Positions 1 through 64,000 of a DNA stretch of 64,000 bases are shown one piece after another; position 1 is the stretch's first letter, and every line of letters starts with the position of its first letter. The DNA comes from an uncultured Balneola sp. (GTDB lineage Bacteria; Bacteroidota; Rhodothermia; Balneolales; Balneolaceae). Below the pieces are notes generated by a model. The model did no database searches and was not told the origin of the DNA. It saw nothing but the letters and a program-made list of their open reading frames with translations. The translations under genes were made by a program, and so were the position numbers. The stretch spans positions 1 to 64,000 of the forward strand of contig CAJXQC010000003.1 in assembly GCA_913058495.1 (NCBI GenBank), in the 5' to 3' direction.

Positions 1-46
1 AGATGTAGAGAGGTCTCGTGGGCTCGGAGATGTGTATAAGAGACAG
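1..46. other. Residual Illumina Nextera i7 adapter (not genomic)
   Basis: Bases 13-46 match the 34-nt Nextera read-2 transposon adapter exactly, ending in the 19-bp Tn5 mosaic end AGATGTGTATAAGAGACAG at 28-46. The 12 bases before it read AGAT, the last four bases of the P7 primer, then GTAGAGAG, the adapter form of index N707 (CTCTCTAC). This order, P7 end, 8-nt index, read-2 adapter, is that of a library molecule and not of a chromosome. Genomic sequence starts at base 47, so the truncation of the first gene is an assembly artefact. Confidence 0.97.
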
Positions 47-1023
47 ACATTAAACAGCCCTTTGGCTCCTGCATTTCTGGCCAGATCATATTCAAAATCG
101 TAACCACCCATTTCTTCTTTTGATCGGCGATATGCTAATATCACATTATTAGCACCCATTCTGGCTGATTCTGATGCGGCATCCATAGCTGTATTCCCGC
201 CGCCAATTACGATCACGGAATCCGGGACCCTGACTTTGTGCTCAGTCATGCGGAGTTCTTCAACAAACTCTACTGCTCCGATCACATTTTCTTTATCCAC
301 TCCGGGGAGATCAAGATCAGCAGTTGGACCAAGACCAACTCCGATAAAAATGGCATCGTAATCCTTTTCAAGATCGTTTAATTGCTCTTTTGTAGTAATG
401 GCTTTGCCATAATGGATACTGAATCCAAGCTGATCTTGCAGATATTCAACTTCATCAAGAACTTCTTTGTTGGTGATCTTATAAGGAGCCGTTCCGTGTA
501 CAGCAAGCCCGGAAGGCTTGTTTTTAGCTTCAAAAATATCCACAGAAAAACCCAAAGTTCGAAGTTCACATGCACATGAAATTCCTGCAGGTCCGGCCCC
601 AATTACGGTTACTTTCTTGCCATTATCTTTGCCGGGTTTGAATATTTCTTTTTTTGATTTTATAACTTGATCAGTGGCAAAGTTCTGCAATCGTCCGATA
701 TCAATGGGTTTAACATCCTGATGGTTATAGACACAAGCTCCCTCGCACAGCACTCCGGTAGGGCAGACTTTTCCGCAGGTATTGCCAAACCAGTTTTTAT
801 CGAAGATCGTTTTTGCAGCACCTTCAGCGTTTCCTGTTTGAATTTGTTTTATAAATAATGGAATGTCAATTCCGGTTGGGCAAGCAGTGACACATGGAGC
901 ATCATAACAAAACAAACAGCGCGAACTTTCATAGAACGCTTCTGTCTTGTTCATCAGCGGTTTTTTCTGAGCAAAGTTTTTACGAAAGTCTTCGCTGGAT
1001 TCCGGTCTTTTGTATTCTGCCAT
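47..1023 (-). CDS. preT: NAD-dependent dihydropyrimidine dehydrogenase, PreT-like subunit (3' end missing)
   Basis: This gene is absent from the ORF track because it runs off the contig without a stop. From the ATG at 1023 about 325 codons are open. The N-terminal part has two cysteine clusters for [4Fe-4S] centres (CLFCYDAPCVTACP and CGKVCPTGVLCEGAC), followed by an FAD-binding VIGAGPAGISCACEL segment and a second nucleotide-binding VIVIGGGNTAMDAA segment. This is the glutamate synthase small-subunit architecture shared by PreT. PreT, with the dihydroorotate-dehydrogenase-like PreA, reduces uracil or thymine to the 5,6-dihydro form with NADH. The assignment to pyrimidines rests on the neighbours: the gene starts 50 bp after the beta-ureidopropionase stop and dihydropyrimidinase is next upstream. 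PreA is probably just beyond the contig end. A glutamate synthase beta subunit is the main alternative, but the context argues against it. Confidence 0.85.
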
Positions 1024-1073
1024 AAATAAATCCTGTTGATCACTGATTAATTTGAATTGAATGAACTGGTTAA

Positions 1074-1940
1074 TTAGAGTTCAGTGAGTTTATCATATGT
1101 TTCAGGTCTACGATCTCTGAAGAACTGCCAGGTTGATCTCACTTCATCGATCATATCCAGATCAAATTCAGCTACTAATAATTCATCTTTGTCTTCTGAA
1201 GCTTCAGCGAAAATTTGTCCCCGCGGATCCACAAAATATGAGGTTCCGTAAAAACGACCGAGATCCCAGGGCTTTTCTTCACCCACTCGATTGATACATC
1301 CCATGAAATAACCATTGGCTGCCGCATGAGCAGGTTGTTCCAGTTTCCAGAGATACTGAGATAATCCTTCTACAGTGGCAGATGGATTATAAACGATCTC
1401 AGCTCCGTTCAGACCAAGAATTCTGGCTCCGTCAGGGAAGTGGCGATCATAACAAATATACACACCAACCTTAGCATACTTGGTCTGGAAAACGGGATAA
1501 CCGAGATTGCCGGGCTTAAAGAAAAATTTCTCCCAAAATCCGGTAGTGTGAGGAATATGATTTTTGCGATACTTACCGAGATAAGTTCCATCAGCATCAA
1601 TAACAGCTGCGGTGTTATAAAAAACCCCGGCTTGTTCCTTTTCATATACAGGGACAATAATCACCATTTGGTACTTCTTAGCATATTCCTGCATCATCTC
1701 AGTTGTTGGACCGGGAACAGTTTCTGCTGATGCGTACCATTCTTTATCCTGTCCCGGGCAGAAATAAGGCGTATTAAAAATTTCCTGCAAACAAAGAATC
1801 TGAACACCTTGCTTTCCGGCTTCTTCTATATATGGAATATGCTTATCGGTCATGGCTTTCATGATCTCTTTGATGCTTCCTTCTCCTTCGGTCATAGGAA
1901 GACTCATTTGAATAAGACCTGATTTAACTTTTCTTGGCAT
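1074..1940 (-). CDS. Beta-ureidopropionase (N-carbamoyl-beta-alanine amidohydrolase), nitrilase family
   Basis: A 288-residue cytoplasmic carbon-nitrogen hydrolase. The Glu-Lys-Cys triad is visible: Glu53 in LQEIFNTP, Lys126 in YRKNHIPH and the nucleophile Cys163 in YICYDRHFPDGAR. Enzymes of this branch hydrolyse N-carbamoyl-beta-alanine (or the beta-aminoisobutyrate analogue) to the beta-amino acid, CO2 and ammonia, the third step of reductive pyrimidine breakdown. The CYDRHFPDGAR context resembles eukaryote-type beta-ureidopropionases and N-carbamoylputrescine amidases. The gene lies between dihydropyrimidinase (63 bp upstream) and preT (50 bp downstream), so the pyrimidine role is preferred over polyamine synthesis. 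The ATG at 1940 gives a natural N-terminus with no signal peptide. Confidence 0.88.
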   Translation of the reverse strand: MPRKVKSGLIQMSLPMTEGEGSIKEIMKAMTDKHIPYIEEAGKQGVQILCLQEIFNTPYFCPGQDKEWYASAETVPGPTTEMMQEYAKKYQMVIIVPVYEKEQAGVFYNTAAVIDADGTYLGKYRKNHIPHTTGFWEKFFFKPGNLGYPVFQTKYAKVGVYICYDRHFPDGARILGLNGAEIVYNPSATVEGLSQYLWKLEQPAHAAANGYFMGCINRVGEEKPWDLGRFYGTSYFVDPRGQIFAEASEDKDELLVAEFDLDMIDEVRSTWQFFRDRRPETYDKLTEL

Positions 1941-2003
1941 AATGTTTCTTTATTTGTTTTCAGTTTAATTGGCAGATCGGGTAAAAACTATCTGCTGAAA
2001 TTT

Positions 2004-3389
2004 TTAGATCACGTAGGATGTTTTTCCGCGCTTCACGAATTGTCCGCTACCGGGTTCTAAATGACATTCTTCATTTTCGATGGCGATTTGTCCACGGAGC
2101 AATACCGTCTCTGTTTTTCCGGTTACTTCCCAACCTTCATAGCTCGAATAATCTACATTCATGTGATGGGTGTCTTTTGAAATAACATGTTCTTTTTCAG
2201 GATCAAAGATCACGATATCTGCATCAGTTCCAACAGCAAGTGTACCTTTCTTTGGATACATTCCGAAAATTTTAGCCGGATTGGTGGCAGTTACTTCAAC
2301 AAATTTATTGAGTGAGATTTTTCCTTTCTTAACTCCTTCCGAAAAGATCAATTCCATCCGATGTTCAATAGCGGGATGTCCATTCGGAATCTTTGAAAAA
2401 TCATCTTTCCCCATTTTCTTCTGTTCCCAGGTAAAAGGGCAGTGGTCTGTTCCGATCACATTCACCAATCCCTGCTGCAAACCCGACCAAAGTGCTACCT
2501 GATCTTTTTTCTCCCGAATAGGAGGACTCATTACCCATTTTGCTCCCTCAAAATCATCTTCATAAACAGAAGCATCGACCAGTAAATACTGAGGACAGGT
2601 TTCCACAAATATGCGTTGATTTCTAAGTCCCGCTCGTTGAACGGCATTGAGCGCGCCTTCGCAAGTCATGTGAACAATATACCCGGTACATCCTGTGTAA
2701 TGAAGCATATCAGTAAAACGAGCGCTCGCTTCGGATTCAGTAACTTCAGGCTGTGAAAGATAATGGTAGAGAGGAGCGGTCTTTCCTTCCGAAAGATGTT
2801 TGGCAATCAGAGAATCAATTACGTCGCCGTTGGTGGCGTGTACTGTAACCAATCCACCATGCTTCTTAACAACTTTCATGAGTTGGATCATTTGTCCGTC
2901 ATCGATCATTAAGGCTCCTTTGTAAGCCATAAATGTTTTGAAAGATGTAATTCCTTCTTCTTCGATGAACTCCACAATTTCTTTGGCTACATCATCATTG
3001 AAATCGGTAACTGCCATATGATAGGAGTAATCACCAATGGCTTTGCCTTCTGATTTTTTTTGCCAGGTTTTTAAAGCGTTTCTGAGGGTGTCGCCCTGCG
3101 TTTGGAGGATGAAATCAATGACAGTGGTAGTTCCGCCAAAAAGAGCTGCACGTGTTCCGGTTTCATAATCATCGCTGGAGTAGGTGCCCATAAAAGGCAT
3201 ATCCAGATGAACATGAGGATCAATACCGCCCGGTAATACTAATTTGTTGGATGCATCAATGATTTTATCAGCTTTAAAGTCCAGATTTGCTCCGATAGCT
3301 GAGATCTTTCCATTTTCTACATAAAGATCAGCGATGTAATCTTCTGATGCAGTGACAATTCTACCATTTTTAATAAGTACTGATGACAT
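2004..3389 (-). CDS. hydA: Dihydropyrimidinase / D-hydantoinase
   Basis: A 461-residue amidohydrolase that opens the ring of dihydrouracil or dihydrothymine to give the N-carbamoyl-beta-amino acid. Binuclear metal-centre motifs are intact: GGIDPHVHLDMPF with His59 and His61, a carboxylated-lysine segment ITSFKTFMAYKG near residue 150, a VHATNGD histidine, and the catalytic aspartate in GTDHCPF. The length fits the dihydropyrimidinase family, and the D-x-x-F-x-GTYSSDDYETGTRAALFGGTTT stretch is characteristic (shown here as two short motifs, GTYSSDDYETG and ALFGGTTT). The gene follows the NCS1 permease by 12 bp, which indicates co-transcription. Related allantoinases and dihydroorotases usually differ in the HLD/HCP surroundings, so the call is firm. 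Confidence 0.93.
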   Translation of the reverse strand: MSSVLIKNGRIVTASEDYIADLYVENGKISAIGANLDFKADKIIDASNKLVLPGGIDPHVHLDMPFMGTYSSDDYETGTRAALFGGTTTVIDFILQTQGDTLRNALKTWQKKSEGKAIGDYSYHMAVTDFNDDVAKEIVEFIEEEGITSFKTFMAYKGALMIDDGQMIQLMKVVKKHGGLVTVHATNGDVIDSLIAKHLSEGKTAPLYHYLSQPEVTESEASARFTDMLHYTGCTGYIVHMTCEGALNAVQRAGLRNQRIFVETCPQYLLVDASVYEDDFEGAKWVMSPPIREKKDQVALWSGLQQGLVNVIGTDHCPFTWEQKKMGKDDFSKIPNGHPAIEHRMELIFSEGVKKGKISLNKFVEVTATNPAKIFGMYPKKGTLAVGTDADIVIFDPEKEHVISKDTHHMNVDYSSYEGWEVTGKTETVLLRGQIAIENEECHLEPGSGQFVKRGKTSYVI

Positions 3390-3401
3390 AATACAATTAT
3401 A

Positions 3402-5147
3402 CTAAGTGAGAATTTCTTCGGTTTCTGTCCCGGTTTGATGATCCCTCATTAAATAGTAATAGAGAATAAACGCTACCCCGAAACCTGTAAACCATGATAA
3501 ACTATATAAATAACTCAGGGATGGAATCCAAAACCCGATAAGGGCTGTAAGTACACCCGCAGCTAAAGCAAACATTGCTGCTTTATTAAAACCTGATCCG
3601 CCATACGAGTATTTACCTTCAGGTTTATAAAGTTCATAAAGAGCCAGAGTCTTTTTGCGAATCAGATAATAATCACAAAGAAGTACTCCTAAAACGGGTC
3701 CCAGTAATCCGCTTACAAATACAAGAATAGCTCCGATATCATCGGCAAGCCACCATGGACATGTAATAATTCCAACAACTCCGGCGATAATTCCACCGGT
3801 TCTGAAGTTTAATTTTTGTGGAATTACATTGGCAATTGCATTTGCAGGCGCTATTATATTCGCGGCGATATTGGTACTTAATGTGGCAATTATCAAAGCG
3901 ATCTGAGCAAAAATAACTATTCTGGGATGTTCAAATTGAGCGACTAAAGAAACAGGATCCCATGGCGTATCTTCCACGATCATAACATCTTTGAAGGAAA
4001 TGATAGCAGCACAGGTCACAAAAATGGCTACGAATGAATAGAAAGTCATGGTGGTAGGTAATCCTAAAAACTGACCTTTAATTTGGTCGGTCTGGTTTTT
4101 TGAGAGACGCGTAATATCAGCGATACTGATTGCCATTGTAGCCCAAAATCCAACCATAGCTGTAAACCAGATCAGGTATGTCCAGATCGTTGGTTGTGAA
4201 TTTGAAGCAGAATCTTCAGCAAAAACAGATATTGTACTGGAATAAACTCCGTCTGCATTTTTAAACTGAACCAAAACAGGTTCTCCACCGGAGGCATAGC
4301 TTTTAGAAAATGGAATTGAAATCTTTGATGAGATCGAAGTGATGGGTTGCCAGCCAAGGTCGTCATATCCTGAAGTTGTTGGAATCTTGACAGAAACTTC
4401 GGAAGCTTTTGCATTTCCATCCAGATCAGCAACTACATTTAAATTTAAAAGATATTCTGAAGAGTTGGATTCTGAGACCTGTAACGAAGCTGTAGTTTTT
4501 TGAAGCTGAGCTCCCTGATCCAGAACAGCAGAAAAACTGCCTGCATTATTATATCCCCAGCCAATCAGGATCAGACCGATCAGAATGAGAATCGGTGCTG
4601 AGTAATTTTCCAGCCATTTTATGGACTCTGTTCCTTTCCAGATAAAATAAATGTTGATACACCAAAACAGCCCAAAACATATGAATTTCCCAAGATCCAA
4701 TTCCAGAGAGCCAGACTGTCCCGAAATAATATTCCATATAGAATAAAAAGCTAAACCACCGATCCAGGTTTGAATTCCGAACCAACCACAGGCAATAATA
4801 CCACGAACCAGAGAAGCGATATGAACACCGTAGATTCCAAATCCGGCTCTTCCGAAAACAGGAAATGGAATTCCGTATTTCACTCCGGCATGTCCACTGA
4901 GAACCATAGGAATCGTAATCACTAAATTTGCAATCGCGATAATAATGAGTGAAGCCTGCCAACTCAATCCGGATAAAATCATGTTGGAAGCCAGCAAGTA
5001 AGTAGGAATACATACCGCCATACCAACCCAGATCGCTGTCATATTCCACATCGACCAGGTTCGGTCTTCATGCGGAAGTGGAACCATATCTTCACCACTT
5101 AATGGAGAAGATTCTAATTCTGCAGGTAGTTTAAGGTTTTCATTCAT
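3402..5147 (-). CDS. NCS1-family nucleobase permease with an inserted periplasmic domain
   Basis: The N-terminal part (LPHEDRTWSMWNMTAIWVGM) and the membrane segments are typical of nucleobase:cation symporter-1 proteins that import uracil, allantoin or hydantoins. At 581 residues it is about 90-100 residues longer than usual. The excess is a polar stretch at about residues 203-318 between TM5 (PILILIGLILIGWG) and TM6 (TIWTYLIWFTAMVGF). Five membrane segments precede it, so with a cytoplasmic N-terminus it should lie in the periplasm. It contains alternating hydrophobic strands and a VLVQFKNADGVYSS segment reminiscent of Ig/fibronectin-like modules. The gene sits 12 bp before hydA and 20 bp after the aminotransferase, which suggests it imports the pyrimidine or hydantoin substrate. 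The role of the insert is unknown. Confidence 0.88.
   Translation of the reverse strand: MNENLKLPAELESSPLSGEDMVPLPHEDRTWSMWNMTAIWVGMAVCIPTYLLASNMILSGLSWQASLIIIAIANLVITIPMVLSGHAGVKYGIPFPVFGRAGFGIYGVHIASLVRGIIACGWFGIQTWIGGLAFYSIWNIISGQSGSLELDLGKFICFGLFWCINIYFIWKGTESIKWLENYSAPILILIGLILIGWGYNNAGSFSAVLDQGAQLQKTTASLQVSESNSSEYLLNLNVVADLDGNAKASEVSVKIPTTSGYDDLGWQPITSISSKISIPFSKSYASGGEPVLVQFKNADGVYSSTISVFAEDSASNSQPTIWTYLIWFTAMVGFWATMAISIADITRLSKNQTDQIKGQFLGLPTTMTFYSFVAIFVTCAAIISFKDVMIVEDTPWDPVSLVAQFEHPRIVIFAQIALIIATLSTNIAANIIAPANAIANVIPQKLNFRTGGIIAGVVGIITCPWWLADDIGAILVFVSGLLGPVLGVLLCDYYLIRKKTLALYELYKPEGKYSYGGSGFNKAAMFALAAGVLTALIGFWIPSLSYLYSLSWFTGFGVAFILYYYLMRDHQTGTETEEILT
4194..4541 (-). other. Inserted beta-rich periplasmic domain of the NCS1 permease
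   Basis: This is the coding segment for about residues 203-318 of the permease, between TM5 and TM6. It is soluble-looking, rich in Ser, Thr, Asp and Gly, and reads through in frame without any stop or frameshift. Strand-like alternation (LNVVADLDG, EVSVKIP, SKISIPF, PVLVQFKNADG, TISVFAE) suggests a beta-sandwich. The domain assignment is inference; the insertion itself is visible by length and position. Confidence 0.65.
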
Positions 5148-5167
5148 CCGATAAAGTTTAGTTACGA

Positions 5168-6514
5168 TTAGTCACAGTATTCATCCGCAATAGAAATTGC
5201 TTGTGAGATGATGTCGAGCCCTTCATTAATTTGTTCTTTAGTTATACAAAGCGGGGGAGCGGTGAAGATCCAGTTCCAGCGCACAAAAGTGAACATACCT
5301 GCTTCTCGGATCTTTGAAGCCATACGATTTGTGGCTTCCATTTCAGATGGTTTTGCATTCCAGGGCGTAACGGGTTCTTTAGTGTCACGGTTTTTAACCA
5401 ATTCAATGCAACCAAGTAATCCGGTGTTGCGATAATCGCCAATAGAAGGATGTTTTTCCTTGAGTTTTTCAACTTTCTGTTCCATGTAAACGCCCATGTT
5501 AGCGGCATTGGCAACCATCTTTTCTTCCTGAATGATTTTTATGTTTTCCAAAGCTGCTGCACAGGAAACAGCATGAGCAGAGTAAGTGAGTCCAATTACC
5601 AAAGGGTTATCATCAAAATGTTTAGAAATAGTATCGGTCAAAATTACAGCTCCAAGTGGCAAATATCCCGATGTTAATCCCTTTGCTGTACAAATTATAT
5701 CAGGTGTAACACCGGAATGGTCGACTCCAAACATTTTCCCGGTTCTTCCAAAACCGCTCATGGTTTCATCGTCAATGAGCAGAATACCATATCTGTCTGC
5801 TATTTCACGAAGAAGTTTCCAGTAGTTAGATGGGTATTTAATACAACCCGAAGATCCTGATTCACCTTCAATTAAAATTGCAGCAATGCTATCAGGATTT
5901 TCATACTTAATAATATTCTCGATGTTTTTTGCAGCCATTTCTCCACATTCTTCCATCGATGAGGTGTTCCAGGGACAACGATAGAAGTAAGGATTTTCGA
6001 CATGAACAAATCCCGGAGCAATTTGATCATCTACCGGAAATTTTCTTGGATCTCCTCCTGCTGAAATTGCTCCATATGTTGCTCCATGATACGAGCGATA
6101 ATGAGAGATAATTTTGTGTCTGCCGGTGTACATTCTGGCAACTTTAATAGAATTTTCTACAGCTTCAGCCCCACCTAAAGTGAAAAACGTTTTTTTTAGG
6201 TTTCCGGGAGTTATTTCAGCAATTTTTTTGCCCAGTTTACCTCGCACTTCTGTTGCCATTCCAGGATATACGTAGCTTAGTTCCTGCATTTGTCTGGAAA
6301 CGGCCTCTGTAATACGTTGATCTCCATGACCAATATTTACATTCATCAGTTGAGATGAAAAATCGAGGTATTTCTTACCATCACGATCATAGAAATATAC
6401 TCCATTAGCACTTTTGGCATTCACAGGATTTAAACCTCCCTGCTTAGCCCAAGAAAAAAGAGTGTATTCCAGATTATCATTTAGAATTTGCTTGTCAGAT
6501 GATTGTGAAGACAT
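5168..6514 (-). CDS. Class III aminotransferase, probable beta-alanine / beta-aminoisobutyrate transaminase
   Basis: A 448-residue PLP-dependent aminotransferase of fold type I, class III. Visible motifs are the phosphate-binding GGAEAVENSIKVAR, the PLP-contacting LIDDETMSGFGRTGK and the Schiff-base lysine in TAKGLTSGYLPLGAV, near residue 280. The family transfers the amino group of an omega-amino acid to pyruvate or 2-oxoglutarate. Lying 20 bp before the NCS1 permease and within the pyrimidine catabolic run, it most likely converts beta-alanine to malonate semialdehyde and beta-aminoisobutyrate to methylmalonate semialdehyde, feeding the dehydrogenase encoded upstream. Substrate preference cannot be read from the sequence. 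The length is normal and the N-terminus starts with MSSQSSDKQ at the ATG at 6514. Confidence 0.85.
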   Translation of the reverse strand: MSSQSSDKQILNDNLEYTLFSWAKQGGLNPVNAKSANGVYFYDRDGKKYLDFSSQLMNVNIGHGDQRITEAVSRQMQELSYVYPGMATEVRGKLGKKIAEITPGNLKKTFFTLGGAEAVENSIKVARMYTGRHKIISHYRSYHGATYGAISAGGDPRKFPVDDQIAPGFVHVENPYFYRCPWNTSSMEECGEMAAKNIENIIKYENPDSIAAILIEGESGSSGCIKYPSNYWKLLREIADRYGILLIDDETMSGFGRTGKMFGVDHSGVTPDIICTAKGLTSGYLPLGAVILTDTISKHFDDNPLVIGLTYSAHAVSCAAALENIKIIQEEKMVANAANMGVYMEQKVEKLKEKHPSIGDYRNTGLLGCIELVKNRDTKEPVTPWNAKPSEMEATNRMASKIREAGMFTFVRWNWIFTAPPLCITKEQINEGLDIISQAISIADEYCD

Positions 6515-6809
6515 TTAAAAAAGGTTTCGGGTTTCGGATTACGAGTTTTGGTTTGTAGGCATATATTAGCTCAAAAGTTTGATGATTCAGTATTCATTAT
6601 TTTTTTAGATTCTGTTGCTAATAGGTACTGCACCTAATTAATTGCCCTTTAATATGATTTCCTAAGTAATTGTTAGGAAGTGTGACTGCAACTTTTACAC
6701 AAGCATGTGCAAATTCTTTAGTACGTTTTAAAAGTTGCTCCTTCATAATCAGGATTATTTTGTTATCTGAATCAAATAATCAATAGTAAAAATTCAATCA
6801 TCAATTAAT
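6515..6809. other. AT-rich intergenic region, probable operon promoter region
   Basis: This 295-bp gap separates the semialdehyde dehydrogenase from the aminotransferase-permease-hydA run, all on the minus strand. No ORF of note is seen. It is the only long gap in the locus, so it probably carries the promoter of the downstream genes. The one clear feature is the inverted repeat TTCCTAA-N7-TTAGGAA at 6659-6679. Confidence 0.5.
6659..6679. promoter_or_regulatory. Inverted repeat, possible operator of the pyrimidine catabolic operon
   Basis: Perfect 7-bp arms TTCCTAA (6659-6665) and TTAGGAA (6673-6679) are separated by 7 bp. It lies about 145 bp upstream of the aminotransferase start. No T-run follows on either strand, so an operator is more likely than a terminator. 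The regulator is unknown. Confidence 0.3.
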
Positions 6810-8285
6810 TCAACTCATCCAATTTGTACGGGCTTCGGCATTCCATTTAATCGATGTCTTTTTATTCTGAGTCCAAAACTCAATAGAACTTTTACCGGTA
6901 ATATCACACACTCCAAATTTTGAGTCATTCCATCCGCCAAAAGGAAAGGGTTCTCGTGGTACAGGAACTCCAATATTAACTCCGATCATACCCGCACTGG
7001 CTCGTTCCATCACTTCTTTTGCTGCACCACCACTTTGAGTAAATACTGCAGCAGCATTTCCATATCCGGAGCTGTTTTCAATTGCAATAGCTTCATCCAG
7101 GTCTTTAGCTCTGATGATAGAAATAACCGGACCGAAAACTTCTTCTTTGGCAATGGCCATATCCGGAGTTACGTAGTCAACAACAGTTGCCCCAACATAA
7201 AAGCCACCTTCGCTACCTTTTACAGTTGCGTTTCTGCCATCAACGAGCACTTTTGCACCGGCGGCCTCAGCTTCTTCAATATATTTTTCTATTCGTTCTT
7301 TGGCTTCTTTGCTGATCACGGATCCAAGGTTATCGCCCGGAACTATTTTCTTAGCTTCATCCACCATTCGTGCAACAATATGATCTACTTTATCAACTCC
7401 AACCATTACAGCAGCTGCCATACAGCGTTGCCCGGCGCAACCAGACATTGAAGCGATTACATTCGAAGCCGTCATTTCTTCATTAGCATCCGGCAATACA
7501 ATTAAATGATTCTTAGCACCTCCTAAAGCCACACATCTTTTAAGGGAAGAAGTTGCTCGTTTGTACACAATTTTTGCCACTTTAGTAGAACCCACAAACG
7601 AAACCGCTTTAATTTCAGGATGATCGCAGATGGCTTCTACAATTTCTTTACCACCATTTACAATATTGAAGACTCCATCAGGTAATCCGGCTTCTTTTAG
7701 CAATTCAGCAATTTTGACTGCACTTACCGGAACAACTTCGGATGGCTTCAGGATCATACAATTTCCAAGAACGATCGCATTTGGGACTGTCCAGTGCGGA
7801 ACCATATTGGGAAAGTTAAAAGGAGCGATGGAAGCAACCACACCCAAAGGTTTTCTGTCGATACGAACTTCTACTCCACGGCTTACTTCCTGAACTTCGT
7901 TAGTTATGATCTGCGGCATGGAGCAGGCAAATTCCGTTAGCTCAATACTTTTTTCAACTTCTGCTTTTGATTCTCCCCAAGTTTTCCCGTTTTCAGTATG
8001 ACATATTTCTGTTAGCTCATCCATATGCTTTTCGAGCAATTCCCGATATTTATAGAAAACCTGGACTCGTTCTTTTAGTGTTCGGCCTGACCATTCGGGA
8101 AATGCATTTCTTGCAGCTTGCACGGCGTCATCCAGCTCTTTTGATGAAGAAAGAGGCACACTTGAAATTCGGGACCCATTAAGAGGACTTATTACATCAA
8201 GTCGGGGAGAGCCGTTTGAGACAAACTTTCCATTAATAAAATTATGAGTAGTTTCATCGATCTTAGTAGCCATAGCACTATGCAA
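6810..8285 (-). CDS. mmsA: Methylmalonate/malonate-semialdehyde dehydrogenase (acylating)
   Basis: A 491-residue aldehyde dehydrogenase. The family signature is clear: the NAD-binding FVGSTKVAKIVYKRA segment, LGGAKNHLIVLPDA, and the catalytic cysteine in GCAGQRCMA near residue 285. The GAKNH motif, with Asn-His in place of the usual Glu general base, is typical of CoA-acylating methylmalonate-semialdehyde dehydrogenases, which yield propionyl-CoA or acetyl-CoA with loss of CO2. It thus fits as the last step after the beta-alanine aminotransferase. The ORF begins MHSAMATKID; the ATG four codons in is an equally possible start, since neither has a strong ribosome-binding site. It is separated from the rest of the pathway by 295 bp and may have its own promoter. 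MmsA also serves valine or inositol breakdown. Confidence 0.9.
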   Translation of the reverse strand: MHSAMATKIDETTHNFINGKFVSNGSPRLDVISPLNGSRISSVPLSSSKELDDAVQAARNAFPEWSGRTLKERVQVFYKYRELLEKHMDELTEICHTENGKTWGESKAEVEKSIELTEFACSMPQIITNEVQEVSRGVEVRIDRKPLGVVASIAPFNFPNMVPHWTVPNAIVLGNCMILKPSEVVPVSAVKIAELLKEAGLPDGVFNIVNGGKEIVEAICDHPEIKAVSFVGSTKVAKIVYKRATSSLKRCVALGGAKNHLIVLPDANEEMTASNVIASMSGCAGQRCMAAAVMVGVDKVDHIVARMVDEAKKIVPGDNLGSVISKEAKERIEKYIEEAEAAGAKVLVDGRNATVKGSEGGFYVGATVVDYVTPDMAIAKEEVFGPVISIIRAKDLDEAIAIENSSGYGNAAAVFTQSGGAAKEVMERASAGMIGVNIGVPVPREPFPFGGWNDSKFGVCDITGKSSIEFWTQNKKTSIKWNAEARTNWMS

Positions 8286-8435
8286 TTATGATATTTACAT
8301 TAGGGAAAGCCATTAATTAACCAATAAATGAAAAGAAATAAAAAAACTATTTCTGAAATCAGATATGCACAGGGCGTAATTTTGTCGTAATCAACTGCTG
8401 TATAGCGATGCTTTGAAGAAATGAAGGAAAACAAA

Positions 8436-8465
8436 AAAGGGACGATTCACAAGAATCGTCCCTTT
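8436..8465 (-). terminator. Rho-independent terminator after the amidohydrolase cluster
   Basis: A perfect 13-bp stem (AAAGGGACGATTC / GAATCGTCCCTTT) with a 4-nt loop. On the minus strand it is followed by a TTTTGTTTT tract. It lies 29 bp past the stop of the last amidohydrolase gene and separates it from mmsA. Confidence 0.9.
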
Positions 8466-8494
8466 AAATTCAAACATTCAAAAATGGAGTTTAA

Positions 8495-9808
8495 TTAACC
8501 ATCCACTTTAGTTGGGTTTTTATTAACACCCGGAGTTCTGTTTAGAAACTCATCATATAATTCAGTATGTCTGCTTGTCATCGGGATTTTATATCCGTCG
8601 ATGAAAACATCCAGAATTTTTGTAGAAGTCTGGAAAGGATCTCCGGTAGAAACAAAGATATTTGCTTTCTTACCTACTTCGATGGAACCAAGCTGATCGC
8701 CCACGCCCATGATCTCAGCAGCATTGATCGTAATGGCCTTTAGCGCTTCTTCCTTACCCATGCCATAAGTAGCTGCAAAACCAGCGTTGTATGGAAGGTT
8801 ACGAGAATTCTCAGTATCCATTGTTCGCAGAGCAACTTTAATTCCTGCTTTCTGCATCAAGCCCGGATTTTTGTATGCCATATCGTAAGCATCAGAACCG
8901 CGGGTTGGTGTTGAAAGAACAGGTCCTGTAATAACAGGAAATCCGGCTTCAGCTATTTCATCTGCTACACGCCAGCCTTCAGCCACACCTGTAAGAACTA
9001 CATTTTCGTAGCCGCGCTCTTCAATCCATTCCAACGCACTCAGAATATCTTTAGCGGAGTTTACTTCTATGTAAAGCAGCACTTCGCCGTTTACAACTTT
9101 GGCGAGAGCTTCCATCTCCGGATAATACCGGGCAGCATCAGATTCTTTGATCTTTGCATATAGTTCTGCTTTATCAAAAGCATCATTGATTGTTTCCTGA
9201 GCTTTTTCACGAGCTTTCTCGATCTGTTCAGGAGTTCTTCGTCTCCAACCGCGTTGTGCGGAAGAAGGAAAGTTCATAACCACGCCTTTAGAACCTGCAA
9301 ACATCTGATCCGGAGTGTAACCGAAAAGACTGATAGTTGCAGCTGTTCCCGGAAGCGGGCCACCTGCCGGCATAGTTAAGGCTGAAGTTACACCACTAAC
9401 TCTTGTAACCGGAATAGCTACTGAATTTGGGTTAACAGCTGTTAAAGCCTGCATATTCGGTGTTATTTCACCAAATTCTCTGAAGTCATTAGCTTCGGAT
9501 ATACTGCCGATCTCTGATAGACCTAGGCGTGTTCCTGAATCGATCATTCCCGGATAGATCTCCTGTCCGGAATAATCAATAACCTGAGCATCGCCCGGAA
9601 TGTTGATGTCAGCTCCAACAGCTTCAATAATACCATTGTTAATTATGATGGTACCATTTTCTATAACTCCGTTTGTTACGGTATAGATCTTAGCATTGGT
9701 CAATGCAAATTTTGAATTATCGGCTCGTACTATTCCCCCATCATTTTGCGCAACGGCAAATAATGGCAGCAGTACAAGTACACTTAATATGGATATAAAT
9801 TTTTTCAT
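8495..9808 (-). CDS. Secreted amidohydrolase-fold protein lacking metal ligands (third of three)
   Basis: A 437-residue protein with a signal peptide (MKKFISILSVLVLLPLFAVAQ) and an amidohydrolase fold, recognised from TNAKIYTVTNGVIENGTI at the start and GSIEVGKKANIFVSTGDPF at the end. Where active enzymes have PGxIDxHxH this protein has YPGMIDSGTRLG, and the later ligand positions are also replaced (LLYIEVNSAKD instead of a VHCHS-type histidine, LTGVAEGWR instead of FQHANEA). It should therefore be unable to bind the usual binuclear zinc and may be a pseudo-enzyme partner of its intact neighbour. The ORF can open at a GTG at 9820 that overlaps the upstream TGA, but the ATG at 9808 is preferred because GAGGA precedes it and the signal peptide begins there. 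Confidence 0.82.
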   Translation of the reverse strand: MKKFISILSVLVLLPLFAVAQNDGGIVRADNSKFALTNAKIYTVTNGVIENGTIIINNGIIEAVGADINIPGDAQVIDYSGQEIYPGMIDSGTRLGLSEIGSISEANDFREFGEITPNMQALTAVNPNSVAIPVTRVSGVTSALTMPAGGPLPGTAATISLFGYTPDQMFAGSKGVVMNFPSSAQRGWRRRTPEQIEKAREKAQETINDAFDKAELYAKIKESDAARYYPEMEALAKVVNGEVLLYIEVNSAKDILSALEWIEERGYENVVLTGVAEGWRVADEIAEAGFPVITGPVLSTPTRGSDAYDMAYKNPGLMQKAGIKVALRTMDTENSRNLPYNAGFAATYGMGKEEALKAITINAAEIMGVGDQLGSIEVGKKANIFVSTGDPFQTSTKILDVFIDGYKIPMTSRHTELYDEFLNRTPGVNKNPTKVDG

Positions 9809-9816
9809 TTGGTTCC

Positions 9817-11193
9817 TCACTTGTTATTAAAGAGGTCAGTGAAATTCACAACATTAGCATCTTCCATGCATCTGTCATGATCATTAGCGTAAAGGATTTG
9901 AACATCCTCAACTGTAGATTCAGGATCTATATAGATTCTCTGGTCAGCAACATCATTCTCGATATCAAAATATTTTACACCGTCTACAAAAGTCATTTGA
10001 GGTACAGCATAAATAGACAACGGATGGTTATCAAAAATAGCAATATCGGCATCCTTTCCTTTTTCCAGGGATCCAACACGATTATCAATACCGAGTTGTT
10101 TCGCCGGGTTAAGAGTGATCAAAGCTAAAGCTTGGTTATCGGAAAGGTCTCCGTATTTCTGGGTTTTAGCTGCCTCATGGAATAAATGCCTGATTAATTC
10201 TCCTGAATCAGAGTTGATTGAAGTAGTTACTCCGTTTTCAGTTAGAATTGCTGCGTTATAAGCTGTGGAATAGTAAACTTCCAATTTATAAGCCCACCAA
10301 TCAGCGAATACAGAAGCAGAAGCTCCAAATTCAGCCAGTTCAGGAGCTACCTTATAAGCTTCGTTAGCATGTTGAAAAGTAAGTCTCTTGATTCCGAAAT
10401 CAGAGAAAACTTTCATCAGCATATAGATCTCATCGGCACGGTAAGAATGGCAATGAACCAGAACTTCACCTTCCAGAATATCAACCATAGTTTCCATACG
10501 TAAGCTGTATTCAGGAGCTACTTTTCTTGAACTCTTGTTCGAACGATATGCATTCCAGGCATCACGATATTTGATGGCGTCATTGAATGTATTTCTAAGC
10601 ATTGCTTCCACACCCATTCTGCTCTGAGGTTGAATACCTCTGGAACGTCCGCCTCTGGTCGGGTTTTCACCCAATGCAAACTTTATAGTTCTGGGAGCTC
10701 CTTCAAAGCGAAGATCTTCAGGATTTGTACTTCCCCAGCGTAGTTTTAAAGTTTCATTTTGTCCGCCTATCACATTTGCAGAACCATGCATTAAATGAAT
10801 AGATGTAACTCCACCGGCAAGTGCTCTGTAAATAGAAACATCAAGCGGATCAACAACATCTTCCATACTTACTTCAGCAGTAACCTGGCTGGTACCTTCA
10901 TTAATAGAAGTTCCTGCTATATGAGAGTGAGCGTCAATAATTCCAGGCATTACAAACTTCCCTGTTGCGTCAACTTCTTCAACGCCATTAGGAGTTTTTA
11001 GGTTTTTACCGATTCGGTCAATTTTACCATTGCGAACAAGAACATCAGTGTTCTCAAGCGTTCCGTCTGTAATAGTAATTACAGTTCCGTTCTTAATTAG
11101 TACATCTCCTTTTTTTGTTTGAGCCTGTAATGCAGAAACACACAGAAACAGAATAAAGAAGGAGGAAATTTTTATCATTTTGAATAATCTCAT
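9817..11193 (-). CDS. Secreted metal-dependent amidohydrolase (second of three, catalytically intact)
   Basis: A 458-residue exported amidohydrolase with N-terminal signal MIKISSFFILFLCVSALQAQ. Metal-binding motifs are present: GIIDAHSHIAG (His89 and His91), VHCHSYRADE, TFQHANEAYK, and a terminal aspartate in TSINSDSGELIRH. The family includes imidazolonepropionase-like and prolidase-like enzymes that cleave cyclic amides or dipeptides; the substrate here cannot be deduced. The track start at 11277 lies far inside the upstream gene. The ATG at 11193, one base after the upstream stop and preceded by GATGAGG, is the likely start. It is translationally coupled to both neighbours, which are similar proteins without metal ligands. 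Confidence 0.85.
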   Translation of the reverse strand: MRLFKMIKISSFFILFLCVSALQAQTKKGDVLIKNGTVITITDGTLENTDVLVRNGKIDRIGKNLKTPNGVEEVDATGKFVMPGIIDAHSHIAGTSINEGTSQVTAEVSMEDVVDPLDVSIYRALAGGVTSIHLMHGSANVIGGQNETLKLRWGSTNPEDLRFEGAPRTIKFALGENPTRGGRSRGIQPQSRMGVEAMLRNTFNDAIKYRDAWNAYRSNKSSRKVAPEYSLRMETMVDILEGEVLVHCHSYRADEIYMLMKVFSDFGIKRLTFQHANEAYKVAPELAEFGASASVFADWWAYKLEVYYSTAYNAAILTENGVTTSINSDSGELIRHLFHEAAKTQKYGDLSDNQALALITLNPAKQLGIDNRVGSLEKGKDADIAIFDNHPLSIYAVPQMTFVDGVKYFDIENDVADQRIYIDPESTVEDVQILYANDHDRCMEDANVVNFTDLFNNK

Positions 11194-11194
11194 T

Positions 11195-12880
11195 TTAAGC
11201 CTCATCTTTTGTTGCTTGAATTGGGAAAGTAAAGTTAAAAGCTGCAACACTCGCTTCAGCATCGTAGTTTTTTCCATCTATAACACCTTCAACAACAATA
11301 TCCACGGATTGACCACCTGCATCAATGGAGAAGTCAAATGTAAGTTCACTATTCAGAAAACTAATGTTTTGAAGATCTACATCAGGGGTTCCGTCATTGC
11401 TTGACATTACGCCGGTTAAAATTCCGGATTCATTCTTGAAGACCATTTTCCCTGTTTGAGTTCCTTGAGGTGTAGTAAATTCGTAACTCCATGAACCAAT
11501 TACAGCTTCCATATTAGCAGGAGAGGCAGCACCATCTTCTGTTTTACGTGCGCCTGTTTTCAGATCATACTCGTATTTGTCACCATCAACAAAAACATAT
11601 TTGATTTGTGATTCCTTATCAAAATAAGCGCCTTTGGAAACAATCAGATTTCCAATTTTTCCTTCATCAAGCGTTCCTGTTATGTCGCTAATTCCCAAAA
11701 GATCAGCTGCATTAGTAGTTAAAGCAGCAAGGGCTTCATCTTCACTCAATCCATTTTCAATTATGGTAAGCAGATTATCTTTCAATTGGTTCGAGCGTGA
11801 GTCAATAGAAGAAAAACCAAATTTGATTCCGGCTTTTTGAAGATCCGCATATTGAGAAACGTACTTTTTATAAAATTCCATTCGTCGTTCTTCGAGCTGT
11901 TTCACTTCATCAGATTTATCGTCCTCTTTACTGTTCTTAGGTTCTTTCGGAAGTTCCAGAGACATAAAAACTTTTGTGCCTGAACTTTTAATTTCATCAG
12001 CTAGATCCCAGCCTTCCTGAAGATTTCCAAGCACCAGATTAAATCGGAGTTCTTTCTGTAATCTCATTGCTCTTCTTGCTTCCAAAGAATTAGAAGCGTT
12101 ATAAAAGATCGGTTGTTGTTTATCTATAACCGGATAGAAAGCTTCTGAAACTCTGTCTCTTGTAGGACGGGAAATTCCGGATGGGTTAGAAGCGTACAAT
12201 TCAGAATGATTCTTAGAAAGCTCTGCATTCTTGTACAGATCTCTAAATTTCGCCATAATTCCCAAAGTATTACCCGGGTATGCTCCGGGAGCGCCAGAGA
12301 ATTGTGAATAAAGAGAAGATCCTTCGGATAAGATCAACTTATCAGGATGGTCAGCATCCCGAAGAAGTATTAAAGCTCCTGAACCGGGAAGCATTCTTCC
12401 GTAGGGAACTGTATGAGAAACCGTAAAACCTACTTTACGCATAGCTTCAATACTGTTTTCATCTACCTTGATCTGTTCAATTACTTGATGCTCAGGTGTA
12501 ATTCCTGCATAGCTGTTTGGTGGATCCGGAGTAAATAAATTATCAGGACGTTCCGGACTTTGAGGTCTGTCAGCACCCGTATTTGACATCCCGTCAATAA
12601 ATCCTGGATAAATAAACATATCAGTGCCGTCAAGCACTTCTGCGTTACTTGGTATATTCACATTTTTGCCAATGGCAGTAATCAACCCGTCTGTAATTAC
12701 AATGGTACCCTCTTCCATTACTTTTCCGGGAGACTGAACAATCGTAGCATTAGTTATCGCGTAAGTACGAGTTGCAGGAGATTCCCCGGTAGGATCGCTT
12801 TGAGCATGTGTATTGCTCATAAATCCGATCAACGGAAGAACGAATAACAGACGAAAAAAAGTTTTTCGTATTAGTTTCAT
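11195..12880 (-). CDS. Secreted amidohydrolase-fold protein lacking metal ligands, with extra C-terminal domain (first of three)
   Basis: A 561-residue protein with a signal peptide (LLFVLPLIGFMSNTHAQ). Residues up to about 440 follow the amidohydrolase pattern (ITNATIVQSPGKVMEEGTI, GTLDEGKIGNLIVSKG), but the HxH position reads YPGFIDGMSNTG and the other histidine sites are also lost (PIFYNASNSLEA, LVLGNLQEGW). Residues about 450-561 form an added beta-rich domain (GSWSYEFTTPQGTQTGKMVF) resembling a lipocalin-like or calycin-like barrel; this is an inference from strand pattern. The gene leads the three-gene run and is 1 bp from the next start, so the products are probably made together and may form a complex. 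Confidence 0.8.
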   Translation of the reverse strand: MKLIRKTFFRLLFVLPLIGFMSNTHAQSDPTGESPATRTYAITNATIVQSPGKVMEEGTIVITDGLITAIGKNVNIPSNAEVLDGTDMFIYPGFIDGMSNTGADRPQSPERPDNLFTPDPPNSYAGITPEHQVIEQIKVDENSIEAMRKVGFTVSHTVPYGRMLPGSGALILLRDADHPDKLILSEGSSLYSQFSGAPGAYPGNTLGIMAKFRDLYKNAELSKNHSELYASNPSGISRPTRDRVSEAFYPVIDKQQPIFYNASNSLEARRAMRLQKELRFNLVLGNLQEGWDLADEIKSSGTKVFMSLELPKEPKNSKEDDKSDEVKQLEERRMEFYKKYVSQYADLQKAGIKFGFSSIDSRSNQLKDNLLTIIENGLSEDEALAALTTNAADLLGISDITGTLDEGKIGNLIVSKGAYFDKESQIKYVFVDGDKYEYDLKTGARKTEDGAASPANMEAVIGSWSYEFTTPQGTQTGKMVFKNESGILTGVMSSNDGTPDVDLQNISFLNSELTFDFSIDAGGQSVDIVVEGVIDGKNYDAEASVAAFNFTFPIQATKDEA

Positions 12881-12996
12881 TCTTGAATGTTAAGTTAGTT
12901 TAAGTTGGTTGGCGCTAATATATCTTATTGAAGCCGTACAAGCTAAATAATCACGAACCAATTAAGTAAAAATGTGTTTAACTGATAAGTGGAATT

Positions 12997-13875
12997 TTAT
13001 TTACCACTAACAACTACTGCAAGTTTACCATCATGGTATGCGAGACGAGTGATGTCATCCAGTTGGTATTCGGACAGATCAGAAATTAACTGCCATTTCT
13101 TTTCAGTTTCTTTTGTAAGGTCGTAATAATAAAGTTCACTCCCTTTACCCATCACAATTGTGGTAGAATTTAACCAAACCATATCTTCAACTTCAGGAAG
13201 TGTATTGGCTAAGGTTTCAAAGGTCTTTGATTCGGGGTAATATGCTTTGATCAACCAATCTTCATTATTTTTGTTGATGAAACTTACAGCATCTTTTCCG
13301 GGGATTTTATGCAAGGACCTTCCCGGATTATCACCCAGCACTTTTTTTTCTCCGGTGCTTATGGTGTGTTGCTGAAAGGTGGAGGGTGTATCTGCATCGG
13401 CAAGTACAAAGCAGAAATAAATATCATTTGTATACCAGGCGTAATAACCTATAATAACTTCACTTTCAAGGATTACAGGTTCGGGTTGAGAATGAGTTGT
13501 TTTCCAGAATTGTTGTGTGCCTTCTTCTGATAAAATTATAAAGGAAACGCTAAATCTATCGGGAGTTTGTACTGGAGAATATTCACTCAATTCAGGGGTA
13601 TTATTTAGATATGCCAACTCACCGCTTTCCAAACTATAGAGTGCTATATCTGTCTGTCCGTTACGGGCTGAGGACAAGAAGATTCCTGAACCATCAACTA
13701 AAAAAGAAGGTTGATTGTCGTACCCTTCATTATCGGAAATATTTTTCGGATTACTTAATTGATATCCTTCTTGTAGTTCAGTCAGATCAAATAAATAAAC
13801 TTCAGTTGCTGGCTGTGCAAGAGCCTGGGAGGAAAGAATAAAATAAGCAAGAATCAGTAGTGAGTATATTTTCAT
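12997..13875 (-). CDS. Exported TolB-like beta-propeller protein
   Basis: A 292-residue protein from the ATG at 13875, where a signal peptide begins (MKIYSLLILAYFILSSQALAQ); the track start 33 bp earlier adds only a hydrophilic leader. The mature part has PD40/WD40-like blades with segments such as DNQPSFLVDGSGIFLSSARNG and LSEYSPVQTPDRFSVSFI, close to periplasmic TolB-type propellers. These usually mediate protein-protein contacts and have no catalysis of their own. It lies 116 bp after the amidohydrolase cluster start and is divergent from the lipoprotein propellers at 14 kb. The true partner is unknown. Confidence 0.7.
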   Translation of the reverse strand: MKIYSLLILAYFILSSQALAQPATEVYLFDLTELQEGYQLSNPKNISDNEGYDNQPSFLVDGSGIFLSSARNGQTDIALYSLESGELAYLNNTPELSEYSPVQTPDRFSVSFIILSEEGTQQFWKTTHSQPEPVILESEVIIGYYAWYTNDIYFCFVLADADTPSTFQQHTISTGEKKVLGDNPGRSLHKIPGKDAVSFINKNNEDWLIKAYYPESKTFETLANTLPEVEDMVWLNSTTIVMGKGSELYYYDLTKETEKKWQLISDLSEYQLDDITRLAYHDGKLAVVVSGK

Positions 13876-14016
13876 GTTGTTATAGATATTATTATCGAAA
13901 TGATTCACATAATAATAAAGCTGAGAGTTAAAAGGGTAATTATGGCTTGTAACGTAATTTATACATTGAACAAGTGGTGCTATAAAAAAGATAAGTATTA
14001 TTAGTAACTTGTATAT

Positions 14017-15096
14017 ATGAAAATATATCTCCTCATATTTTTGTTAACTGTCTCGGCCATGCTGACGAATACCGCCTGCGATACCACCGGAACCAAAGAT
14101 GAGCCGGAATACCTCGAATTCCCTCTTCCTGTAAATGAGAAGATCTCAAAGCTATACGATTGTTGCGATAAACCCGACAGGGTGGGCTACCGGAATTACC
14201 ACTTTGCTGAATGGTATCCCGGAGAGGTGTACACAACTACTCAGATGCGAAAGTTGACCTTAGAACCCAGTATTTCTATTCCATTTGTCGTTGACGAAGA
14301 ACTCATTGAAGGGGACGTAATGTATATGACCAAAAGCGAAGCAGAAAACAGGTTATATACTGTTCGAACAAAATTTTATAAAGAATCAGAGGGTTGGCTA
14401 AATATATATGATATAGAAGCTAAAACATTTACTACCATTCGCGACAGCAGCTACAACATTTCCTCCATTCGGATTCGAGAGCTTTCCGATGGTTCTTTGC
14501 TGAAAGTCTATTACAGCTACGGCAATGAAGACACCGGGTTAGAAGCCGGTTATTACCGCCTGAGCGAGACCGGTCCACCTGATGAGTTGCTGCTTGCGCA
14601 TTCGAATCCCGATGGGCCCAAAGAAACCATTAATGGCTTTGATCTGTCTCCCGATGGTTCTACGCTGCTGTATCCGATTCAACCCGATTTAGTTCCGGGA
14701 CCTGCAGCGTATGGAGGACCACGACCTGAGCTTGCAAAGTTGAACTTGAACACAGGACTCAGGGATACACTTCCGATACAATTTGATCTGCAACAATTCC
14801 TGTGGGCACGCTACCACCCAAGCGGAGAAAAGTTGGTGGTCAGTAACTATCCGCGGAACATCGTGGGAACTGCGAGAATATCGGTGGATTTAGATTCTAT
14901 GTATGTTGTGGACTTAAATACTTTTCAGCGACGTCCTCTGGACACCCGCACCTGGGATCAGCACTACACAGCTGATATTTTTCCAAGCTGGAGCCCGGAT
15001 GGCAACTATCTGATTTACAGCAGTGGGAAGGTGAATCCTAATAGTCCTTCTATAGGTACTTACTCCATTTATACCATGGATATGACGGAAGATTAA
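14017..15096 (+). CDS. Beta-propeller lipoprotein, copy 1 of a tandem pair
   Basis: A 359-residue lipoprotein: the signal sequence ends in a lipobox (LTNTAC) and cysteine 21 would be acylated. Downstream are TolB/PD40-type repeats, for example GFDLSPDGSTLLYPI, WARYHPSGEKLVVSNY and FPSWSPDGNYLIYSSG, each a typical xSPDGxxL blade motif. An early Cys-Cys pair (YDCCDKPD) is shared with the neighbour and might form a disulfide. The gene at 15164 is a paralogue with the same layout, with long stretches of near-identical DNA. Function is unknown; a surface or periplasmic scaffold role is the reasonable guess. Confidence 0.75.
   Translation: MKIYLLIFLLTVSAMLTNTACDTTGTKDEPEYLEFPLPVNEKISKLYDCCDKPDRVGYRNYHFAEWYPGEVYTTTQMRKLTLEPSISIPFVVDEELIEGDVMYMTKSEAENRLYTVRTKFYKESEGWLNIYDIEAKTFTTIRDSSYNISSIRIRELSDGSLLKVYYSYGNEDTGLEAGYYRLSETGPPDELLLAHSNPDGPKETINGFDLSPDGSTLLYPIQPDLVPGPAAYGGPRPELAKLNLNTGLRDTLPIQFDLQQFLWARYHPSGEKLVVSNYPRNIVGTARISVDLDSMYVVDLNTFQRRPLDTRTWDQHYTADIFPSWSPDGNYLIYSSGKVNPNSPSIGTYSIYTMDMTED
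14439..14680 (+). repeat. Tandem duplication, unit 1 core
   Basis: This stretch recurs at 15592-15833, with an offset of 1153 bp. It includes a 32-bp exact match starting CCTGATGAGTTGCTGCTTGC. It is part of the duplicated lipoprotein genes. Confidence 0.85.
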
Positions 15097-15163
15097 CCAA
15101 AGCAACATTTAAAGAATGTGTTATTTATGTCTATTTTAATTAAGTGATTACAACCCTTATAGC

Positions 15164-16246
15164 ATGAAAACTCCCATCTATATACTATTTTGTGCAAGCT
15201 TTTTTTTACTGGCTACCGCATGCGATACCACCGAGCCGGGGGAACCTGCTGAGCTTTTCCCTGCCCCTGTTAACGAAAAGATCAGTGAATTAAGATATTG
15301 TTGCGATGATCCATTCAATGAAGGACCTCCGGTATATGGAAGCGGTGACTATCATTTAGCCGAATGGAGTCCGGGGGAGATATACACAGTAATTCAATTG
15401 CGCAAACTAACTTTAGAACCCAGAACATCTGTGCCCTTTGTTACAGGAGAAGAGTACATAGGAAGCAATGCTATGTACATGACGAAAAGTCTTACTGAAA
15501 ATAAATTATATACCGTACAAGTAGCAGTGTATGGTGAATCGGTAGGCCGGTTAGACACTTATGATTTAACCTCCAGGGAGTTTACCACCATCCGCGATAG
15601 CAGCTACAATATTTCCTCCATTCGTATACGAGAGCTTCAAGACGGTTCTCTACTCAAAGTCTACTACAGCTACGGCAATACAGACACCGGACTGGAAGCC
15701 GGCTATTACCGCCTGAGCGAGACCGGACCGCCTGATGAGTTGCTGCTTGCGCATTCGAATCCTGATGGGCCCAAAGAAACCATTAATGGTTTTGACCTGT
15801 CCCCGGACGGCTCCACGCTGTTGTATCCTGTCCATCACGCTTTCGTACGCGGAGATGTTTATGGCGGACCACCCCCAACGCTGGTGCGATTGAACCTGAG
15901 CACGGGACTCCGAGATACCCTTCCGGTAACCTTTAACCAACAACAGTTTTTGTGGGCACGCTACCACCCGAGTGGAGAGAAGTTGGTGGTGAGTAATTAC
16001 CCGCGCAATATAGTTGGAATAGGTTATAGATCAGTGGATTTAGATTCGATGTACATTGTAGACTTAAATGACTACAGCCGCCGGGCATTGGACACACGTA
16101 CTTGGGTACATTATTACTCAGCCGACATCTTCCCTGATTGGAGTCCTGATGGAAACTACCTGATTTATAGTAGTGGAGTAATATTTCAGTCAGATTTAGA
16201 TATCGGTACTTATTCCATTTACACCATGGATATGACGGAAGATTAA
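15164..16246 (+). CDS. Beta-propeller lipoprotein, copy 2 of a tandem pair
   Basis: A 360-residue paralogue of the preceding gene, 67 bp downstream. The signal peptide ends in LLATAC, a lipobox. It retains the Cys-Cys pair (RYCCDDPF) and the blade motifs GFDLSPDGSTLLYPV, WARYHPSGEKLVVSNY and FPDWSPDGNYLIYSSG. Divergence is strongest in the first 140 residues, while the central segment beginning IRDSSYNISSIRIREL and the end YSIYTMDMTED are almost unchanged. The uneven pattern suggests either different constraint along the protein or partial gene conversion between copies. Confidence 0.75.
   Translation: MKTPIYILFCASFFLLATACDTTEPGEPAELFPAPVNEKISELRYCCDDPFNEGPPVYGSGDYHLAEWSPGEIYTVIQLRKLTLEPRTSVPFVTGEEYIGSNAMYMTKSLTENKLYTVQVAVYGESVGRLDTYDLTSREFTTIRDSSYNISSIRIRELQDGSLLKVYYSYGNTDTGLEAGYYRLSETGPPDELLLAHSNPDGPKETINGFDLSPDGSTLLYPVHHAFVRGDVYGGPPPTLVRLNLSTGLRDTLPVTFNQQQFLWARYHPSGEKLVVSNYPRNIVGIGYRSVDLDSMYIVDLNDYSRRALDTRTWVHYYSADIFPDWSPDGNYLIYSSGVIFQSDLDIGTYSIYTMDMTED
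15592..15833 (+). repeat. Tandem duplication, unit 2 core
   Basis: Second copy of the 14439-14680 segment. Differences are mostly at third codon positions, and they are spread unevenly, with runs of exact identity. Confidence 0.85.
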
Positions 16247-16282
16247 CCAAAGTAAAAAAGTGACAAAATCGCCAGAGAATTA

Positions 16283-16717
16283 TTATAGTTTAGTGGGCTT
16301 CATTCGGGAAAAGGGGTAGCCATTACATCCGGTTTTGGGATTTGATCGATCTACCACATTAACTGCTTCAGCTGAATCTGGAGTAGCGGCGTTGTAAGCA
16401 CTCAGGCAAAATCCCCATTCATAAGTAGCCATGTTTTCAAACTCTACCCAATCAATTCTGGAATACAGGTTTGGATCATATGAGTTTAAAGAATCATTTT
16501 GAGCTATAAAATACTGATCATCTAAATTCCATTTCAGGATATGGAAACGGGTACCCGGCTTCTGATAAAATACTTTTTCAGTTAATTCGTATTCAATATT
16601 GTAATCATCCTGAAAAGAACCGATCAGGTACTCAGGTACTTTTTGGGAGGTGGAGGTGCAACTGACGCATAGAGTTGCAGAAATAAACAAGAGAATAATA
16701 TGCGAAGAAGTTTTCAT
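16283..16717 (-). CDS. Small lipoprotein of unknown function
   Basis: A 144-residue protein with a short signal peptide and lipobox (LCVSC). The mature part is hydrophilic and has no motif I recognise; it contains segments such as EYLIGSFQDDYNIEYELTEK and two further cysteines near the C-terminus (FCLSAYN and TGCNGYPF), which may form a disulfide. The phrase YLIGSFQDDYNIEYEL could be the start of a small beta-barrel. It is convergent with the lipoprotein pair and divergent from the large secreted nuclease-like gene. Confidence 0.6.
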   Translation of the reverse strand: MKTSSHIILLFISATLCVSCTSTSQKVPEYLIGSFQDDYNIEYELTEKVFYQKPGTRFHILKWNLDDQYFIAQNDSLNSYDPNLYSRIDWVEFENMATYEWGFCLSAYNAATPDSAEAVNVVDRSNPKTGCNGYPFSRMKPTKL

Positions 16718-16827
16718 AAACGAAGGTAAAGAAACTATACTTCATATTTTAATTCATTAATTTTTACGCAGAGTTAATAAGAGAATGGTATCTTTAAATC
16801 TGTTTTCAATACACATTAAATATTTAT

Positions 16828-19425
16828 ATGAAATTATTACGCTATTCATTTTCACTTCTGTTTCTAACTTTATTATTCACTTCATTAAGTCACGCTCAGT
16901 TCTTTGAGAATTTTGATGATGGAGAAAAAACCGGTTATTCAGGCGCTTCTGTCACTCTATCCACAGGGAACTGGTTTTTAGATGACGCACTTTTAGGAAG
17001 CTTAAGTAACGATAAATTTAATGGCTCTCAAAGTGTAAGAATGGATAGGAGAGACGGTAAAACCGGAAACATCTATATGCAGTTTGATAAGCCTAATGGT
17101 GCTGATGAAGTTTCTTTCCAACTGGCTCATTATGGCAATAACGCAGAAGATGCTGCACTTCAGGTTCAGTATTCAACAGATGGTGGCTCAAGCTGGACGA
17201 ATGTCGGTGACGAAATAATAGCTCCTTCTGAGCTTACCGAGTATACTATTGCTGTAGAGGTTGAAGGAAATATCAGATTTAAGTTTGTTCAATCATCAGG
17301 AACAGACAGAATGAATATTGACGACATTCGCATAACTGATTATGTGGAAGCGGCAGCCGAAGCAACTATCAGTGTTTTAGTGGATAACGCTACAGCCAAT
17401 AACTCAGATGTGATCTCTTTCGGGGCTACATTGGAAGGAAATCAATTGACAAAAACAATGGAAATCAAGAATACAGGAAATCCTGACCTTGTTATTTCTG
17501 ATGTAACAGTGACGGGTGAAGGATTTTCATCATCAGTTCTTTCTGACAGTACTTTGGCGTTTAATGAAACTACAGAACTTACTCTGACTTTTGAACCAAC
17601 AAGTGACGGCACATTTCAAGGAAATATTACAGTAAACAGTAATGCAGATAACGCTTCAAGCTTTTCACTTACATTGAATGGAGAAGGTTTTGTAGATGGA
17701 GATGTGATTTCTATAGTTAATGCAAGACAACTTCAACTGGGAACCAGAGTTACAGTTGCAGGCCGGGTTACTGTTGCAAATCAGTTTGGCGGTCCATTAT
17801 ATATGCAGGATGGCACAGCCGGAATCGCTGTTTTTTGGGAACCACTACATTTAGCAGCTGAAATTGGAGATTCTATTCAGGTTTCGGGACCGCTTACAGT
17901 ATTCAAAGGAGGCGTGCCCGGCGCTGACGAAGATTTTTTATTACAGATCTCAGATACAGAGGAAGATGATAACATTGTATTTGAAGTATTTGATGTAGAG
18001 AAAAAAGAGGCAACTCCACGAATTGTAAATCTTGAGCAGCTTAATATGGAAGCTAACGAAGGTCAATTAGTGGTTGTTCAAAATGTAACTATTGATCATT
18101 CAGGTGCTTTTCAGGGAAATCAAAACTATGCTATTGCTGATGGAATAGGCACTGCAGAAATGAGAATAGATAACAATACAAATCTCGTTGATGCCATTGC
18201 TCCAACCGAGCCAGCAAATATAATTGGTGTAATTGGTCAGTTTGGCGGGACTTATCAACTGCTTCCAAGATTCACTGAAGATATGGGAGTTGAGGAAGTA
18301 AGTTATCCCGGAGATAATATCACTAAAGACCAGACATTAGACGTTGTAACATGGAATGTTGAGTGGTTTGGTGATGCTGGAAACGGACCTGAGGATGATG
18401 ATCTTCAACTTAGAAATGTAATAACAGTGGTAGAAACCATTGATGCAGATATTTATGCACTGCAGGAAATTTCAAGTCCTAACAGGTTTAATGCACTTGT
18501 GGACAGCCTTGAAGGATATGGCGGTTTTCTCGCAGAATATTCCCAAACTCAGGAAACAGCATTTCTGTTTAAAAGAAGTAGTATTGATTCTCTTTCAGGA
18601 GTTACATTATCATCAAGTGATGGATTTACACAGTCTAATTGGGCTAATGGTCGGTATCCGTTAATGTTTAGATTTACGGCTGATATTAATGATGAACAAC
18701 AGGAAGTTTATGCTTTTAACATTCATGCGAAAGCTTTTGGCGATCAAAGTTCATACAACCAACGTGTGGCAGCATCTGCAGAACTAAAAGAGTATTTGGA
18801 TAGAAACAGAGCCAGTGATAATGTAATAATGATAGGGGATTACAACGATGAAATTGTGAATTCTACGTTCAATGACAATGTTTCTCCGTATAAGAATTTT
18901 GATGATGATCCTGAGTACACAATCGTAACTAAAAAGCTTGAAGAGAACGGGTTTGGGTCGCAGTCAAGCGGTTCTTTTATAGATCATATAACGTTTACTT
19001 CAGAACTTAGCGACGACTATTTTGAAGGCACAGAAAGAGTTGAAAATCCATTTTATGTCGGCAGTTACTTAAGTACTACTTCGGATCACTTTCCTATTTG
19101 GATGCGATTTAAGTTCGGTGTTCTTACAAGTAACGAAGATGAGATTATTGAAACCCCGACTACTGTTTCTTTAAAACAAAATTATCCCAATCCTTTTAAC
19201 CCGAGTACAACAATTAGTTACACACTGGATTCTTCAACGAATGTAAATTTGAATGTGTATGATATCACAGGAAGAAAAGTAGCAACCTTAGTAAACGGCA
19301 GACAAACTGCAGGCGCTCAGGAAGTTAGATTTGATGCAAGCTCACTGGCATCCGGTGTGTATATTTACAGACTGGAAACAGTAACAGGAGCTAGTCTTAC
19401 TAAGAAAATGGTTCTTATTAAGTAA
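16828..19425 (+). CDS. Secreted multidomain endonuclease/exonuclease/phosphatase-family protein with T9SS sorting signal
   Basis: An 865-residue exported protein (signal LLFTSLSHAQ). Domains in order: an N-terminal beta-sandwich (about 24-170, FFENFDDGEKTGYSG), an ASH/choice-of-anchor-type domain (about 178-290, KTMEIKNTGNPDLVISDV), an OB-fold-like segment (about 292-490, RVTVAGRVTVANQFGGPLYM), the endonuclease/exonuclease/phosphatase catalytic domain (about 500-760) with VVTWNVEWFG, ALQEISS, MIGDYND and SDHFPIW, and a C-terminal type IX secretion sorting domain (about 780-865, LKQNYPNPFNPSTTISY). The catalytic motifs are complete, so extracellular nuclease or phosphodiesterase activity is likely. 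DNA or nucleotide scavenging for phosphate would be a sensible role. A strong terminator follows. Confidence 0.88.
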   Translation: MKLLRYSFSLLFLTLLFTSLSHAQFFENFDDGEKTGYSGASVTLSTGNWFLDDALLGSLSNDKFNGSQSVRMDRRDGKTGNIYMQFDKPNGADEVSFQLAHYGNNAEDAALQVQYSTDGGSSWTNVGDEIIAPSELTEYTIAVEVEGNIRFKFVQSSGTDRMNIDDIRITDYVEAAAEATISVLVDNATANNSDVISFGATLEGNQLTKTMEIKNTGNPDLVISDVTVTGEGFSSSVLSDSTLAFNETTELTLTFEPTSDGTFQGNITVNSNADNASSFSLTLNGEGFVDGDVISIVNARQLQLGTRVTVAGRVTVANQFGGPLYMQDGTAGIAVFWEPLHLAAEIGDSIQVSGPLTVFKGGVPGADEDFLLQISDTEEDDNIVFEVFDVEKKEATPRIVNLEQLNMEANEGQLVVVQNVTIDHSGAFQGNQNYAIADGIGTAEMRIDNNTNLVDAIAPTEPANIIGVIGQFGGTYQLLPRFTEDMGVEEVSYPGDNITKDQTLDVVTWNVEWFGDAGNGPEDDDLQLRNVITVVETIDADIYALQEISSPNRFNALVDSLEGYGGFLAEYSQTQETAFLFKRSSIDSLSGVTLSSSDGFTQSNWANGRYPLMFRFTADINDEQQEVYAFNIHAKAFGDQSSYNQRVAASAELKEYLDRNRASDNVIMIGDYNDEIVNSTFNDNVSPYKNFDDDPEYTIVTKKLEENGFGSQSSGSFIDHITFTSELSDDYFEGTERVENPFYVGSYLSTTSDHFPIWMRFKFGVLTSNEDEIIETPTTVSLKQNYPNPFNPSTTISYTLDSSTNVNLNVYDITGRKVATLVNGRQTAGAQEVRFDASSLASGVYIYRLETVTGASLTKKMVLIK

Positions 19426-19448
19426 GAGATCTGAAAAGTTATTCTATG

Positions 19449-19478
19449 GGGGCAGATCAAAAATCTGCCCCTTTTTTT
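19449..19478 (+). terminator. Rho-independent terminator after the secreted nuclease-like gene
   Basis: A 9-bp stem GGGGCAGAT / ATCTGCCCC with a 5-nt loop and seven T residues. It ends at the stop of the convergent membrane-protein gene. Confidence 0.9.
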
Positions 19479-20187
19479 ATGCTAAACGGTTTTTTAGTTG
19501 CACAATAGAAAGAACGTGCATAAAAACAGCTGAAGGCATTAAAAATCCGGCGACAATTATATATGGATAGGTAGTGAACTCGATGGGCATAAGCGCAATG
19601 TCAGAGCCATAAATTTCAGGTAAATAAATGGACGAAGTAAAGAGGAAGATAATAGAAGCGATAACGATCAGTCCAAGATAGTTCCACCGGATTATGGCAC
19701 GTTCGGATAAGAATTTAAACCTATATACAAGCAAACCAATTATTGGTGCAGTAAAGGCAAATACCAAATCATAATTATATCCTTCAATGGTTACATTGGT
19801 ATGAAGTATTCCTTGAGCTACACTAAATACAAAAAGTGTTTCAATAAAAATTCTAAAGGATTGATAGTACACCAACCAGCTTGAAGGAATAGCCTGAATC
19901 CATTCTGAGTTTCTGTATTTATAGATAAATATTCCTGTAAAAATAAACACCGGCAGTATTAAGAACAGAACAAATCTTGGTGGAAAATCAAACGATTGAA
20001 GTATTCCGGTTTGAGATACCAAAAAAATATACAGATGCCAGAGCAGGAGGTATCCAACTAATTTGATCTTTTTCTTTTTTGCTTGTCCCGAATCCTGAGT
20101 TGTTTTATTGATGGCTCTAGAGCCTATTAGTGAAATAACGATCACCATCATTATTGATAAGCCAATGAAGGCAAGTTTTAAAGCCAT
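19477..20187 (-). CDS. Multipass membrane protein coupled to a MarR regulator
   Basis: A 236-residue protein with about seven hydrophobic segments, including LAFIGLSIMMVIVISLIGS, LVGYLLLWHLYIFLVS and YPYIIVAGFLMPSAVFMHVLSIVQL. No known family was recognised. Its ATG overlaps the TAA of the MarR gene by one base (TAATG), so the two are translated together. By analogy with other MarR-linked genes it may be the target of that regulator, for example in stress response or small-molecule handling, but nothing in the sequence indicates a substrate. Confidence 0.7.
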   Translation of the reverse strand: MALKLAFIGLSIMMVIVISLIGSRAINKTTQDSGQAKKKKIKLVGYLLLWHLYIFLVSQTGILQSFDFPPRFVLFLILPVFIFTGIFIYKYRNSEWIQAIPSSWLVYYQSFRIFIETLFVFSVAQGILHTNVTIEGYNYDLVFAFTAPIIGLLVYRFKFLSERAIIRWNYLGLIVIASIIFLFTSSIYLPEIYGSDIALMPIEFTTYPYIIVAGFLMPSAVFMHVLSIVQLKNRLA

Positions 20188-20612
20188 TATTTATGATTTA
20201 TTAGATTGTTGAGTAATGTACTTAGGGCTTCTTCACCGTCTTGGCCTATATAACTACGAATTTCATCCATCGCTTTTTGCCATTCAGGAATTACTTTTTC
20301 GATTAACTGTTTTCCTTCGTAAGTGATAGCAATTTTAGAAGCATCATTTTTTTTCAGATAACCTTGCTCCATCAAACGCCGAAGATTCCGGCTTAAAGTG
20401 GATTTCTCCAATTGGACGATTGTAGCAATTTGGTTCTGAATTAGTCCATCTTCATGCTTTGACAGAACAAACATTATACTGGTTTGACTGTCTGTAATAC
20501 CAAAGGGGCTTAAGTATTTTCTAAAGATGTTCCCGGTAATACGATTCAAACGCATTACTTTACCGGATATACAAGTTGAAGGGTTAAAAGATTCTATATT
20601 TTTGAAGCTCAT
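20187..20612 (-). CDS. MarR-family transcriptional regulator
   Basis: A 141-residue winged-helix protein. The central part (SPFGITDSQTSIMFVLSKHEDGLIQNQIA, then LEKSTLSRNLRRLMEQGYLKK) is the typical MarR DNA-binding domain with recognition helix and wing; charged helices at both ends would dimerise. Such proteins usually repress their own operon and release DNA on binding a small phenolic ligand or after cysteine oxidation. It has one cysteine near the N-terminus (PSTCISG). A perfect 16-bp palindrome lies 20 bp upstream of its start, which supports autoregulation of this two-gene operon. Confidence 0.88.
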   Translation of the reverse strand: MSFKNIESFNPSTCISGKVMRLNRITGNIFRKYLSPFGITDSQTSIMFVLSKHEDGLIQNQIATIVQLEKSTLSRNLRRLMEQGYLKKNDASKIAITYEGKQLIEKVIPEWQKAMDEIRSYIGQDGEEALSTLLNNLINHK

Positions 20613-20631
20613 TCAAGAATATAAGAACTAG

Positions 20632-20647
20632 AGTTGTATATACAACT
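20632..20647. promoter_or_regulatory. Palindromic operator, probable MarR autoregulation site
   Basis: A perfect 16-bp palindrome AGTTGTATATACAACT centred 28 bp upstream of the MarR start codon. The TTGTATATACAA core resembles known MarR-family operators. Position is suitable for covering the promoter. Confidence 0.65.
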
Positions 20648-20725
20648 ATCAATAAATTCCAGATTCTCTGATTTTTTCTAAAGATAGGACATGACGTTAG
20701 GGGAGAGTCAAGAAGAAAATAAAAA

Positions 20726-20753
20726 AAGCCCGATAAAATTAATTATCGGGCTT
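20726..20753 (-). terminator. Rho-independent terminator of kgd
   Basis: An 11-bp stem AAGCCCGATAA / TTATCGGGCTT with a 6-nt loop. Read on the minus strand it is followed by a T-rich tract. It is 25 bp past the kgd stop. Confidence 0.9.
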
Positions 20754-20777
20754 GAATATTTAACATGATCTGAGTTG

Positions 20778-23700
20778 CTATCTCTTCAGCGCGTCTTCAA
20801 CTAAAGCATTTTGCTCAGCTTCATGTATTTTCTTTTGTCCGGCTGCAGGAGAAGCAGAAGCCTGACGTCCTGCATATGTAAGGGTTTGTCCTTTTTCAAG
20901 AAGCTCAACAAAACGAGGAGCCACAAATGACCATGCACCCATGTTCTTAGGCTCTTCCTGACACCAAACTATTTCTTTCACATTTTTGAAAGTTTTCAAC
21001 TGTTCCGAAATATCATCATCAGGGAAAGGGTAGAATTGCTCAAGTCGAGCAATAGCTACATCTTTTATATCATTTTCCTGACGATATTTAAGCAGATCGT
21101 AATACACTTTTCCGGAGCAGATAACCAAACGCTCGGCATCAGTAACTTCTGTATCAGAAATAAATGGCTGGAATTTTCCTTCCGCAAGTTCCTGTGTATT
21201 TGAAGTTGCCATCGGGTGACGAAGCAAGCTTTTTGGTGTCATAAGGACAACCGGTTTTTTTGCTTCCTGGAAAGTTTGCTTTCTCAACATATGGTAATAC
21301 TGAGCCGGGGTAGTCAGATTCATTACCTGCATGTTATCTTCGGCACAAAGCTGAAGAAAACGCTCCAATCTGGCTGATGAATGCTCCGGTCCCTGACCCT
21401 CATATCCATGAGGGAGATTTAAAACCAATGAAGTGGTTTGTCCCCATTTTGCTTCGCTGGATGAAAGAAACTGATCAATAATAATTTGAGCACCGTTCAC
21501 AAAATCACCAAACTGAGCTTCCCATATAACAAGTGCATATTTTTCTTGTGCACTGTAACCGAATTCAAATCCCATTGCGGCATATTCACTCAATAAACTG
21601 TTATGAACATGGAAATATCCCTGATCATCCGACAGATTATTTAATGGCGTGAAAGTCTGGTTTGTTTCAGTTCCGTGTAATACAGAATGTCGGTGAGAGA
21701 AAGTTCCTCTTTCCACATCCTGACCGGTAATACGAATGGTTCTTCCGGATTTAAGAATGGAGCCAAATGAAAGTGCTTCAGCAAAACCCCAATCAATTTT
21801 CTTTTCATTCTTCTCAACAATATCTGCTCGTTTCGCTAATTGTTTCAGAAGCTTCGGGTTTGCATCAAAGTCTTTGGGAACAGTATTAATTTTAACTGCA
21901 ATGTCTTTTAGCTCGTCCACAGAGTAAGTGGTGTCGGGAAACTTGGTACGGCTTTTCTGATCTGTTTCTGTGCGATCGAATATATCTTCTGTGATATCTA
22001 CATTCGGTGATTTTTTTGCATCTTCAAAAGCTTCCAGAAGAAGTTTATCAAATTCATCAAAGATCTCCTGTGTCTCATCTTCTGTGAGCTCGCCGTTTTT
22101 CACTAAGAACTGAGTGTAAAGATCTCTTACCGGAGGCTGGTCGTTGATCTCTTTATACATGCCCGGTTGTGTAAATGCAGGTTCGTCACCTTCATTATGG
22201 CCATGCTTTCTATATCCGATCAAATCAATGATCACATCTTTTCCGAACTTCTGGCGGTAATCAACGGCCATTTGAATAGCATGAACTGCAGCTTCCGGCT
22301 TATCACCATTTACATGGAAGATCGGAGCTAAGATCATTTTTGCCAGATCAGAAGCATACTCAGTAGAACGTCCGTCTTTAGGAAGAGTAGTAAATCCAAT
22401 TTGGTTGTTGATGATAATATGAACAGTTCCGCCCGTTTTATATCCTTCCAGTTGAGACATATTCAATGTTTCAGGAACAACACCTTGTCCTGCAAATGCT
22501 GCGTCGCCATGCATAAGAACCGGTAAGATCTTCTTCTCAGCGTCATCACCATCATAGTGATCCTGCATTGCTCTTACAGCACCTTCAACAACAGGGTCAA
22601 CGGCTTCCAGATGACTTGGGTTTGGCATTAGTTCCAGCCGAACCTCTTTACCCTCTGCAGCTTTGTGAACGCCTTTTGTTCCAAGGTGATATTTAACATC
22701 GCCTGAACCCTGAATAGAATCCGGGTCCACACTGCCTTCAAATTCCGCGAATACTCTGTGGTACGGTTTGTTCAAGATGTTTACCAACATATTCAATCTG
22801 CCGCGGTGAGCCATTCCGAAAAATGCCTTTTCAATACCACTTTCAGCAGAGCGGTTAAGCATGAAGTGAATCATTGGGATTAACGTGTCGGCGCCTTCTA
22901 ATGAAAAACGCTTGTGACCGATATATTTTTTATGAAGAAACTCTTCAAAAGCCATGGCCTGATTCAGCTTGTGCAGGATCTGCTTTTTATCATCTTTACT
23001 AAGATCAGCTTTATTGGCACTAGACTCCATCGTATTTCTTAACCAACGGCGCTCTTCCAGATCGAGCAAGTGCATATAATCCGCACCGATATTTCCGCAA
23101 TAAGTATCACGCAGAAGTTTTACGATCTCGCGAAGAGGAGCTTTTTCTTTACCGCCGAATCCACCACAATAAAATTCACGATCCAGATCCCATAGCGAAA
23201 GTCCATAATATTCCAGATCCAGTTCCGGAACATATTTAGGGTCTTTACCGAGCGGATCAAGATCAGAAAGAACATGACCACGCATGCGGTACATATTGAT
23301 CAATCTCCAAACACCGATAGCACGTCTGTCATATTCCAGAGAGTCAGATTTTCCACCAAACGGACCTGAATAAGTATCCGTTGAATAAGGAATCGGCTCG
23401 TAAGGAATTTCAAGATCGCTGAAAATTTCTTCATAAAAATTTTCCTGTCCTGTAAGCAGATCATTGATCTTTTTCAGGAAGGAACCGGATTCTGCTCCCT
23501 GAATTACGCGGTGATCGTACGTACAAGTCACCGTCATTACTTTACTGATTCCAAGTTGGTTCAGTATTTCTTTCGACATGGACTGATATTCAGCAGGATA
23601 GTCGATAGCACCGGTTGCAATAATTGCTCCCTGTCCCTGCATCAATCTTGGAACAGAAGAAACCGTGCCTATAGTCCCCGGATTTGTGATACTTATTGTT

Positions 23701-24398
23701 GTTCCCTGATAATCGTCAATTTGCAGTTTACCGTTTCTGGCTTTATTGATCAATTCAGCGTAGGCGTGTAAGAACTCCTTAAAGTTCATTTTATTTACGC
23801 CTTTTAGATTAGGAACTACAAGATTTCTGGTACCATCTTTATTAGGAAGATCGATCGCAATTCCAAGATTTACCTGATCAGGAACAACTTTAAAATGATT
23901 GTCACCATCAAAATGGTAAGCATTATTTACAGAAGGAAATTCATCCAGAGCTTTGATAATAGCCCATGCAATAAAATGAGTGAAAGATGCTTTCGGTTCA
24001 TTGCGTTGAAGCAAATGCGTGTTGATGATGGTTCTGTCTTCGATCATCATTTTTACGGGAAGCACTCTCAATGATGTAGCCGTTGGAACCTCTAAACTGA
24101 GATCCATATTCTCAACGATCTTAGTAGCTACGCCTTTTATCTTTTCCAGCTCAGCATTTTTTGGAGCGCCTGAACTTGCCTCCGGTTTTTTGGGAGCCGG
24201 TTTTGCCTTTGGCTGAGGAGGAGTTTCAACCGCAGTAGCACTGCTTTCAGCTTTGGAGCCATTGGTTGACTTGCCATCATGCTCATCGAAAAAGTTTCGC
24301 CAATGCGCAGGTACTGAATTAGGGTTTTCTTTATACTGATCGTAAAGTTCTTCTACCAGAGCAGAGTTTGGACCGAAAACGGCTTCAAGAGATTTCAA
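20778..24398 (-). CDS. kgd: Multifunctional 2-oxoglutarate dehydrogenase (E2 domain fused to E1)
   Basis: A 1206-residue Kgd-type enzyme of the TCA cycle. In order: a short E1-like N-terminus (LEAVFGPNSALVEELYDQY), an Ala/Pro-rich linker (about 45-80), an E2 succinyltransferase-type catalytic domain (about 85-320, with CTYDHRVIQGAESGSFL) and the full thiamine-diphosphate E1 part from about 360 (MAHRGRLNMLVN, HGDAAFAGQGVVPETLN, INNQIGFTT). No lipoyl domain is seen, so a separate lipoylated E2 is needed for the complete reaction, as in mycobacteria. The E2 His is kept, but the usual DG of HRxxDG is QG, as in Kgd relatives. The start is a TTG at 24398 with GAGG upstream; an in-frame stop lies three codons before it. 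Confidence 0.93.
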   Translation of the reverse strand: MKSLEAVFGPNSALVEELYDQYKENPNSVPAHWRNFFDEHDGKSTNGSKAESSATAVETPPQPKAKPAPKKPEASSGAPKNAELEKIKGVATKIVENMDLSLEVPTATSLRVLPVKMMIEDRTIINTHLLQRNEPKASFTHFIAWAIIKALDEFPSVNNAYHFDGDNHFKVVPDQVNLGIAIDLPNKDGTRNLVVPNLKGVNKMNFKEFLHAYAELINKARNGKLQIDDYQGTTISITNPGTIGTVSSVPRLMQGQGAIIATGAIDYPAEYQSMSKEILNQLGISKVMTVTCTYDHRVIQGAESGSFLKKINDLLTGQENFYEEIFSDLEIPYEPIPYSTDTYSGPFGGKSDSLEYDRRAIGVWRLINMYRMRGHVLSDLDPLGKDPKYVPELDLEYYGLSLWDLDREFYCGGFGGKEKAPLREIVKLLRDTYCGNIGADYMHLLDLEERRWLRNTMESSANKADLSKDDKKQILHKLNQAMAFEEFLHKKYIGHKRFSLEGADTLIPMIHFMLNRSAESGIEKAFFGMAHRGRLNMLVNILNKPYHRVFAEFEGSVDPDSIQGSGDVKYHLGTKGVHKAAEGKEVRLELMPNPSHLEAVDPVVEGAVRAMQDHYDGDDAEKKILPVLMHGDAAFAGQGVVPETLNMSQLEGYKTGGTVHIIINNQIGFTTLPKDGRSTEYASDLAKMILAPIFHVNGDKPEAAVHAIQMAVDYRQKFGKDVIIDLIGYRKHGHNEGDEPAFTQPGMYKEINDQPPVRDLYTQFLVKNGELTEDETQEIFDEFDKLLLEAFEDAKKSPNVDITEDIFDRTETDQKSRTKFPDTTYSVDELKDIAVKINTVPKDFDANPKLLKQLAKRADIVEKNEKKIDWGFAEALSFGSILKSGRTIRITGQDVERGTFSHRHSVLHGTETNQTFTPLNNLSDDQGYFHVHNSLLSEYAAMGFEFGYSAQEKYALVIWEAQFGDFVNGAQIIIDQFLSSSEAKWGQTTSLVLNLPHGYEGQGPEHSSARLERFLQLCAEDNMQVMNLTTPAQYYHMLRKQTFQEAKKPVVLMTPKSLLRHPMATSNTQELAEGKFQPFISDTEVTDAERLVICSGKVYYDLLKYRQENDIKDVAIARLEQFYPFPDDDISEQLKTFKNVKEIVWCQEEPKNMGAWSFVAPRFVELLEKGQTLTYAGRQASASPAAGQKKIHEAEQNALVEDALKR

Positions 24399-24469
24399 TG
24401 GGTGTTAACCTCGTGCGGATTTTGTATGCAACTAAATGAATCTGTTTGTTTATGCTGATAAATAATTTG

Positions 24470-24481
24470 TTCGATATCGAA
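24470..24481. promoter_or_regulatory. Palindrome between kgd and pepF
   Basis: TTCGATATCGAA, a perfect 12-bp palindrome in the divergent 264-bp kgd-pepF interval. It may be an operator, but nothing else supports this. Confidence 0.25.
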
Positions 24482-24662
24482 GAAAATTTAAAAAGCGCTT
24501 AAAATTAAGGATTACAATCTTAAAAAACGATATTTCTTCTGTTGATTATCATCATAGGTAAACACAAAGATTTTTAAGGAATAGTTTCTCAACTAACCCT
24601 TTAATTCCCATCCTACAACTGCTATATTCAAAGCTTACATTTAATCTTTGAGAAAAACCTGT

Positions 24663-26456
24663 ATGAAGGCTGAAAACGGCGCAGAAAAAATTAACTGGGA
24701 CTTGAGTGATCTTTACAAATCTTCAGACGATCCTCAATTGGAAAAAGATAAAAAAGAGGTGTTGGCAGCTGCTGATACGTTTGCTGATAAATACAAAGGT
24801 AAAATAGATTCACTTTCAGCTGTTGAGTTTAAAGAATTACTTCAGGAATATGAAGCAATTCAGGATAAAGGAGGGAAGATCGGCTCTTTCGCTTATCTGC
24901 AATGGAGTACCAATACTTCTAATTCTGATTACGGAAAGTTAGTGCAAGAATCGAATGAGCTCTCTTCTGAACTCAATCAAAAGTTGGTTTTCTTTGATGT
25001 AGAATGGCTGAAAGTGGATAAGAAAAAAGCACAGACTTTGATCAATGATCCTCAACTTTCGTTCTATTCTCATTATCTGGATTCTTCAAGACGCTACAAA
25101 AAGCATGTTCTGGAAGAGCAACAGGAACAGATCATGTCTGCAAAATCAGTGACGGGCAGAAGTGCATGGGTTCGTTTCTTTGACGAAACATTAGGCGCGG
25201 CAGAATTTCATATTGACGGTGAATCGCTGACTGAGCAGGAAGCACTGAGTAAACTGCATGAAGGCGATCAAAAGATCAGAAAAAAAGCTCATGCTGCGCT
25301 TACAGAAACATTTAACGATCTGAGCAGAACACTGACTTTTATTTTTAACACTGTTCTGGCGGATAAATCCACCAACGATCGTTTCAGAAATTATAAAAGC
25401 TGGGTTTCATCCAGAAATCTTGCCAACGAAACCGATGATGAGACAGTAGAAGCTTTAGTTGAAGCAGTTACATCAAATTACGATCTGGTTCAAAGATACT
25501 ACAAGTTAAAAACCGACTTGCTTGGTTTGGATGAAATGAAGGATTACGACCGGTATGCACCTATCATCCAAAATGAAGAAACGATTTCGTGGGATGAAGC
25601 CAAAGAAATGGTGTTGGACGCTTACACAAAATTTCATCCTGAAATGGGGGAGATCACCAAAAAGTTCTTTGAAAAAAATTGGATCGATGCAGCTATAAAG
25701 CCGGGTAAAAGAGGAGGAGCATATTCCGCAAGTACAGTTCCTTCTGTTCACCCATATGTATTTATGAATTTTGACGGTAAGATCAGAGATGTACAAACAT
25801 TGGCTCATGAATTGGGTCATGGAGTTCATCAATATCTATCCAGACAACAAGGTCCGTTGCAGGCCGGAACGCCACTTACTACTGCGGAAACGGCGTCTGT
25901 TTTTGGTGAGATGTTGGTTTTTCAAAAATTGTTGAAGGAGATCAAAGATCCCAAAGAAAAGCTGGCATTAATCACCGGAAAAATTGACGATACCATTGCA
26001 ACGGTATTTCGTCAGATCTCTATGAACAGATTTGAAGATGCGATTCACACTGCAAGAAGAGAAGAAGGCGAATTAACTACCGAGCGTTTTTCAGAATTGT
26101 GGATGGAGCAACAAGAGAAATTATACGGTGATTCGGTTACATTAACAGATGAATACGGAATCTGGTGGAGCTACATTCCTCACTTTTTACACACTCCGGG
26201 TTATGTGTATGCGTATGCATTCGGTGAATTATTGGTGATGGCTTTGTATCAGGAGTTTAGGGAGCGTCCTGATGGCTTTGCAGATAAATACATGGAACTG
26301 TTAAGCGCAGGTGGATCAGAATGGCCACATGAACTAGTAGCAAAAATGGGATTAGATATCACTGATCCGAATTTTTGGAACAAAGGGTTGAAGTCGCTTG
26401 AGATGATGATCGAAGAAGCAGAAGAGTTGAATGAGCAAATCTCAAAAAACAATTAA
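24663..26456 (+). CDS. pepF: Oligoendopeptidase F, M3 family
   Basis: A 597-residue cytoplasmic zinc metallopeptidase that trims short peptides. The HExxH motif is clear (LAHELGHGVHQYL, near residue 381), followed about 26 residues on by the third-ligand glutamate in TTAETASVFGE. The N-terminus INWDLSDLYKSSDDP is typical of the M3B oligoendopeptidase F group. The track begins at a TTG at 24648, but the ATG at 24663 is more natural. No signal peptide is present. It is divergent from kgd. A strong hairpin follows the stop. Confidence 0.92.
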   Translation: MKAENGAEKINWDLSDLYKSSDDPQLEKDKKEVLAAADTFADKYKGKIDSLSAVEFKELLQEYEAIQDKGGKIGSFAYLQWSTNTSNSDYGKLVQESNELSSELNQKLVFFDVEWLKVDKKKAQTLINDPQLSFYSHYLDSSRRYKKHVLEEQQEQIMSAKSVTGRSAWVRFFDETLGAAEFHIDGESLTEQEALSKLHEGDQKIRKKAHAALTETFNDLSRTLTFIFNTVLADKSTNDRFRNYKSWVSSRNLANETDDETVEALVEAVTSNYDLVQRYYKLKTDLLGLDEMKDYDRYAPIIQNEETISWDEAKEMVLDAYTKFHPEMGEITKKFFEKNWIDAAIKPGKRGGAYSASTVPSVHPYVFMNFDGKIRDVQTLAHELGHGVHQYLSRQQGPLQAGTPLTTAETASVFGEMLVFQKLLKEIKDPKEKLALITGKIDDTIATVFRQISMNRFEDAIHTARREEGELTTERFSELWMEQQEKLYGDSVTLTDEYGIWWSYIPHFLHTPGYVYAYAFGELLVMALYQEFRERPDGFADKYMELLSAGGSEWPHELVAKMGLDITDPNFWNKGLKSLEMMIEEAEELNEQISKNN

Positions 26457-26483
26457 GACGAATAAAATGACCCTCTCCTTTGT

Positions 26484-26511
26484 TTCCTCTCCGTGGAGAG
26501 GAAGACTTTTT
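26484..26511 (+). terminator. Rho-independent terminator after pepF
   Basis: A 9-bp stem TTCCTCTCC / GGAGAGGAA with a 2-base apex (so about 8 effective pairs), followed by GAC and five T residues. It lies 27 bp past the pepF stop. Confidence 0.75.
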
Positions 26512-26530
26512 AAATAGGTCATATTTATAA

Positions 26531-26573
26531 CAAAGAGCTTCCCCTCCACCGGAGGGGATTGAGGGGTGGGTTA
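26531..26573. repeat. Intergenic palindromic repeat, CCCCTCC-type
   Basis: Contains a 7-bp hairpin CCCCTCC-ACC-GGAGGGG at 26541-26557, followed by ATTGAGGGGTGGG. This phrase resembles a dispersed intergenic palindromic element that I know from Bacteroidota genomes. Whether it is repeated elsewhere in this genome cannot be checked here. Confidence 0.5.
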
Positions 26574-26630
26574 ATACTAACTATTATGATTTGTATATTG
26601 TATTTTAAAATCAATTTCTACAGAATTTAG

Positions 26631-28094
26631 ATGGCATTAGACAGGCAGGATAAAGCACTACGGGAATTTAAACAGATCATGGAAGATCTGGTACACTTGT
26701 TGAGAACTTCAACCAGAGTGCAACTTACGTACATGTGCTGGGTAAATCATTCCAGACAACAATTTGTGTGGGAAACAAACAGCACAGTTTTGCCAAATGT
26801 GATGTTTCAGGATCGTGTGAATTTTGATCATCATTTTCTAAACGACTATAAAGAGATCGAAGAAATTACGGTCCTTAAAGTAGGCGAGGATATTGCCAAA
26901 GGTAAGTTGATGCATTATTTCGACTTTGTACAGGCGAAAACCATGGTGTTGGTACCATTCAGGAATAAAGGAGAAACAGTAGCAATTACAGTTCTTGAAA
27001 GCGATCTGGATATTGAAGTAGAGCGGATCAAAGATCAGATACTTTCATATAACAATGCTCTTGTAAATGTTTTGGACACCTATCTGGAAGTGGTAGATCT
27101 GCATGAACAACAGAAAGAATGGGAAGTGTATGAAAAATCTCTTTCGAAGTTCAATCCCCGTCAGCATAAAGTAGAAATTTTGAAAACCATGCTGAATGAA
27201 ATGCAAAGTTGTATTCCCAAGGGAAATGTTTCACTGCTTTGTCATGGAATGGATACCTGGAATGTTGTTTTGAATTCAGAAAAGTCAGCTAAACCGGGTA
27301 AAATTGGACTCAAAGTTGAGGACAAAAGTGTTGCTTACGACGCACTGGAAAAAGGAGAGCCGGTATTTTCGATGCACTTCAACAATAACCCCAAGCGAAT
27401 TTCCAGCGGAGAAGGAATTACAGAAGGGGCTAGTTATGCCATTCCGATCGTAATACATGATCGCAGACAAGCCGTGGTAGTTGTAAGTGATGAAGATCCG
27501 CTATCATTTAAAGATTCCACCAAACATAAACTTTCAAATTTAGTTCGTGTTGCAAGCTTAACCATTCAGGCTACGTTGAATAAAGCGTCAATGACCACTG
27601 ATCTTCTGACTCATAGTTTTGATGCATATATGCCGGAATTATGGGAAGCAACGGTAGATACAGAATTAAAGAGAACAGACAGTGATTCCAGAACCAAAAC
27701 ATGGTTTGGATTGATTTCTCCGGATGATATTTCAGCTTTACGAACTAAATTTCGACTTGAAGAGCTTCAGAAAATTCAGGAAGACTTTGTTCGGTTTCTG
27801 AATCCGAGTGTATATGGTTTTCCGGGGTTCATTGGCTTCAACTCGGATTACGTGTACAGCTTCATCATTCAAAGTGATAAAGAAGATGCTGTTGAGGCAT
27901 GGATTGAAAAATTTAAAACCCGACTTGCACACGGCCTCAGATTATCGAACGGACACACCATAAATATCAGGTTTAAAATTGGATTAACTCAGCTGAGTGA
28001 GGATTGCACAAACTCTTATCAGGTTCTTACAAAAGCGAAAAAAGCACATGCAGAAGCTGTAAATGATTCTGAAGTGGTGGCAGTTGTAGCTTGA
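26631..28094 (+). CDS. GAF-domain protein with degenerate GGDEF-like C-terminus
   Basis: A 487-residue soluble protein. Two GAF-like regions are inferred at about 15-155 (VLVPFRNKGETVAITVLE) and about 170-320 (ASYAIPIVIHDRRQAVVVVSDEDPLSF). The last part, about 340-480, has the strand-helix order of a GGDEF fold (TWFGLISPDDISALRTKF, VYGFPGFIGFNSDYVYSFII), but the GGDEF signature itself is missing, so it should not make cyclic-di-GMP. The gene overlaps deoB in TGATG, so the two are translationally coupled. Function is unknown; a ligand-sensing role tied to nucleoside metabolism is one possibility. Confidence 0.6.
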   Translation: MALDRQDKALREFKQIMEDLVHLLRTSTRVQLTYMCWVNHSRQQFVWETNSTVLPNVMFQDRVNFDHHFLNDYKEIEEITVLKVGEDIAKGKLMHYFDFVQAKTMVLVPFRNKGETVAITVLESDLDIEVERIKDQILSYNNALVNVLDTYLEVVDLHEQQKEWEVYEKSLSKFNPRQHKVEILKTMLNEMQSCIPKGNVSLLCHGMDTWNVVLNSEKSAKPGKIGLKVEDKSVAYDALEKGEPVFSMHFNNNPKRISSGEGITEGASYAIPIVIHDRRQAVVVVSDEDPLSFKDSTKHKLSNLVRVASLTIQATLNKASMTTDLLTHSFDAYMPELWEATVDTELKRTDSDSRTKTWFGLISPDDISALRTKFRLEELQKIQEDFVRFLNPSVYGFPGFIGFNSDYVYSFIIQSDKEDAVEAWIEKFKTRLAHGLRLSNGHTINIRFKIGLTQLSEDCTNSYQVLTKAKKAHAEAVNDSEVVAVVA

Positions 28095-29281
28095 TGGGAA
28101 ATTTTTATCTCATAATAGTTGATGGATTAGGTGTCGGTACTCAGGAAGATGCTCATCTTTACGGCGACGAAGGGATGAACACGCTTGGTAATGTGAGTGA
28201 AGAAACTCAATGTAAACTTCCGAATCTGGGCAAGATGGGAATTGGAAATATTATTCCATTGTCCTCAGTTCCTGAAGAAGATAATCCCACCGCAGCTTTT
28301 GGAAAAATGAGGGAAGTTTCAGCAGGCAAAGATTCCACAACAGGACATTGGGAAATAGCAGGTATTCATCTCGAAAAACCATTTCCAACGTACCCAAATG
28401 GATTTCCTGAAGATGTGATCGAGAAATTTTGTAAAGGAATTGGAATCGAAAAAGCACTGTGTAATCTACCTTATTCAGGTACAGATGTAATTCGGGATTA
28501 TGGCGAAGAACATATTAAAACCGGTTATCCAATTGTATACACTTCAGCAGATAGTGTATTTCAGGTTGCTTGTCATGAAGATGTCGCCTCAGTTGAAATG
28601 CTTTATCAATGGTGTGAATTTGCCAGAAAAGAAATCTGTGTTGGAGAACATGAAGTTGGCAGAGTTATAGCAAGACCGTTTACCGGAACGTACCCGTACG
28701 ATCGAATTTCTGATCAGCGAAAAGACTATTCAGCAATTCCTCCTGAGAATAATATTAACGAAGTGCTACAGGCTAATGGAATCAAAACCTACTCCATTGG
28801 TAAAGTAATAGATCTTTTTGCCGGGAAAGGGTTTTCACAATACCGTAAAACCAAAAATAATGCAGAAGGAATTTCTCAGCTTCTATCCGCAATGAGTGCT
28901 GTAGAGAACAGTTTCGTTTTTGTAAACTTGATTGATACTGATCAATTGTATGGTCACAGACTTGATCCTGAGGGTTTTGCTCAGAGTCTGGAAGAATTCG
29001 ACAGAGCACTTCCGGCAATTCTTTCAAAGCTAAAGGAAGATGATGTCTTGGTAATTACAGGAGATCATGGAAACGATCCCTGTTCGAACTCCACGGATCA
29101 TTCACGAGAGTTTGTACCATTGTTAGTATATCCGGGAAGTATCCGTCAGAAGGATAACCCGTCAGACAGATCTATGAATCTTGGAACTCGAGAAACTTTT
29201 GCGGACGTTGCTGTCTCTGCAGCTGATTTCTTTGAAGTAGAATCTATTTTTAAAGGCGATTCCTTTTTGAGAATAGTATGA
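28094..29281 (+). CDS. deoB: Phosphopentomutase
   Basis: A 395-residue metalloenzyme of the alkaline phosphatase superfamily that interconverts ribose-1-phosphate (or the deoxy form) and ribose-5-phosphate in nucleoside salvage. Key features are the N-terminal metal site (FYLIIVDGLGVG), the phospho-threonine loop KDSTTGHWEIAG near residue 79, and the C-terminal metal ligands TGDHGNDP near residue 321. The length matches DeoB. The ATG at 28094 overlaps the upstream stop; the track start is a TTG one codon earlier. Activity would complement the uracil catabolism at the start of the window, but the two loci are far apart. Confidence 0.92.
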   Translation: MGNFYLIIVDGLGVGTQEDAHLYGDEGMNTLGNVSEETQCKLPNLGKMGIGNIIPLSSVPEEDNPTAAFGKMREVSAGKDSTTGHWEIAGIHLEKPFPTYPNGFPEDVIEKFCKGIGIEKALCNLPYSGTDVIRDYGEEHIKTGYPIVYTSADSVFQVACHEDVASVEMLYQWCEFARKEICVGEHEVGRVIARPFTGTYPYDRISDQRKDYSAIPPENNINEVLQANGIKTYSIGKVIDLFAGKGFSQYRKTKNNAEGISQLLSAMSAVENSFVFVNLIDTDQLYGHRLDPEGFAQSLEEFDRALPAILSKLKEDDVLVITGDHGNDPCSNSTDHSREFVPLLVYPGSIRQKDNPSDRSMNLGTRETFADVAVSAADFFEVESIFKGDSFLRIV

Positions 29282-29292
29282 AAACCTCCAAA

Positions 29293-29316
29293 TTTTAAGT
29301 ACTAAAGAACTTAAAA
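29293..29316. repeat. AT-rich inverted repeat after deoB
   Basis: Arms TTTTAAGT and ACTTAAAA are separated by 8 bp, 12 bp after the deoB stop. The stem is AT-only apart from one pair and no T-run follows. A weak terminator is possible. Confidence 0.25.
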
Positions 29317-29453
29317 ATTCGTATATTGGGTATTGCTTTCATCAGGAGCGTTGACTTTCGAAGCTTTGAAAAAAGGTTGCAACCATTCAGCTTATTTAAT
29401 TTACGTCTCGCCCTTTGTAGCTTTAGTACTAATTTTCACCAAATATATTTACC

Positions 29454-30308
29454 GTGGCAAAAAGTTCCGGAATCTCAACTCGTGAGTCAGAATCCTTAGA
29501 TCGTTATCTGCACGAGATTGGAAAAGAGAAACTTATTACGCCAGATGATGAAGTACGTCTGGCCAAAGAAATACAGAAAGGTAGCCAACGAGCGCTGGAA
29601 GATTTAACAAAAGCCAACCTTCGTTTTGTTGTTTCTGTAGCAAAGCAATATCAAAATCAGGGTTTATCTTTAGGTGATTTGATAAACGAAGGGAATCTTG
29701 GTTTGATCAAAGCTGCAAAGCGATTCGATGAAACCCGTGGATTTAAGTTTATTTCTTATGCAGTATGGTGGATTCGTCAGTCTATTCTTCAGGCACTTGC
29801 AGAACAATCAAGAATTGTTCGTTTACCACTAAACCGTGTAGGTGCATTAAACAAAATTGGTAAAGAGCTTTCAAAGCTTGAGCAAGAATACGAACGTATT
29901 CCTTCTGCTCATGAACTTGCTGAAAGTCTTGAAATGACGGTGGGTGAAGTTGCTGATACACTGAAAATATCAGGTCGTCACCTTTCAATGGATGCACCTT
30001 TTGCTCAAGGAGAGGATAACAGGCTACTTGATGTTCTTGAAAATGAGGAAATTCCGAATCCTGATTTCGAATTGATGGGCGAATCTCTGAAAGTGGAGAT
30101 CGAAAGAGCGTTATCTAAACTAACAAAAAGAGAAGCAGAAGTTATCAGATTGTATTTTGGAATTGGTCGTGAGCATTCGCTAACCCTTGAAGAGATTGGA
30201 GAACGTTTCGATCTTACACGTGAGCGTGTTCGTCAGATCAAAGAAAAAGCATTAAGAAAACTTCGTCACCATAACAGAAGTGCTGCTCTTAGAGCTTATT
30301 TAGGATAA
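29454..30308 (+). CDS. rpoD: Primary RNA polymerase sigma factor, RpoD/SigA type
   Basis: A 284-residue sigma-70 protein from a GTG start at 29454. Regions are in standard order: 1.2 ([20 protein letters not shown]), 2 ([50 protein letters not shown]), 3 ([18 protein letters not shown]) and 4 ([24 protein letters not shown]). The short form without region 1.1 is the normal housekeeping sigma of Bacteroidota and relatives, where it recognises TTTG/TAnnTTTG promoters. It is followed by a strong terminator that overlaps the end of the convergent pstB gene. Confidence 0.95.
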
Positions 30309-30333
30309 CCAATCCTGACCGAATTAGAATTTC

Positions 30334-30370
30334 AAGCCTCACCAATTAATTTTGAGTGAGGCTTTTTTTT
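30334..30370 (+). terminator. Rho-independent terminator of rpoD
   Basis: A 9-bp stem AAGCCTCAC / GTGAGGCTT with a 13-nt loop and eight T residues. The pstB stop codon lies in the loop region, so the two convergent genes are tightly packed. Confidence 0.9.
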
Positions 30371-31200
30371 GCCTTATCAAGAATAAAATTAGCAATCACA
30401 AAATTCATTTTCAGATAGTCTTTTGTTTGCTGATTATCCGGATTTTGAAATAGTTTATGTACAGGGCCTTGTTCTATGATTTTTCCATCACACAGAAATA
30501 CAAGCTGGTCAGCTATTCTTTCAGCTTGTTGAATGTTATGAGTTACAAACACAATGGTATAGTGCTCTTTTAATTTCAGGATGGTTTCTTCAATAAATCG
30601 AGTTGAAACCGGATCTAACGAAGAAGTAGGCTCATCCAGTAAAATTATTTCAGGTTTAATGGCTAGTGCTCTGGCTATACATAAACGTTGCTGTTGCCCA
30701 ATAGATAGAGAACTTGCTTCATCGTTCAGGCGGTGCGAGACCTCTTTCCATAAAGAAACTGCTTTGAGTTGGTCTTCTACAATTTTCAGCTTTTCAATAC
30801 TGTTTAGTTTCCTCTGATGCTGAACTCCAAACAGAACGTTTTCTGAAATTGATCGGGGAAAAACACAGGGCTTTTGAAATACCATTCCGATCTTGCTTCT
30901 CAATAATGCTGTATCTTTATCATTAGAATAGATCTCTATGTCATTATATTGTAAAGATCCCTGAATGTTAATCCCATTAACATCGTCGTTAATACGATTA
31001 AAACTTCTAATTAAGGTTGACTTCCCACTTCCGGATGGACCAATGATACAAGTGATTTCATTTTCAGGTATTGAAAGGTCAATGTCACTGAGAATGTGAG
31101 ATTGATCTATCCATACATTTAGCCCTGAAGCTTTAAGTACTGATTTTGGTTCAGCGTCGTTTCTTGAACGAACTACTTGCAGAGAGTTATTGCTTTTCAT
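30346..31200 (-). CDS. pstB: Phosphate ABC transporter ATP-binding protein
   Basis: A 284-residue ABC ATPase that powers high-affinity phosphate import. Walker A is GPSGSGKSTLIRS, Walker B is EIILLDEPTSSLDP, and the H-loop is TIVFVTHNIQQAE. The signature motif reads LSIGQQQR, with Ile in place of the usual Gly at the second position, a small variation. An N-terminal extension of about 20 residues precedes the ABC fold. Overlap of 4 bp with pstA indicates a pstSCAB operon. The usual partner phoU is not next to it; rpoD follows in the opposite direction. Confidence 0.92.
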   Translation of the reverse strand: MKSNNSLQVVRSRNDAEPKSVLKASGLNVWIDQSHILSDIDLSIPENEITCIIGPSGSGKSTLIRSFNRINDDVNGINIQGSLQYNDIEIYSNDKDTALLRSKIGMVFQKPCVFPRSISENVLFGVQHQRKLNSIEKLKIVEDQLKAVSLWKEVSHRLNDEASSLSIGQQQRLCIARALAIKPEIILLDEPTSSLDPVSTRFIEETILKLKEHYTIVFVTHNIQQAERIADQLVFLCDGKIIEQGPVHKLFQNPDNQQTKDYLKMNFVIANFILDKAKKSLTQN

Positions 31201-32045
31201 GATAAGGAAAATTTGTTTTTACGAACTCTTATAAAAAGTGCGGATATACTAAATAACATGACCAGAATTATAAGAATGAAACTTGAACCCCAGGCATTCT
31301 GAAGAGCCACAGGATCTGTTGCTTGTTGAGCTAATGCTAAAATATGAGTTGGTAGTGTTGAAACCGGCTCACGAAGACCTGTTGGTAACTCAACTCCTGA
31401 AAAAGCAGTTGCAATAAACATAATAGGTGCGGTTTCTCCTATTGCTCTGGCTAATCCGATCAAAAGCCCGGTTACAGCTCCCGAAAATCCCTGAGGAAGT
31501 AAAACCTTAGTAATCGTCTGCCATTTATCAAGCCCCAAAGCCAACGCACTTTCACGGTAAATTGTAGGAATATTATTGATGGATTGAAAAGTTGATAAGA
31601 TGATGGTTGGCAACATCATTATTGCAAGAATCACAGAGCCAACGAACCAGGAAATTCCAAATCCAAAAATATTTACAAATAGTATTAGCCCGAAAATGCC
31701 AAATACAACAGAAGGAATACCATTAAGACCAAATATCAAAATATCACTGAAGTTCTGACCTCTCGAGCTTTTCAAATATTCGCTTTTATAAATGGCGGCA
31801 CCAATTGAGATCGGTAAACTCAGGCAAGCAGCTACAAAAACGATCAGGACACTTCCCAAAAGTTGATATAAAACTCCTCCCTCAGATCCAAAATTAGAAG
31901 CTTTCGTAGTTATAAATTCAAAACTAATAGCAGGAACTCCATTCCAAAATATTACTCCAAAGAGAAATATAAGTACTATAAAACAAAGAGTTACAGAGAG
32001 CTGAGTAATCCGTGTAAACAATATATTTTTTGAAGCTCTATTCAT
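31197..32045 (-). CDS. pstA: Phosphate ABC transporter permease PstA
   Basis: A membrane permease of 282 residues with six hydrophobic segments and the EAA loop (SALALGLDKWQTITKVLLPQGFSGAVTG, here given as the short motif ALALGLDKWQTITKVLLPQG) that docks PstB. The start is moved to ATG 32045: the track start lies 57 bp further inside pstC and adds a hydrophilic leader. The 8-bp overlap with pstC is typical for co-translated permease subunits. The C-terminal phrase GETAPIMFIATAFSG is characteristic of PstA. Confidence 0.92.
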   Translation of the reverse strand: MNRASKNILFTRITQLSVTLCFIVLIFLFGVIFWNGVPAISFEFITTKASNFGSEGGVLYQLLGSVLIVFVAACLSLPISIGAAIYKSEYLKSSRGQNFSDILIFGLNGIPSVVFGIFGLILFVNIFGFGISWFVGSVILAIMMLPTIILSTFQSINNIPTIYRESALALGLDKWQTITKVLLPQGFSGAVTGLLIGLARAIGETAPIMFIATAFSGVELPTGLREPVSTLPTHILALAQQATDPVALQNAWGSSFILIILVMLFSISALFIRVRKNKFSLS

Positions 32046-32910
32046 ATAGTCGTTGCCCCTTTTTGGAATAATATTGAGCAGTGACTGTAAATAGTAATAC
32101 AATGGAAAGAAGAATAAAGCTCATAAAGATCATGGCACTAAAATGTACGGAACCAAAAGCTGTCTCAGCTATTTCACGACCAAGCTTAGAAGTAATAGTT
32201 TGACCGGGTGTAAGAAAGTTAAAGAATGGAGAAGCTATTTTGTCTATACTTCCTATGACTAACATTACAGCCATAGTTTCTCCTAACGCTCTGCCCAATG
32301 CTAACAAAACAGCACCAATAATATTCGATTTCGCAATTGGCAAAAGAGTGCTGATAATGACCTCATATCGATATAATCCAAGTCCTTTTGATGCTTCTCT
32401 GTATTTGGATGGGATGCTCCTGAATGCATCATCTGAAAGCGTTATTATAGTTGGTAAGATCATGATCGAAAGCAAAATACCTGCAGTCAGTAAAGTTCGA
32501 CCGGTTTGTAACTGAAAAAGATCTTGAATCCAGATACTAAAAAAAGCAATTCCTATGAGTCCATAAACGATGGAGGGGATGCCTACTAAAAGTTCTAGAA
32601 GAGATTTTACAGCATATCGATATTTTTGTGGCAGTATCTCAGCCGTAAAAACAGAAGCTGCAATCCCAAGTGGAGTTGCAAGGATGAGTGCTATGAAAGT
32701 GACAACGAATGTTCCATACACCATAGAAAGAATACCAAATTTTCCATGATATGGAGCCCATTCTAAACTCAGCAATGAAAACTTGCTAAACGTAATTGCT
32801 TCCCAACTATAAAAAAATAAAAGTACTAAAACTATAAATACTATAGCGGCGCTTAACAGAGCCGAGAATAAAACATAATTCTTCCCAAACCTACTGGTTA
32901 ATGCGGACAT
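32038..32910 (-). CDS. pstC: Phosphate ABC transporter permease PstC
   Basis: A 290-residue inner-membrane permease with six hydrophobic segments. PstC-type phrases are present: VYGTFVVTFIALILATPLGI, LLELLVGIPSIVYGLIG, and the EAA loop EASKGLGLYRYEVIISTLLP followed by GRALGETMAVMLVIGS. It pairs with PstA to form the phosphate channel. Its start overlaps the pstS end by 20 bp. Nothing unusual is seen. Confidence 0.92.
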   Translation of the reverse strand: MSALTSRFGKNYVLFSALLSAAIVFIVLVLLFFYSWEAITFSKFSLLSLEWAPYHGKFGILSMVYGTFVVTFIALILATPLGIAASVFTAEILPQKYRYAVKSLLELLVGIPSIVYGLIGIAFFSIWIQDLFQLQTGRTLLTAGILLSIMILPTIITLSDDAFRSIPSKYREASKGLGLYRYEVIISTLLPIAKSNIIGAVLLALGRALGETMAVMLVIGSIDKIASPFFNFLTPGQTITSKLGREIAETAFGSVHFSAMIFMSFILLSIVLLFTVTAQYYSKKGQRLYE

Positions 32911-33718
32911 AACCAGCCTCTTCTACTAATGTTTGACCTTGGTCACTCAATACATAATCAATAAATTGTTTTGTGATTCCTTTAGCTGGTCCGGCTGTAA
33001 CAATCAGTAAATCACGAGTAATTGGAAAAGTCCCATTGACAATATTCTCTAATGTGGGTTCGATTTTATCACCGTTAGGCATTAAAATGGTTAAGCCTCG
33101 CACATCATCATTAAGCCATGCATTTGATAACATCCCTATGGCTGAATTACTTTGGGTAAGAGCGGTTTGTTCTTCATTATTAGATCCAAGTACCAAATCA
33201 GCTCCCGGAGCTTCCGCTTCTTTATCACCAAATACTGCTTTCATGAAGACGTGTCTGGTTCCTCTGGAAGTTTCTTTATCAATACAGAGGATGTCCATAT
33301 CAGGACCTCCAAGATCACTCCAGTTAATTATTTTTCCTGAATAAATATCTCTTATTTGTTGTAACGATAATGTGGTTATTCCTGCTTCATAAATTTCAGA
33401 AGAAACTACCGGAACAACTGCATCTTTACCGATCGATATTACATTGAAGTCAATTTCAGGATATTTAGTTTTTTCCTGTTCAGTAATATCTCTGGAAGTC
33501 ATCCCGATTTCTAATTTACCTTCTCCAACCTGATTAATTCCAACGCCCGAACCACCTGCATTCACAATTATTCTTATATCGGGATTGTTTTCACGGTAAG
33601 TTTCCGCTGCTTTTGAGATAACAGGAAGCACTGTTGTTGAGCCTCCAATATTTACGGTTTCTCTTTCGGTACAATTCAAGAGAAAAACGGAAAGAACAGT
33701 GATGGCTAGAATTCTCAT
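32891..33718 (-). CDS. pstS: Phosphate-binding lipoprotein PstS
   Basis: A 275-residue lipoprotein from ATG 33718; the signal peptide MRILAITVLSVFLLNC ends in a lipobox. The track start 69 bp earlier adds a non-signal leader. Phosphate-site motifs are GGSTTVLPVISKAAE, NAGGSGVGINQVGEG and ETSRGTRHVF. The short (about 250-residue mature) form is the class common in Bacteroidota and Firmicutes. It opens the pstSCAB operon. A TACCTTTG element 74 bp upstream could be its promoter. Confidence 0.93.
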   Translation of the reverse strand: MRILAITVLSVFLLNCTERETVNIGGSTTVLPVISKAAETYRENNPDIRIIVNAGGSGVGINQVGEGKLEIGMTSRDITEQEKTKYPEIDFNVISIGKDAVVPVVSSEIYEAGITTLSLQQIRDIYSGKIINWSDLGGPDMDILCIDKETSRGTRHVFMKAVFGDKEAEAPGADLVLGSNNEEQTALTQSNSAIGMLSNAWLNDDVRGLTILMPNGDKIEPTLENIVNGTFPITRDLLIVTAGPAKGITKQFIDYVLSDQGQTLVEEAGYVRINQ

Positions 33719-33791
33719 AGAAAATTTAGGTTTTATGTTTCTGGTACAAGTACGAAAGTATAATAAACTTAGATTGGGGTATATCAATAGA

Positions 33792-33799
33792 CAAAGGTA
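33792..33799 (-). promoter_or_regulatory. Candidate -7 element for the pst operon
   Basis: TACCTTTG on the minus strand matches the Bacteroidota TAnnTTTG consensus and lies about 74 bp before pstS. No clear -33 TTG is seen at the right distance, so this is tentative. Confidence 0.3.
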
Positions 33800-33863
33800 G
33801 AGTTGGACCTTTTTTAAAATGAGTGAAAGGGATATAAAAGTCCTAACAATTAGATAACATTTC

Positions 33864-34973
33864 TTAGATCATATCAAACGCAGAGACAAAAGCTGGTTTG
33901 TCTTTTAATTCAGAGGAATCTTCTGAGTTCATATCAATATCACGGACCATCAGATTGGCTTTTACGACTCCGTTGATAGTATGAAGTAAACCAAGTTTAT
34001 TTTTTGTAACCAAAGATTTTGCTGTATTGGATTTTTCATCATGCCATATCATTCCCATAAAATAACCCAGATCCGAACATGCATGCTCCATAAGGTTTTG
34101 GGTCTTATTAGCATGTCCGGGTTTATACCATAGAGAGTCAAAGGCTAAAAATTTGAGTCTGTCCGGTTTAAAAAGTCTTTTAAAAAAAGGAATTTTAGGC
34201 AAAACTCTTAGCATCATAAATCCTTTCCATCCGGGCATTTCAACAATTTCCCAATGGACAGGGATTGCCCTGATTCCCGCAATTTCTTCACCATTCTGTT
34301 TAAACACATAACAAGTCCCAAAATCTTCTAAAGAGTCAGTAAATACAAAATTATGGTCGTTATAGAAATGTCGCAAAGAGCTACTAAAAGACTCATGCTT
34401 ATCCTTATCTAATGATACAACTTCATCGCGGTTTTTTGGGAAAAAACGACTGAAAAGAAAAGTATTGATTACTCTGATTTCTTTAAAACCAAAAGACTCA
34501 CACAATTCTTTTGAAAGTGAATTATCAGCTTCTACATACGCATAATAAAGTCCTTTTTGATCAACTTTTAAAAAAGGTTTTTGAAGCTCTTTCTGGAATA
34601 ATTTTTCAATATTACTTCTTAGTACGTTAGGTTTCTTTTGAGTTGATACGTTTGATCTTGTGCGCTTTTGCTTTTTTAGAGGATTGTAAACGGAGAGGTA
34701 CCTTACATAAAGTGCCTTCAGAGAAGTGGAATTAAATGTGATGTTTCTTTCGATAAATCCCGCAGTACCTAAAACCCTTTCTCTTTTTTTAATCTGGATA
34801 AAAGTTATATCCGAAATCTTTTCATCGTTTAGATTGGTTTGAACATGCCTGTATCTAAGCTTGCCGGGAGTTCCAAGAACGGTTTTGTTTAATAGATTCA
34901 GAATACTTTTAGAATGACCCTTTTTAGTGGTCACGGTTAAATCAGAATCAACTTTTCTGTGTTGGGAATTCAT
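33864..34973 (-). CDS. GNAT-like acyltransferase-fold protein, unknown substrate
   Basis: A 369-residue soluble protein. The N-terminal half reads like a GNAT acetyltransferase (ITFIQIKKRERVLGTAGFIER and ALYVRYLSVYNP), and FKEIRVINTFLFSRFFP with GTCYVFKQNGEEIAGIRA suggests a second GNAT-like half. No exact family is recognised. It is divergent from the sensor kinase at 35038 with only 64 bp between starts, so a shared regulatory region is possible. A basic linker (KKQKRTRSNVSTQKKPN) joins the two parts. Confidence 0.55.
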   Translation of the reverse strand: MNSQHRKVDSDLTVTTKKGHSKSILNLLNKTVLGTPGKLRYRHVQTNLNDEKISDITFIQIKKRERVLGTAGFIERNITFNSTSLKALYVRYLSVYNPLKKQKRTRSNVSTQKKPNVLRSNIEKLFQKELQKPFLKVDQKGLYYAYVEADNSLSKELCESFGFKEIRVINTFLFSRFFPKNRDEVVSLDKDKHESFSSSLRHFYNDHNFVFTDSLEDFGTCYVFKQNGEEIAGIRAIPVHWEIVEMPGWKGFMMLRVLPKIPFFKRLFKPDRLKFLAFDSLWYKPGHANKTQNLMEHACSDLGYFMGMIWHDEKSNTAKSLVTKNKLGLLHTINGVVKANLMVRDIDMNSEDSSELKDKPAFVSAFDMI

Positions 34974-35037
34974 TAAAAAAAGAAAGAATTATAATTACCG
35001 GTTACTATTCTGCCTTGTTTTGCGTTACATTTCACAT

Positions 35038-37914
35038 ATGAAAAATACACTTTCCCTTTTATTTATCTTAATATTTTGCAGCATTACTGTAATGGGACAA
35101 TTGTATCCATTCAGAACGTACTCAATTGAAGATGGATTAAGCGAGTCAGTAGTAAATGAAATAATCCAGGATAGTGAGGGTTTTCTTTGGTTGGCAACAG
35201 GGTATGGATTAAATCGGTTTGATGGAATTACCATTCAAAATTACTTTGAAGATCAGGGTTTGAACAGTAATAAAGTTCATTCTCTTTTTGAAGATTCGGA
35301 AGGGAAGATCTGGATTGGTACAGAATTTGGAGTTAATTATTGGTTCGATGATAGCATTTATGTTGCTGAAGAGTTGGAAGCACTTAAGAACCAAAGAGTA
35401 ATAAGCATTTACGAAGATTCAGGCGGAGATATGTGGTTTGGAACAGACGGTGACGGAGCATGGGTTCTGGAAAAAAGCGGAGAACTTTATCAATACTCAA
35501 TTTCTCAGGGTTTCAGGAATAACAGAATCCGCAGAATTAAAGAAGATGCTAATGGTGTACTTTGGTTTGCAACAAGGGGAGGGTTAACAAAATTAGAGAA
35601 TGGAAATATACGAACTTTTACCACGGCTGATGGCTTGCCGGAAAACCGTATCAGAGATATAACATTCGATGAAAATGGTCAGCTTTGGATAGCTTCAAGA
35701 GAAGGTTTGGTTCATTATAATAATGGCAGATTTATTACTTATGATGACAATGAAGGATTGAATAATGTGCGTGTCCAAACTATGGTATTCGATAAAAACC
35801 AAAGGCTTTGGGTAGGAACTGAAGGTGGAGTAAGTGTTTTTGATGAAGGCTCATTCAAGAATTTTACTTCAGAAAATGGATTGTCTAATAACATTATCTA
35901 CTCTTCTGCTCTAGACAGAGAGGGGAATTTATGGTTTGGAACATTTGGTGGTGGAGCAAACTTATTTCTGGGCGACTATTTTGAAAATCATACAATGTTG
36001 GATGGTTTAGCGAATGATGTTGTTACATCAATTACTGAAGGAGAAAATGGAGAAACCTGGCTGGCAACTTATGGTGGGGGTTTAAGTCTTCTGAAAGATG
36101 GGAAGTTCACAACCATGAGTCTAAAAGAAGGTTTATTAGACGATAAAGTATTTTCTGTGGACAAAGATTCAAGCGGTCGTATTTGGATTGGAATGAGAAA
36201 CGGGCTTGCCTATCTGGAAAATGAGTTGTTAACTATTCTGAGTGAGGATGAATTTCCTTATCGAAAAGTCCGTCAGGTATACGAAGATTCAAAAGGTATA
36301 ATCTGGATCAGTACCTATGATGACGGAATGGTAAGATACGATGGCAAAGAGTTCAGGTTGATCTCAACAGATGATGGACTATTGGATAATACCGTTCTTG
36401 GAACTGTTGAAGGGGATGACGGCAGTATGTGGATTGCTACTTATGGTGGTGTAAGCCGTTATTTTGAAGGAGAAGTTGAGAATTTTACAATTCAGGAAGG
36501 ACTTCCGAATAACGCAGTTATGATGGTAATTAAAGATGATGTGGGTCGAATTTGGGCTTCAACTTTTGGTGGAATAGCGTGGTTTGATGGTCTGAAGTTT
36601 CAAAGCATAACTACAGAAGACGGCCTTCCGAATCGCGTATGCTATTTTATTCACCAGAGTAGAGACGGATCAATTTGGGTGGGAACAAATAATGGTGTAG
36701 TGAAATTCGATGCGGATCGTTATTTCAGTGACAATCCGAATGAACGAGAACAATCATTTCAGTTGATTACAAAAGAACAAGGATTGGTTTCTGATGAAAT
36801 GAATCTTGGTGCTGTTTACGAAGATAGTAACGGACATCTTTGGTTCGGAACTGTGGAAGGGGTAAGTCACTTTTTCCCTGAAAATTATAAAGGAAACCCA
36901 CTTTCACCTAAAGTAAAAATTGATGAGGTGGTAACATCAGGCAGAGCACATAAAGGCAAGAACCATTTTAATTTAAACTACGACCAGAACTATGTGGAAA
37001 TAGCTTATTCAGGGATCAATTTTACTGCTCCAAATCAAGTTGTCTATGAGTATAAAATGGAGGGTGTTGATCCTGCATGGCAAAGAACTACTGACAGAGT
37101 TGTGAAATATCCTTCTTTACCCAATGGTGAGTATTCATTTACTGTTCATGCCAGAAACACAAATGGCTCATGGAGTGATGAAAAAACAGAGATCACTTTC
37201 TTAGTATACGCGCCTTTTTGGATGCAATGGTGGTTTATTACATTGGTTATTGTGACATTAGTAGGTATTATTTGGTTGTTTTATAACTACTATAAAGCCA
37301 GAAAACTAATTGATATCGAAAGGATAAGAGTTAGAATTGCCAGTGATCTTCATGATGATGTTGGAGCAAGTTTAACAGAGGTAGCATTGCAATCCGATTT
37401 TCTTCAGGCTAGTAAAATTGATCCTGAATTCAAACAGTCTTTAGAGCAAATTGGAAGACAGTGTAGGAAAATTGTAACAAGTCTGGATGATATAGTATGG
37501 TCTATTGACGCCAGAAATGATACCGTTGGAGATCTCACAGATCGAATGCAGGATTATATATTAAACGTATTGGAACCAAAAAATTTTCAGGTAAGCTATA
37601 ATTTTGAAGATCTTAAAATGGAGAATAAATTAGAAGTTCCTGTTAAAGAAAATCTGTACCTGATCTTTAAAGAAGCTGTTAATAATATATCGAAATACTC
37701 TAATGGTGATGAGGTTGATATTTCTATGAGAACAGAAAATGGAGGTTTTAAATTTCAAATCCACGATAACGGTACTTCAGGAGCAGGGACTAAGAAAACA
37801 GGACACGGACTACGTAACATGGTTATGCGGGCAAAAAGAATTGGATCAGATATTGATGTTTCAACGAAAAATGGCTTTACTGTTTTAGTATCCGGAAAAT
37901 TAAATAGCAATTAA
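35038..37914 (+). CDS. Sensor histidine kinase with Reg_prop beta-propeller
   Basis: A 958-residue membrane sensor from ATG 35038, where the signal peptide begins (MKNTLSLLFILIFCSITVMGQ); the track start is 111 bp earlier and wrong. The periplasmic part holds about 12-14 Reg_prop blades (repeats like GLPENRIRDITFDENGQLWIA) forming one or two propellers, then a Y_Y_Y domain (YEYKMEGVDPAWQRT), one TM helix near residue 735 (WWFITLVIVTLVGIIWLF), a HisKA_3 dimerisation domain with phospho-His in ASDLHDDVGASL near 771, and a HATPase domain ending LRNMVMRAKRIGS. It resembles the sensors of Bacteroidota polysaccharide and envelope systems but with a separate regulator, encoded 13 bp downstream. The ligand is unknown. 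Confidence 0.92.
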   Translation: MKNTLSLLFILIFCSITVMGQLYPFRTYSIEDGLSESVVNEIIQDSEGFLWLATGYGLNRFDGITIQNYFEDQGLNSNKVHSLFEDSEGKIWIGTEFGVNYWFDDSIYVAEELEALKNQRVISIYEDSGGDMWFGTDGDGAWVLEKSGELYQYSISQGFRNNRIRRIKEDANGVLWFATRGGLTKLENGNIRTFTTADGLPENRIRDITFDENGQLWIASREGLVHYNNGRFITYDDNEGLNNVRVQTMVFDKNQRLWVGTEGGVSVFDEGSFKNFTSENGLSNNIIYSSALDREGNLWFGTFGGGANLFLGDYFENHTMLDGLANDVVTSITEGENGETWLATYGGGLSLLKDGKFTTMSLKEGLLDDKVFSVDKDSSGRIWIGMRNGLAYLENELLTILSEDEFPYRKVRQVYEDSKGIIWISTYDDGMVRYDGKEFRLISTDDGLLDNTVLGTVEGDDGSMWIATYGGVSRYFEGEVENFTIQEGLPNNAVMMVIKDDVGRIWASTFGGIAWFDGLKFQSITTEDGLPNRVCYFIHQSRDGSIWVGTNNGVVKFDADRYFSDNPNEREQSFQLITKEQGLVSDEMNLGAVYEDSNGHLWFGTVEGVSHFFPENYKGNPLSPKVKIDEVVTSGRAHKGKNHFNLNYDQNYVEIAYSGINFTAPNQVVYEYKMEGVDPAWQRTTDRVVKYPSLPNGEYSFTVHARNTNGSWSDEKTEITFLVYAPFWMQWWFITLVIVTLVGIIWLFYNYYKARKLIDIERIRVRIASDLHDDVGASLTEVALQSDFLQASKIDPEFKQSLEQIGRQCRKIVTSLDDIVWSIDARNDTVGDLTDRMQDYILNVLEPKNFQVSYNFEDLKMENKLEVPVKENLYLIFKEAVNNISKYSNGDEVDISMRTENGGFKFQIHDNGTSGAGTKKTGHGLRNMVMRAKRIGSDIDVSTKNGFTVLVSGKLNSN

Positions 37915-37927
37915 AAGGGCACCAAAC

Positions 37928-38560
37928 ATGGCTATCATTGGAATAGTAGAAGACAATATAAAAATCAGAGATTTAATACAGCGTTATCTTGATATGCAGG
38001 AGGATATGGATTGCCCGGTTGCGAAAGACAGTGTAGAAGAGATGCTTGAATATTTGGAGAAGCATCAGGCTCCTGACGTTTTATTGATGGATATTCAACT
38101 ACCCGGAATGACCGGTATTAAAGGAATGGAGATCATTAAATCAAAATATCCGGATATAGATATCATCATGTTGACTATTTACCATGACTCTCATAAGATA
38201 TTTGATTCATTAAAAGCAGGAGCTTCAGGATATTTATTAAAACATACTTCTTTACCGGAAATCAAAGAATCAATAGATAATTTATTGAAAGGCGGAGCTC
38301 CAATGTCACCGCAAATAGCAAGAAAAGTAATTACACATTTCAATGATCAGGCTCCCCAAAAAAATCCTGACAGTATGCTAACAGATAGGGAACAGGATAT
38401 TGTAAATGGATTGGTTGATGGTTTAAGTTACAAGTTAATTGCAGACAGATTTGATATTTCTATCGATACAGTGAGGGCGCACATCAGAAATATCTATAAA
38501 AAACTACATGTGAACTCTAAAGCGGAAGTTATCGCAAAATCCCTACGCGGAGAAATTTAG
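37928..38560 (+). CDS. NarL/LuxR-family response regulator
   Basis: A 210-residue two-domain regulator: receiver (residues 1-120; acidic pair in IVEDN, phospho-acceptor Asp55 in LLMDIQLPG, conserved lysine in YLLKHTS) and a C-terminal LuxR-type HTH (LTDREQDIVNGLVDGLSYKLIADRFDIS, short core LSYKLIADRFDISIDTVRAH). It is 13 bp after the kinase and certainly its partner. The next genes (lipoprotein and barrel protein) start 87 bp further on and may be among its targets, though no binding site was identified. Confidence 0.93.
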   Translation: MAIIGIVEDNIKIRDLIQRYLDMQEDMDCPVAKDSVEEMLEYLEKHQAPDVLLMDIQLPGMTGIKGMEIIKSKYPDIDIIMLTIYHDSHKIFDSLKAGASGYLLKHTSLPEIKESIDNLLKGGAPMSPQIARKVITHFNDQAPQKNPDSMLTDREQDIVNGLVDGLSYKLIADRFDISIDTVRAHIRNIYKKLHVNSKAEVIAKSLRGEI

Positions 38561-38647
38561 TCAGAGTAACATTATCATGTGATTTAATATGTGGGTTGAT
38601 AGCTGCATTTTTGTATTGAAATTTGAATATTCCAATGAGGATGTCTT

Positions 38648-39820
38648 ATGAAACGCTCAAATATATTATCTCTTTCCTTTATAATTACCACTTCTTTGTT
38701 TTTGTCAGGTTGCTATACTCAGTTCAGCAGCATCGACCGATACTCTTCTGATTCAAACAGGAATTCTAAATATTATTCATGGAATGATGATGAACTTTCC
38801 GAAGCAGGTTATTACTGGGATGATGAAGAACAAACAGCGAAGCCATATAGCTATTCTTCACAAACTCAGGATGATGAATATGTTTCAGCGGAAGAAGCCG
38901 GACTATACTACAAAGATTATGATGCAGAACAATGGTATAAGGATAACAACTTCGAAGGTGTTTATTGGGATGGCTATGACGAAGGATTTGAAGACGGTTA
39001 TCAGGAAGGCTATTATGATGGATACGATGATGGTAGTTGGGATAGTGAATATTATTACACGCACTTAAGATATGGATGGGTTCAGATTTATGGACATCAC
39101 TGGTACTACGATTGGAATTTAAGACATAATTCTTACTATACTTTTGGAGCTGGATTCGGATTAGGCTGGGATGTTTATAGTAATCATTACGGATTTGGAT
39201 ACCATAGGCCATATTACTACACAGCCTGGGGTTATGGACATCCATATTATCTTAATTACGGTTTCTACAGTAATCATTATTATTATGGCTATACAAACAA
39301 CTACTATTACAACAATAGCAGAAGAAACAGTAGAAATTACTCGTATGGTCCAAGAAGTAGTGGGTTAACCCAAAAGAACGACAATCGTACACGTGGGTCT
39401 TCTTTAAGAAGCAGATCTTCATCGGAAGTTACAAAAAGAGGCAGAAGTATTGACTCAATAACAAGAACTTCTTCTAGAGTAAGATCTTCAAATGTAACAA
39501 AAAGAGGTAGTTCATCTTCCGGAAATACAAGAAGTAGAGTGGGTTCTGATTCGAAACGTAGCCGTTCTTCAGGTTCCGTAAAGAGAAGTTCAAGTTCTAA
39601 ACGAAGCAGGGGTTCTTCCAACGTCAGAAGTTCTAGTTCTTCATCTAAAAGAAGTAGTGGAGTTTCAAAATCCAGGTCATCTTCAAGAGTTAAATCTTCG
39701 GGGAGCAAATCAAGAAGTTCCTCTGGCGTGAAGAGATCTTCAGGAAGCTCTTCTTCTAAGAAATCAAAGAGTTCCAGTAAAAGGTCAAAAAGTTCTTCGA
39801 GTAAGAAGAGAGGCAATTAA
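38648..39820 (+). CDS. Low-complexity lipoprotein: Tyr/Asp/Gly region plus Ser/Arg/Lys-rich tail
   Basis: A 390-residue lipoprotein (lipobox LFLSGC). Residues about 100-140 carry EGF-/DGY-type acidic repeats (DGYDEGFEDGYQEGYYDG), residues about 145-230 are Tyr, His and Gly rich (YHRPYYYTAWGYGHPYYLNY), and from about 240 to the end the chain is almost only Ser, Arg, Lys and Gly (SSKRSSGVSKSRSSSRVKSS). The acidic first part and strongly basic tail could pair with each other or with nucleic acids or anionic polysaccharide. No known family is recognised. It lies directly after the two-component pair and 24 bp before a barrel protein, so the two are likely co-transcribed. Confidence 0.75.
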   Translation: MKRSNILSLSFIITTSLFLSGCYTQFSSIDRYSSDSNRNSKYYSWNDDELSEAGYYWDDEEQTAKPYSYSSQTQDDEYVSAEEAGLYYKDYDAEQWYKDNNFEGVYWDGYDEGFEDGYQEGYYDGYDDGSWDSEYYYTHLRYGWVQIYGHHWYYDWNLRHNSYYTFGAGFGLGWDVYSNHYGFGYHRPYYYTAWGYGHPYYLNYGFYSNHYYYGYTNNYYYNNSRRNSRNYSYGPRSSGLTQKNDNRTRGSSLRSRSSSEVTKRGRSIDSITRTSSRVRSSNVTKRGSSSSGNTRSRVGSDSKRSRSSGSVKRSSSSKRSRGSSNVRSSSSSSKRSSGVSKSRSSSRVKSSGSKSRSSSGVKRSSGSSSSKKSKSSSKRSKSSSSKKRGN

Positions 39821-39844
39821 ATTAAATATTTTAAATTCATCAGG

Positions 39845-41389
39845 ATGAAAAGAATATTACTCTTCTTTATTGGAATCAGTGTGTCTGTGCATCTTCAGGC
39901 TCAGGATGGTGAATCACCTATATCGTATCAAAGTTTAGCAATCCAAATGAGTACAATCAATACAAACGGTGACGCTCAGTCTGCAGTGATCCCTTCCGTT
40001 TCAAACTTTAATGGATTCGGAAGCTTTCTAGATAACCCGGCTGCAATGGCATTATCTGATAAAAGCTTTTATAGTATTGGTTGGTTAAATCAAAGTAATA
40101 GTAAAGAAGATATTTATTTGGGCAACTCTACGAATAATGAATATTCGAATACTGAATTTGCAAATCTTGGACTTGTATACAAAGTTCCAACAGAAAAGGG
40201 AAGTTTTGTAATTGGAGGTGGCTATAATATTATTTCAGTAGTGAATGATGAGTCTTTTATTGATGGCTTCAATAATTCAAGTTCTATAACAGATGCTTTT
40301 GCCGATCAAGGAAGTGGGTACGAAGATATAGCATTTAATGCATTTGCGACTGATTTCAGGAATGAGATGAGTAATGAGATAGTGTCTATTTTAAGAGTAG
40401 ACGACAGACCATCAGGTTTTGATGGGATTAGCCAATTCGCTGACATCTCAAATACAAAAAATACAAGTGATATATCAGTATTTACAGCCACTGAATTTCG
40501 TAAGAATTTATTAGTAGGCGTTTCTTTAGGGTTTCTTACAGGTTCAATAAACTATGATCGTAGTTTCCAGGAATTAGATGAAACAAACTTATACTCTGAT
40601 GGAGCTATTCCTGCCAGTGGATCTAATCCTTCTACAGATATACATTCTATTGAGCTTACTGAAAGATTAGATACAGAATATTATGGTTTTATCGCTCGTG
40701 CAGGATTTATATATGAGGTAAATCCATCTCTTAACATTGGAGCAAGTTTAGCTCTTCCCTCAAAGTTGTTTGTAACAGAAAATTACTTTTCAGCTATTGA
40801 GACAGAATTCGATGATGGTACTTTTACAGAAGATTCCGATGACTTCCCAACTTCGTTGAGCAGTGAATTCAAGTATGCAGTTACTAAACCTGCAGAATTT
40901 AAGATAGGAGCAACCTTACAAGATATAGGAAACTTAAGCATTTCGGCATCGGCGGAGTATATCAGTTACAGTTCTACTAAAATTGATTTTACTATTGATA
41001 CAGGAGATATGGAACCAAGTGAAGTTGCAATGCTAAAGGATGATGAAGAAGCTATAAATTCTATAATTTCTGATACATATAATGATGTTGTAAATCTGAA
41101 AATTGGTGCTTCTTATTTATTTTCGAATCAAGCTAAACTATTTGGTGGGTATGAATTTTATCCTGAGAAAGAGAATGTCTTTACCTTTGAAGAAGTTGTG
41201 TACTCTGCAGGGCTATCATTTCCTTTGTCAAACAGTATTGATTTAAATTTAAGTGGGCAATATTCAAATCGTGACGACCGTTCTATCTTATATGAGTTTT
41301 TTAATGATTCAGGTCAAGTAGCTAAAAGCGAAATATTAAAAAGCATTGAAAGAATAAACTTTCATGCTGGACTCAAGTTTAGTTTTTAA
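39845..41389 (+). CDS. Outer-membrane beta-barrel protein, OmpP1/FadL-like
   Basis: A 514-residue exported protein (signal MKRILLFFIGISVSVHLQAQ). The mature N-terminus names NPAAMALSDKSF, the NPA-type motif typical of FadL/OmpP1 and related Bacteroidota barrels, and amphipathic strands continue to a terminal Phe (INFHAGLKFSF). These proteins form channels for hydrophobic compounds or act as type-IX-associated barrels; the specific role here is unknown. It follows the low-complexity lipoprotein by 24 bp, which suggests the two act together at the outer membrane. Confidence 0.75.
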   Translation: MKRILLFFIGISVSVHLQAQDGESPISYQSLAIQMSTINTNGDAQSAVIPSVSNFNGFGSFLDNPAAMALSDKSFYSIGWLNQSNSKEDIYLGNSTNNEYSNTEFANLGLVYKVPTEKGSFVIGGGYNIISVVNDESFIDGFNNSSSITDAFADQGSGYEDIAFNAFATDFRNEMSNEIVSILRVDDRPSGFDGISQFADISNTKNTSDISVFTATEFRKNLLVGVSLGFLTGSINYDRSFQELDETNLYSDGAIPASGSNPSTDIHSIELTERLDTEYYGFIARAGFIYEVNPSLNIGASLALPSKLFVTENYFSAIETEFDDGTFTEDSDDFPTSLSSEFKYAVTKPAEFKIGATLQDIGNLSISASAEYISYSSTKIDFTIDTGDMEPSEVAMLKDDEEAINSIISDTYNDVVNLKIGASYLFSNQAKLFGGYEFYPEKENVFTFEEVVYSAGLSFPLSNSIDLNLSGQYSNRDDRSILYEFFNDSGQVAKSEILKSIERINFHAGLKFSF

Positions 41390-41430
41390 TTGGTTGACAA
41401 GAATTTACCCAAATACCTCCGTAGTTAGTT

Positions 41431-41468
41431 GAGACCGTTAGTTTTGAACGACTTACGGTCTCTTTTTT
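41431..41468 (+). terminator. Rho-independent terminator after the barrel protein
   Basis: An 8-bp stem GAGACCGT / ACGGTCTC with a 16-nt loop and six T residues. It lies 41 bp after the barrel gene stop and before the convergent corA end. Confidence 0.85.
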
Positions 41469-41494
41469 GAGAAATGTATAGGAGTCTATTTCCT

Positions 41495-42580
41495 TTACAT
41501 CCAGTCTTTTCTCTTGAAGTATATAACCATTCCAATGGTAACCGAGATCATTACGCCCCATGCGATAGGATAGCTATACTGCCAACCCAGTTCCGGCATG
41601 TACTCAAAATTCATTCCATAAATTCCGGCAATAAAAGTAAGAGGTATAAAAATAGTGGCAATGATGGTAAGCACTTTCATCACCTCATTCATTCTGTTGC
41701 TGATATTTGTTTGATACATATCATGCAAACTGGAAACCATTTCACGGTTATTATCAAGACTGTCTACAATCTGTAAAGTGTGATCAGAAACGTCTCTGAG
41801 AAACAGTTTGGTTTCGTCTTTTACAAGCGGTGATTCATCTCTGGTGAGTGAGTTTATACTGTCTCTTAACGGCCAGATACTTTTTCTGAATTGAAGAAGC
41901 TGTCTTCTTATTTTGTGAATGGAAGATAAAGCATTGCTGTCATCACCCGACCAGAGTTCCTCTTCAATTATTTCGATATTTTCATTTAATTCTTCGAGAA
42001 CAGCGAAGTAGTAATCAATAATGATATCCATCAAAGCGTAAGACATATAATCAGGCCCGCCTTTACGCATACGTGTATTTTCTACTGCTAGGCGCTCTTT
42101 GATAGGAAGAAATATTTTACGTTCGGATTCCTGAAATGAAAAGATGAATTTCTCAGTAAACACTATACTAACCTGTTCCTGTTGAAGAACTCCATCTTCC
42201 ATATAGAGCATTTTTAATACGATGAAAATTTGTTCTCCGTAATCCTCAATTTTTGAACGTTGAGTAGTGTTTAGAATATCTTCCTGAATTAATGGATGGA
42301 AATCAAATTCATCCCAAAGCTGCTTCAGATATTCAATATCGTGTAATCCTTTAACTTGAACCCAGGTCGGGTTTGAAGTATCAACATAGGGCTTACATTC
42401 TTCTATGGAGGTGATTTTTTTAATATCCAGGTGAGTATTACTGTAATCATGTATTTCAATGATCATATCTTCCAGTTTTTTCTCGCCAATGTGTGTTAGC
42501 GTGCCCGGAGCGCTACCGATCTCTTTTCTGAAGAACTTATTTTTGATCCTGACAGGAGATAATTTTTTTCTAAAACTCAT
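41495..42580 (-). CDS. corA: Magnesium/cobalt transporter CorA
   Basis: A 361-residue CorA-type ion channel from ATG 42580; the track start adds 16 residues that are not conserved-looking. The large cytoplasmic domain (IGEKKLEDMIIEIHDYSN, VSLVFTE-like VSIVFTEKFIFSFQE) is followed by two C-terminal TM helices and the signature YGMNFEYMPEL between them. It mediates Mg2+ (and Co2+) uptake as a pentamer. It is downstream of an OmpA-like gene with a terminator in between, so it has its own promoter. Confidence 0.93.
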   Translation of the reverse strand: MSFRKKLSPVRIKNKFFRKEIGSAPGTLTHIGEKKLEDMIIEIHDYSNTHLDIKKITSIEECKPYVDTSNPTWVQVKGLHDIEYLKQLWDEFDFHPLIQEDILNTTQRSKIEDYGEQIFIVLKMLYMEDGVLQQEQVSIVFTEKFIFSFQESERKIFLPIKERLAVENTRMRKGGPDYMSYALMDIIIDYYFAVLEELNENIEIIEEELWSGDDSNALSSIHKIRRQLLQFRKSIWPLRDSINSLTRDESPLVKDETKLFLRDVSDHTLQIVDSLDNNREMVSSLHDMYQTNISNRMNEVMKVLTIIATIFIPLTFIAGIYGMNFEYMPELGWQYSYPIAWGVMISVTIGMVIYFKRKDWM

Positions 42581-42611
42581 AGATATCTGATTAATTATGA
42601 AGAAAGTAAGC

Positions 42612-42646
42612 AAAAAAAATCCCCACACATAAAAATGTGCAGGGAT
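42612..42646 (-). terminator. Rho-independent terminator of the OmpA-like gene
   Basis: A 12-bp stem with two G-U pairs (minus strand ATCCCTGCACAT / ATGTGTGGGGAT), 4-nt loop and eight T residues. It separates the OmpA-like gene from corA. Confidence 0.88.
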
Positions 42647-42668
42647 GAATAAAGAAAAATTAAATCTG

Positions 42669-43340
42669 TTATTCTATTTCTCCTTTCTCAGCAGCTTCTT
42701 TGAGCTTCTCATTTGCCCAAATACCTATTTCAACTCTTCGGTTTTGTTGGCGACCGGTTGCTGTACTATTATCAGCTACAGGATCTGATTCTCCATAACC
42801 TATAATAGTCATTCTTTCAGCATCCACACCTGTAAAGGCAGCGTATTCTGCTACTGACTTTGCTCTGTCTTCCGAGAGCTTTTGGTTGTATTCTTCACTA
42901 CCTGTGTTATCTGTGTACCCGGAAAACATGATATTAGTGTCTTCATATTTTTGTAGAATTTCAGATAGCTCGGCGATATTTTCTCTTGAAGCATCTTTAA
43001 GCTGATAGGAATTAACATCAAAAAGGATTCCTGAATCAAAAGTAATTTTTATTCCTTCTCCGACTCTTTCAACTTTTGCTCCTTCAAGATCTTCTTCAAG
43101 TTCTCTGGATTGTCTGTCCATGTAATTACCAATAGCCGCACCTGATGCGCCACCCACTGCAGCACCGATGATTGCTCCGTTCGTGGTATTACCTGCAGCT
43201 TTACCTATTACCGCTCCTGCAAGAGCTCCTGCTGCAGCACCAATTGCAGTTCCTTTAGCGGTTTTGCTGATGCTGTCACAGCCTATAAAAGGCAAAGTTA
43301 ATATGAGTGCAAAAATACTTAATCTGGATAATGTCTTCAT
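42669..43340 (-). CDS. OmpA-family lipoprotein with glycine zipper
   Basis: A 223-residue lipoprotein (lipobox LPFIGC). After it comes a glycine-zipper region (about 30-75, GAAAGALAGAVIGKAAG and GAAVGGASGAAIGNY) and a C-terminal OmpA peptidoglycan-binding domain (about 105-215), with the binding motif YNQKLSEDRAKSVAEY and GYGESDPVADN. This layout is that of YiaD-like proteins, which tie the outer membrane to the cell wall. Stand-alone transcription is suggested by the terminator after it and the hairpin before it. Confidence 0.88.
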   Translation of the reverse strand: MKTLSRLSIFALILTLPFIGCDSISKTAKGTAIGAAAGALAGAVIGKAAGNTTNGAIIGAAVGGASGAAIGNYMDRQSRELEEDLEGAKVERVGEGIKITFDSGILFDVNSYQLKDASRENIAELSEILQKYEDTNIMFSGYTDNTGSEEYNQKLSEDRAKSVAEYAAFTGVDAERMTIIGYGESDPVADNSTATGRQQNRRVEIGIWANEKLKEAAEKGEIE

Positions 43341-43370
43341 TTCAAATGTTTTGTTAGTATTATTTACATA

Positions 43371-43401
43371 ATGGAACTCATTCTAAGCCTATGAGTTCCA
43401 T
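43371..43401. repeat. Inverted repeat between the ABC permease gene and the OmpA-like gene
   Basis: Arms ATGGAACTCAT and ATGAGTTCCAT (11 bp, perfect) with a 9-nt loop. It lies 33 bp past the permease stop and 30 bp before the OmpA-like start. No strong T-run follows, so terminator or operator are both possible. Confidence 0.5.
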
Positions 43402-43433
43402 TTATTAACATCTTATCAAGATATCATCAAATG

Positions 43434-45971
43434 CTAAGCTGCTTGATCCCGTAATATTTCCAAAGGCGGGCGTGTGTGAATTCCTCTGGTATTCAATAAC
43501 CCGATGGTGAGAACCAAACCAATTAGAATTAGTGTCTCAATTCCCAGAATGGCAAAATTCGGTACAAAGTCGATATCAAAATAGAAGTACCCTAACAGAG
43601 CGCTGGCTCCAACAGAAAGAGTGAGACCGGTTAGAGCTGCCATGATTCCCAGAAATACATATTCAATGACCTGTATTTTGATAACCTGCTTTTGTTTGGC
43701 TCCCAATGTCCTTAATAAAACAGCTTCTCGTATTCTTTGATATCTGCTGGTTGCAGCCGAACCGGCCAGCACGATCAAACCCGTAATAATGCTGAACAAA
43801 CCAATGAACTGTATCACAAATGTAATTTTATCTATGAAATCACGAACGGTTTCAAGTACTTGTCCTATATCAATTGCAGATACATTCGGGTAAGCCTGAA
43901 CGATTTTTTGCTGTAATTCTAAAGAAGCCTCTCTGCTTGGAGTATTTAATGTTGTTGCAAAAAATTGTGGAGCAGGTTCAAGTACTCCTGTTGGGAAAAC
44001 CACGAAGAAATTAGGTTGCGGTGTTTGCCAATCAACAGTTCTTGTTCCAGCGATAAAGCTGGAAATTGGAATTCCCTGAACATCCCAAATTAAGGTGTCG
44101 CCAACCTGAGCATTTAAATCACTCATTAAATCAGTGGAGACAGAAATAGGAACAAGGTCTTCCGGATCTGTAACGGTTCCTATAAATGTGCCGGAATCTA
44201 CGGTCTCAGTAGAAATCAGAGAATCTCTGTAAGTAGATCGGTATTCGCGATTCAACGCCCAGCTTCTTGGTTTACGACTGGAATCAGCCATAAACTCGGC
44301 AACGGTAGTATCATTAATGGATTGCAAGCGCATAGTTACAATGGGCACATTTTGAAGCAGCTCCATGTCATTATCCAGAATGATCTTGTTTACGCCTTCA
44401 TTCTGATCGTACTGAATATCGTAAAGTGCAAGGTTTGGAAGATCCTGACCATCATCGAAATTAATGGTTCCCAAAAGCATGTCCTGCGTCAGATAAAGAG
44501 AACTTATTAATGTTACTCCCAGTCCAAAAGTGAGAAGTAAGGTAGAGGTTTGGTTATTCGGGCGATACAGGTTTGCCAACCCCTGTCTGAATTCATAACC
44601 AAAAGATTTAGGGTTAAACTTCTGTGCTCCTTTCATTATTAAAAAAGCAATTCCTGATAATAACAAAAGACAGAAAACGAGCCCGAGAGTAAAGAAAATA
44701 GCTGCTAGAATATCATTTAGCATTAACCAAGCATATCCAACTACAGAGATACCAATCAAACCAAATAAAGAGAACCTTGTTATCCAGCTAAGGAGTTTGG
44801 AAAGGTTTATATCAACAGAACGAAGAGTAAAAAGAGGAGATATTTTGCGAACGGCGAGCAACGGAAAAAGGGCAAAAATCAGAGAAATGGAGACCCCAGT
44901 AATTATTCCAATAAAAATTGAACTCCATGAGAGTGCTAACTCTATATCAACGGGAACAAAATCTTGTACCAAAACAGGTAGATAAAGCTGAATCAATGAA
45001 CCAATAAAAGCACCGATTGAAGATCCTATAAATCCCATAAATACAGCCTGGATCAAATAAATACTCATTGCTTGATTGGATGACGCTCCAACACAGCGAA
45101 GTACAGCTACAGTACTTATCTTTTGTCGGATATAAACAAATATAGAGCTGGCAACACCAATCCCGCCGAGTAGCAATGCTATAAACCCAATCAAGTTCAG
45201 GAAGTTCGACAAATACAGGATAGCTTCGCCAACTTCTTCTTTTCGTTCGGCTACGTCATCATAACCAAAACGTACAGAATCGTTCATGGCATCCAGAGTC
45301 GCTTCCACAAGAATTGGATCTGTCCCTTCCGGATATTTTATATAGGAAATATATTCAAGCTGACTTCCGCGTTGAAGAAGTCCTGTTGCTTCGATGTTCT
45401 CTTTGGGAATATAAATTCTTGGACCAAAAAAAGAAGCAGCAACCGGTTGACCGGGAATTTCCTGTAAAGCTCCTGCAATTTCATATGTTAATAATCCGAT
45501 CTTAACAGAATCACCGGGTTGTAATCCGAACTGAAGTAAAATTGGTTCATCAACCAAAGCTCCTGCAGTTTTTTGAAAAGTTTCAGAAGCAGATTGAGGA
45601 TCGGTTTTAAGCTCGCCGTAATAAGGAAAATCGCCTTCCAAGGCAGTTATTTGAGAAAGTCTTGTAGTCCCTGATTTAGGGAAGTAAGCCATTGAAGTGA
45701 AACTTAAAGCATCCGAGCGTTCTCCACCTAAGGAATCGAGATAAGTCTCCAATTCGTCGTGGAACGGGGAATTTTTTTCAACTTCAAGATCGGCGCCAAG
45801 CAGTTCTTTTGATTGTTCATTTATACTATCATTGAGATTCTCTCTGAAGGAGCTGATCGCCACCTGAGCAGCTACACCAACGATTATAGCTGCCAGATAA
45901 AGAAATAATTTCTTTCTGTTGGAGCGGGAATCCCGCCATGCCATTTTAAAGATCCAGAATAATTTATTCAC
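43434..45971 (-). CDS. FtsX-family ABC transporter permease, YbbP-like
   Basis: An 845-residue inner-membrane protein. The layout is an N-terminal TM (FLYLAAIIVGVAAQVAIS), a periplasmic MacB-type domain, three TM segments, two further central TM segments, a second periplasmic region and a final FtsX group (LIVLAGSAATSRYQRIREAVLLRTLGA). This duplicated FtsX pattern is that of YbbP-like permeases, which work with a LolD/YbbA-type ATPase in envelope lipid or lipoprotein processes. It overlaps its ATPase gene by 4 bp (ATGA). In other bacteria the pair neighbours tesA, which is found here at 50.7 kb in the opposite direction. Confidence 0.85.
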   Translation of the reverse strand: MNKLFWIFKMAWRDSRSNRKKLFLYLAAIIVGVAAQVAISSFRENLNDSINEQSKELLGADLEVEKNSPFHDELETYLDSLGGERSDALSFTSMAYFPKSGTTRLSQITALEGDFPYYGELKTDPQSASETFQKTAGALVDEPILLQFGLQPGDSVKIGLLTYEIAGALQEIPGQPVAASFFGPRIYIPKENIEATGLLQRGSQLEYISYIKYPEGTDPILVEATLDAMNDSVRFGYDDVAERKEEVGEAILYLSNFLNLIGFIALLLGGIGVASSIFVYIRQKISTVAVLRCVGASSNQAMSIYLIQAVFMGFIGSSIGAFIGSLIQLYLPVLVQDFVPVDIELALSWSSIFIGIITGVSISLIFALFPLLAVRKISPLFTLRSVDINLSKLLSWITRFSLFGLIGISVVGYAWLMLNDILAAIFFTLGLVFCLLLLSGIAFLIMKGAQKFNPKSFGYEFRQGLANLYRPNNQTSTLLLTFGLGVTLISSLYLTQDMLLGTINFDDGQDLPNLALYDIQYDQNEGVNKIILDNDMELLQNVPIVTMRLQSINDTTVAEFMADSSRKPRSWALNREYRSTYRDSLISTETVDSGTFIGTVTDPEDLVPISVSTDLMSDLNAQVGDTLIWDVQGIPISSFIAGTRTVDWQTPQPNFFVVFPTGVLEPAPQFFATTLNTPSREASLELQQKIVQAYPNVSAIDIGQVLETVRDFIDKITFVIQFIGLFSIITGLIVLAGSAATSRYQRIREAVLLRTLGAKQKQVIKIQVIEYVFLGIMAALTGLTLSVGASALLGYFYFDIDFVPNFAILGIETLILIGLVLTIGLLNTRGIHTRPPLEILRDQAA

Positions 45972-46672
45972 GCTACAGCTTCCCCTGAAGATTTAAAGAC
46001 ATCAGAATCGACTTCTCCGTTTTTCAATTTTATTACCCGATCACATTTATCCGCAAGGTCAAGATCATGTGTAACCAGTACTAGTGTTGTGCCCTGTTTT
46101 CTGTTCAAGTCAAATATCAGATTTTCGATATGTTCACCTGTTTCAGAATCCAGATTCCCGGTTGGTTCATCAGCGAAAAGTATTTTCGGGTTATTAATAA
46201 AAGCTCTTGCTACTGCAACCCGTTGTTGTTCACCACCTGAGAGTTGGGTAGGGTAGTGATGGGAGCGTTCCCCTAATCCTACTTCTTCGAGAAGTTCTAT
46301 CGCTCGTTCACGAACCTGATTTGTCGCTTCGCCACGTAGCTCTAAAGGAACCATAACATTTTCAGCGGCTGTGAGGGTGGGAACTAACTGAAATGTTTGA
46401 AAAACGAATCCGACGTGTCGATTGCGAACTTCAGCTCTTTGGTCTTCATTGAGGGGTTTTAAATTGATTCCGTTTAGTGTGACATCTCCGGATGTAGGTT
46501 GATCTAATCCCGCAGATAATCCCAATAAAGTTGTTTTCCCACTTCCTGATGGTCCAACAATTGCGCAAGAGATACCTTCTTCAATTTCGAAAGTTACATT
46601 GTCCACAACGGTAAGTGTTTTGTCTCCGCTTTTAAATTGACGGGTTAAACTTTCCAGTTTTAAAATATGATT
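45968..46672 (-). CDS. ABC transporter ATP-binding protein, YbbA/LolD-like
   Basis: About 234 residues from a GTG at 46672 (VNHILKLESLTRQF); the track uses a TTG eight codons earlier, and the choice is uncertain. Walker A GPSGSGKTTLLGLS, signature LSGGEQQRVAVARAF, Walker B KILFADEPTGNLD and the FQTFQLVPTLTAAENV phrase place it with LolD/MacB-type ATPases. It couples to the FtsX-like permease that overlaps it. Such mechano-ABC pairs drive envelope transport or conformational work across the periplasm without moving a substrate through the membrane. Confidence 0.88.
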   Translation of the reverse strand, partial: NHILKLESLTRQFKSGDKTLTVVDNVTFEIEEGISCAIVGPSGSGKTTLLGLSAGLDQPTSGDVTLNGINLKPLNEDQRAEVRNRHVGFVFQTFQLVPTLTAAENVMVPLELRGEATNQVRERAIELLEEVGLGERSHHYPTQLSGGEQQRVAVARAFINNPKILFADEPTGNLDSETGEHIENLIFDLNRKQGTTLVLVTHDLDLADKCDRVIKLKNGEVDSDVFKSSGEAVA

Positions 46673-46843
46673 CACAAGTATGTATTTTTTTGTCAAATAA
46701 CATTCAACTAAGATATATTCATTCCAAGTTTTCAGGTTATTTTAATATTGGTTAAACATCCAAAAGGGGAACAAATCCGTACTCTTAGAATAGAAATAGT
46801 AGCATAGATACTAATTTCATTTAATAGGGTTTTCGGTTACGAA

Positions 46844-47266
46844 ATGTTGGCAAATAAGTTAGAAATAAATAAAAAGGATGAAAACTTGTCATCAAAGTTT
46901 AACATCGTTCTTATAGACCAGAACGAAATGTTGCTGGATCTATTGGATCATGAACTTACCAAGTACAAAGGCTTTTCAGTGACACATACTTCTAATGGCG
47001 CTGAGTTTTTAAATAGCAGTGAAGTTGAGCCTGATCTTATACTAATGGATATGATCATGGAAGGGGTAAATGGTATTGAATTAATAAAAAAAATTAAATC
47101 TGAGGATAGATTTGCTGAAACAAAGATCATAATCTTGTCCGAAAAACTTAATGAACCCGTTGTTGAGCAATTAAAATCATTAAATGTTCATGATGTTATT
47201 CAAAAGCCTGCTAACATAGGAGAAGTGCTTTTTAAGGTTAAAAGATCTGTAAGAGATCAGATTTAA
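46844..47266 (+). CDS. Receiver-only response regulator
   Basis: A 140-residue single-domain CheY-like protein. The acidic residue Asp25 (VLIDQNE), the phospho-acceptor Asp69 (LILMDMIMEG), the hydroxyl residue in KIIILSEK and the lysine in VIQKPAN are all in place, so it should be phosphorylatable. There is no output domain; it must act through a partner. No kinase is next to it. It is 69 bp before the HEAT-repeat gene and leads the cassette with the glycosyltransferase, which suggests control of polysaccharide synthesis at the protein level. The N-terminal 18 residues before the fold are Lys/Glu/Asn rich. Confidence 0.85.
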   Translation: MLANKLEINKKDENLSSKFNIVLIDQNEMLLDLLDHELTKYKGFSVTHTSNGAEFLNSSEVEPDLILMDMIMEGVNGIELIKKIKSEDRFAETKIIILSEKLNEPVVEQLKSLNVHDVIQKPANIGEVLFKVKRSVRDQI

Positions 47267-47334
47267 CAGGGACTTATATTATCTATTCTGAATCACAAAT
47301 ACTTTTTTTACTGCTTCTTGTATCGGTTATAATT

Positions 47335-48384
47335 TTGGCAATCGGTGCTTACTTAGCATTGATGGTCATAATCTCAAGGTTTCTAACATTAAGGGACAAA
47401 AAAAAATATCGGTCCCTAAAAAACAAATATTCTACTCTTGTTTTTGAATCGATGAGAAACAACAAAGCTCGTGAAGGCTTATTCGAGTTGCTAAGAACGA
47501 AATCGAAGCACATTCCTATAGTAAAAGAAGTATGTACTGAGCTTTTAAGAGATGTTGGAGGTGAAACTAAAAACAGTGTTATAGAGATTTTAGAGCACCC
47601 TTTGATCAAAGATCATTATCTGAAGTACTTTAATAGTTATAATAAAAAAAGGAAAGTTAAGAGCCTTCTTTATTTCAGAAGTATTAAAACACTTCCGGAT
47701 GCGCAGGAATCTAGAGCGGTATCTCTACTTGATCATCGGTTACACTATTTGGCACATGCTAGTGCTTTGGTAATTTTAGCTTCTGCTAAAGATAATTTGC
47801 ATGAATCTGTTTTGATAAAAATGAGCAAAAGATCTGAGGATTGTAAGTTTACTTTTGTTGAGCTTTTATGGGAATACTGGGATAATGAATTTATATCCAA
47901 ACAAGATAAGTTTATTTGTTTTCAAGTTCTTTTGGGTTCAGAAGACATATCTGTTGAGATGAAAGCATTATTAGTTAGGATAATATCCAGCTTTAACGAA
48001 AAAGAGTTTTCTATTTACTTTCTTGATATTCTAAAATTCCTGATTGAGTTAGATTTACAAAAAAAACATTATCCTTTTATGGCTGCATTGATCAGTGCAT
48101 TAGGTAAATTTGATTTTAAAACAGCGGAAAAGGAGATAATAAAAGCAATATCAGTTGACAACAAATCGGTAAAAATAGCAGCAATAAGAGCTTTAATTAA
48201 ATTCAAAACTACCAGGGCAATTCAGGAATTAGCAACTATTTATAGTACTTCTAAAGGTTACTTAAAAAAAGAGATCAGTTATTTGATAGAACACGATTCG
48301 GATCTCTCGAAACTTATAATTGGATCAGAAGTTACAGTAAAAAATATTAAAGACACTGAACGAGAGCTTAATCATGATTTTTGA
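47335..48384 (+). CDS. Membrane-anchored HEAT-repeat protein
   Basis: About 350 residues: an N-terminal membrane segment followed by a basic linker (LRDKKKYRSLKNKY) and alpha-helical HEAT-like repeats (RAVSLLDHRLHYLAHASALVILAS and KIAAIRALIKFKTTRAIQELA). HEAT arrays serve as protein-binding scaffolds. The track start, a TTG, cuts through the membrane helix: the frame is open back to 47266 and encodes the complete helix ILFLLLLVSVIILAIGAYLA, but no ATG, GTG or TTG lies in that part, only ATT at 47278 (preceded by AGGGA) or a CTG. The true start is thus uncertain. The end overlaps the glycosyltransferase start by 11 bp, so the two proteins are probably partners in the membrane. Confidence 0.72.
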   Translation: MAIGAYLALMVIISRFLTLRDKKKYRSLKNKYSTLVFESMRNNKAREGLFELLRTKSKHIPIVKEVCTELLRDVGGETKNSVIEILEHPLIKDHYLKYFNSYNKKRKVKSLLYFRSIKTLPDAQESRAVSLLDHRLHYLAHASALVILASAKDNLHESVLIKMSKRSEDCKFTFVELLWEYWDNEFISKQDKFICFQVLLGSEDISVEMKALLVRIISSFNEKEFSIYFLDILKFLIELDLQKKHYPFMAALISALGKFDFKTAEKEIIKAISVDNKSVKIAAIRALIKFKTTRAIQELATIYSTSKGYLKKEISYLIEHDSDLSKLIIGSEVTVKNIKDTERELNHDF

Positions 48385-49879
48385 AACCATCTTATTTTCA
48401 AGTTTTATTGATTCATTCAGCGATTTTGTTCTTGTATATTTTACTGCAATAAATGGATTTTATCTAACATTGGTAATAATCTCATTCTTTTATTTGAAGC
48501 TATTTAATCGGCAGAGAATAGCTTATGAGAGTAAAGGATTAATGAAGTCTGATCTTTATAAATCTGTCACAATTATTGTACCTGCATATAATGAAGAAAA
48601 AAATATTATTGAGAATGTGAGGTCATTAATGCAGGTAGACTTCAACGATTTTGAAGTTATAGTATCGAATGATGGCAGTACCGACGATACGCTCCAAAAG
48701 CTAATAGACGAATATGAGTTAGAGGAGTCAGATCTCTTTGTACCTAAAGGATTGAATTCAAAACCGATAAAAAAAGTATATAGATCAGGAATACACAACA
48801 ATCTGATTGTTCTTGATAAAGACAATGGTTCAAGAGCCGATGCTGTAAATGCTGCTATTAACATAGCTCATAAAGATCTGATCTGTACTATTGATGCAGA
48901 TTCCTGGCTTGAACAAAATGTACTTCGAAAAATGTTGAGAGCATTTATTGAGGATGATAAAACTATAGGGGTTGGGGGAATTATTCGGGTATCAAATGGA
49001 TGTGAGTTTGAGAATAATACAATGAAGGAGATTAAACTCCCCAAAAAATTGGTTTCAAAAATGCAGGTTTTGGAATATATAAGATCGTTTCTATTTGGAA
49101 GAATTGGATGGGATCAATTAAATAGCTTATTAATTATTTCAGGAGCATTTGGCGTTTTTGACAGAGAAGCAGTGCTAAAAGTAGGAGGTTATGATGTGGA
49201 GTCAATTGGTGAGGATTTCGAACTTACGTTAAGACTTCATAGACATTATAAAGAAGAGGGAATAGATTATAACATTCGTTTTTTCCCGGAACCTGTTTGT
49301 TGGACAGAAGTTCCGGCTACTTGGAATGAGCTTTCAAGTCAGAGGAACAGGTGGCAAAGAGGTCTTTTTGAAACTTTGGTTAAACATAAAAAAATGATTT
49401 TTAACCCTAAATATGGTTCAGTTGGGTTAATAGGTTTGCCTTTCTATCTCATTTTTGAATTGTTATCACCCGTAGTAGAATTTCTGGGTTATGCTTTGGT
49501 ACTGTTTCTGTTGATGACAGCAACATTGAATACTTCATTTGCACTACTGTTTTTTATCGCGGCTGTACTACTGGGAGTGGTGCTTTCCCTGAGCGCTGTT
49601 CTTTCTGATGAGTTTACCTATAAACAATATCCCAAAGTTAAAGATGCGCTACAGTTGATAGGCTTGGCAGTATTTGAGAATTTGGGATATCGTCAACTCC
49701 ATACCTGGTGGAGACTCAAAGGGATGTTTCATTATTTGAGAGGTAATAAGAATTGGGATTTAAAAGAAAGTGGTCTTTGGAAAAAAATTACAGAAGTCAC
49801 TCACTGGATATGGTTAGTGGTTATAAATGTTATAATTGCATTTTTATTTTGGTTTGGAATCAACGGAGTAGGATTATGA
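48374..49879 (+). CDS. Processive family 2 glycosyltransferase, poly-hexosamine synthase type
   Basis: A 501-residue membrane glycosyltransferase. N-terminal TM (about 15-45), then the GT-A domain with VPAYNEEKNIIENV (near 67), SNDGSTDDT, the metal-binding IDADSWLE (near 172), the acceptor/base motif GEDFELTLR (near 279) and the processivity motif QRNRWQRG (near 322), then C-terminal TM segments. This Q-x-x-R-W set is that of PgaC/IcaA, cellulose and hyaluronan synthases, so a beta-linked homopolymer or simple repeat is the expected product, made at the inner membrane and passed across. No PilZ domain is seen. It overlaps the HEAT protein and the YaiO barrel (ATGA), indicating a tightly linked machine. 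Confidence 0.88.
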   Translation: MIFETILFSSFIDSFSDFVLVYFTAINGFYLTLVIISFFYLKLFNRQRIAYESKGLMKSDLYKSVTIIVPAYNEEKNIIENVRSLMQVDFNDFEVIVSNDGSTDDTLQKLIDEYELEESDLFVPKGLNSKPIKKVYRSGIHNNLIVLDKDNGSRADAVNAAINIAHKDLICTIDADSWLEQNVLRKMLRAFIEDDKTIGVGGIIRVSNGCEFENNTMKEIKLPKKLVSKMQVLEYIRSFLFGRIGWDQLNSLLIISGAFGVFDREAVLKVGGYDVESIGEDFELTLRLHRHYKEEGIDYNIRFFPEPVCWTEVPATWNELSSQRNRWQRGLFETLVKHKKMIFNPKYGSVGLIGLPFYLIFELLSPVVEFLGYALVLFLLMTATLNTSFALLFFIAAVLLGVVLSLSAVLSDEFTYKQYPKVKDALQLIGLAVFENLGYRQLHTWWRLKGMFHYLRGNKNWDLKESGLWKKITEVTHWIWLVVINVIIAFLFWFGINGVGL

Positions 49880-50655
49880 GAAAATTATTTCTTCAAATAT
49901 TCATAATGGCTCTGGTGTCTTTTTCTGCATTTGCTCAATCAGATACTGAATTTAGCAACTCTATATCTATTTCAGATGAATACGTTTTTGTAGAGGGAAT
50001 CGATAATTGGAATATTGTGCAGTTGGGATATGAAAGGAGGATGAATTCTTTAACTCTGATTTCAAGACTTCAATATGCTGATAGGTTAGGACAGAATGGG
50101 ACATTCTTATCTTTTATCGGTTATCCTGAATTTTCTGAGAATTCGTATGGATATGTGAACCTTGGTTTTTCACCTGATAATTCCAACCTTTTTCCTGAGT
50201 TGAGATTTTCGTCCGCTTTTTACCACTCAGTTACTGATCAGCTAGTTGGTGGAGCCGGGTTCCAATACACAAAAGTACCGGGAGAGGATGCGTTTGTCGC
50301 AAATATATATGCTAATTATTACTTCGGGAATTATCTGCTTTTGATCAGACCTTCTTATTTAATTGATGACTCGAACAGTTCGTTTTCAGGCGCAGTATCA
50401 CTACGGAGATACTATAATTCAGCAAAAAGCTACGGGGAATTTTTAATAGGAGCAGGCAGGAGTATAGAAAATTCTACTTTAGAAGATGCCTTTCAGCAAA
50501 CTTACCTGAACAGAATAGCCGCTTTGAAACTAGATCACTCACTTTCGGATGAATGGTCTCTTCAAAGTTCATTAACTTTAAGCCGAAATGATTTTTCAAG
50601 TGGAACGGAAAGAAATCAGTTTGGAGTTCGTTTAGGAGTTACAAGAAATTTTTAA
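49876..50655 (+). CDS. YaiO-family outer-membrane beta-barrel protein
   Basis: A 259-residue exported protein from ATG 49876 (signal MRKLFLQIFIMALVSFSAFAQ), overlapping the glycosyltransferase stop. The mature part is made of amphipathic strands, with GYPEFSENSYGYVNLGFSP, SAFYHSVTDQLVGGAGFQY and IYANYYFGNYLLLIRPSYL, and ends in Phe (GVTRNF), the usual barrel end. The pattern fits the YaiO family. In E. coli, yaiO lies near a glycosyltransferase gene (yaiP) and a PIG-L deacetylase gene (yaiS), as here. The likely role is export of the polymer across the outer membrane. The track start at 49753 is inside the glycosyltransferase and is rejected. Confidence 0.82.
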   Translation: MRKLFLQIFIMALVSFSAFAQSDTEFSNSISISDEYVFVEGIDNWNIVQLGYERRMNSLTLISRLQYADRLGQNGTFLSFIGYPEFSENSYGYVNLGFSPDNSNLFPELRFSSAFYHSVTDQLVGGAGFQYTKVPGEDAFVANIYANYYFGNYLLLIRPSYLIDDSNSSFSGAVSLRRYYNSAKSYGEFLIGAGRSIENSTLEDAFQQTYLNRIAALKLDHSLSDEWSLQSSLTLSRNDFSSGTERNQFGVRLGVTRNF

Positions 50656-50672
50656 AAGTTGAAAGCGTGAGA

Positions 50673-51290
50673 ATGAAATCAATAGTACTTACAATAGTTT
50701 TGTCTGTTTTGATGTGTATTAGTTTAGAAGCTCAGCAGAAAAAGTCGATCTTGTTTTTTGGAGACAGCATCTCAGCGGGATATGGCATTCAGCCTCAACA
50801 AGCATTCCCGGCTGTCATTCAGGATAAGATAGATTCTTTGGGTTTGAATTACGAAGTGATCAACGGTGGATTGAGTGGCGAGACTTCGGCAGGCGGTTTA
50901 AGACGGATCAATTGGGTTTTACAAAGAAATATCGACATAATGATCCTTGAATTGGGAGGAAATGATGGACTTCGGGGTATAGATCTTTCATCAACAAAAG
51001 ATAATCTTCAGCAAATTATAGATCGAGCTAAGGCAAAAAATCCGGAGATCGAGATCATAATTGCCGGAATGCAGGTTCCTCCTAATCTGGGAACAGACTA
51101 TACTAAGGAATTTCAGGATCTGTATCCGGAACTGGCTGAGAAGAATAATCTCACCTTGATCCCTTTAATTCTGGACGAAGTAGGAGGGAGAGATGAATTC
51201 ATGCAGCCCGATCAAATTCACCCAAATGTGAAAGGACATAAAGTTGTTGCTGAAACTGTTTGGGAAACGCTAAAGCCATTTTTAGATTAA
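50673..51290 (+). CDS. tesA: SGNH hydrolase, TesA-type arylesterase/lysophospholipase
   Basis: A 205-residue exported esterase from ATG 50673 (signal MKSIVLTIVLSVLMCISLEAQ). SGNH blocks are FFGDSISAGYG (Ser nucleophile), the Gly and Asn blocks including LELGGNDGLRG, and DQIHPNVKGH (Asp/His). This block set and length match TesA. It acts in the periplasm on thioesters, lysophospholipids or acyl groups. It begins 17 bp after the YaiO stop, so it is co-transcribed with the polysaccharide cassette and might remove acyl groups from the polymer, but it may also be the ancestral partner of the ybbAP pair at 43.4-46.7 kb. Confidence 0.88.
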   Translation: MKSIVLTIVLSVLMCISLEAQQKKSILFFGDSISAGYGIQPQQAFPAVIQDKIDSLGLNYEVINGGLSGETSAGGLRRINWVLQRNIDIMILELGGNDGLRGIDLSSTKDNLQQIIDRAKAKNPEIEIIIAGMQVPPNLGTDYTKEFQDLYPELAEKNNLTLIPLILDEVGGRDEFMQPDQIHPNVKGHKVVAETVWETLKPFLD

Positions 51291-51296
51291 TTGAAG

Positions 51297-51351
51297 TCTG
51301 ACAGGATCTATTGACTTTATAAGCATGGCTTGAAGTTTAAATCCTGTCAGA
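51297..51351. repeat. Long-looped inverted repeat between tesA and the PIG-L gene
   Basis: Arms TCTGACAGGAT and ATCCTGTCAGA (11 bp, perfect) are separated by 33 bp. The CTGACAGGAT phrase resembles a dispersed repeat I know from Bacteroidota intergenic regions. It lies between two genes of the same direction and may attenuate read-through. Confidence 0.6.
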
Positions 51352-51370
51352 GTCACCAAAACTTAAATAC

Positions 51371-52261
51371 ATGAAAAAAATACTTTTCTTTCTTCTTCTT
51401 CTTCTTTCACCTTTTGGAATAGAAGCTCAAGACTCAACATTAAACTACCAACCTAAGATCTTGTTGATAACAGCACATCCCGATGATGATGCTCTTTTTT
51501 CTGCCACAATTTGGAAAACGACAAGGTTGTTGGGAGGAACTGTTGATCTTGCACTTATGACGAATGGAGAAGGTGGTTACAAATACTCTACTTTGGGAAA
51601 TTATATTTACGGTAAAGATCTGGATGAAGAAGAAGTTGGAAGAGATTACTTACCCGGCATCAGAAAAAAAGAGCTGATGGCAGGTGGTGATGTTGTTGGG
51701 ATCAGGAATTATTTCTTTTTCGATCAGCAAGACTTCTACTATACACAGGATATAGAGGAAACCTTAGAAAAGTGGGACACCGAAAGTGTAGAAGCAAGAT
51801 TAGCTGATATTATGAAAGAGGAAGAATATGATTTTGTATTCATGATGTTGCCTTTTCATGGTAATCACGGACATCATAAAGCAGCTACTTTACTTGGATT
51901 AAGAGCGATTAAATCTCTTCCTGAAACTGAGCGGCCGATAGCTTTGCCATCTTTTGTAAGAAGACATGCTGAGGATGAAAGCATAGATTTTGGAATGATG
52001 GAAGGATATCCGATTACTAAAGTAAAGCCTGATATCCTGTTCGAATTTGACAGAAATCAAAAATTCGGGTTTGATGACCGGCTTGATTACAACATCATTG
52101 CAAACTGGGTTATTGCTGAACATAAAAGTCAGGGTACTATGCAGTTATTGATGAGAAATGGAGTAATCGAACAATATTGGTTTGCTGAATTAAATAGTGA
52201 TGATGACCTTGACAAAACCCGAAAGTTCTTCGAGGTCATAAATACTGTTCAACCTGACTAA
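51371..52261 (+). CDS. PIG-L family (LmbE-like) N-acetyl sugar deacetylase
   Basis: A 296-residue exported protein (signal ILFFLLLLLSPFGIEAQ) with the zinc site LITAHPDDDALF near residue 38 and a second motif GNHGHHKAATLLG near 165. PIG-L enzymes remove N-acetyl groups from GlcNAc-containing substrates. Located 80 bp after tesA in the same direction as the glycosyltransferase and YaiO barrel, it may de-N-acetylate the exported polymer, as PgaB does for poly-GlcNAc in other bacteria, although PgaB is an unrelated fold. The PIG-L family also acts on mycothiol and teicoplanin-like compounds, so substrate identity is inferred from context only. Confidence 0.85.
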   Translation: MKKILFFLLLLLSPFGIEAQDSTLNYQPKILLITAHPDDDALFSATIWKTTRLLGGTVDLALMTNGEGGYKYSTLGNYIYGKDLDEEEVGRDYLPGIRKKELMAGGDVVGIRNYFFFDQQDFYYTQDIEETLEKWDTESVEARLADIMKEEEYDFVFMMLPFHGNHGHHKAATLLGLRAIKSLPETERPIALPSFVRRHAEDESIDFGMMEGYPITKVKPDILFEFDRNQKFGFDDRLDYNIIANWVIAEHKSQGTMQLLMRNGVIEQYWFAELNSDDDLDKTRKFFEVINTVQPD

Positions 52262-52280
52262 CAGTCATAGCTAGTACCAA

Positions 52281-52314
52281 TCTGTAAAAGCGTATGGCCA
52301 TACGCTTTTACAGA
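52281..52314. terminator. 34-bp perfect palindrome between convergent genes
   Basis: Two 17-bp arms (TCTGTAAAAGCGTATGG and its reverse complement) abut with no spacer. The arms carry AAAA and TTTT runs so either strand can form a GC-centred hairpin followed by U residues; this suits a bidirectional terminator between the PIG-L gene and the SIMPL gene. A third partial copy, CCATACGCTTTTA, follows at 52327-52339 and includes the stop codon of the SIMPL gene. Confidence 0.75.
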
Positions 52315-52336
52315 TAAGTGTGCATACCATACGCTT

Positions 52337-53062
52337 TTATCGGGAAATTGAAAACACTATTGAAATGTTCGAAGTAACAGAAACAGTCTGTGCAAAATCC
52401 ATCATTGAAGGTGCTTCAGATTTAAATCGCACCATATCTGCTTCCATAGCCATTGGTGGATAATTTACTTGATGTTCTGAATAGTTGATGGTAGTTATCT
52501 CACCTAACTTCACACCCGATTGTTCTGCGATAAATGTGGCTCTTTCTTTAGCTTTCTGAATTGCTGAAACCAGTGCTTTATCTTTTCCTTCTTCCAGCTC
52601 TGAGGACGAAAAGCTCCCGTTAAAAGAATCAAAGCCATTCTCGATTAAACTTACTTGAATTTTTTCATAGATCTCAAAGTCGGAGAAACTGACTGAAACC
52701 TGCTGATTAGTATTAACTGTAACCTCTTCCTGGCGATTGTTATAGTTTGTTCTCTTATTTATTCTGATGGGTTCGAAGTTGATGTTCTCTTCTTTGATGT
52801 CAAATTCTTTTAATAGAGTAGTCAAGACTGCTTCTCGCTTTTTATGCGTTTCAAAAGCAGCTTCAGGTGTTTTTTCTTCGGCGTTAATATTAATGTTGAA
52901 GATGATCATATCTGCGGGAATCAATTCAGTTGCCGATATATTGATTGAAATAGTCCTTTGAGAATTTTCAATAACTGACTGAGCAGTTGTATTACAGTTC
53001 GCTAAAAAAATTAGGCAAAAACACGAGAAAATAAATTTGAATGATCTACCAGCTAATTCCAT
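52337..53062 (-). CDS. SIMPL-domain (DUF541) lipoprotein
   Basis: A 241-residue protein from ATG 53062, with a signal sequence ending in a lipobox (FLANC). The track start is 30 bp upstream. The mature chain is SIMPL-like: ISINISATELIPADMIIFNI at the N-terminus, SVSFSDFEIYEKIQVSLIENGF in the middle and AIQKAKERATFIAEQSGVKLGEI near the end. SIMPL proteins are periplasmic or outer-membrane oligomers linked to oxidative stress protection and membrane integrity, with poorly known mechanism. The start overlaps the small membrane-protein gene by 17 bp, so the two belong to one operon. Confidence 0.8.
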   Translation of the reverse strand: MELAGRSFKFIFSCFCLIFLANCNTTAQSVIENSQRTISINISATELIPADMIIFNININAEEKTPEAAFETHKKREAVLTTLLKEFDIKEENINFEPIRINKRTNYNNRQEEVTVNTNQQVSVSFSDFEIYEKIQVSLIENGFDSFNGSFSSSELEEGKDKALVSAIQKAKERATFIAEQSGVKLGEITTINYSEHQVNYPPMAMEADMVRFKSEAPSMMDFAQTVSVTSNISIVFSISR

Positions 53063-53657
53063 ATTCTTGTTTAATTTTTTGAATTTCTTCATAGTTTTTT
53101 CCTTGATTTATCTTGAACGTTTTTTGCCCAACACTATTTGATTCATTGATATTGAGACCTTGTCTGTACCAACTATCCAAATACTCGAGATATTGTTTTT
53201 CCTGAGACTTGTTTTTAATAACAAAGCCAAAATTTGAGAATTCATCGTTCTTATCTTTCAGCACACATTGAATAATGTGATAGGCTGAAACCAAACGCAG
53301 CGAATACACATAATGAAACTGAATCTCGGTCATTTCTGTGAGCTTGACAGGAGAATCAGGTAACTCATCGACAGATTTTTTAGGTTTTAAACGGAATCCA
53401 TTTCGCTCGAAAATAACAGCCCCAAAATTCTTTGTCATTGAATAGGGAACGATGGTAATTAGTAAAGAAGCAATTGCAATTATTAATCCCGGACCTTCGA
53501 ACCATCCAAAACCAAGGTCGTCGGAGAAGGTTGCTAAAAGATAAAATAGACCATAACAAACCCATCCGATCTTATATTCTCTTGATGCAGTAAAAGTAAG
53601 CCGGCTTGAAAAGGAGTTATTATCCCAGGGCTTAATTTCTGTTAGTTGTAAAGTCAT
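53046..53657 (-). CDS. Small membrane protein with two TM segments
   Basis: A 203-residue protein with two adjacent hydrophobic segments (IGWVCYGLFYLLATF and GLIIAIASLLITIVPY) followed by a soluble C-terminal part (KNFGAVIFERNGFRLKPKK) reminiscent of PH-like membrane-associated domains. No firm family. ATG 53657 is preferred over a GTG two codons earlier because GAGGTG precedes it. It is 7 bp after the GDSL lipoprotein gene and overlaps the SIMPL gene, so the three form an operon. Confidence 0.65.
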   Translation of the reverse strand: MTLQLTEIKPWDNNSFSSRLTFTASREYKIGWVCYGLFYLLATFSDDLGFGWFEGPGLIIAIASLLITIVPYSMTKNFGAVIFERNGFRLKPKKSVDELPDSPVKLTEMTEIQFHYVYSLRLVSAYHIIQCVLKDKNDEFSNFGFVIKNKSQEKQYLEYLDSWYRQGLNINESNSVGQKTFKINQGKNYEEIQKIKQEYGISW

Positions 53658-53664
53658 AAGCACC

Positions 53665-54342
53665 TCATCTAGTGTTTAACATCAATTTAACTTTCGGAAG
53701 AATCAAATCAACCCATTCACTGTATTGCTTTCCCGATGGATGTAGTTGATCAGAAGCTATGTATGATGGATCTTTTTTCGCTTTTTCAGAAACCGGAGTG
53801 ATATTTACAAATGGAATATTCATTTCTGATGAAATAGAATCAGCAATTGCATCATAAACCAATAATTCTTGTCTTATTTTCTCTTCTCCTTTTTCTATAC
53901 CGAAGGGAGTTACGCCATAATTAGGTATTGAAACTACAAATACTTTAGTGGTATCTCCATCAGCGAATGCAACAGCCTGAAGCAATAACTCTTTAAATTC
54001 TTTTTTGTATTGATCAATCGGATAGCCTCGGTATTGATTGTTTACACCGATAAGCAGTGAAACAAGGTCATAATCAGTTCCCGGTTTTTTTTCTGCAATT
54101 GCTTTTTGCAACTCATCGGTTGTCCAGCCGGTCTTGGCAATAATTAAAGGATCGTCCACATGAATTCCGGCGTCATTAAGTTTTTCAGTTAATTGAACAG
54201 GCCATCGTTGATCTTCAGAAACAGCTTCTCCGATCGTATAAGAGTCTCCTAATGCCAGATATGAAATGTTGTTTTTCTGAGCACATGAAATAGTCAGACA
54301 ACAAAAAAGAAATAAGAAAGAGAGACGAGTTTTTTTAAACAT
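53665..54342 (-). CDS. SGNH/GDSL hydrolase lipoprotein
   Basis: A 225-residue lipoprotein (signal FLFCCLTISC, lipobox). SGNH blocks are YLALGDSYTIGEAV (Ser), the Asn block LLIGVNNQYRG and SDQLHPSGKQYSEW (Asp-x-x-His). It should hydrolyse esters at the cell envelope, for example on lipids or O-acetylated sugars. It is the first gene of a three-gene minus-strand operon and is divergent from the TonB receptor, with 213 bp between. It is one of three SGNH hydrolases within 9 kb. Confidence 0.85.
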   Translation of the reverse strand: MFKKTRLSFLFLFCCLTISCAQKNNISYLALGDSYTIGEAVSEDQRWPVQLTEKLNDAGIHVDDPLIIAKTGWTTDELQKAIAEKKPGTDYDLVSLLIGVNNQYRGYPIDQYKKEFKELLLQAVAFADGDTTKVFVVSIPNYGVTPFGIEKGEEKIRQELLVYDAIADSISSEMNIPFVNITPVSEKAKKDPSYIASDQLHPSGKQYSEWVDLILPKVKLMLNTR

Positions 54343-54433
54343 GAGATTATTTTAATTATTCAGACAGATAATAATGATTTAAAATGAATTAAATCATGTA
54401 TAAGCGTAGGACAGTTTTTCGATTTTTTATTTA

Positions 54434-54447
54434 TGAAAGCGCTTGCA
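54434..54447. promoter_or_regulatory. LacI-family-type operator before the TonB receptor
   Basis: TGAAAGCGCTTGCA fits the LacI/CcpA operator pattern TGNAANCGNWNNCW at every fixed position. It overlaps the TTG (54443-54445) of a probable promoter whose -7 box is TTTCTTTG at 54466-54473 (spacing 20). The site lies 109 bp before the receptor start. No LacI-type gene is in this window. Confidence 0.55.
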
Positions 54448-54473
54448 TTATCCGACAAACCGACGTTTCTTTG
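54443..54473 (+). promoter_or_regulatory. Candidate promoter of the TonB receptor gene
   Basis: TTG, 20 bp, then TTTCTTTG, one base from the TAnnTTTG box of Bacteroidota promoters. The position, 83 bp before the start codon, is plausible. Confidence 0.4.
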
Positions 54474-54479
54474 CTAAAG

Positions 54480-54510
54480 TGTGTCATTTAATAAATTCAT
54501 CGGTGACACA
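54480..54510. promoter_or_regulatory. Inverted repeat in the receptor 5' leader
   Basis: TGTGTCA and TGACACA (7-bp arms) with a 17-bp spacer, located 46 bp before the start codon and just after the expected transcription start. It may be an operator or mRNA hairpin. Confidence 0.35.
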
Positions 54511-54555
54511 AAAAAGTTTAAAAGACTACAACATTAATAAATCAGGATTAGAACT

Positions 54556-57480
54556 ATGAATAAATTGATACGATATATGCTTGGGTTAAGCATGGTTCTC
54601 GTATTTTCGTTTGTTTCTGTGGCTAATAATACTCTATCGCCAAAAGAAGCAATTACAGAAGTATCAGGCCAGGTACTGGATGTAGACGGAGAGCCACTTG
54701 CGGGTGTAAATATCCGCGTAAAGGATAAATTGATAGGAACGACTACAGACGGAAACGGAATGTTCTCACTTTCCATTAAACAAGACCCGCCACTAATTCT
54801 GGTTTTTTCTATTGTTGGTTTCCAAACTGAAGAAGTTGACATTACTAATGCCAATACCAGTGGTTTAGAGGTCAGAATGCAGGAGCAGACGTTTTTAGGA
54901 GAAGAGGTTGTAGTCTCTGCTTCAAGAGTTGAACAAAGTATTTTAAAATCTCCTGTCTCAATTGAGAAAATGGACGTTATTGAAATTCAGACTTCTGCCT
55001 CCCCAAGTTTTTACGATGGAATAGCAAACTTAAAAGGGGTTGACTTCAGTACTCAAAGTTTAACATTCAAATCTATAAACACTCGTGGATTTGGATCAAA
55101 TGGTAATACCCGTTTTGTGCAATTAATTGATGGGATCGATAATCAGGCTCCCGGACTAAATTTTGCAGTTGGTAACATTGTTGGTATTTCCGAGCTGGAT
55201 CTTGAAAGTGCGGAAATGATACCGGGTGCTGCTTCAGCACTTTATGGGCCAAATGCATTAAACGGTATTTTACTTATGAATAGTAAGAGCCCTTTTGAAT
55301 ATAAAGGACTTTCGTTCAATACTAAATTAGGCTTAAATCATTTTGACAGTAATGTTGAAGACGGACCCCAGGTCTATCAATCATATGACATAAGATATGC
55401 CGACGCTTTCAATGATAAGTTTGCATTTAAGTTTACAGCCTCCTATTTAAAAGCTCAGGATTTTGTTGCTCAGGATAGAAGAGATCAGAGTTTTGTAACA
55501 GGTGGAGTTGTAGAGCGCGGGGCTACAGAAAGAAACGGAGCACGTGTATTCAACGGTGTAAATATTTATGGTGATGATGTGTTTACTCTTGGCTCAATTG
55601 CTAATAGTCTAATAGCGGCTGGTGAAGAACCTGATGCTACTGCAGAAGAACAAGCAACTGCAGCTCAAGTTGAGGCGCTAAGATCTCTAATACCTGATGG
55701 AAGAGAAGGAGCTTTTTCAGCTTTTGGTTTTGAAGAAAATTCTTTTGTGGATAATACTACTGAAAGTTTGAAGTTAGGAGCCGCTTTACACTATCGTCTC
55801 AATGATAACTACGAACTTCTGGGGCAATATAACACAGGGTTTGGTAGTACGGTATACACAGCAAACGATCGTTTCGTATTGGATGATTTCAATATTTGGA
55901 CTGCAAAGTTAGAACTTAGAAATCCCAATTTCTTTTTAAGAGCGTATACAACTCAGGAAGACGCAGGAGATTCTTATGCAGCAAATACGGTAGCAACAAG
56001 AATTAATCAGATTGCATATCTAACTCCTTATTTTGAGACATTTTTAGGAGCAAGATCACAGGGTGCTTCGGTTGAAGAGGCTCACACACAAGCTCAAGCT
56101 TCTGCACTGGCAAAGCAAGTTGGCGACCCTAGTAATCCGAACGATGGCTTTACACCGGGTTCAGATAATTTCAACCAATTAGAAGCAAGTTTAAGAGCTA
56201 CACCTATCTCAGAAGGTGGGGCAAAATTCTTAGATAAATCCGATATGTATCATTTTGAAGGTTTATATAACTTCTCAAACGTGGTTGATCCTGAAACCTT
56301 AGAGCTAATAGGTGGTGTAAATTATCGTATATACGCACTTAATTCGGAAGGAACTCTTTTTGCACTAGACGATAATGGTGATGAGTATAGCATCAACGAG
56401 TGGGGTGCTTATCTTCAAGGATCTAAGAATCTGATGGAAGATAAACTTAATCTTTCTGCATCTGTACGATATGATAAGAATGAATACTTTGACGGTCAGT
56501 TTTCACCAAGAGTTTCTGCATTATACACTTTAGCAGATCGCCATAATTTCAGAGCTTCTTTCCAAAATGGATTTAGAATGCCGACTACTCAGGATCAGTT
56601 TATTAAACTTGATGTAGTAACCAGATTGTTAATTGGTAGCAATCAGGATTTAGTTGATCGTTATCGTTTTGAGTCAAACAGGGTGTATAGTGCTCAAAAT
56701 GTAGCGGCTGCAAGAGCTGAATTCAACGAAACTGGAGATGAAGCAGAAGCAAGAAGATTGTTAGGTAGTACTGTGGAATTTGAAGATTTCAAAACAGAGA
56801 AAATCAGCACATATGAAGTAGGCTATAAAGGCTTTTTAACGGACAGATTACTCGTTGATGCGTATTACTATTACAGCCAGTACACTGATTTTATAGCTGA
56901 AATACAATTTGTACAAGGGATTCCGGAGGGATTAACGGAGGACCCGGGTGCTTTCAATTCCACAAACGATGATGGTAAGGATGCTATTATTCAAGGGGAA
57001 GTTGAAACACAGGAATTCGGTTTTGATATTAATGCTGATGGTACTGTTGAATCTCAAGGATGGGGAGTAAGTTTAGACTATTCATTCGATGGTGGCTATA
57101 AGTTAGGTGGTAACGTAGCTTATAATGAACTGATAAGTGAGCAGGATTTACGTGATCAAGGATTCCGTTCAAGTTATAATACTCCCAAGTGGAGATATAA
57201 TGTTCGTCTTGAGAATAGAAACGTAATAGAAAATATTGGTTTCAATATGGTATACAGATGGCAGGATGCTTATTACTGGGATTCCTCCTTCGGAGATGGT
57301 GTAGTACCGGCTTATGGTACTTTCGATGCACAGGTGAGCTATAAAATTCCATCAGCAAACACCATACTTAAACTTGGTGGTAGTAACATCCTCAATGAAA
57401 GATATGAGACCTCTTTTGGGAATCCTACTTTAGGAGCTATCTACTACTTCTCTCTAACATTTGATCAATTCTTGAATTAA
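54556..57480 (+). CDS. TonB-dependent outer-membrane receptor with carboxypeptidase-like N-terminal domain
   Basis: A 974-residue TonB-dependent transporter. Signal peptide (about 1-24), a carboxypeptidase-regulatory-like domain (about 35-110, ITEVSGQVLDVDGEPLAGVN and TTTDGNGMFSLSI), the plug (about 125-240, RVEQSILKSPVSIEKM, with STRGFGSNGNTRF-type NTRGFGSNGNTRFVQLIDG and GAASALYGPNALNG) and a large barrel. It lacks a SusD partner; instead a GDSL lipoprotein follows 15 bp downstream. The barrel ends LTFDQFLN, not the usual terminal Phe. Substrate unknown; with a hydrolytic lipoprotein partner an esterified compound is a guess. Likely LacI-type control. Confidence 0.93.
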   Translation: MNKLIRYMLGLSMVLVFSFVSVANNTLSPKEAITEVSGQVLDVDGEPLAGVNIRVKDKLIGTTTDGNGMFSLSIKQDPPLILVFSIVGFQTEEVDITNANTSGLEVRMQEQTFLGEEVVVSASRVEQSILKSPVSIEKMDVIEIQTSASPSFYDGIANLKGVDFSTQSLTFKSINTRGFGSNGNTRFVQLIDGIDNQAPGLNFAVGNIVGISELDLESAEMIPGAASALYGPNALNGILLMNSKSPFEYKGLSFNTKLGLNHFDSNVEDGPQVYQSYDIRYADAFNDKFAFKFTASYLKAQDFVAQDRRDQSFVTGGVVERGATERNGARVFNGVNIYGDDVFTLGSIANSLIAAGEEPDATAEEQATAAQVEALRSLIPDGREGAFSAFGFEENSFVDNTTESLKLGAALHYRLNDNYELLGQYNTGFGSTVYTANDRFVLDDFNIWTAKLELRNPNFFLRAYTTQEDAGDSYAANTVATRINQIAYLTPYFETFLGARSQGASVEEAHTQAQASALAKQVGDPSNPNDGFTPGSDNFNQLEASLRATPISEGGAKFLDKSDMYHFEGLYNFSNVVDPETLELIGGVNYRIYALNSEGTLFALDDNGDEYSINEWGAYLQGSKNLMEDKLNLSASVRYDKNEYFDGQFSPRVSALYTLADRHNFRASFQNGFRMPTTQDQFIKLDVVTRLLIGSNQDLVDRYRFESNRVYSAQNVAAARAEFNETGDEAEARRLLGSTVEFEDFKTEKISTYEVGYKGFLTDRLLVDAYYYYSQYTDFIAEIQFVQGIPEGLTEDPGAFNSTNDDGKDAIIQGEVETQEFGFDINADGTVESQGWGVSLDYSFDGGYKLGGNVAYNELISEQDLRDQGFRSSYNTPKWRYNVRLENRNVIENIGFNMVYRWQDAYYWDSSFGDGVVPAYGTFDAQVSYKIPSANTILKLGGSNILNERYETSFGNPTLGAIYYFSLTFDQFLN

Positions 57481-57495
57481 GAAAAGGATATAACA

Positions 57496-58998
57496 ATGAA
57501 CAAATTCTATAAAATATTTTTATTACTGATCGTCACAGGATTGATTTCATACTCTTGTGATGGAATAGAAGATTCTCTGGTTGATGACCAACTTGAGGAA
57601 AATCCGTTACCTACCACGCCTGAATATTCTTCAGGAAGCACAGACTTCTCTAGTTATGTTGCTATAGGTAACTCATTAACGGCCGGCTTTATGGATGGAG
57701 CTCTATATAATATTGGGCAAAATAATTCCATTGCGGCAATTTTGGCTTCTAGTTTTGCAGCTACTGTTGATGGAAATTATACATTTAACCAACCTTCTAT
57801 TGATTCTGAAAATGGATTTAATACTGGTATCAACCCAAATCCTAGCAATGGAATTACTTTTGGTAGGTTTAAATTAGATGCTGTTGCAAGGATTCCATCC
57901 CCGGTCATTAATGGTGAAGCCCCAACTGCATATACTGGTCCGGCTTTGAACAATTTCGGAGTTCCGGGTATAACTGTGGGACAACTAAGAGATCCTGCGG
58001 CTGCAAATAATCCTTTTTATGCCCGTTTTGCTAGTAATCCGGGAGCATCTACAGTACTAGGAGATGCAATTGATGCAAATCCAACCTTTTTCTCTTTATG
58101 GATAGGCAACAATGATGTTCTGGGTTATGCAACAAGCGGTGCTTCTAATGGCGCATTGTTAACATCCAATGCAGATTTTCAGACTAGATTTACAAACGTA
58201 GTTACAGATCTTATGACTGAAACAACGGCTGATGGAGTAGTTATTAATATACCTTTCTTCCTTGGCTTAGCTTATTTTCAAGCAGTTCCGAAAATAGCAA
58301 TTCCGATTACCAGACCTACCCAAAGAGATAGTATAAATGCAGGATATGCTCAATATAATGCTGGGCTTGATAATGCAGCATCTGCTATGGCTATAACTCA
58401 AGACGAAGCCGATAGAAGAAAGATTAACTTTGTTCTGGGCGCAAATGCTTTTGTTATGGAAGATGAAACACTTACAGATTTATCTGGTTTAGGATTACCT
58501 TCAATTAGACAGGCTGAATCGGGAGACATAACTGTTTTACCTTTAGGTTCACTCTTAGGGCAAGATTTAGGGGACGGTGTATATGGAGTTCAAGACGCTG
58601 TAGAAGATAGACACGTTCTATTAGAATCCGAACAAGTTGAAATCGAAACAAGTCGCCAAACCTTCAATGGAATTATGGCTCAGATCGTCGCTGCAAACTC
58701 AAGTAGGTTAACTTTGTATGATACAAACTCTTCAACAGGAGTTTTCGCTGACTTATTTGGTTTAAGTGATGGTGTTCCAGGAATTACTGTTGACGGTGTA
58801 GATCTAACACCAGACTTTGCTCCGACTGGAGTTCTGTCAACGGATGGAATACATCCTAATCCAAGAGGTAATGCGTTAATTGTGAACGAGATTATTGCAA
58901 CTATTGAGGCTCAGTTTGGCGCTTCTTTACCAGACATCAATGTGCTGAATAGATCAAGTGTATCTGTTTGTGCAGGTAATTGTTTGAGCCAGCAGTAA
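57496..58998 (+). CDS. SGNH/GDSL-type lipase lipoprotein, partner of the TonB receptor
   Basis: A 500-residue lipoprotein (signal IFLLLIVTGLISYSC). The first SGNH block is YVAIGNSLTAGFMDG, with Asn in place of Asp of GDSL, then the Asn block LWIGNNDVLGYATSG and the C-terminal DGIHPNPRGNALI (Asp/His), so the catalytic set is complete. At 500 residues it is longer than small SGNH enzymes, with insertions that could form a substrate cavity. It is 15 bp after the receptor and ends with a strong terminator, so the two form a unit. The arrangement resembles SusC-SusD pairs, with the lipoprotein replaced by a hydrolase. Confidence 0.9.
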   Translation: MNKFYKIFLLLIVTGLISYSCDGIEDSLVDDQLEENPLPTTPEYSSGSTDFSSYVAIGNSLTAGFMDGALYNIGQNNSIAAILASSFAATVDGNYTFNQPSIDSENGFNTGINPNPSNGITFGRFKLDAVARIPSPVINGEAPTAYTGPALNNFGVPGITVGQLRDPAAANNPFYARFASNPGASTVLGDAIDANPTFFSLWIGNNDVLGYATSGASNGALLTSNADFQTRFTNVVTDLMTETTADGVVINIPFFLGLAYFQAVPKIAIPITRPTQRDSINAGYAQYNAGLDNAASAMAITQDEADRRKINFVLGANAFVMEDETLTDLSGLGLPSIRQAESGDITVLPLGSLLGQDLGDGVYGVQDAVEDRHVLLESEQVEIETSRQTFNGIMAQIVAANSSRLTLYDTNSSTGVFADLFGLSDGVPGITVDGVDLTPDFAPTGVLSTDGIHPNPRGNALIVNEIIATIEAQFGASLPDINVLNRSSVSVCAGNCLSQQ

Positions 58999-59016
58999 GT
59001 TTATCTTTATGATTCT

Positions 59017-59049
59017 AAACCCATCAGTCTAACGCTGATGGGTTTTTTT
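59017..59049 (+). terminator. Rho-independent terminator after the receptor-hydrolase pair
   Basis: An 11-bp stem AAACCCATCAG / CTGATGGGTTT with a 7-nt loop, followed by more T residues. It lies 18 bp past the stop codon. Confidence 0.92.
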
Positions 59050-59104
59050 ATGGGATTTATTCCCGAAACATTGTCATTAAAGAAAATGTGATCAGTACTG
59101 GCAT

Positions 59105-59112
59105 TATATTTG
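59105..59112 (+). promoter_or_regulatory. Candidate -7 element for grpE-dnaJ
   Basis: TATATTTG matches the Bacteroidota TAnnTTTG box exactly, and a C follows as in strong examples. It lies 43 bp before the grpE start. No CIRCE inverted repeat is seen in the interval. Confidence 0.45.
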
Positions 59113-59155
59113 CTAAATATCTTTTATAAAACAAAACCCCATTTTAAAGACATCA

Positions 59156-59737
59156 ATGAGTAATAAAGAGCAGGAAGAAATTTTAGAAAATTCTGAGAAG
59201 GAAGTACTGGAAGAGGATCAGGCAGAAATAAACGAATCGGAGTCTTCGGAAATGTCTGAAGAAGAACTTAAAGATGAGAAAGAACTCCGGATTGAGGAAT
59301 TAGAAAGCGAATTAGCGGTTGCCAAAGATTCCATCCTTCGCAAAGCTGCTGAACTGGAAAATGTGAGAAAAAGAGTTCAGAAAGAGCGTTATCAACTCAG
59401 AGAACAGGTAAAAGCAGAAGCACTACGAGATTTTTTACCCCTGAATGACGATCTACTCAGAACTCTGGACGCAAGTAAAGATTCAGCAGTTGACGAGAAT
59501 TTTCTTGCCGGTGTTGAGATGGTTTCTAGTAAATTTGAAGATATTCTTGCCAAGCATGGGATCGAAAAAATTGATGAGACCAACGTTCCTTTTGATGTGA
59601 ATCTTCATGATGCTTTATTACGTCAACCTGCAACAGATGAAAAAACTCCAAGTGATACTGTTCTTCAGGTTTTAGAGCGGGGCTACAGAATGGGAGAAAA
59701 AGTAATTAAGCATGCTAAAGTGATAGTGAGCCAGTAA
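59156..59737 (+). CDS. grpE: Nucleotide exchange factor GrpE
   Basis: A 193-residue co-chaperone that releases ADP from DnaK. An acidic N-terminal tail ([20 protein letters not shown]), a long coiled coil ([20 protein letters not shown]) and the C-terminal beta domain ([25 protein letters not shown]) are in the expected order; the last segment contains the near-invariant GY-x-x-x-x-K-V-I-K-x-A-K-V-x-V. It is 2 bp before dnaJ. hrcA, which often precedes it, is not present. Confidence 0.95.
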
Positions 59738-59739
59738 AG

Positions 59740-60918
59740 ATGACAAACAGAGATTATTACGAAATACTTGAAGTAGATAAAGGAGCTTCTGAAGCTAAGC
59801 TTAAGAAAGCCTATCGCAAAAAGGCGATGAAATATCACCCGGACAGAAATAAAGGAGATGCGGAAGCTGAAAAGAAATTCAAAGAAGCTTCAGAAGCTTA
59901 TGATGTACTCAGAGACCCGCAAAAGAGAGCTCGCTACGACCAATACGGCCATGCCGGAGTAAACGGTAATCAAGGCGGTTTCGGAGGTGGTGGAGTCGAT
60001 TTTGACGGAATGGGCTTCGAAGACATTTTCAGTCGCTTCGGGGATATTTTCGGAAGCGGATTTTTCGGAGAACAAAATTTTGGTGGCCAATCCAGAGGAA
60101 GAGGTGGAAGGAGACAACCGGGAACACCTGGCTCTGACATGAAAATCAGAATGCCACTTGAGTTAAATGAAATCGCTTTTGGTACAGAAAAGAAATTAAA
60201 GATCAAGAAGCAACTGGTATGTGATAAATGTACCGGTACCGGCGCTGAAACAGATTCAGATTTTGAAACATGCGGAACCTGTAATGGAATAGGAGAAGTT
60301 CGTCAGGTAACACGCACAATGCTTGGACAAATGGTCAATGTTCAACCATGCCCAACTTGTAGCGGTGATGGAAGGATCATTAAAACCAAATGTACTAAAT
60401 GTGCCGGTGAAGGAAGGATCAAAGGTGAAGAAACCGTAAAGATCAATATTCCTTCAGGGGTTTCAAACGGAAATTATATAACTCTTCGCAGTCAAGGAAA
60501 TGCAGGAAGAAGAGGTGGACCTGCCGGAGATCTTATTGTTCTTATAGAAGAAAAAGAGCATGAGCATTTTGAAAGAGAAGGAAACAATATCTATTACAAC
60601 TTAAATTTAAGTATACCTGATGCAGTTTTAGGAACTGAAGTTCAGGTACCGACACTTAAAGGAAAAGCTAAACTCAAGATCGAAGAAGGAACTCAACCCG
60701 GTAAACTTCTTCGCATGCGAGGCAAAGGTATAGTTGGTTTGAATAATTCAGGAACAGGAGATCAATTATTAAGAGTAAATGTCTACATGCCAAGTGAGCT
60801 TACTGCCGAGCAACGTAAAGCAATGGAAAGCTTCAGGGAATCAGAAAATTTTGATGCTGTTAATATGAAGCAGCAGGAAAAGGGTTTTTTCTCGAAAATG
60901 AAAGATGTTTTTGGGTAG
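59740..60918 (+). CDS. dnaJ: Chaperone DnaJ (Hsp40)
   Basis: A 392-residue type I J-protein. J domain with HPD ([11 protein letters not shown]), Gly/Phe region ([15 protein letters not shown]), four CxxCxGxG zinc-finger repeats ([32 protein letters not shown]), then the substrate-binding C-terminal domains. All expected residues are there. DnaK is not in the window. It starts 2 bp after grpE, so both come from one transcript. Confidence 0.97.
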
Positions 60919-60924
60919 GCGATA

Positions 60925-60971
60925 AACCACAGAGGTCACAGAGAATGTTAAACTCAGTGTTCTCTGTGGTT
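60925..60971. repeat. Intergenic inverted repeat, ACCACAGAG-type
   Basis: Outer arms AACCACAGAG / CTCTGTGGTT (10 bp) and an alternative inner pairing CACAGAGAA / TTCTCTGTG (9 bp). The phrase is like a dispersed intergenic repeat that I know from several bacterial phyla. It separates the convergent dnaJ and YbjQ-like genes and could act as a bidirectional terminator. Confidence 0.6.
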
Positions 60972-60976
60972 AGATC

Positions 60977-61297
60977 TTATTCAGCAAGTACAGCAGTTCC
61001 ACTTACAGAAACCATCAGCATGCTTCCGTTAGCCCCAATTGTTTCGTAGTCAATATCGATACCGATAATTGCAGTCGCGCCAACTCTGGAGGCTTTATCT
61101 TCCATTTCTCCGAATGCTAATTTTCTTGCTTCCTGTAGTTCACGTTCATATGCTGCGGAGCGTCCACCTACGATGTCTCTGATACCTGCAAAAAAGTCTT
61201 TGAATATGTTAGCTCCCAGAATTGCTTCACCTGTTACAACTCCCAGATATTTTTTGACTTCTCTTCCGTCCAGATTGTTGGTTGTTGACATAATCAT
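60977..61297 (-). CDS. YbjQ/UPF0145 family protein
   Basis: A 106-residue small soluble protein matching UPF0145 closely: [38 protein letters not shown], and the end [19 protein letters not shown]. Members form pentamers or decamers with a putative heavy-metal-binding fold; physiological role is unclear. The ATG at 61297 gives [11 protein letters not shown], aligning with the usual family start; a second ATG two codons on is also possible. Confidence 0.9.
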
Positions 61298-61379
61298 GAT
61301 TCTGCTCCATTGATTTAAGTTTATATTTCGGTTGAGTGATACTGTAAAAGAGAAAAAATGTTACCAAAAATTCAGGCAC

Positions 61380-61410
61380 AAAAAAACCCGACCTGAAAAC
61401 AGACCGGGTT
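61380..61410 (-). terminator. Rho-independent terminator of the RRM gene
   Basis: On the minus strand an 11-bp stem with two G-U pairs (AACCCGGTCTG / CAGGTCGGGTT), a TTTT loop and a T tract. It is 25 bp past the RRM gene stop. Confidence 0.9.
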
Positions 61411-61434
61411 AAATTCTAAAAAGAAAAAAGTTTA

Positions 61435-61689
61435 TTACTTTTTGTCTTCTCTCGGGCGTGCTTCGTTTACACGAACTGCACGTCCGTCGATTTCCGCTCC
61501 GTCTAATTGATCAATAGCTGCTTGTGCTTCTGAATCATTATCCATCTCAACAAACCCAAAGCCCTTTGAACGGCCGGAATATTTGTCAGTGATTACTTTG
61601 CAAGAGCTTACTTCTCCATAAGCTTCAAATACTTCCCTTAAATTGTCTTCAGAAACTCCGTAACTAAGGTTTCCTACATAAATGTTCAT
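61435..61689 (-). CDS. RRM-type RNA-binding protein
   Basis: An 84-residue single RRM domain: RNP2 is NIYVGNLSYG and RNP1 is SKGFGFVEM, with the aromatic residues needed to stack on RNA bases. The C-terminal tail is short and charged (EARPREDKK). Such small RNA-binding proteins are common in Bacteroidota and cyanobacteria, where several respond to cold; they bind single-stranded RNA and influence mRNA structure. It has its own terminator and a 158-bp leader upstream with no gene. Confidence 0.92.
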   Translation of the reverse strand: MNIYVGNLSYGVSEDNLREVFEAYGEVSSCKVITDKYSGRSKGFGFVEMDNDSEAQAAIDQLDGAEIDGRAVRVNEARPREDKK

Positions 61690-61847
61690 GTGTATATATA
61701 TCTTGTTAAAACTAAATTTCGGAATGATCAGATCAACCCTAAACCCAAGTAGTTCAATACCGTAGTCGAGATATCAGAACCAATCCGTGCATAAAGTACG
61801 CTTAAATTATCGTATCGCCAATTATTTTTGTGAGCGGGTAATAAGTT

Positions 61848-62606
61848 TTAGAATTTTGAATTCCTTAAAAATTTTTCAACCTCGTTGAAAATTATTTCCT
61901 GTTGTTCTTCTCTTGTTATAGTGGGTGAACCCGCTCCAAGTTGGAAACCGTAGTAGCCAAATTGTGAATGGTTGCCACCTTGGATCATGACAAAGTCAGT
62001 TGAGTCAGGTAAATTATGTGCAAATTGATCGATCTCAGGTGGACTTGCCAACCCATCTTCACTAGCTGAAATTTTCAGCACAGGAAATTCCAGTCTACTC
62101 AAGTCTTTATCTTTCGGATGCGTGGTACCCATCAGAACTAAACCAGAAATAGATTCGGGATAAAGGCTTGCATAATTAGCAGCCATTCTCCCACCACGTG
62201 AATGTCCTGCAACGACCCAGTTTTCTTCTTTTGAGCTGGCGATGAATTTAGAAGTTTTTTTCAAGGCATTTTGTTCCATGTTATCAGTAATAGCGATACG
62301 GAATGGAATCTTTTGTATATAAGAAGAATAGCCTTTTTGAGCTAATTTTTTTGCCAGTGGGGCATAGGCTTCATGTTGGACCAAAGCTCCCGGAAAGAAT
62401 AATACAGAAGTATCCACAGAATCTGTTTGCGGAATAAAAGAAAGGTATTCATCGGTTTCTGCAAATAGAATATCTTGATCTGATGAGAGCATGCTGTCTT
62501 TATCAAATCCTCGTGCATTCATTTGAAAAAATTGCCACAGAATTACTGAACTCCAGAACAGCAATAAAAAGTAGCGGATAAATTTTCTTTTTTTTGATGA
62601 TGCCAT
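61848..62606 (-). CDS. Membrane-anchored alpha/beta hydrolase
   Basis: A 252-residue alpha/beta hydrolase with an N-terminal TM anchor (YFLLLFWSSVILWQFFQM). The nucleophile elbow is VVAGHSRGGRMAANY, the acid lies in LKISASEDGLASP and the His in QGGNHSQFGYYG. The opening of the hydrolase domain, VLFFPGALVQHEAYAPLAKKL, resembles a dienelactone-hydrolase-like subfamily of exported bacterial enzymes. The substrate is unknown. It is 56 bp after purE in the same direction but its function seems unrelated to purine synthesis. Confidence 0.82.
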   Translation of the reverse strand: MASSKKRKFIRYFLLLFWSSVILWQFFQMNARGFDKDSMLSSDQDILFAETDEYLSFIPQTDSVDTSVLFFPGALVQHEAYAPLAKKLAQKGYSSYIQKIPFRIAITDNMEQNALKKTSKFIASSKEENWVVAGHSRGGRMAANYASLYPESISGLVLMGTTHPKDKDLSRLEFPVLKISASEDGLASPPEIDQFAHNLPDSTDFVMIQGGNHSQFGYYGFQLGAGSPTITREEQQEIIFNEVEKFLRNSKF

Positions 62607-62662
62607 GTATTTAATCAGATTAGTTAAAATCTGACTAAAATACGCGCGGGGAAAAAATAAGT

Positions 62663-63148
62663 TTAGCTAAGGTTTTTTGTTTTCTCTCGACTCTCATCAG
62701 CAAGATTGGCATGGTAATCAGCCAGTTTATCAGCAATACCAGAGTCGTTCATACTTAACATCCTTAAAGCCAGTAAACCTGCATTTTGTGCTTTACCGAT
62801 AGCTACCGTGGCAACCGGGATTCCGTTCGGCATTTGAACGATGGAATACAGACTATCCAACCCACCTAAAGCAGAAGTTTGAATAGGAACTCCGATTACA
62901 GGTAAAGTGGTATGACTTGCCAGCATTCCCGGAAGATGTGCGGCTCCACCGGCTCCTGCTATAATTATTTGTAATCCGCGGTCACGAGCTGTTTCACCAT
63001 AATCAGCCATATCGTTTGGAGTACGGTGAGCGGAAACCACTTTCTTTTCGTAGCTGACACCAAATTGATCCAGAATATCTGTTGCTTGTTTCATGGTAGG
63101 CCAGTCGCTGTCGCTGCCCATTACTACACCGATGATTGGATTGCTCAT
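62663..63148 (-). CDS. purE: N5-carboxyaminoimidazole ribonucleotide mutase
   Basis: A 161-residue enzyme of purine synthesis that isomerises N5-CAIR to CAIR. PurE motifs are [13 protein letters not shown] (phosphate site), [11 protein letters not shown] with the catalytic His, and [17 protein letters not shown]. It is the class I form, used with PurK, which is encoded just upstream in the same direction. Confidence 0.96.
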
Positions 63149-63200
63149 TATTAAAAAGACTTTTTATTAATTGGTTTGAATGTAATAAATAAACCAGGTC

Positions 63201-63221
63201 ATCCTGAACTTGTTTCAGGAT
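63201..63221. repeat. Intergenic hairpin repeat, ATCCTGAA-type
   Basis: Arms ATCCTGAA and TTCAGGAT with a 5-nt loop. The phrase TCATCCTGAACTTGTTTCAG is, to my knowledge, a very common intergenic repeat in bacterial genomes. It lies between purK and purE. Confidence 0.65.
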
Positions 63222-63246
63222 CTTTGTAAGGTCTATAATCTATTAA

Positions 63247-64000
63247 TTAAATTTCAATTTTAGAGGATACTTCTTTGGCTTTATCATAAACATCTCCCAA
63301 ATCATTCCCAAGCAGCGTGTAGTGAGCCATCTTTCTTCCGACTTTACTCTGTACTTTTCCATATACGTGAAGATGCCCGTTTTTAGCTTCTAATCCCTTT
63401 TGAATGTTATCAGCTTCTGCGGGACGATTATGAGTTCCCAGTAAATTGATCATCGCAACAGCTGGTGTATTCATCTTTGTAGATCCAAGTGGAAGTCCAA
63501 GTACAGCCCGTACATGATTTTCAAATTGTGATGAGATACATCCCTCAATAGTATAATGACCGGAGTTATGTGGTCTTGGTGCGGATTCATTTAAAAGAAT
63601 ATTTCCATCTTCTGTCAGAAAAAACTCAAAAGCATAAATTCCTTTTCCGTCAATGGCTTCAACTGCTTTTACAGCAAGTTCCTGAGCTTTTTTCTGATAT
63701 TTTTTTTTAATAGGAGCGGGAGACAGAACAGCTACACAAATATGATTCTCCTGCACTGTTTCACAACAAGGATAAACTACAGTTCCTGTTTCGTTACGAG
63801 CAACCTGAACGGCAATTTCTTTAGTAAACGGTACAAATGCTTCGGCTAAGATATCTCGGTTTTGATTACCACCAAGTTTATCAAATGCTTCTTTTGCTGA
63901 TTCGAGATCCCGAACCGTTTCATTTCCATAACCATCGTAACCACCCTTGGAAGATTTAAGTAAATACGGCCAGTCATGGGTATCTCCAAAAGTTTTCAGA
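63247..64000 (-). CDS. purK: 5-(carboxyamino)imidazole ribonucleotide synthase, N-terminus missing
   Basis: The ORF track shows only the part from an internal GTG (63756), but the frame stays open to the window edge. The extra upstream sequence contains the ATP-grasp phrases WPYLLKSSKGGYDGYGNETV and LAEAFVPFTKEIAVQVARN. The rest carries FEFFLTEDGNILLNESAPRPHNSGHYT and the C-terminal PurK domain. The enzyme makes N5-CAIR from AIR, bicarbonate and ATP, giving the substrate of PurE, encoded 98 bp downstream. About 250 residues are visible here; a full PurK is about 370-380, so roughly 120-130 N-terminal residues lie outside. Confidence 0.93.
   Translation of the reverse strand, partial: LKTFGDTHDWPYLLKSSKGGYDGYGNETVRDLESAKEAFDKLGGNQNRDILAEAFVPFTKEIAVQVARNETGTVVYPCCETVQENHICVAVLSPAPIKKKYQKKAQELAVKAVEAIDGKGIYAFEFFLTEDGNILLNESAPRPHNSGHYTIEGCISSQFENHVRAVLGLPLGSTKMNTPAVAMINLLGTHNRPAEADNIQKGLEAKNGHLHVYGKVQSKVGRKMAHYTLLGNDLGDVYDKAKEVSSKIEI

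Follow-up and report, generated by a model that had tools for sequence, protein, structure and literature searches.

Three adjacent genes in the window, as the whole 64,000-nucleotide stretch of DNA from an uncultured Balneola sp. is called here, encode the mutually paralogous proteins P1, P2 and P3 (identity 21-29%), which would together form an obligate periplasmic hetero-oligomer, one subunit being catalytic and the other two pseudo-amidohydrolases. The probability of this reading is estimated at about 0.8. The same trio, often fused, is present across about nine phyla, and the dead copies therefore very probably belong to the live enzyme as permanent subunits and are not spares in decay.

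Gene layout and metal ligands

In the ORF list and the translation of the window, P1 (11195..12880, 561 aa), P2 (9817..11193, 458 aa) and P3 (8495..9808, 437 aa) are consecutive open reading frames on the minus strand, P1 being the first gene of the operon and P3 the last of the trio. The P1 stop is separated from the P2 start (ATG at 11193) by 1 bp and the P2 stop from the P3 start (ATG at 9808) by 8 bp, exactly the junctions of 1 bp and about 8 bp reported in the initial annotation. This spacing suggests that the three proteins are co-translated. All three had been described as secreted, and a crude hydrophobicity test indeed predicted signal peptides at about residues 1-26 of P1 (12803..12880, minus strand; the sequence reads NTHA before the predicted cleavage site and Q after it), 1-24 of P2 (11122..11193, minus strand) and 1-21 of P3 (9746..9808, minus strand). 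By the same test signal peptides are near-universal on all three classes, and Q27 of P1, which follows the predicted cleavage site, is 100% conserved in the first homologue set. An extra C-terminal beta domain had also been proposed for P1. It would comprise about residues 446-561 (11198..11545, minus strand) and is backed by an AlphaFold2 model in which a related P1-P2 fusion has beta strands at 419-508; the domain is optional, being missing from shorter P1 homologues (442-498 aa).

The Pfam Amidohydro_1 scores of P1, P2 and P3 (30.8, 72.0 and 42.2 bits) all exceed the curated cut-off of 25. The best PDB match of all three is 3ooq, an amidohydrolase of Thermotoga maritima (E 7e-17, 1e-61 and 2e-42, respectively). 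P1 and P3 retain the overall fold, as had been noted. 3ooq shares all six metal ligands with P2, and differs from the trio in being a single active-type protein, itself uncharacterised. Among the NCBIfam profiles no match above any cut-off was obtained for the trio, which thus received no named function.

P2 retains H89 and H91 of the HxH motif (10921..10929), E176 of a GEN motif (10666..10668), H249 (10447..10449), H275 (10369..10371) and the catalytic or ligand aspartate D329 (10207..10209), all on the minus strand. The HxH motif, the later histidines and the aspartate had been noted before; E176 is added here, and analogy to NagA and to adenine deaminase makes it the probable bridging ligand. 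P2 is consequently predicted to be a binuclear metal amidohydrolase and the catalytic chain, with a Glu-bridged site that presumably resembles the sites of these two enzymes. None of the P2 ligands is found in P1 or P3, which confirms that the later histidines were lost from both. Opposite HxH, the alignment places M98-S99-N100 in P1 (12581..12589, minus strand), as had been stated, and G92-T93-R94 in P3 (9527..9535, minus strand), where the replacement had been read one residue early as SGT. Judged by their sequences, P1 and P3 appear to be amidohydrolase folds devoid of the metal site, and the ligands expected of a catalytic amidohydrolase are missing from them.

This pattern was followed in homologues from same-phylum genomes, named genomes that were scanned and two further phyla, each homologue being assigned to its class by whole-domain profile score and not by the six ligand positions. 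All six ligands are present in 209 of the 210 P2 homologues (the remaining one, cut by Ns, has five), and 0-2 of the six positions are filled in all 208 P1 and all 209 P3 homologues. Since the pattern is repeated in over 200 homologous sets, it is not due to chance. Alternative metal ligands in the flanking proteins, which were to count against the original proposal, were not apparent either: in the 208 P1 sequences H, D, E and C stay below 80% conservation in every column, and in the 209 P3 sequences H and C do. Some acidic positions of P3 do exceed this value. A loop after strand 1 (9476..9514, minus strand) carries E99, D108 and E111, conserved in 98, 99 and 95% of the P3 sequences and not in P1, and R136 is conserved on the same segment. 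Together with the good overall conservation of the P3 class, these residues lend some weight to the alternative that P1 and P3 bind or present the substrate, the old cleft being reused as a pocket, instead of activating or stabilizing P2. The conserved polar residues of P1 are few (Y201, R213, R270 and T388), which speaks against it, and we regard this alternative as possible but doubtful.

Co-occurrence, natural fusions and neighbouring genes

Among 148 genomes of the same phylum a strong P2 match (E below 1e-120) was found in 86. P1 is present in all of these and a strong P3 in 85; in the one P2 genome in which P3 was not detected (G007) the region is masked by Ns. In ten genomes P3 is unlinked yet present; in two of these it shares the contig at a distance of about 1-1.4 Mb, and in the others it lies on a different one. 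In two Armatimonadota-type genomes P3 is missing beside P1-P2 but is found elsewhere in the genome. Allowing for contig ends and unlinked copies, no flanking homologue occurs alone in the 148 genomes or in 80 named loci, and the question raised in the initial annotation, whether the homologues always occur as a set, can be answered affirmatively for this sample. Loci that showed P2 and P3 or P1 and P2 alone were rejected as exceptions because they lie at contig ends, and the order P2, P1, P3 in locus L197 because it is the product of an overlapping open frame. By record title the named loci belong to Bacteroidota, Acidobacteriota, Planctomycetota, Gemmatimonadota, Ignavibacteria, Marinimicrobia, Armatimonadota/Fimbriimonadales, Krumholzibacteriia and Idiomarina (Gammaproteobacteria), although many are metagenome bins of which single phylum assignments may be wrong. 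The trio is more ancient and more widespread than could be known from the window alone. Long tandem arrays with many copies of an amidohydrolase of the trio's kind were also seen in Planctomycetota-type genomes (G151:C6:76085-87769; G150:C87 and C121).

P1-P2, P2-P3 and P1-P2-P3 fusions were found in several phyla. The genes are separate in 53 of the 80 named loci (52 and L197), P1-P2 is fused and accompanied by P3 in 11, P2-P3 is fused and accompanied by P1 in six, and the triple fusion occurs in two; two more have P1-P2 with a remote P3 and six are cut by contig ends. The set from the two further phyla contributed 24 P2-P3, 18 P1-P2 and seven triple fusion ORFs, and P1-P2 fusions make up about half of the same-phylum loci that were fetched. 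That lineages differ in how they fuse these three domains is a classical and strong indication that the proteins function jointly. Taken together, the ligand census, the strict co-occurrence and the presence of all adjacent fusions support the earlier proposal that pseudo-enzyme subunits form a hetero-oligomer with the active paralogue. The fusions and the strict co-occurrence would not be expected if P1 and P3 were independent enzymes with a metal-free or relocated active site that are merely co-transcribed with P2. Such enzymes could account for the conserved acidic residues of P3 and for the strong purifying selection on P1 and P3 described below, but P1 has no conserved candidate set of active-site residues at all and this explanation is improbable.

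Two natural fusions were modelled with AlphaFold2. The P1-P2 fusion (985 aa, 53 rows) gave a mean pLDDT of 88.7 and a pTM of 0.86 and the P2-P3 fusion (836 aa, 32 rows) values of 90.6 and 0.91, and in a fold comparison both models again matched 3ooq best. An alignment that mixed fused with single P2 and P3 rows was left out because both domains collapsed onto one half. As two equal domains of uncertain position would be expected to have much lower scores, the pTM values suggest firm packing of the domains; this could also be a memorized homodimer packing, and the models are supportive rather than decisive.

On the strand of the trio, positions 1-8285 of the window hold an apparent cluster for reductive pyrimidine breakdown, with a dihydropyrimidine dehydrogenase-type subunit, a CN hydrolase, a dihydropyrimidinase-like amidohydrolase, a uracil/allantoin-type permease, a class-III aminotransferase and an aldehyde dehydrogenase. 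At its end the first ORF (1-1023, minus strand) reads CLLYTSPSPRDLSTS, apparently a translated sequencing adapter (window 1-50). The window starts at a contig end and this ORF is probably truncated by an assembly artefact. In about 160 other loci of the trio no pyrimidine-breakdown genes were detected alongside, and because the association is not repeated there these genes were rejected as a clue to the substrate. The other neighbours of the trio recur within close relatives only and none across lineages. At 14017-16246 two adjacent paralogous beta-propeller-like secreted proteins contain near-identical stretches, which suggests a recent duplication or gene conversion.

Selection and evolutionary history

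Nei-Gojobori estimates for the window and two near relatives gave dN/dS values of 0.052-0.054 for P1, 0.026-0.034 for P2 and 0.015-0.020 for P3, which are rough values since dS is mostly above 1. Purifying selection is strong on each of the three genes. The fast evolution of P1 (mean identity 29%) and its optional beta domain count against the favoured reading. That P1 and P3 are decaying, functionless duplicates, as the loss of all catalytic ligands might suggest, is already contradicted by dN/dS values of at most 0.055 at moderate divergence, by frames that, with few exceptions, are intact in the more than 200 loci from about nine phyla, by the conserved signatures of their own that P1 and P3 possess and by their retention even when unlinked.

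Each class forms one clade in the tree, and the inner branching largely matches between classes; over 144 loci their distance matrices correlate with r 0.79-0.89. Such matching is also produced by simple inheritance of the genes together. A second system of a live and a dead protein, the pair A/B (loci L199-L218, e.g. L199:2396-4961), consists of a secreted amidohydrolase and an adjacent secreted paralogue without ligands. The live half keeps five of the six ligands, the Glu being replaced by Thr, and the dead half has HxV, T, G and E at the ligand sites. The pair resembles the trio in that a live secreted enzyme adjoins a dead paralogue, and differs from it by its single dead partner with invariant residues of its own (e.g. 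E at the D329 site) and by its separate clades. Some genomes of the phylum carry A/B alone, without the trio.

When outgroups are included in the tree, one clade (100/98) unites the dead half of A/B with P1 and P3, and P2, 3ooq and the live half of A/B lie outside it. A single dead clade fits the view that the metal site was lost in one ancient event. The root branch is weak, however, the rows of the outgroups are long, and dead lineages could have been grouped by their fast evolution. We consider it an even bet that the metal site was lost once, deep in bacterial history, and that the dead copy then became the obligate partner of its active sister. This pairing would have diverged into A/B with its two genes and P1/P2/P3 with its three, and the latter would have been kept, re-fused in every adjacent combination and spread to about nine phyla as a hitherto undescribed secreted enzyme of hetero-oligomeric build.

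Role of the dead subunits and known systems

According to the mechanism that we favour, P1, P2 and P3 would be exported to the periplasm and assemble there into one obligate hetero-oligomer, probably with a stoichiometry of 1:1:1 or a multiple thereof. P1 and P3 would probably fill the places that are held by identical subunits in homo-oligomeric relatives, and P2 would probably need them for folding, for stability or for a complete active site, much as the trypanosomatid deoxyhypusine synthase needs its dead paralogue. P2 might hydrolyse a small peptide or a cyclic amide, which is the weakest step of the mechanism.

Partnerships of this kind have precedents. In the Pseudomonas ATCase-pseudo-dihydroorotase complex a dead chain of the amidohydrolase superfamily is required for activity and assembly at a ratio of 1:1 (PMC7053772). 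Its active partner has an unrelated fold (transcarbamoylase) and there is one dead chain, whereas the trio has two dead chains and its partners are amidohydrolase paralogues, not an aspartate transcarbamoylase. The trypanosomatid deoxyhypusine synthase is an active enzyme that is activated by a dead paralogue in a hetero-oligomer (PMC3663545), and the same principle applies to AdoMetDC and its prozyme (PMC5201418). A prozyme-type partner is a dead paralogue that is under purifying selection and co-occurs strictly with the active one, and both properties were found in the trio. These systems, however, are eukaryotic, involve other folds and have one dead paralogue, whereas the trio has two, is secreted, often fused and spread over many phyla. 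A live enzyme with a dead paralogue is thus of a known kind, and a secreted multi-phylum trio with two dead chains that is multiply fused is apparently undescribed. A literature search on the trio and on 3ooq/TM0814 found nothing relevant; subscription journals were mostly outside its reach and a prior description is possible.

Dead enzyme paralogues are common, and few have been demonstrated to be obligate partners. The trio provides one live and two dead subunits, separate and fused, as soluble secreted proteins in more than 200 sequence sets, and with these the role of two dead subunits for one live enzyme is directly testable. Two-thirds of the members of this widespread 'amidohydrolase' group have no metal site, and, as a warning, P2 expressed from its single gene may be inactive.
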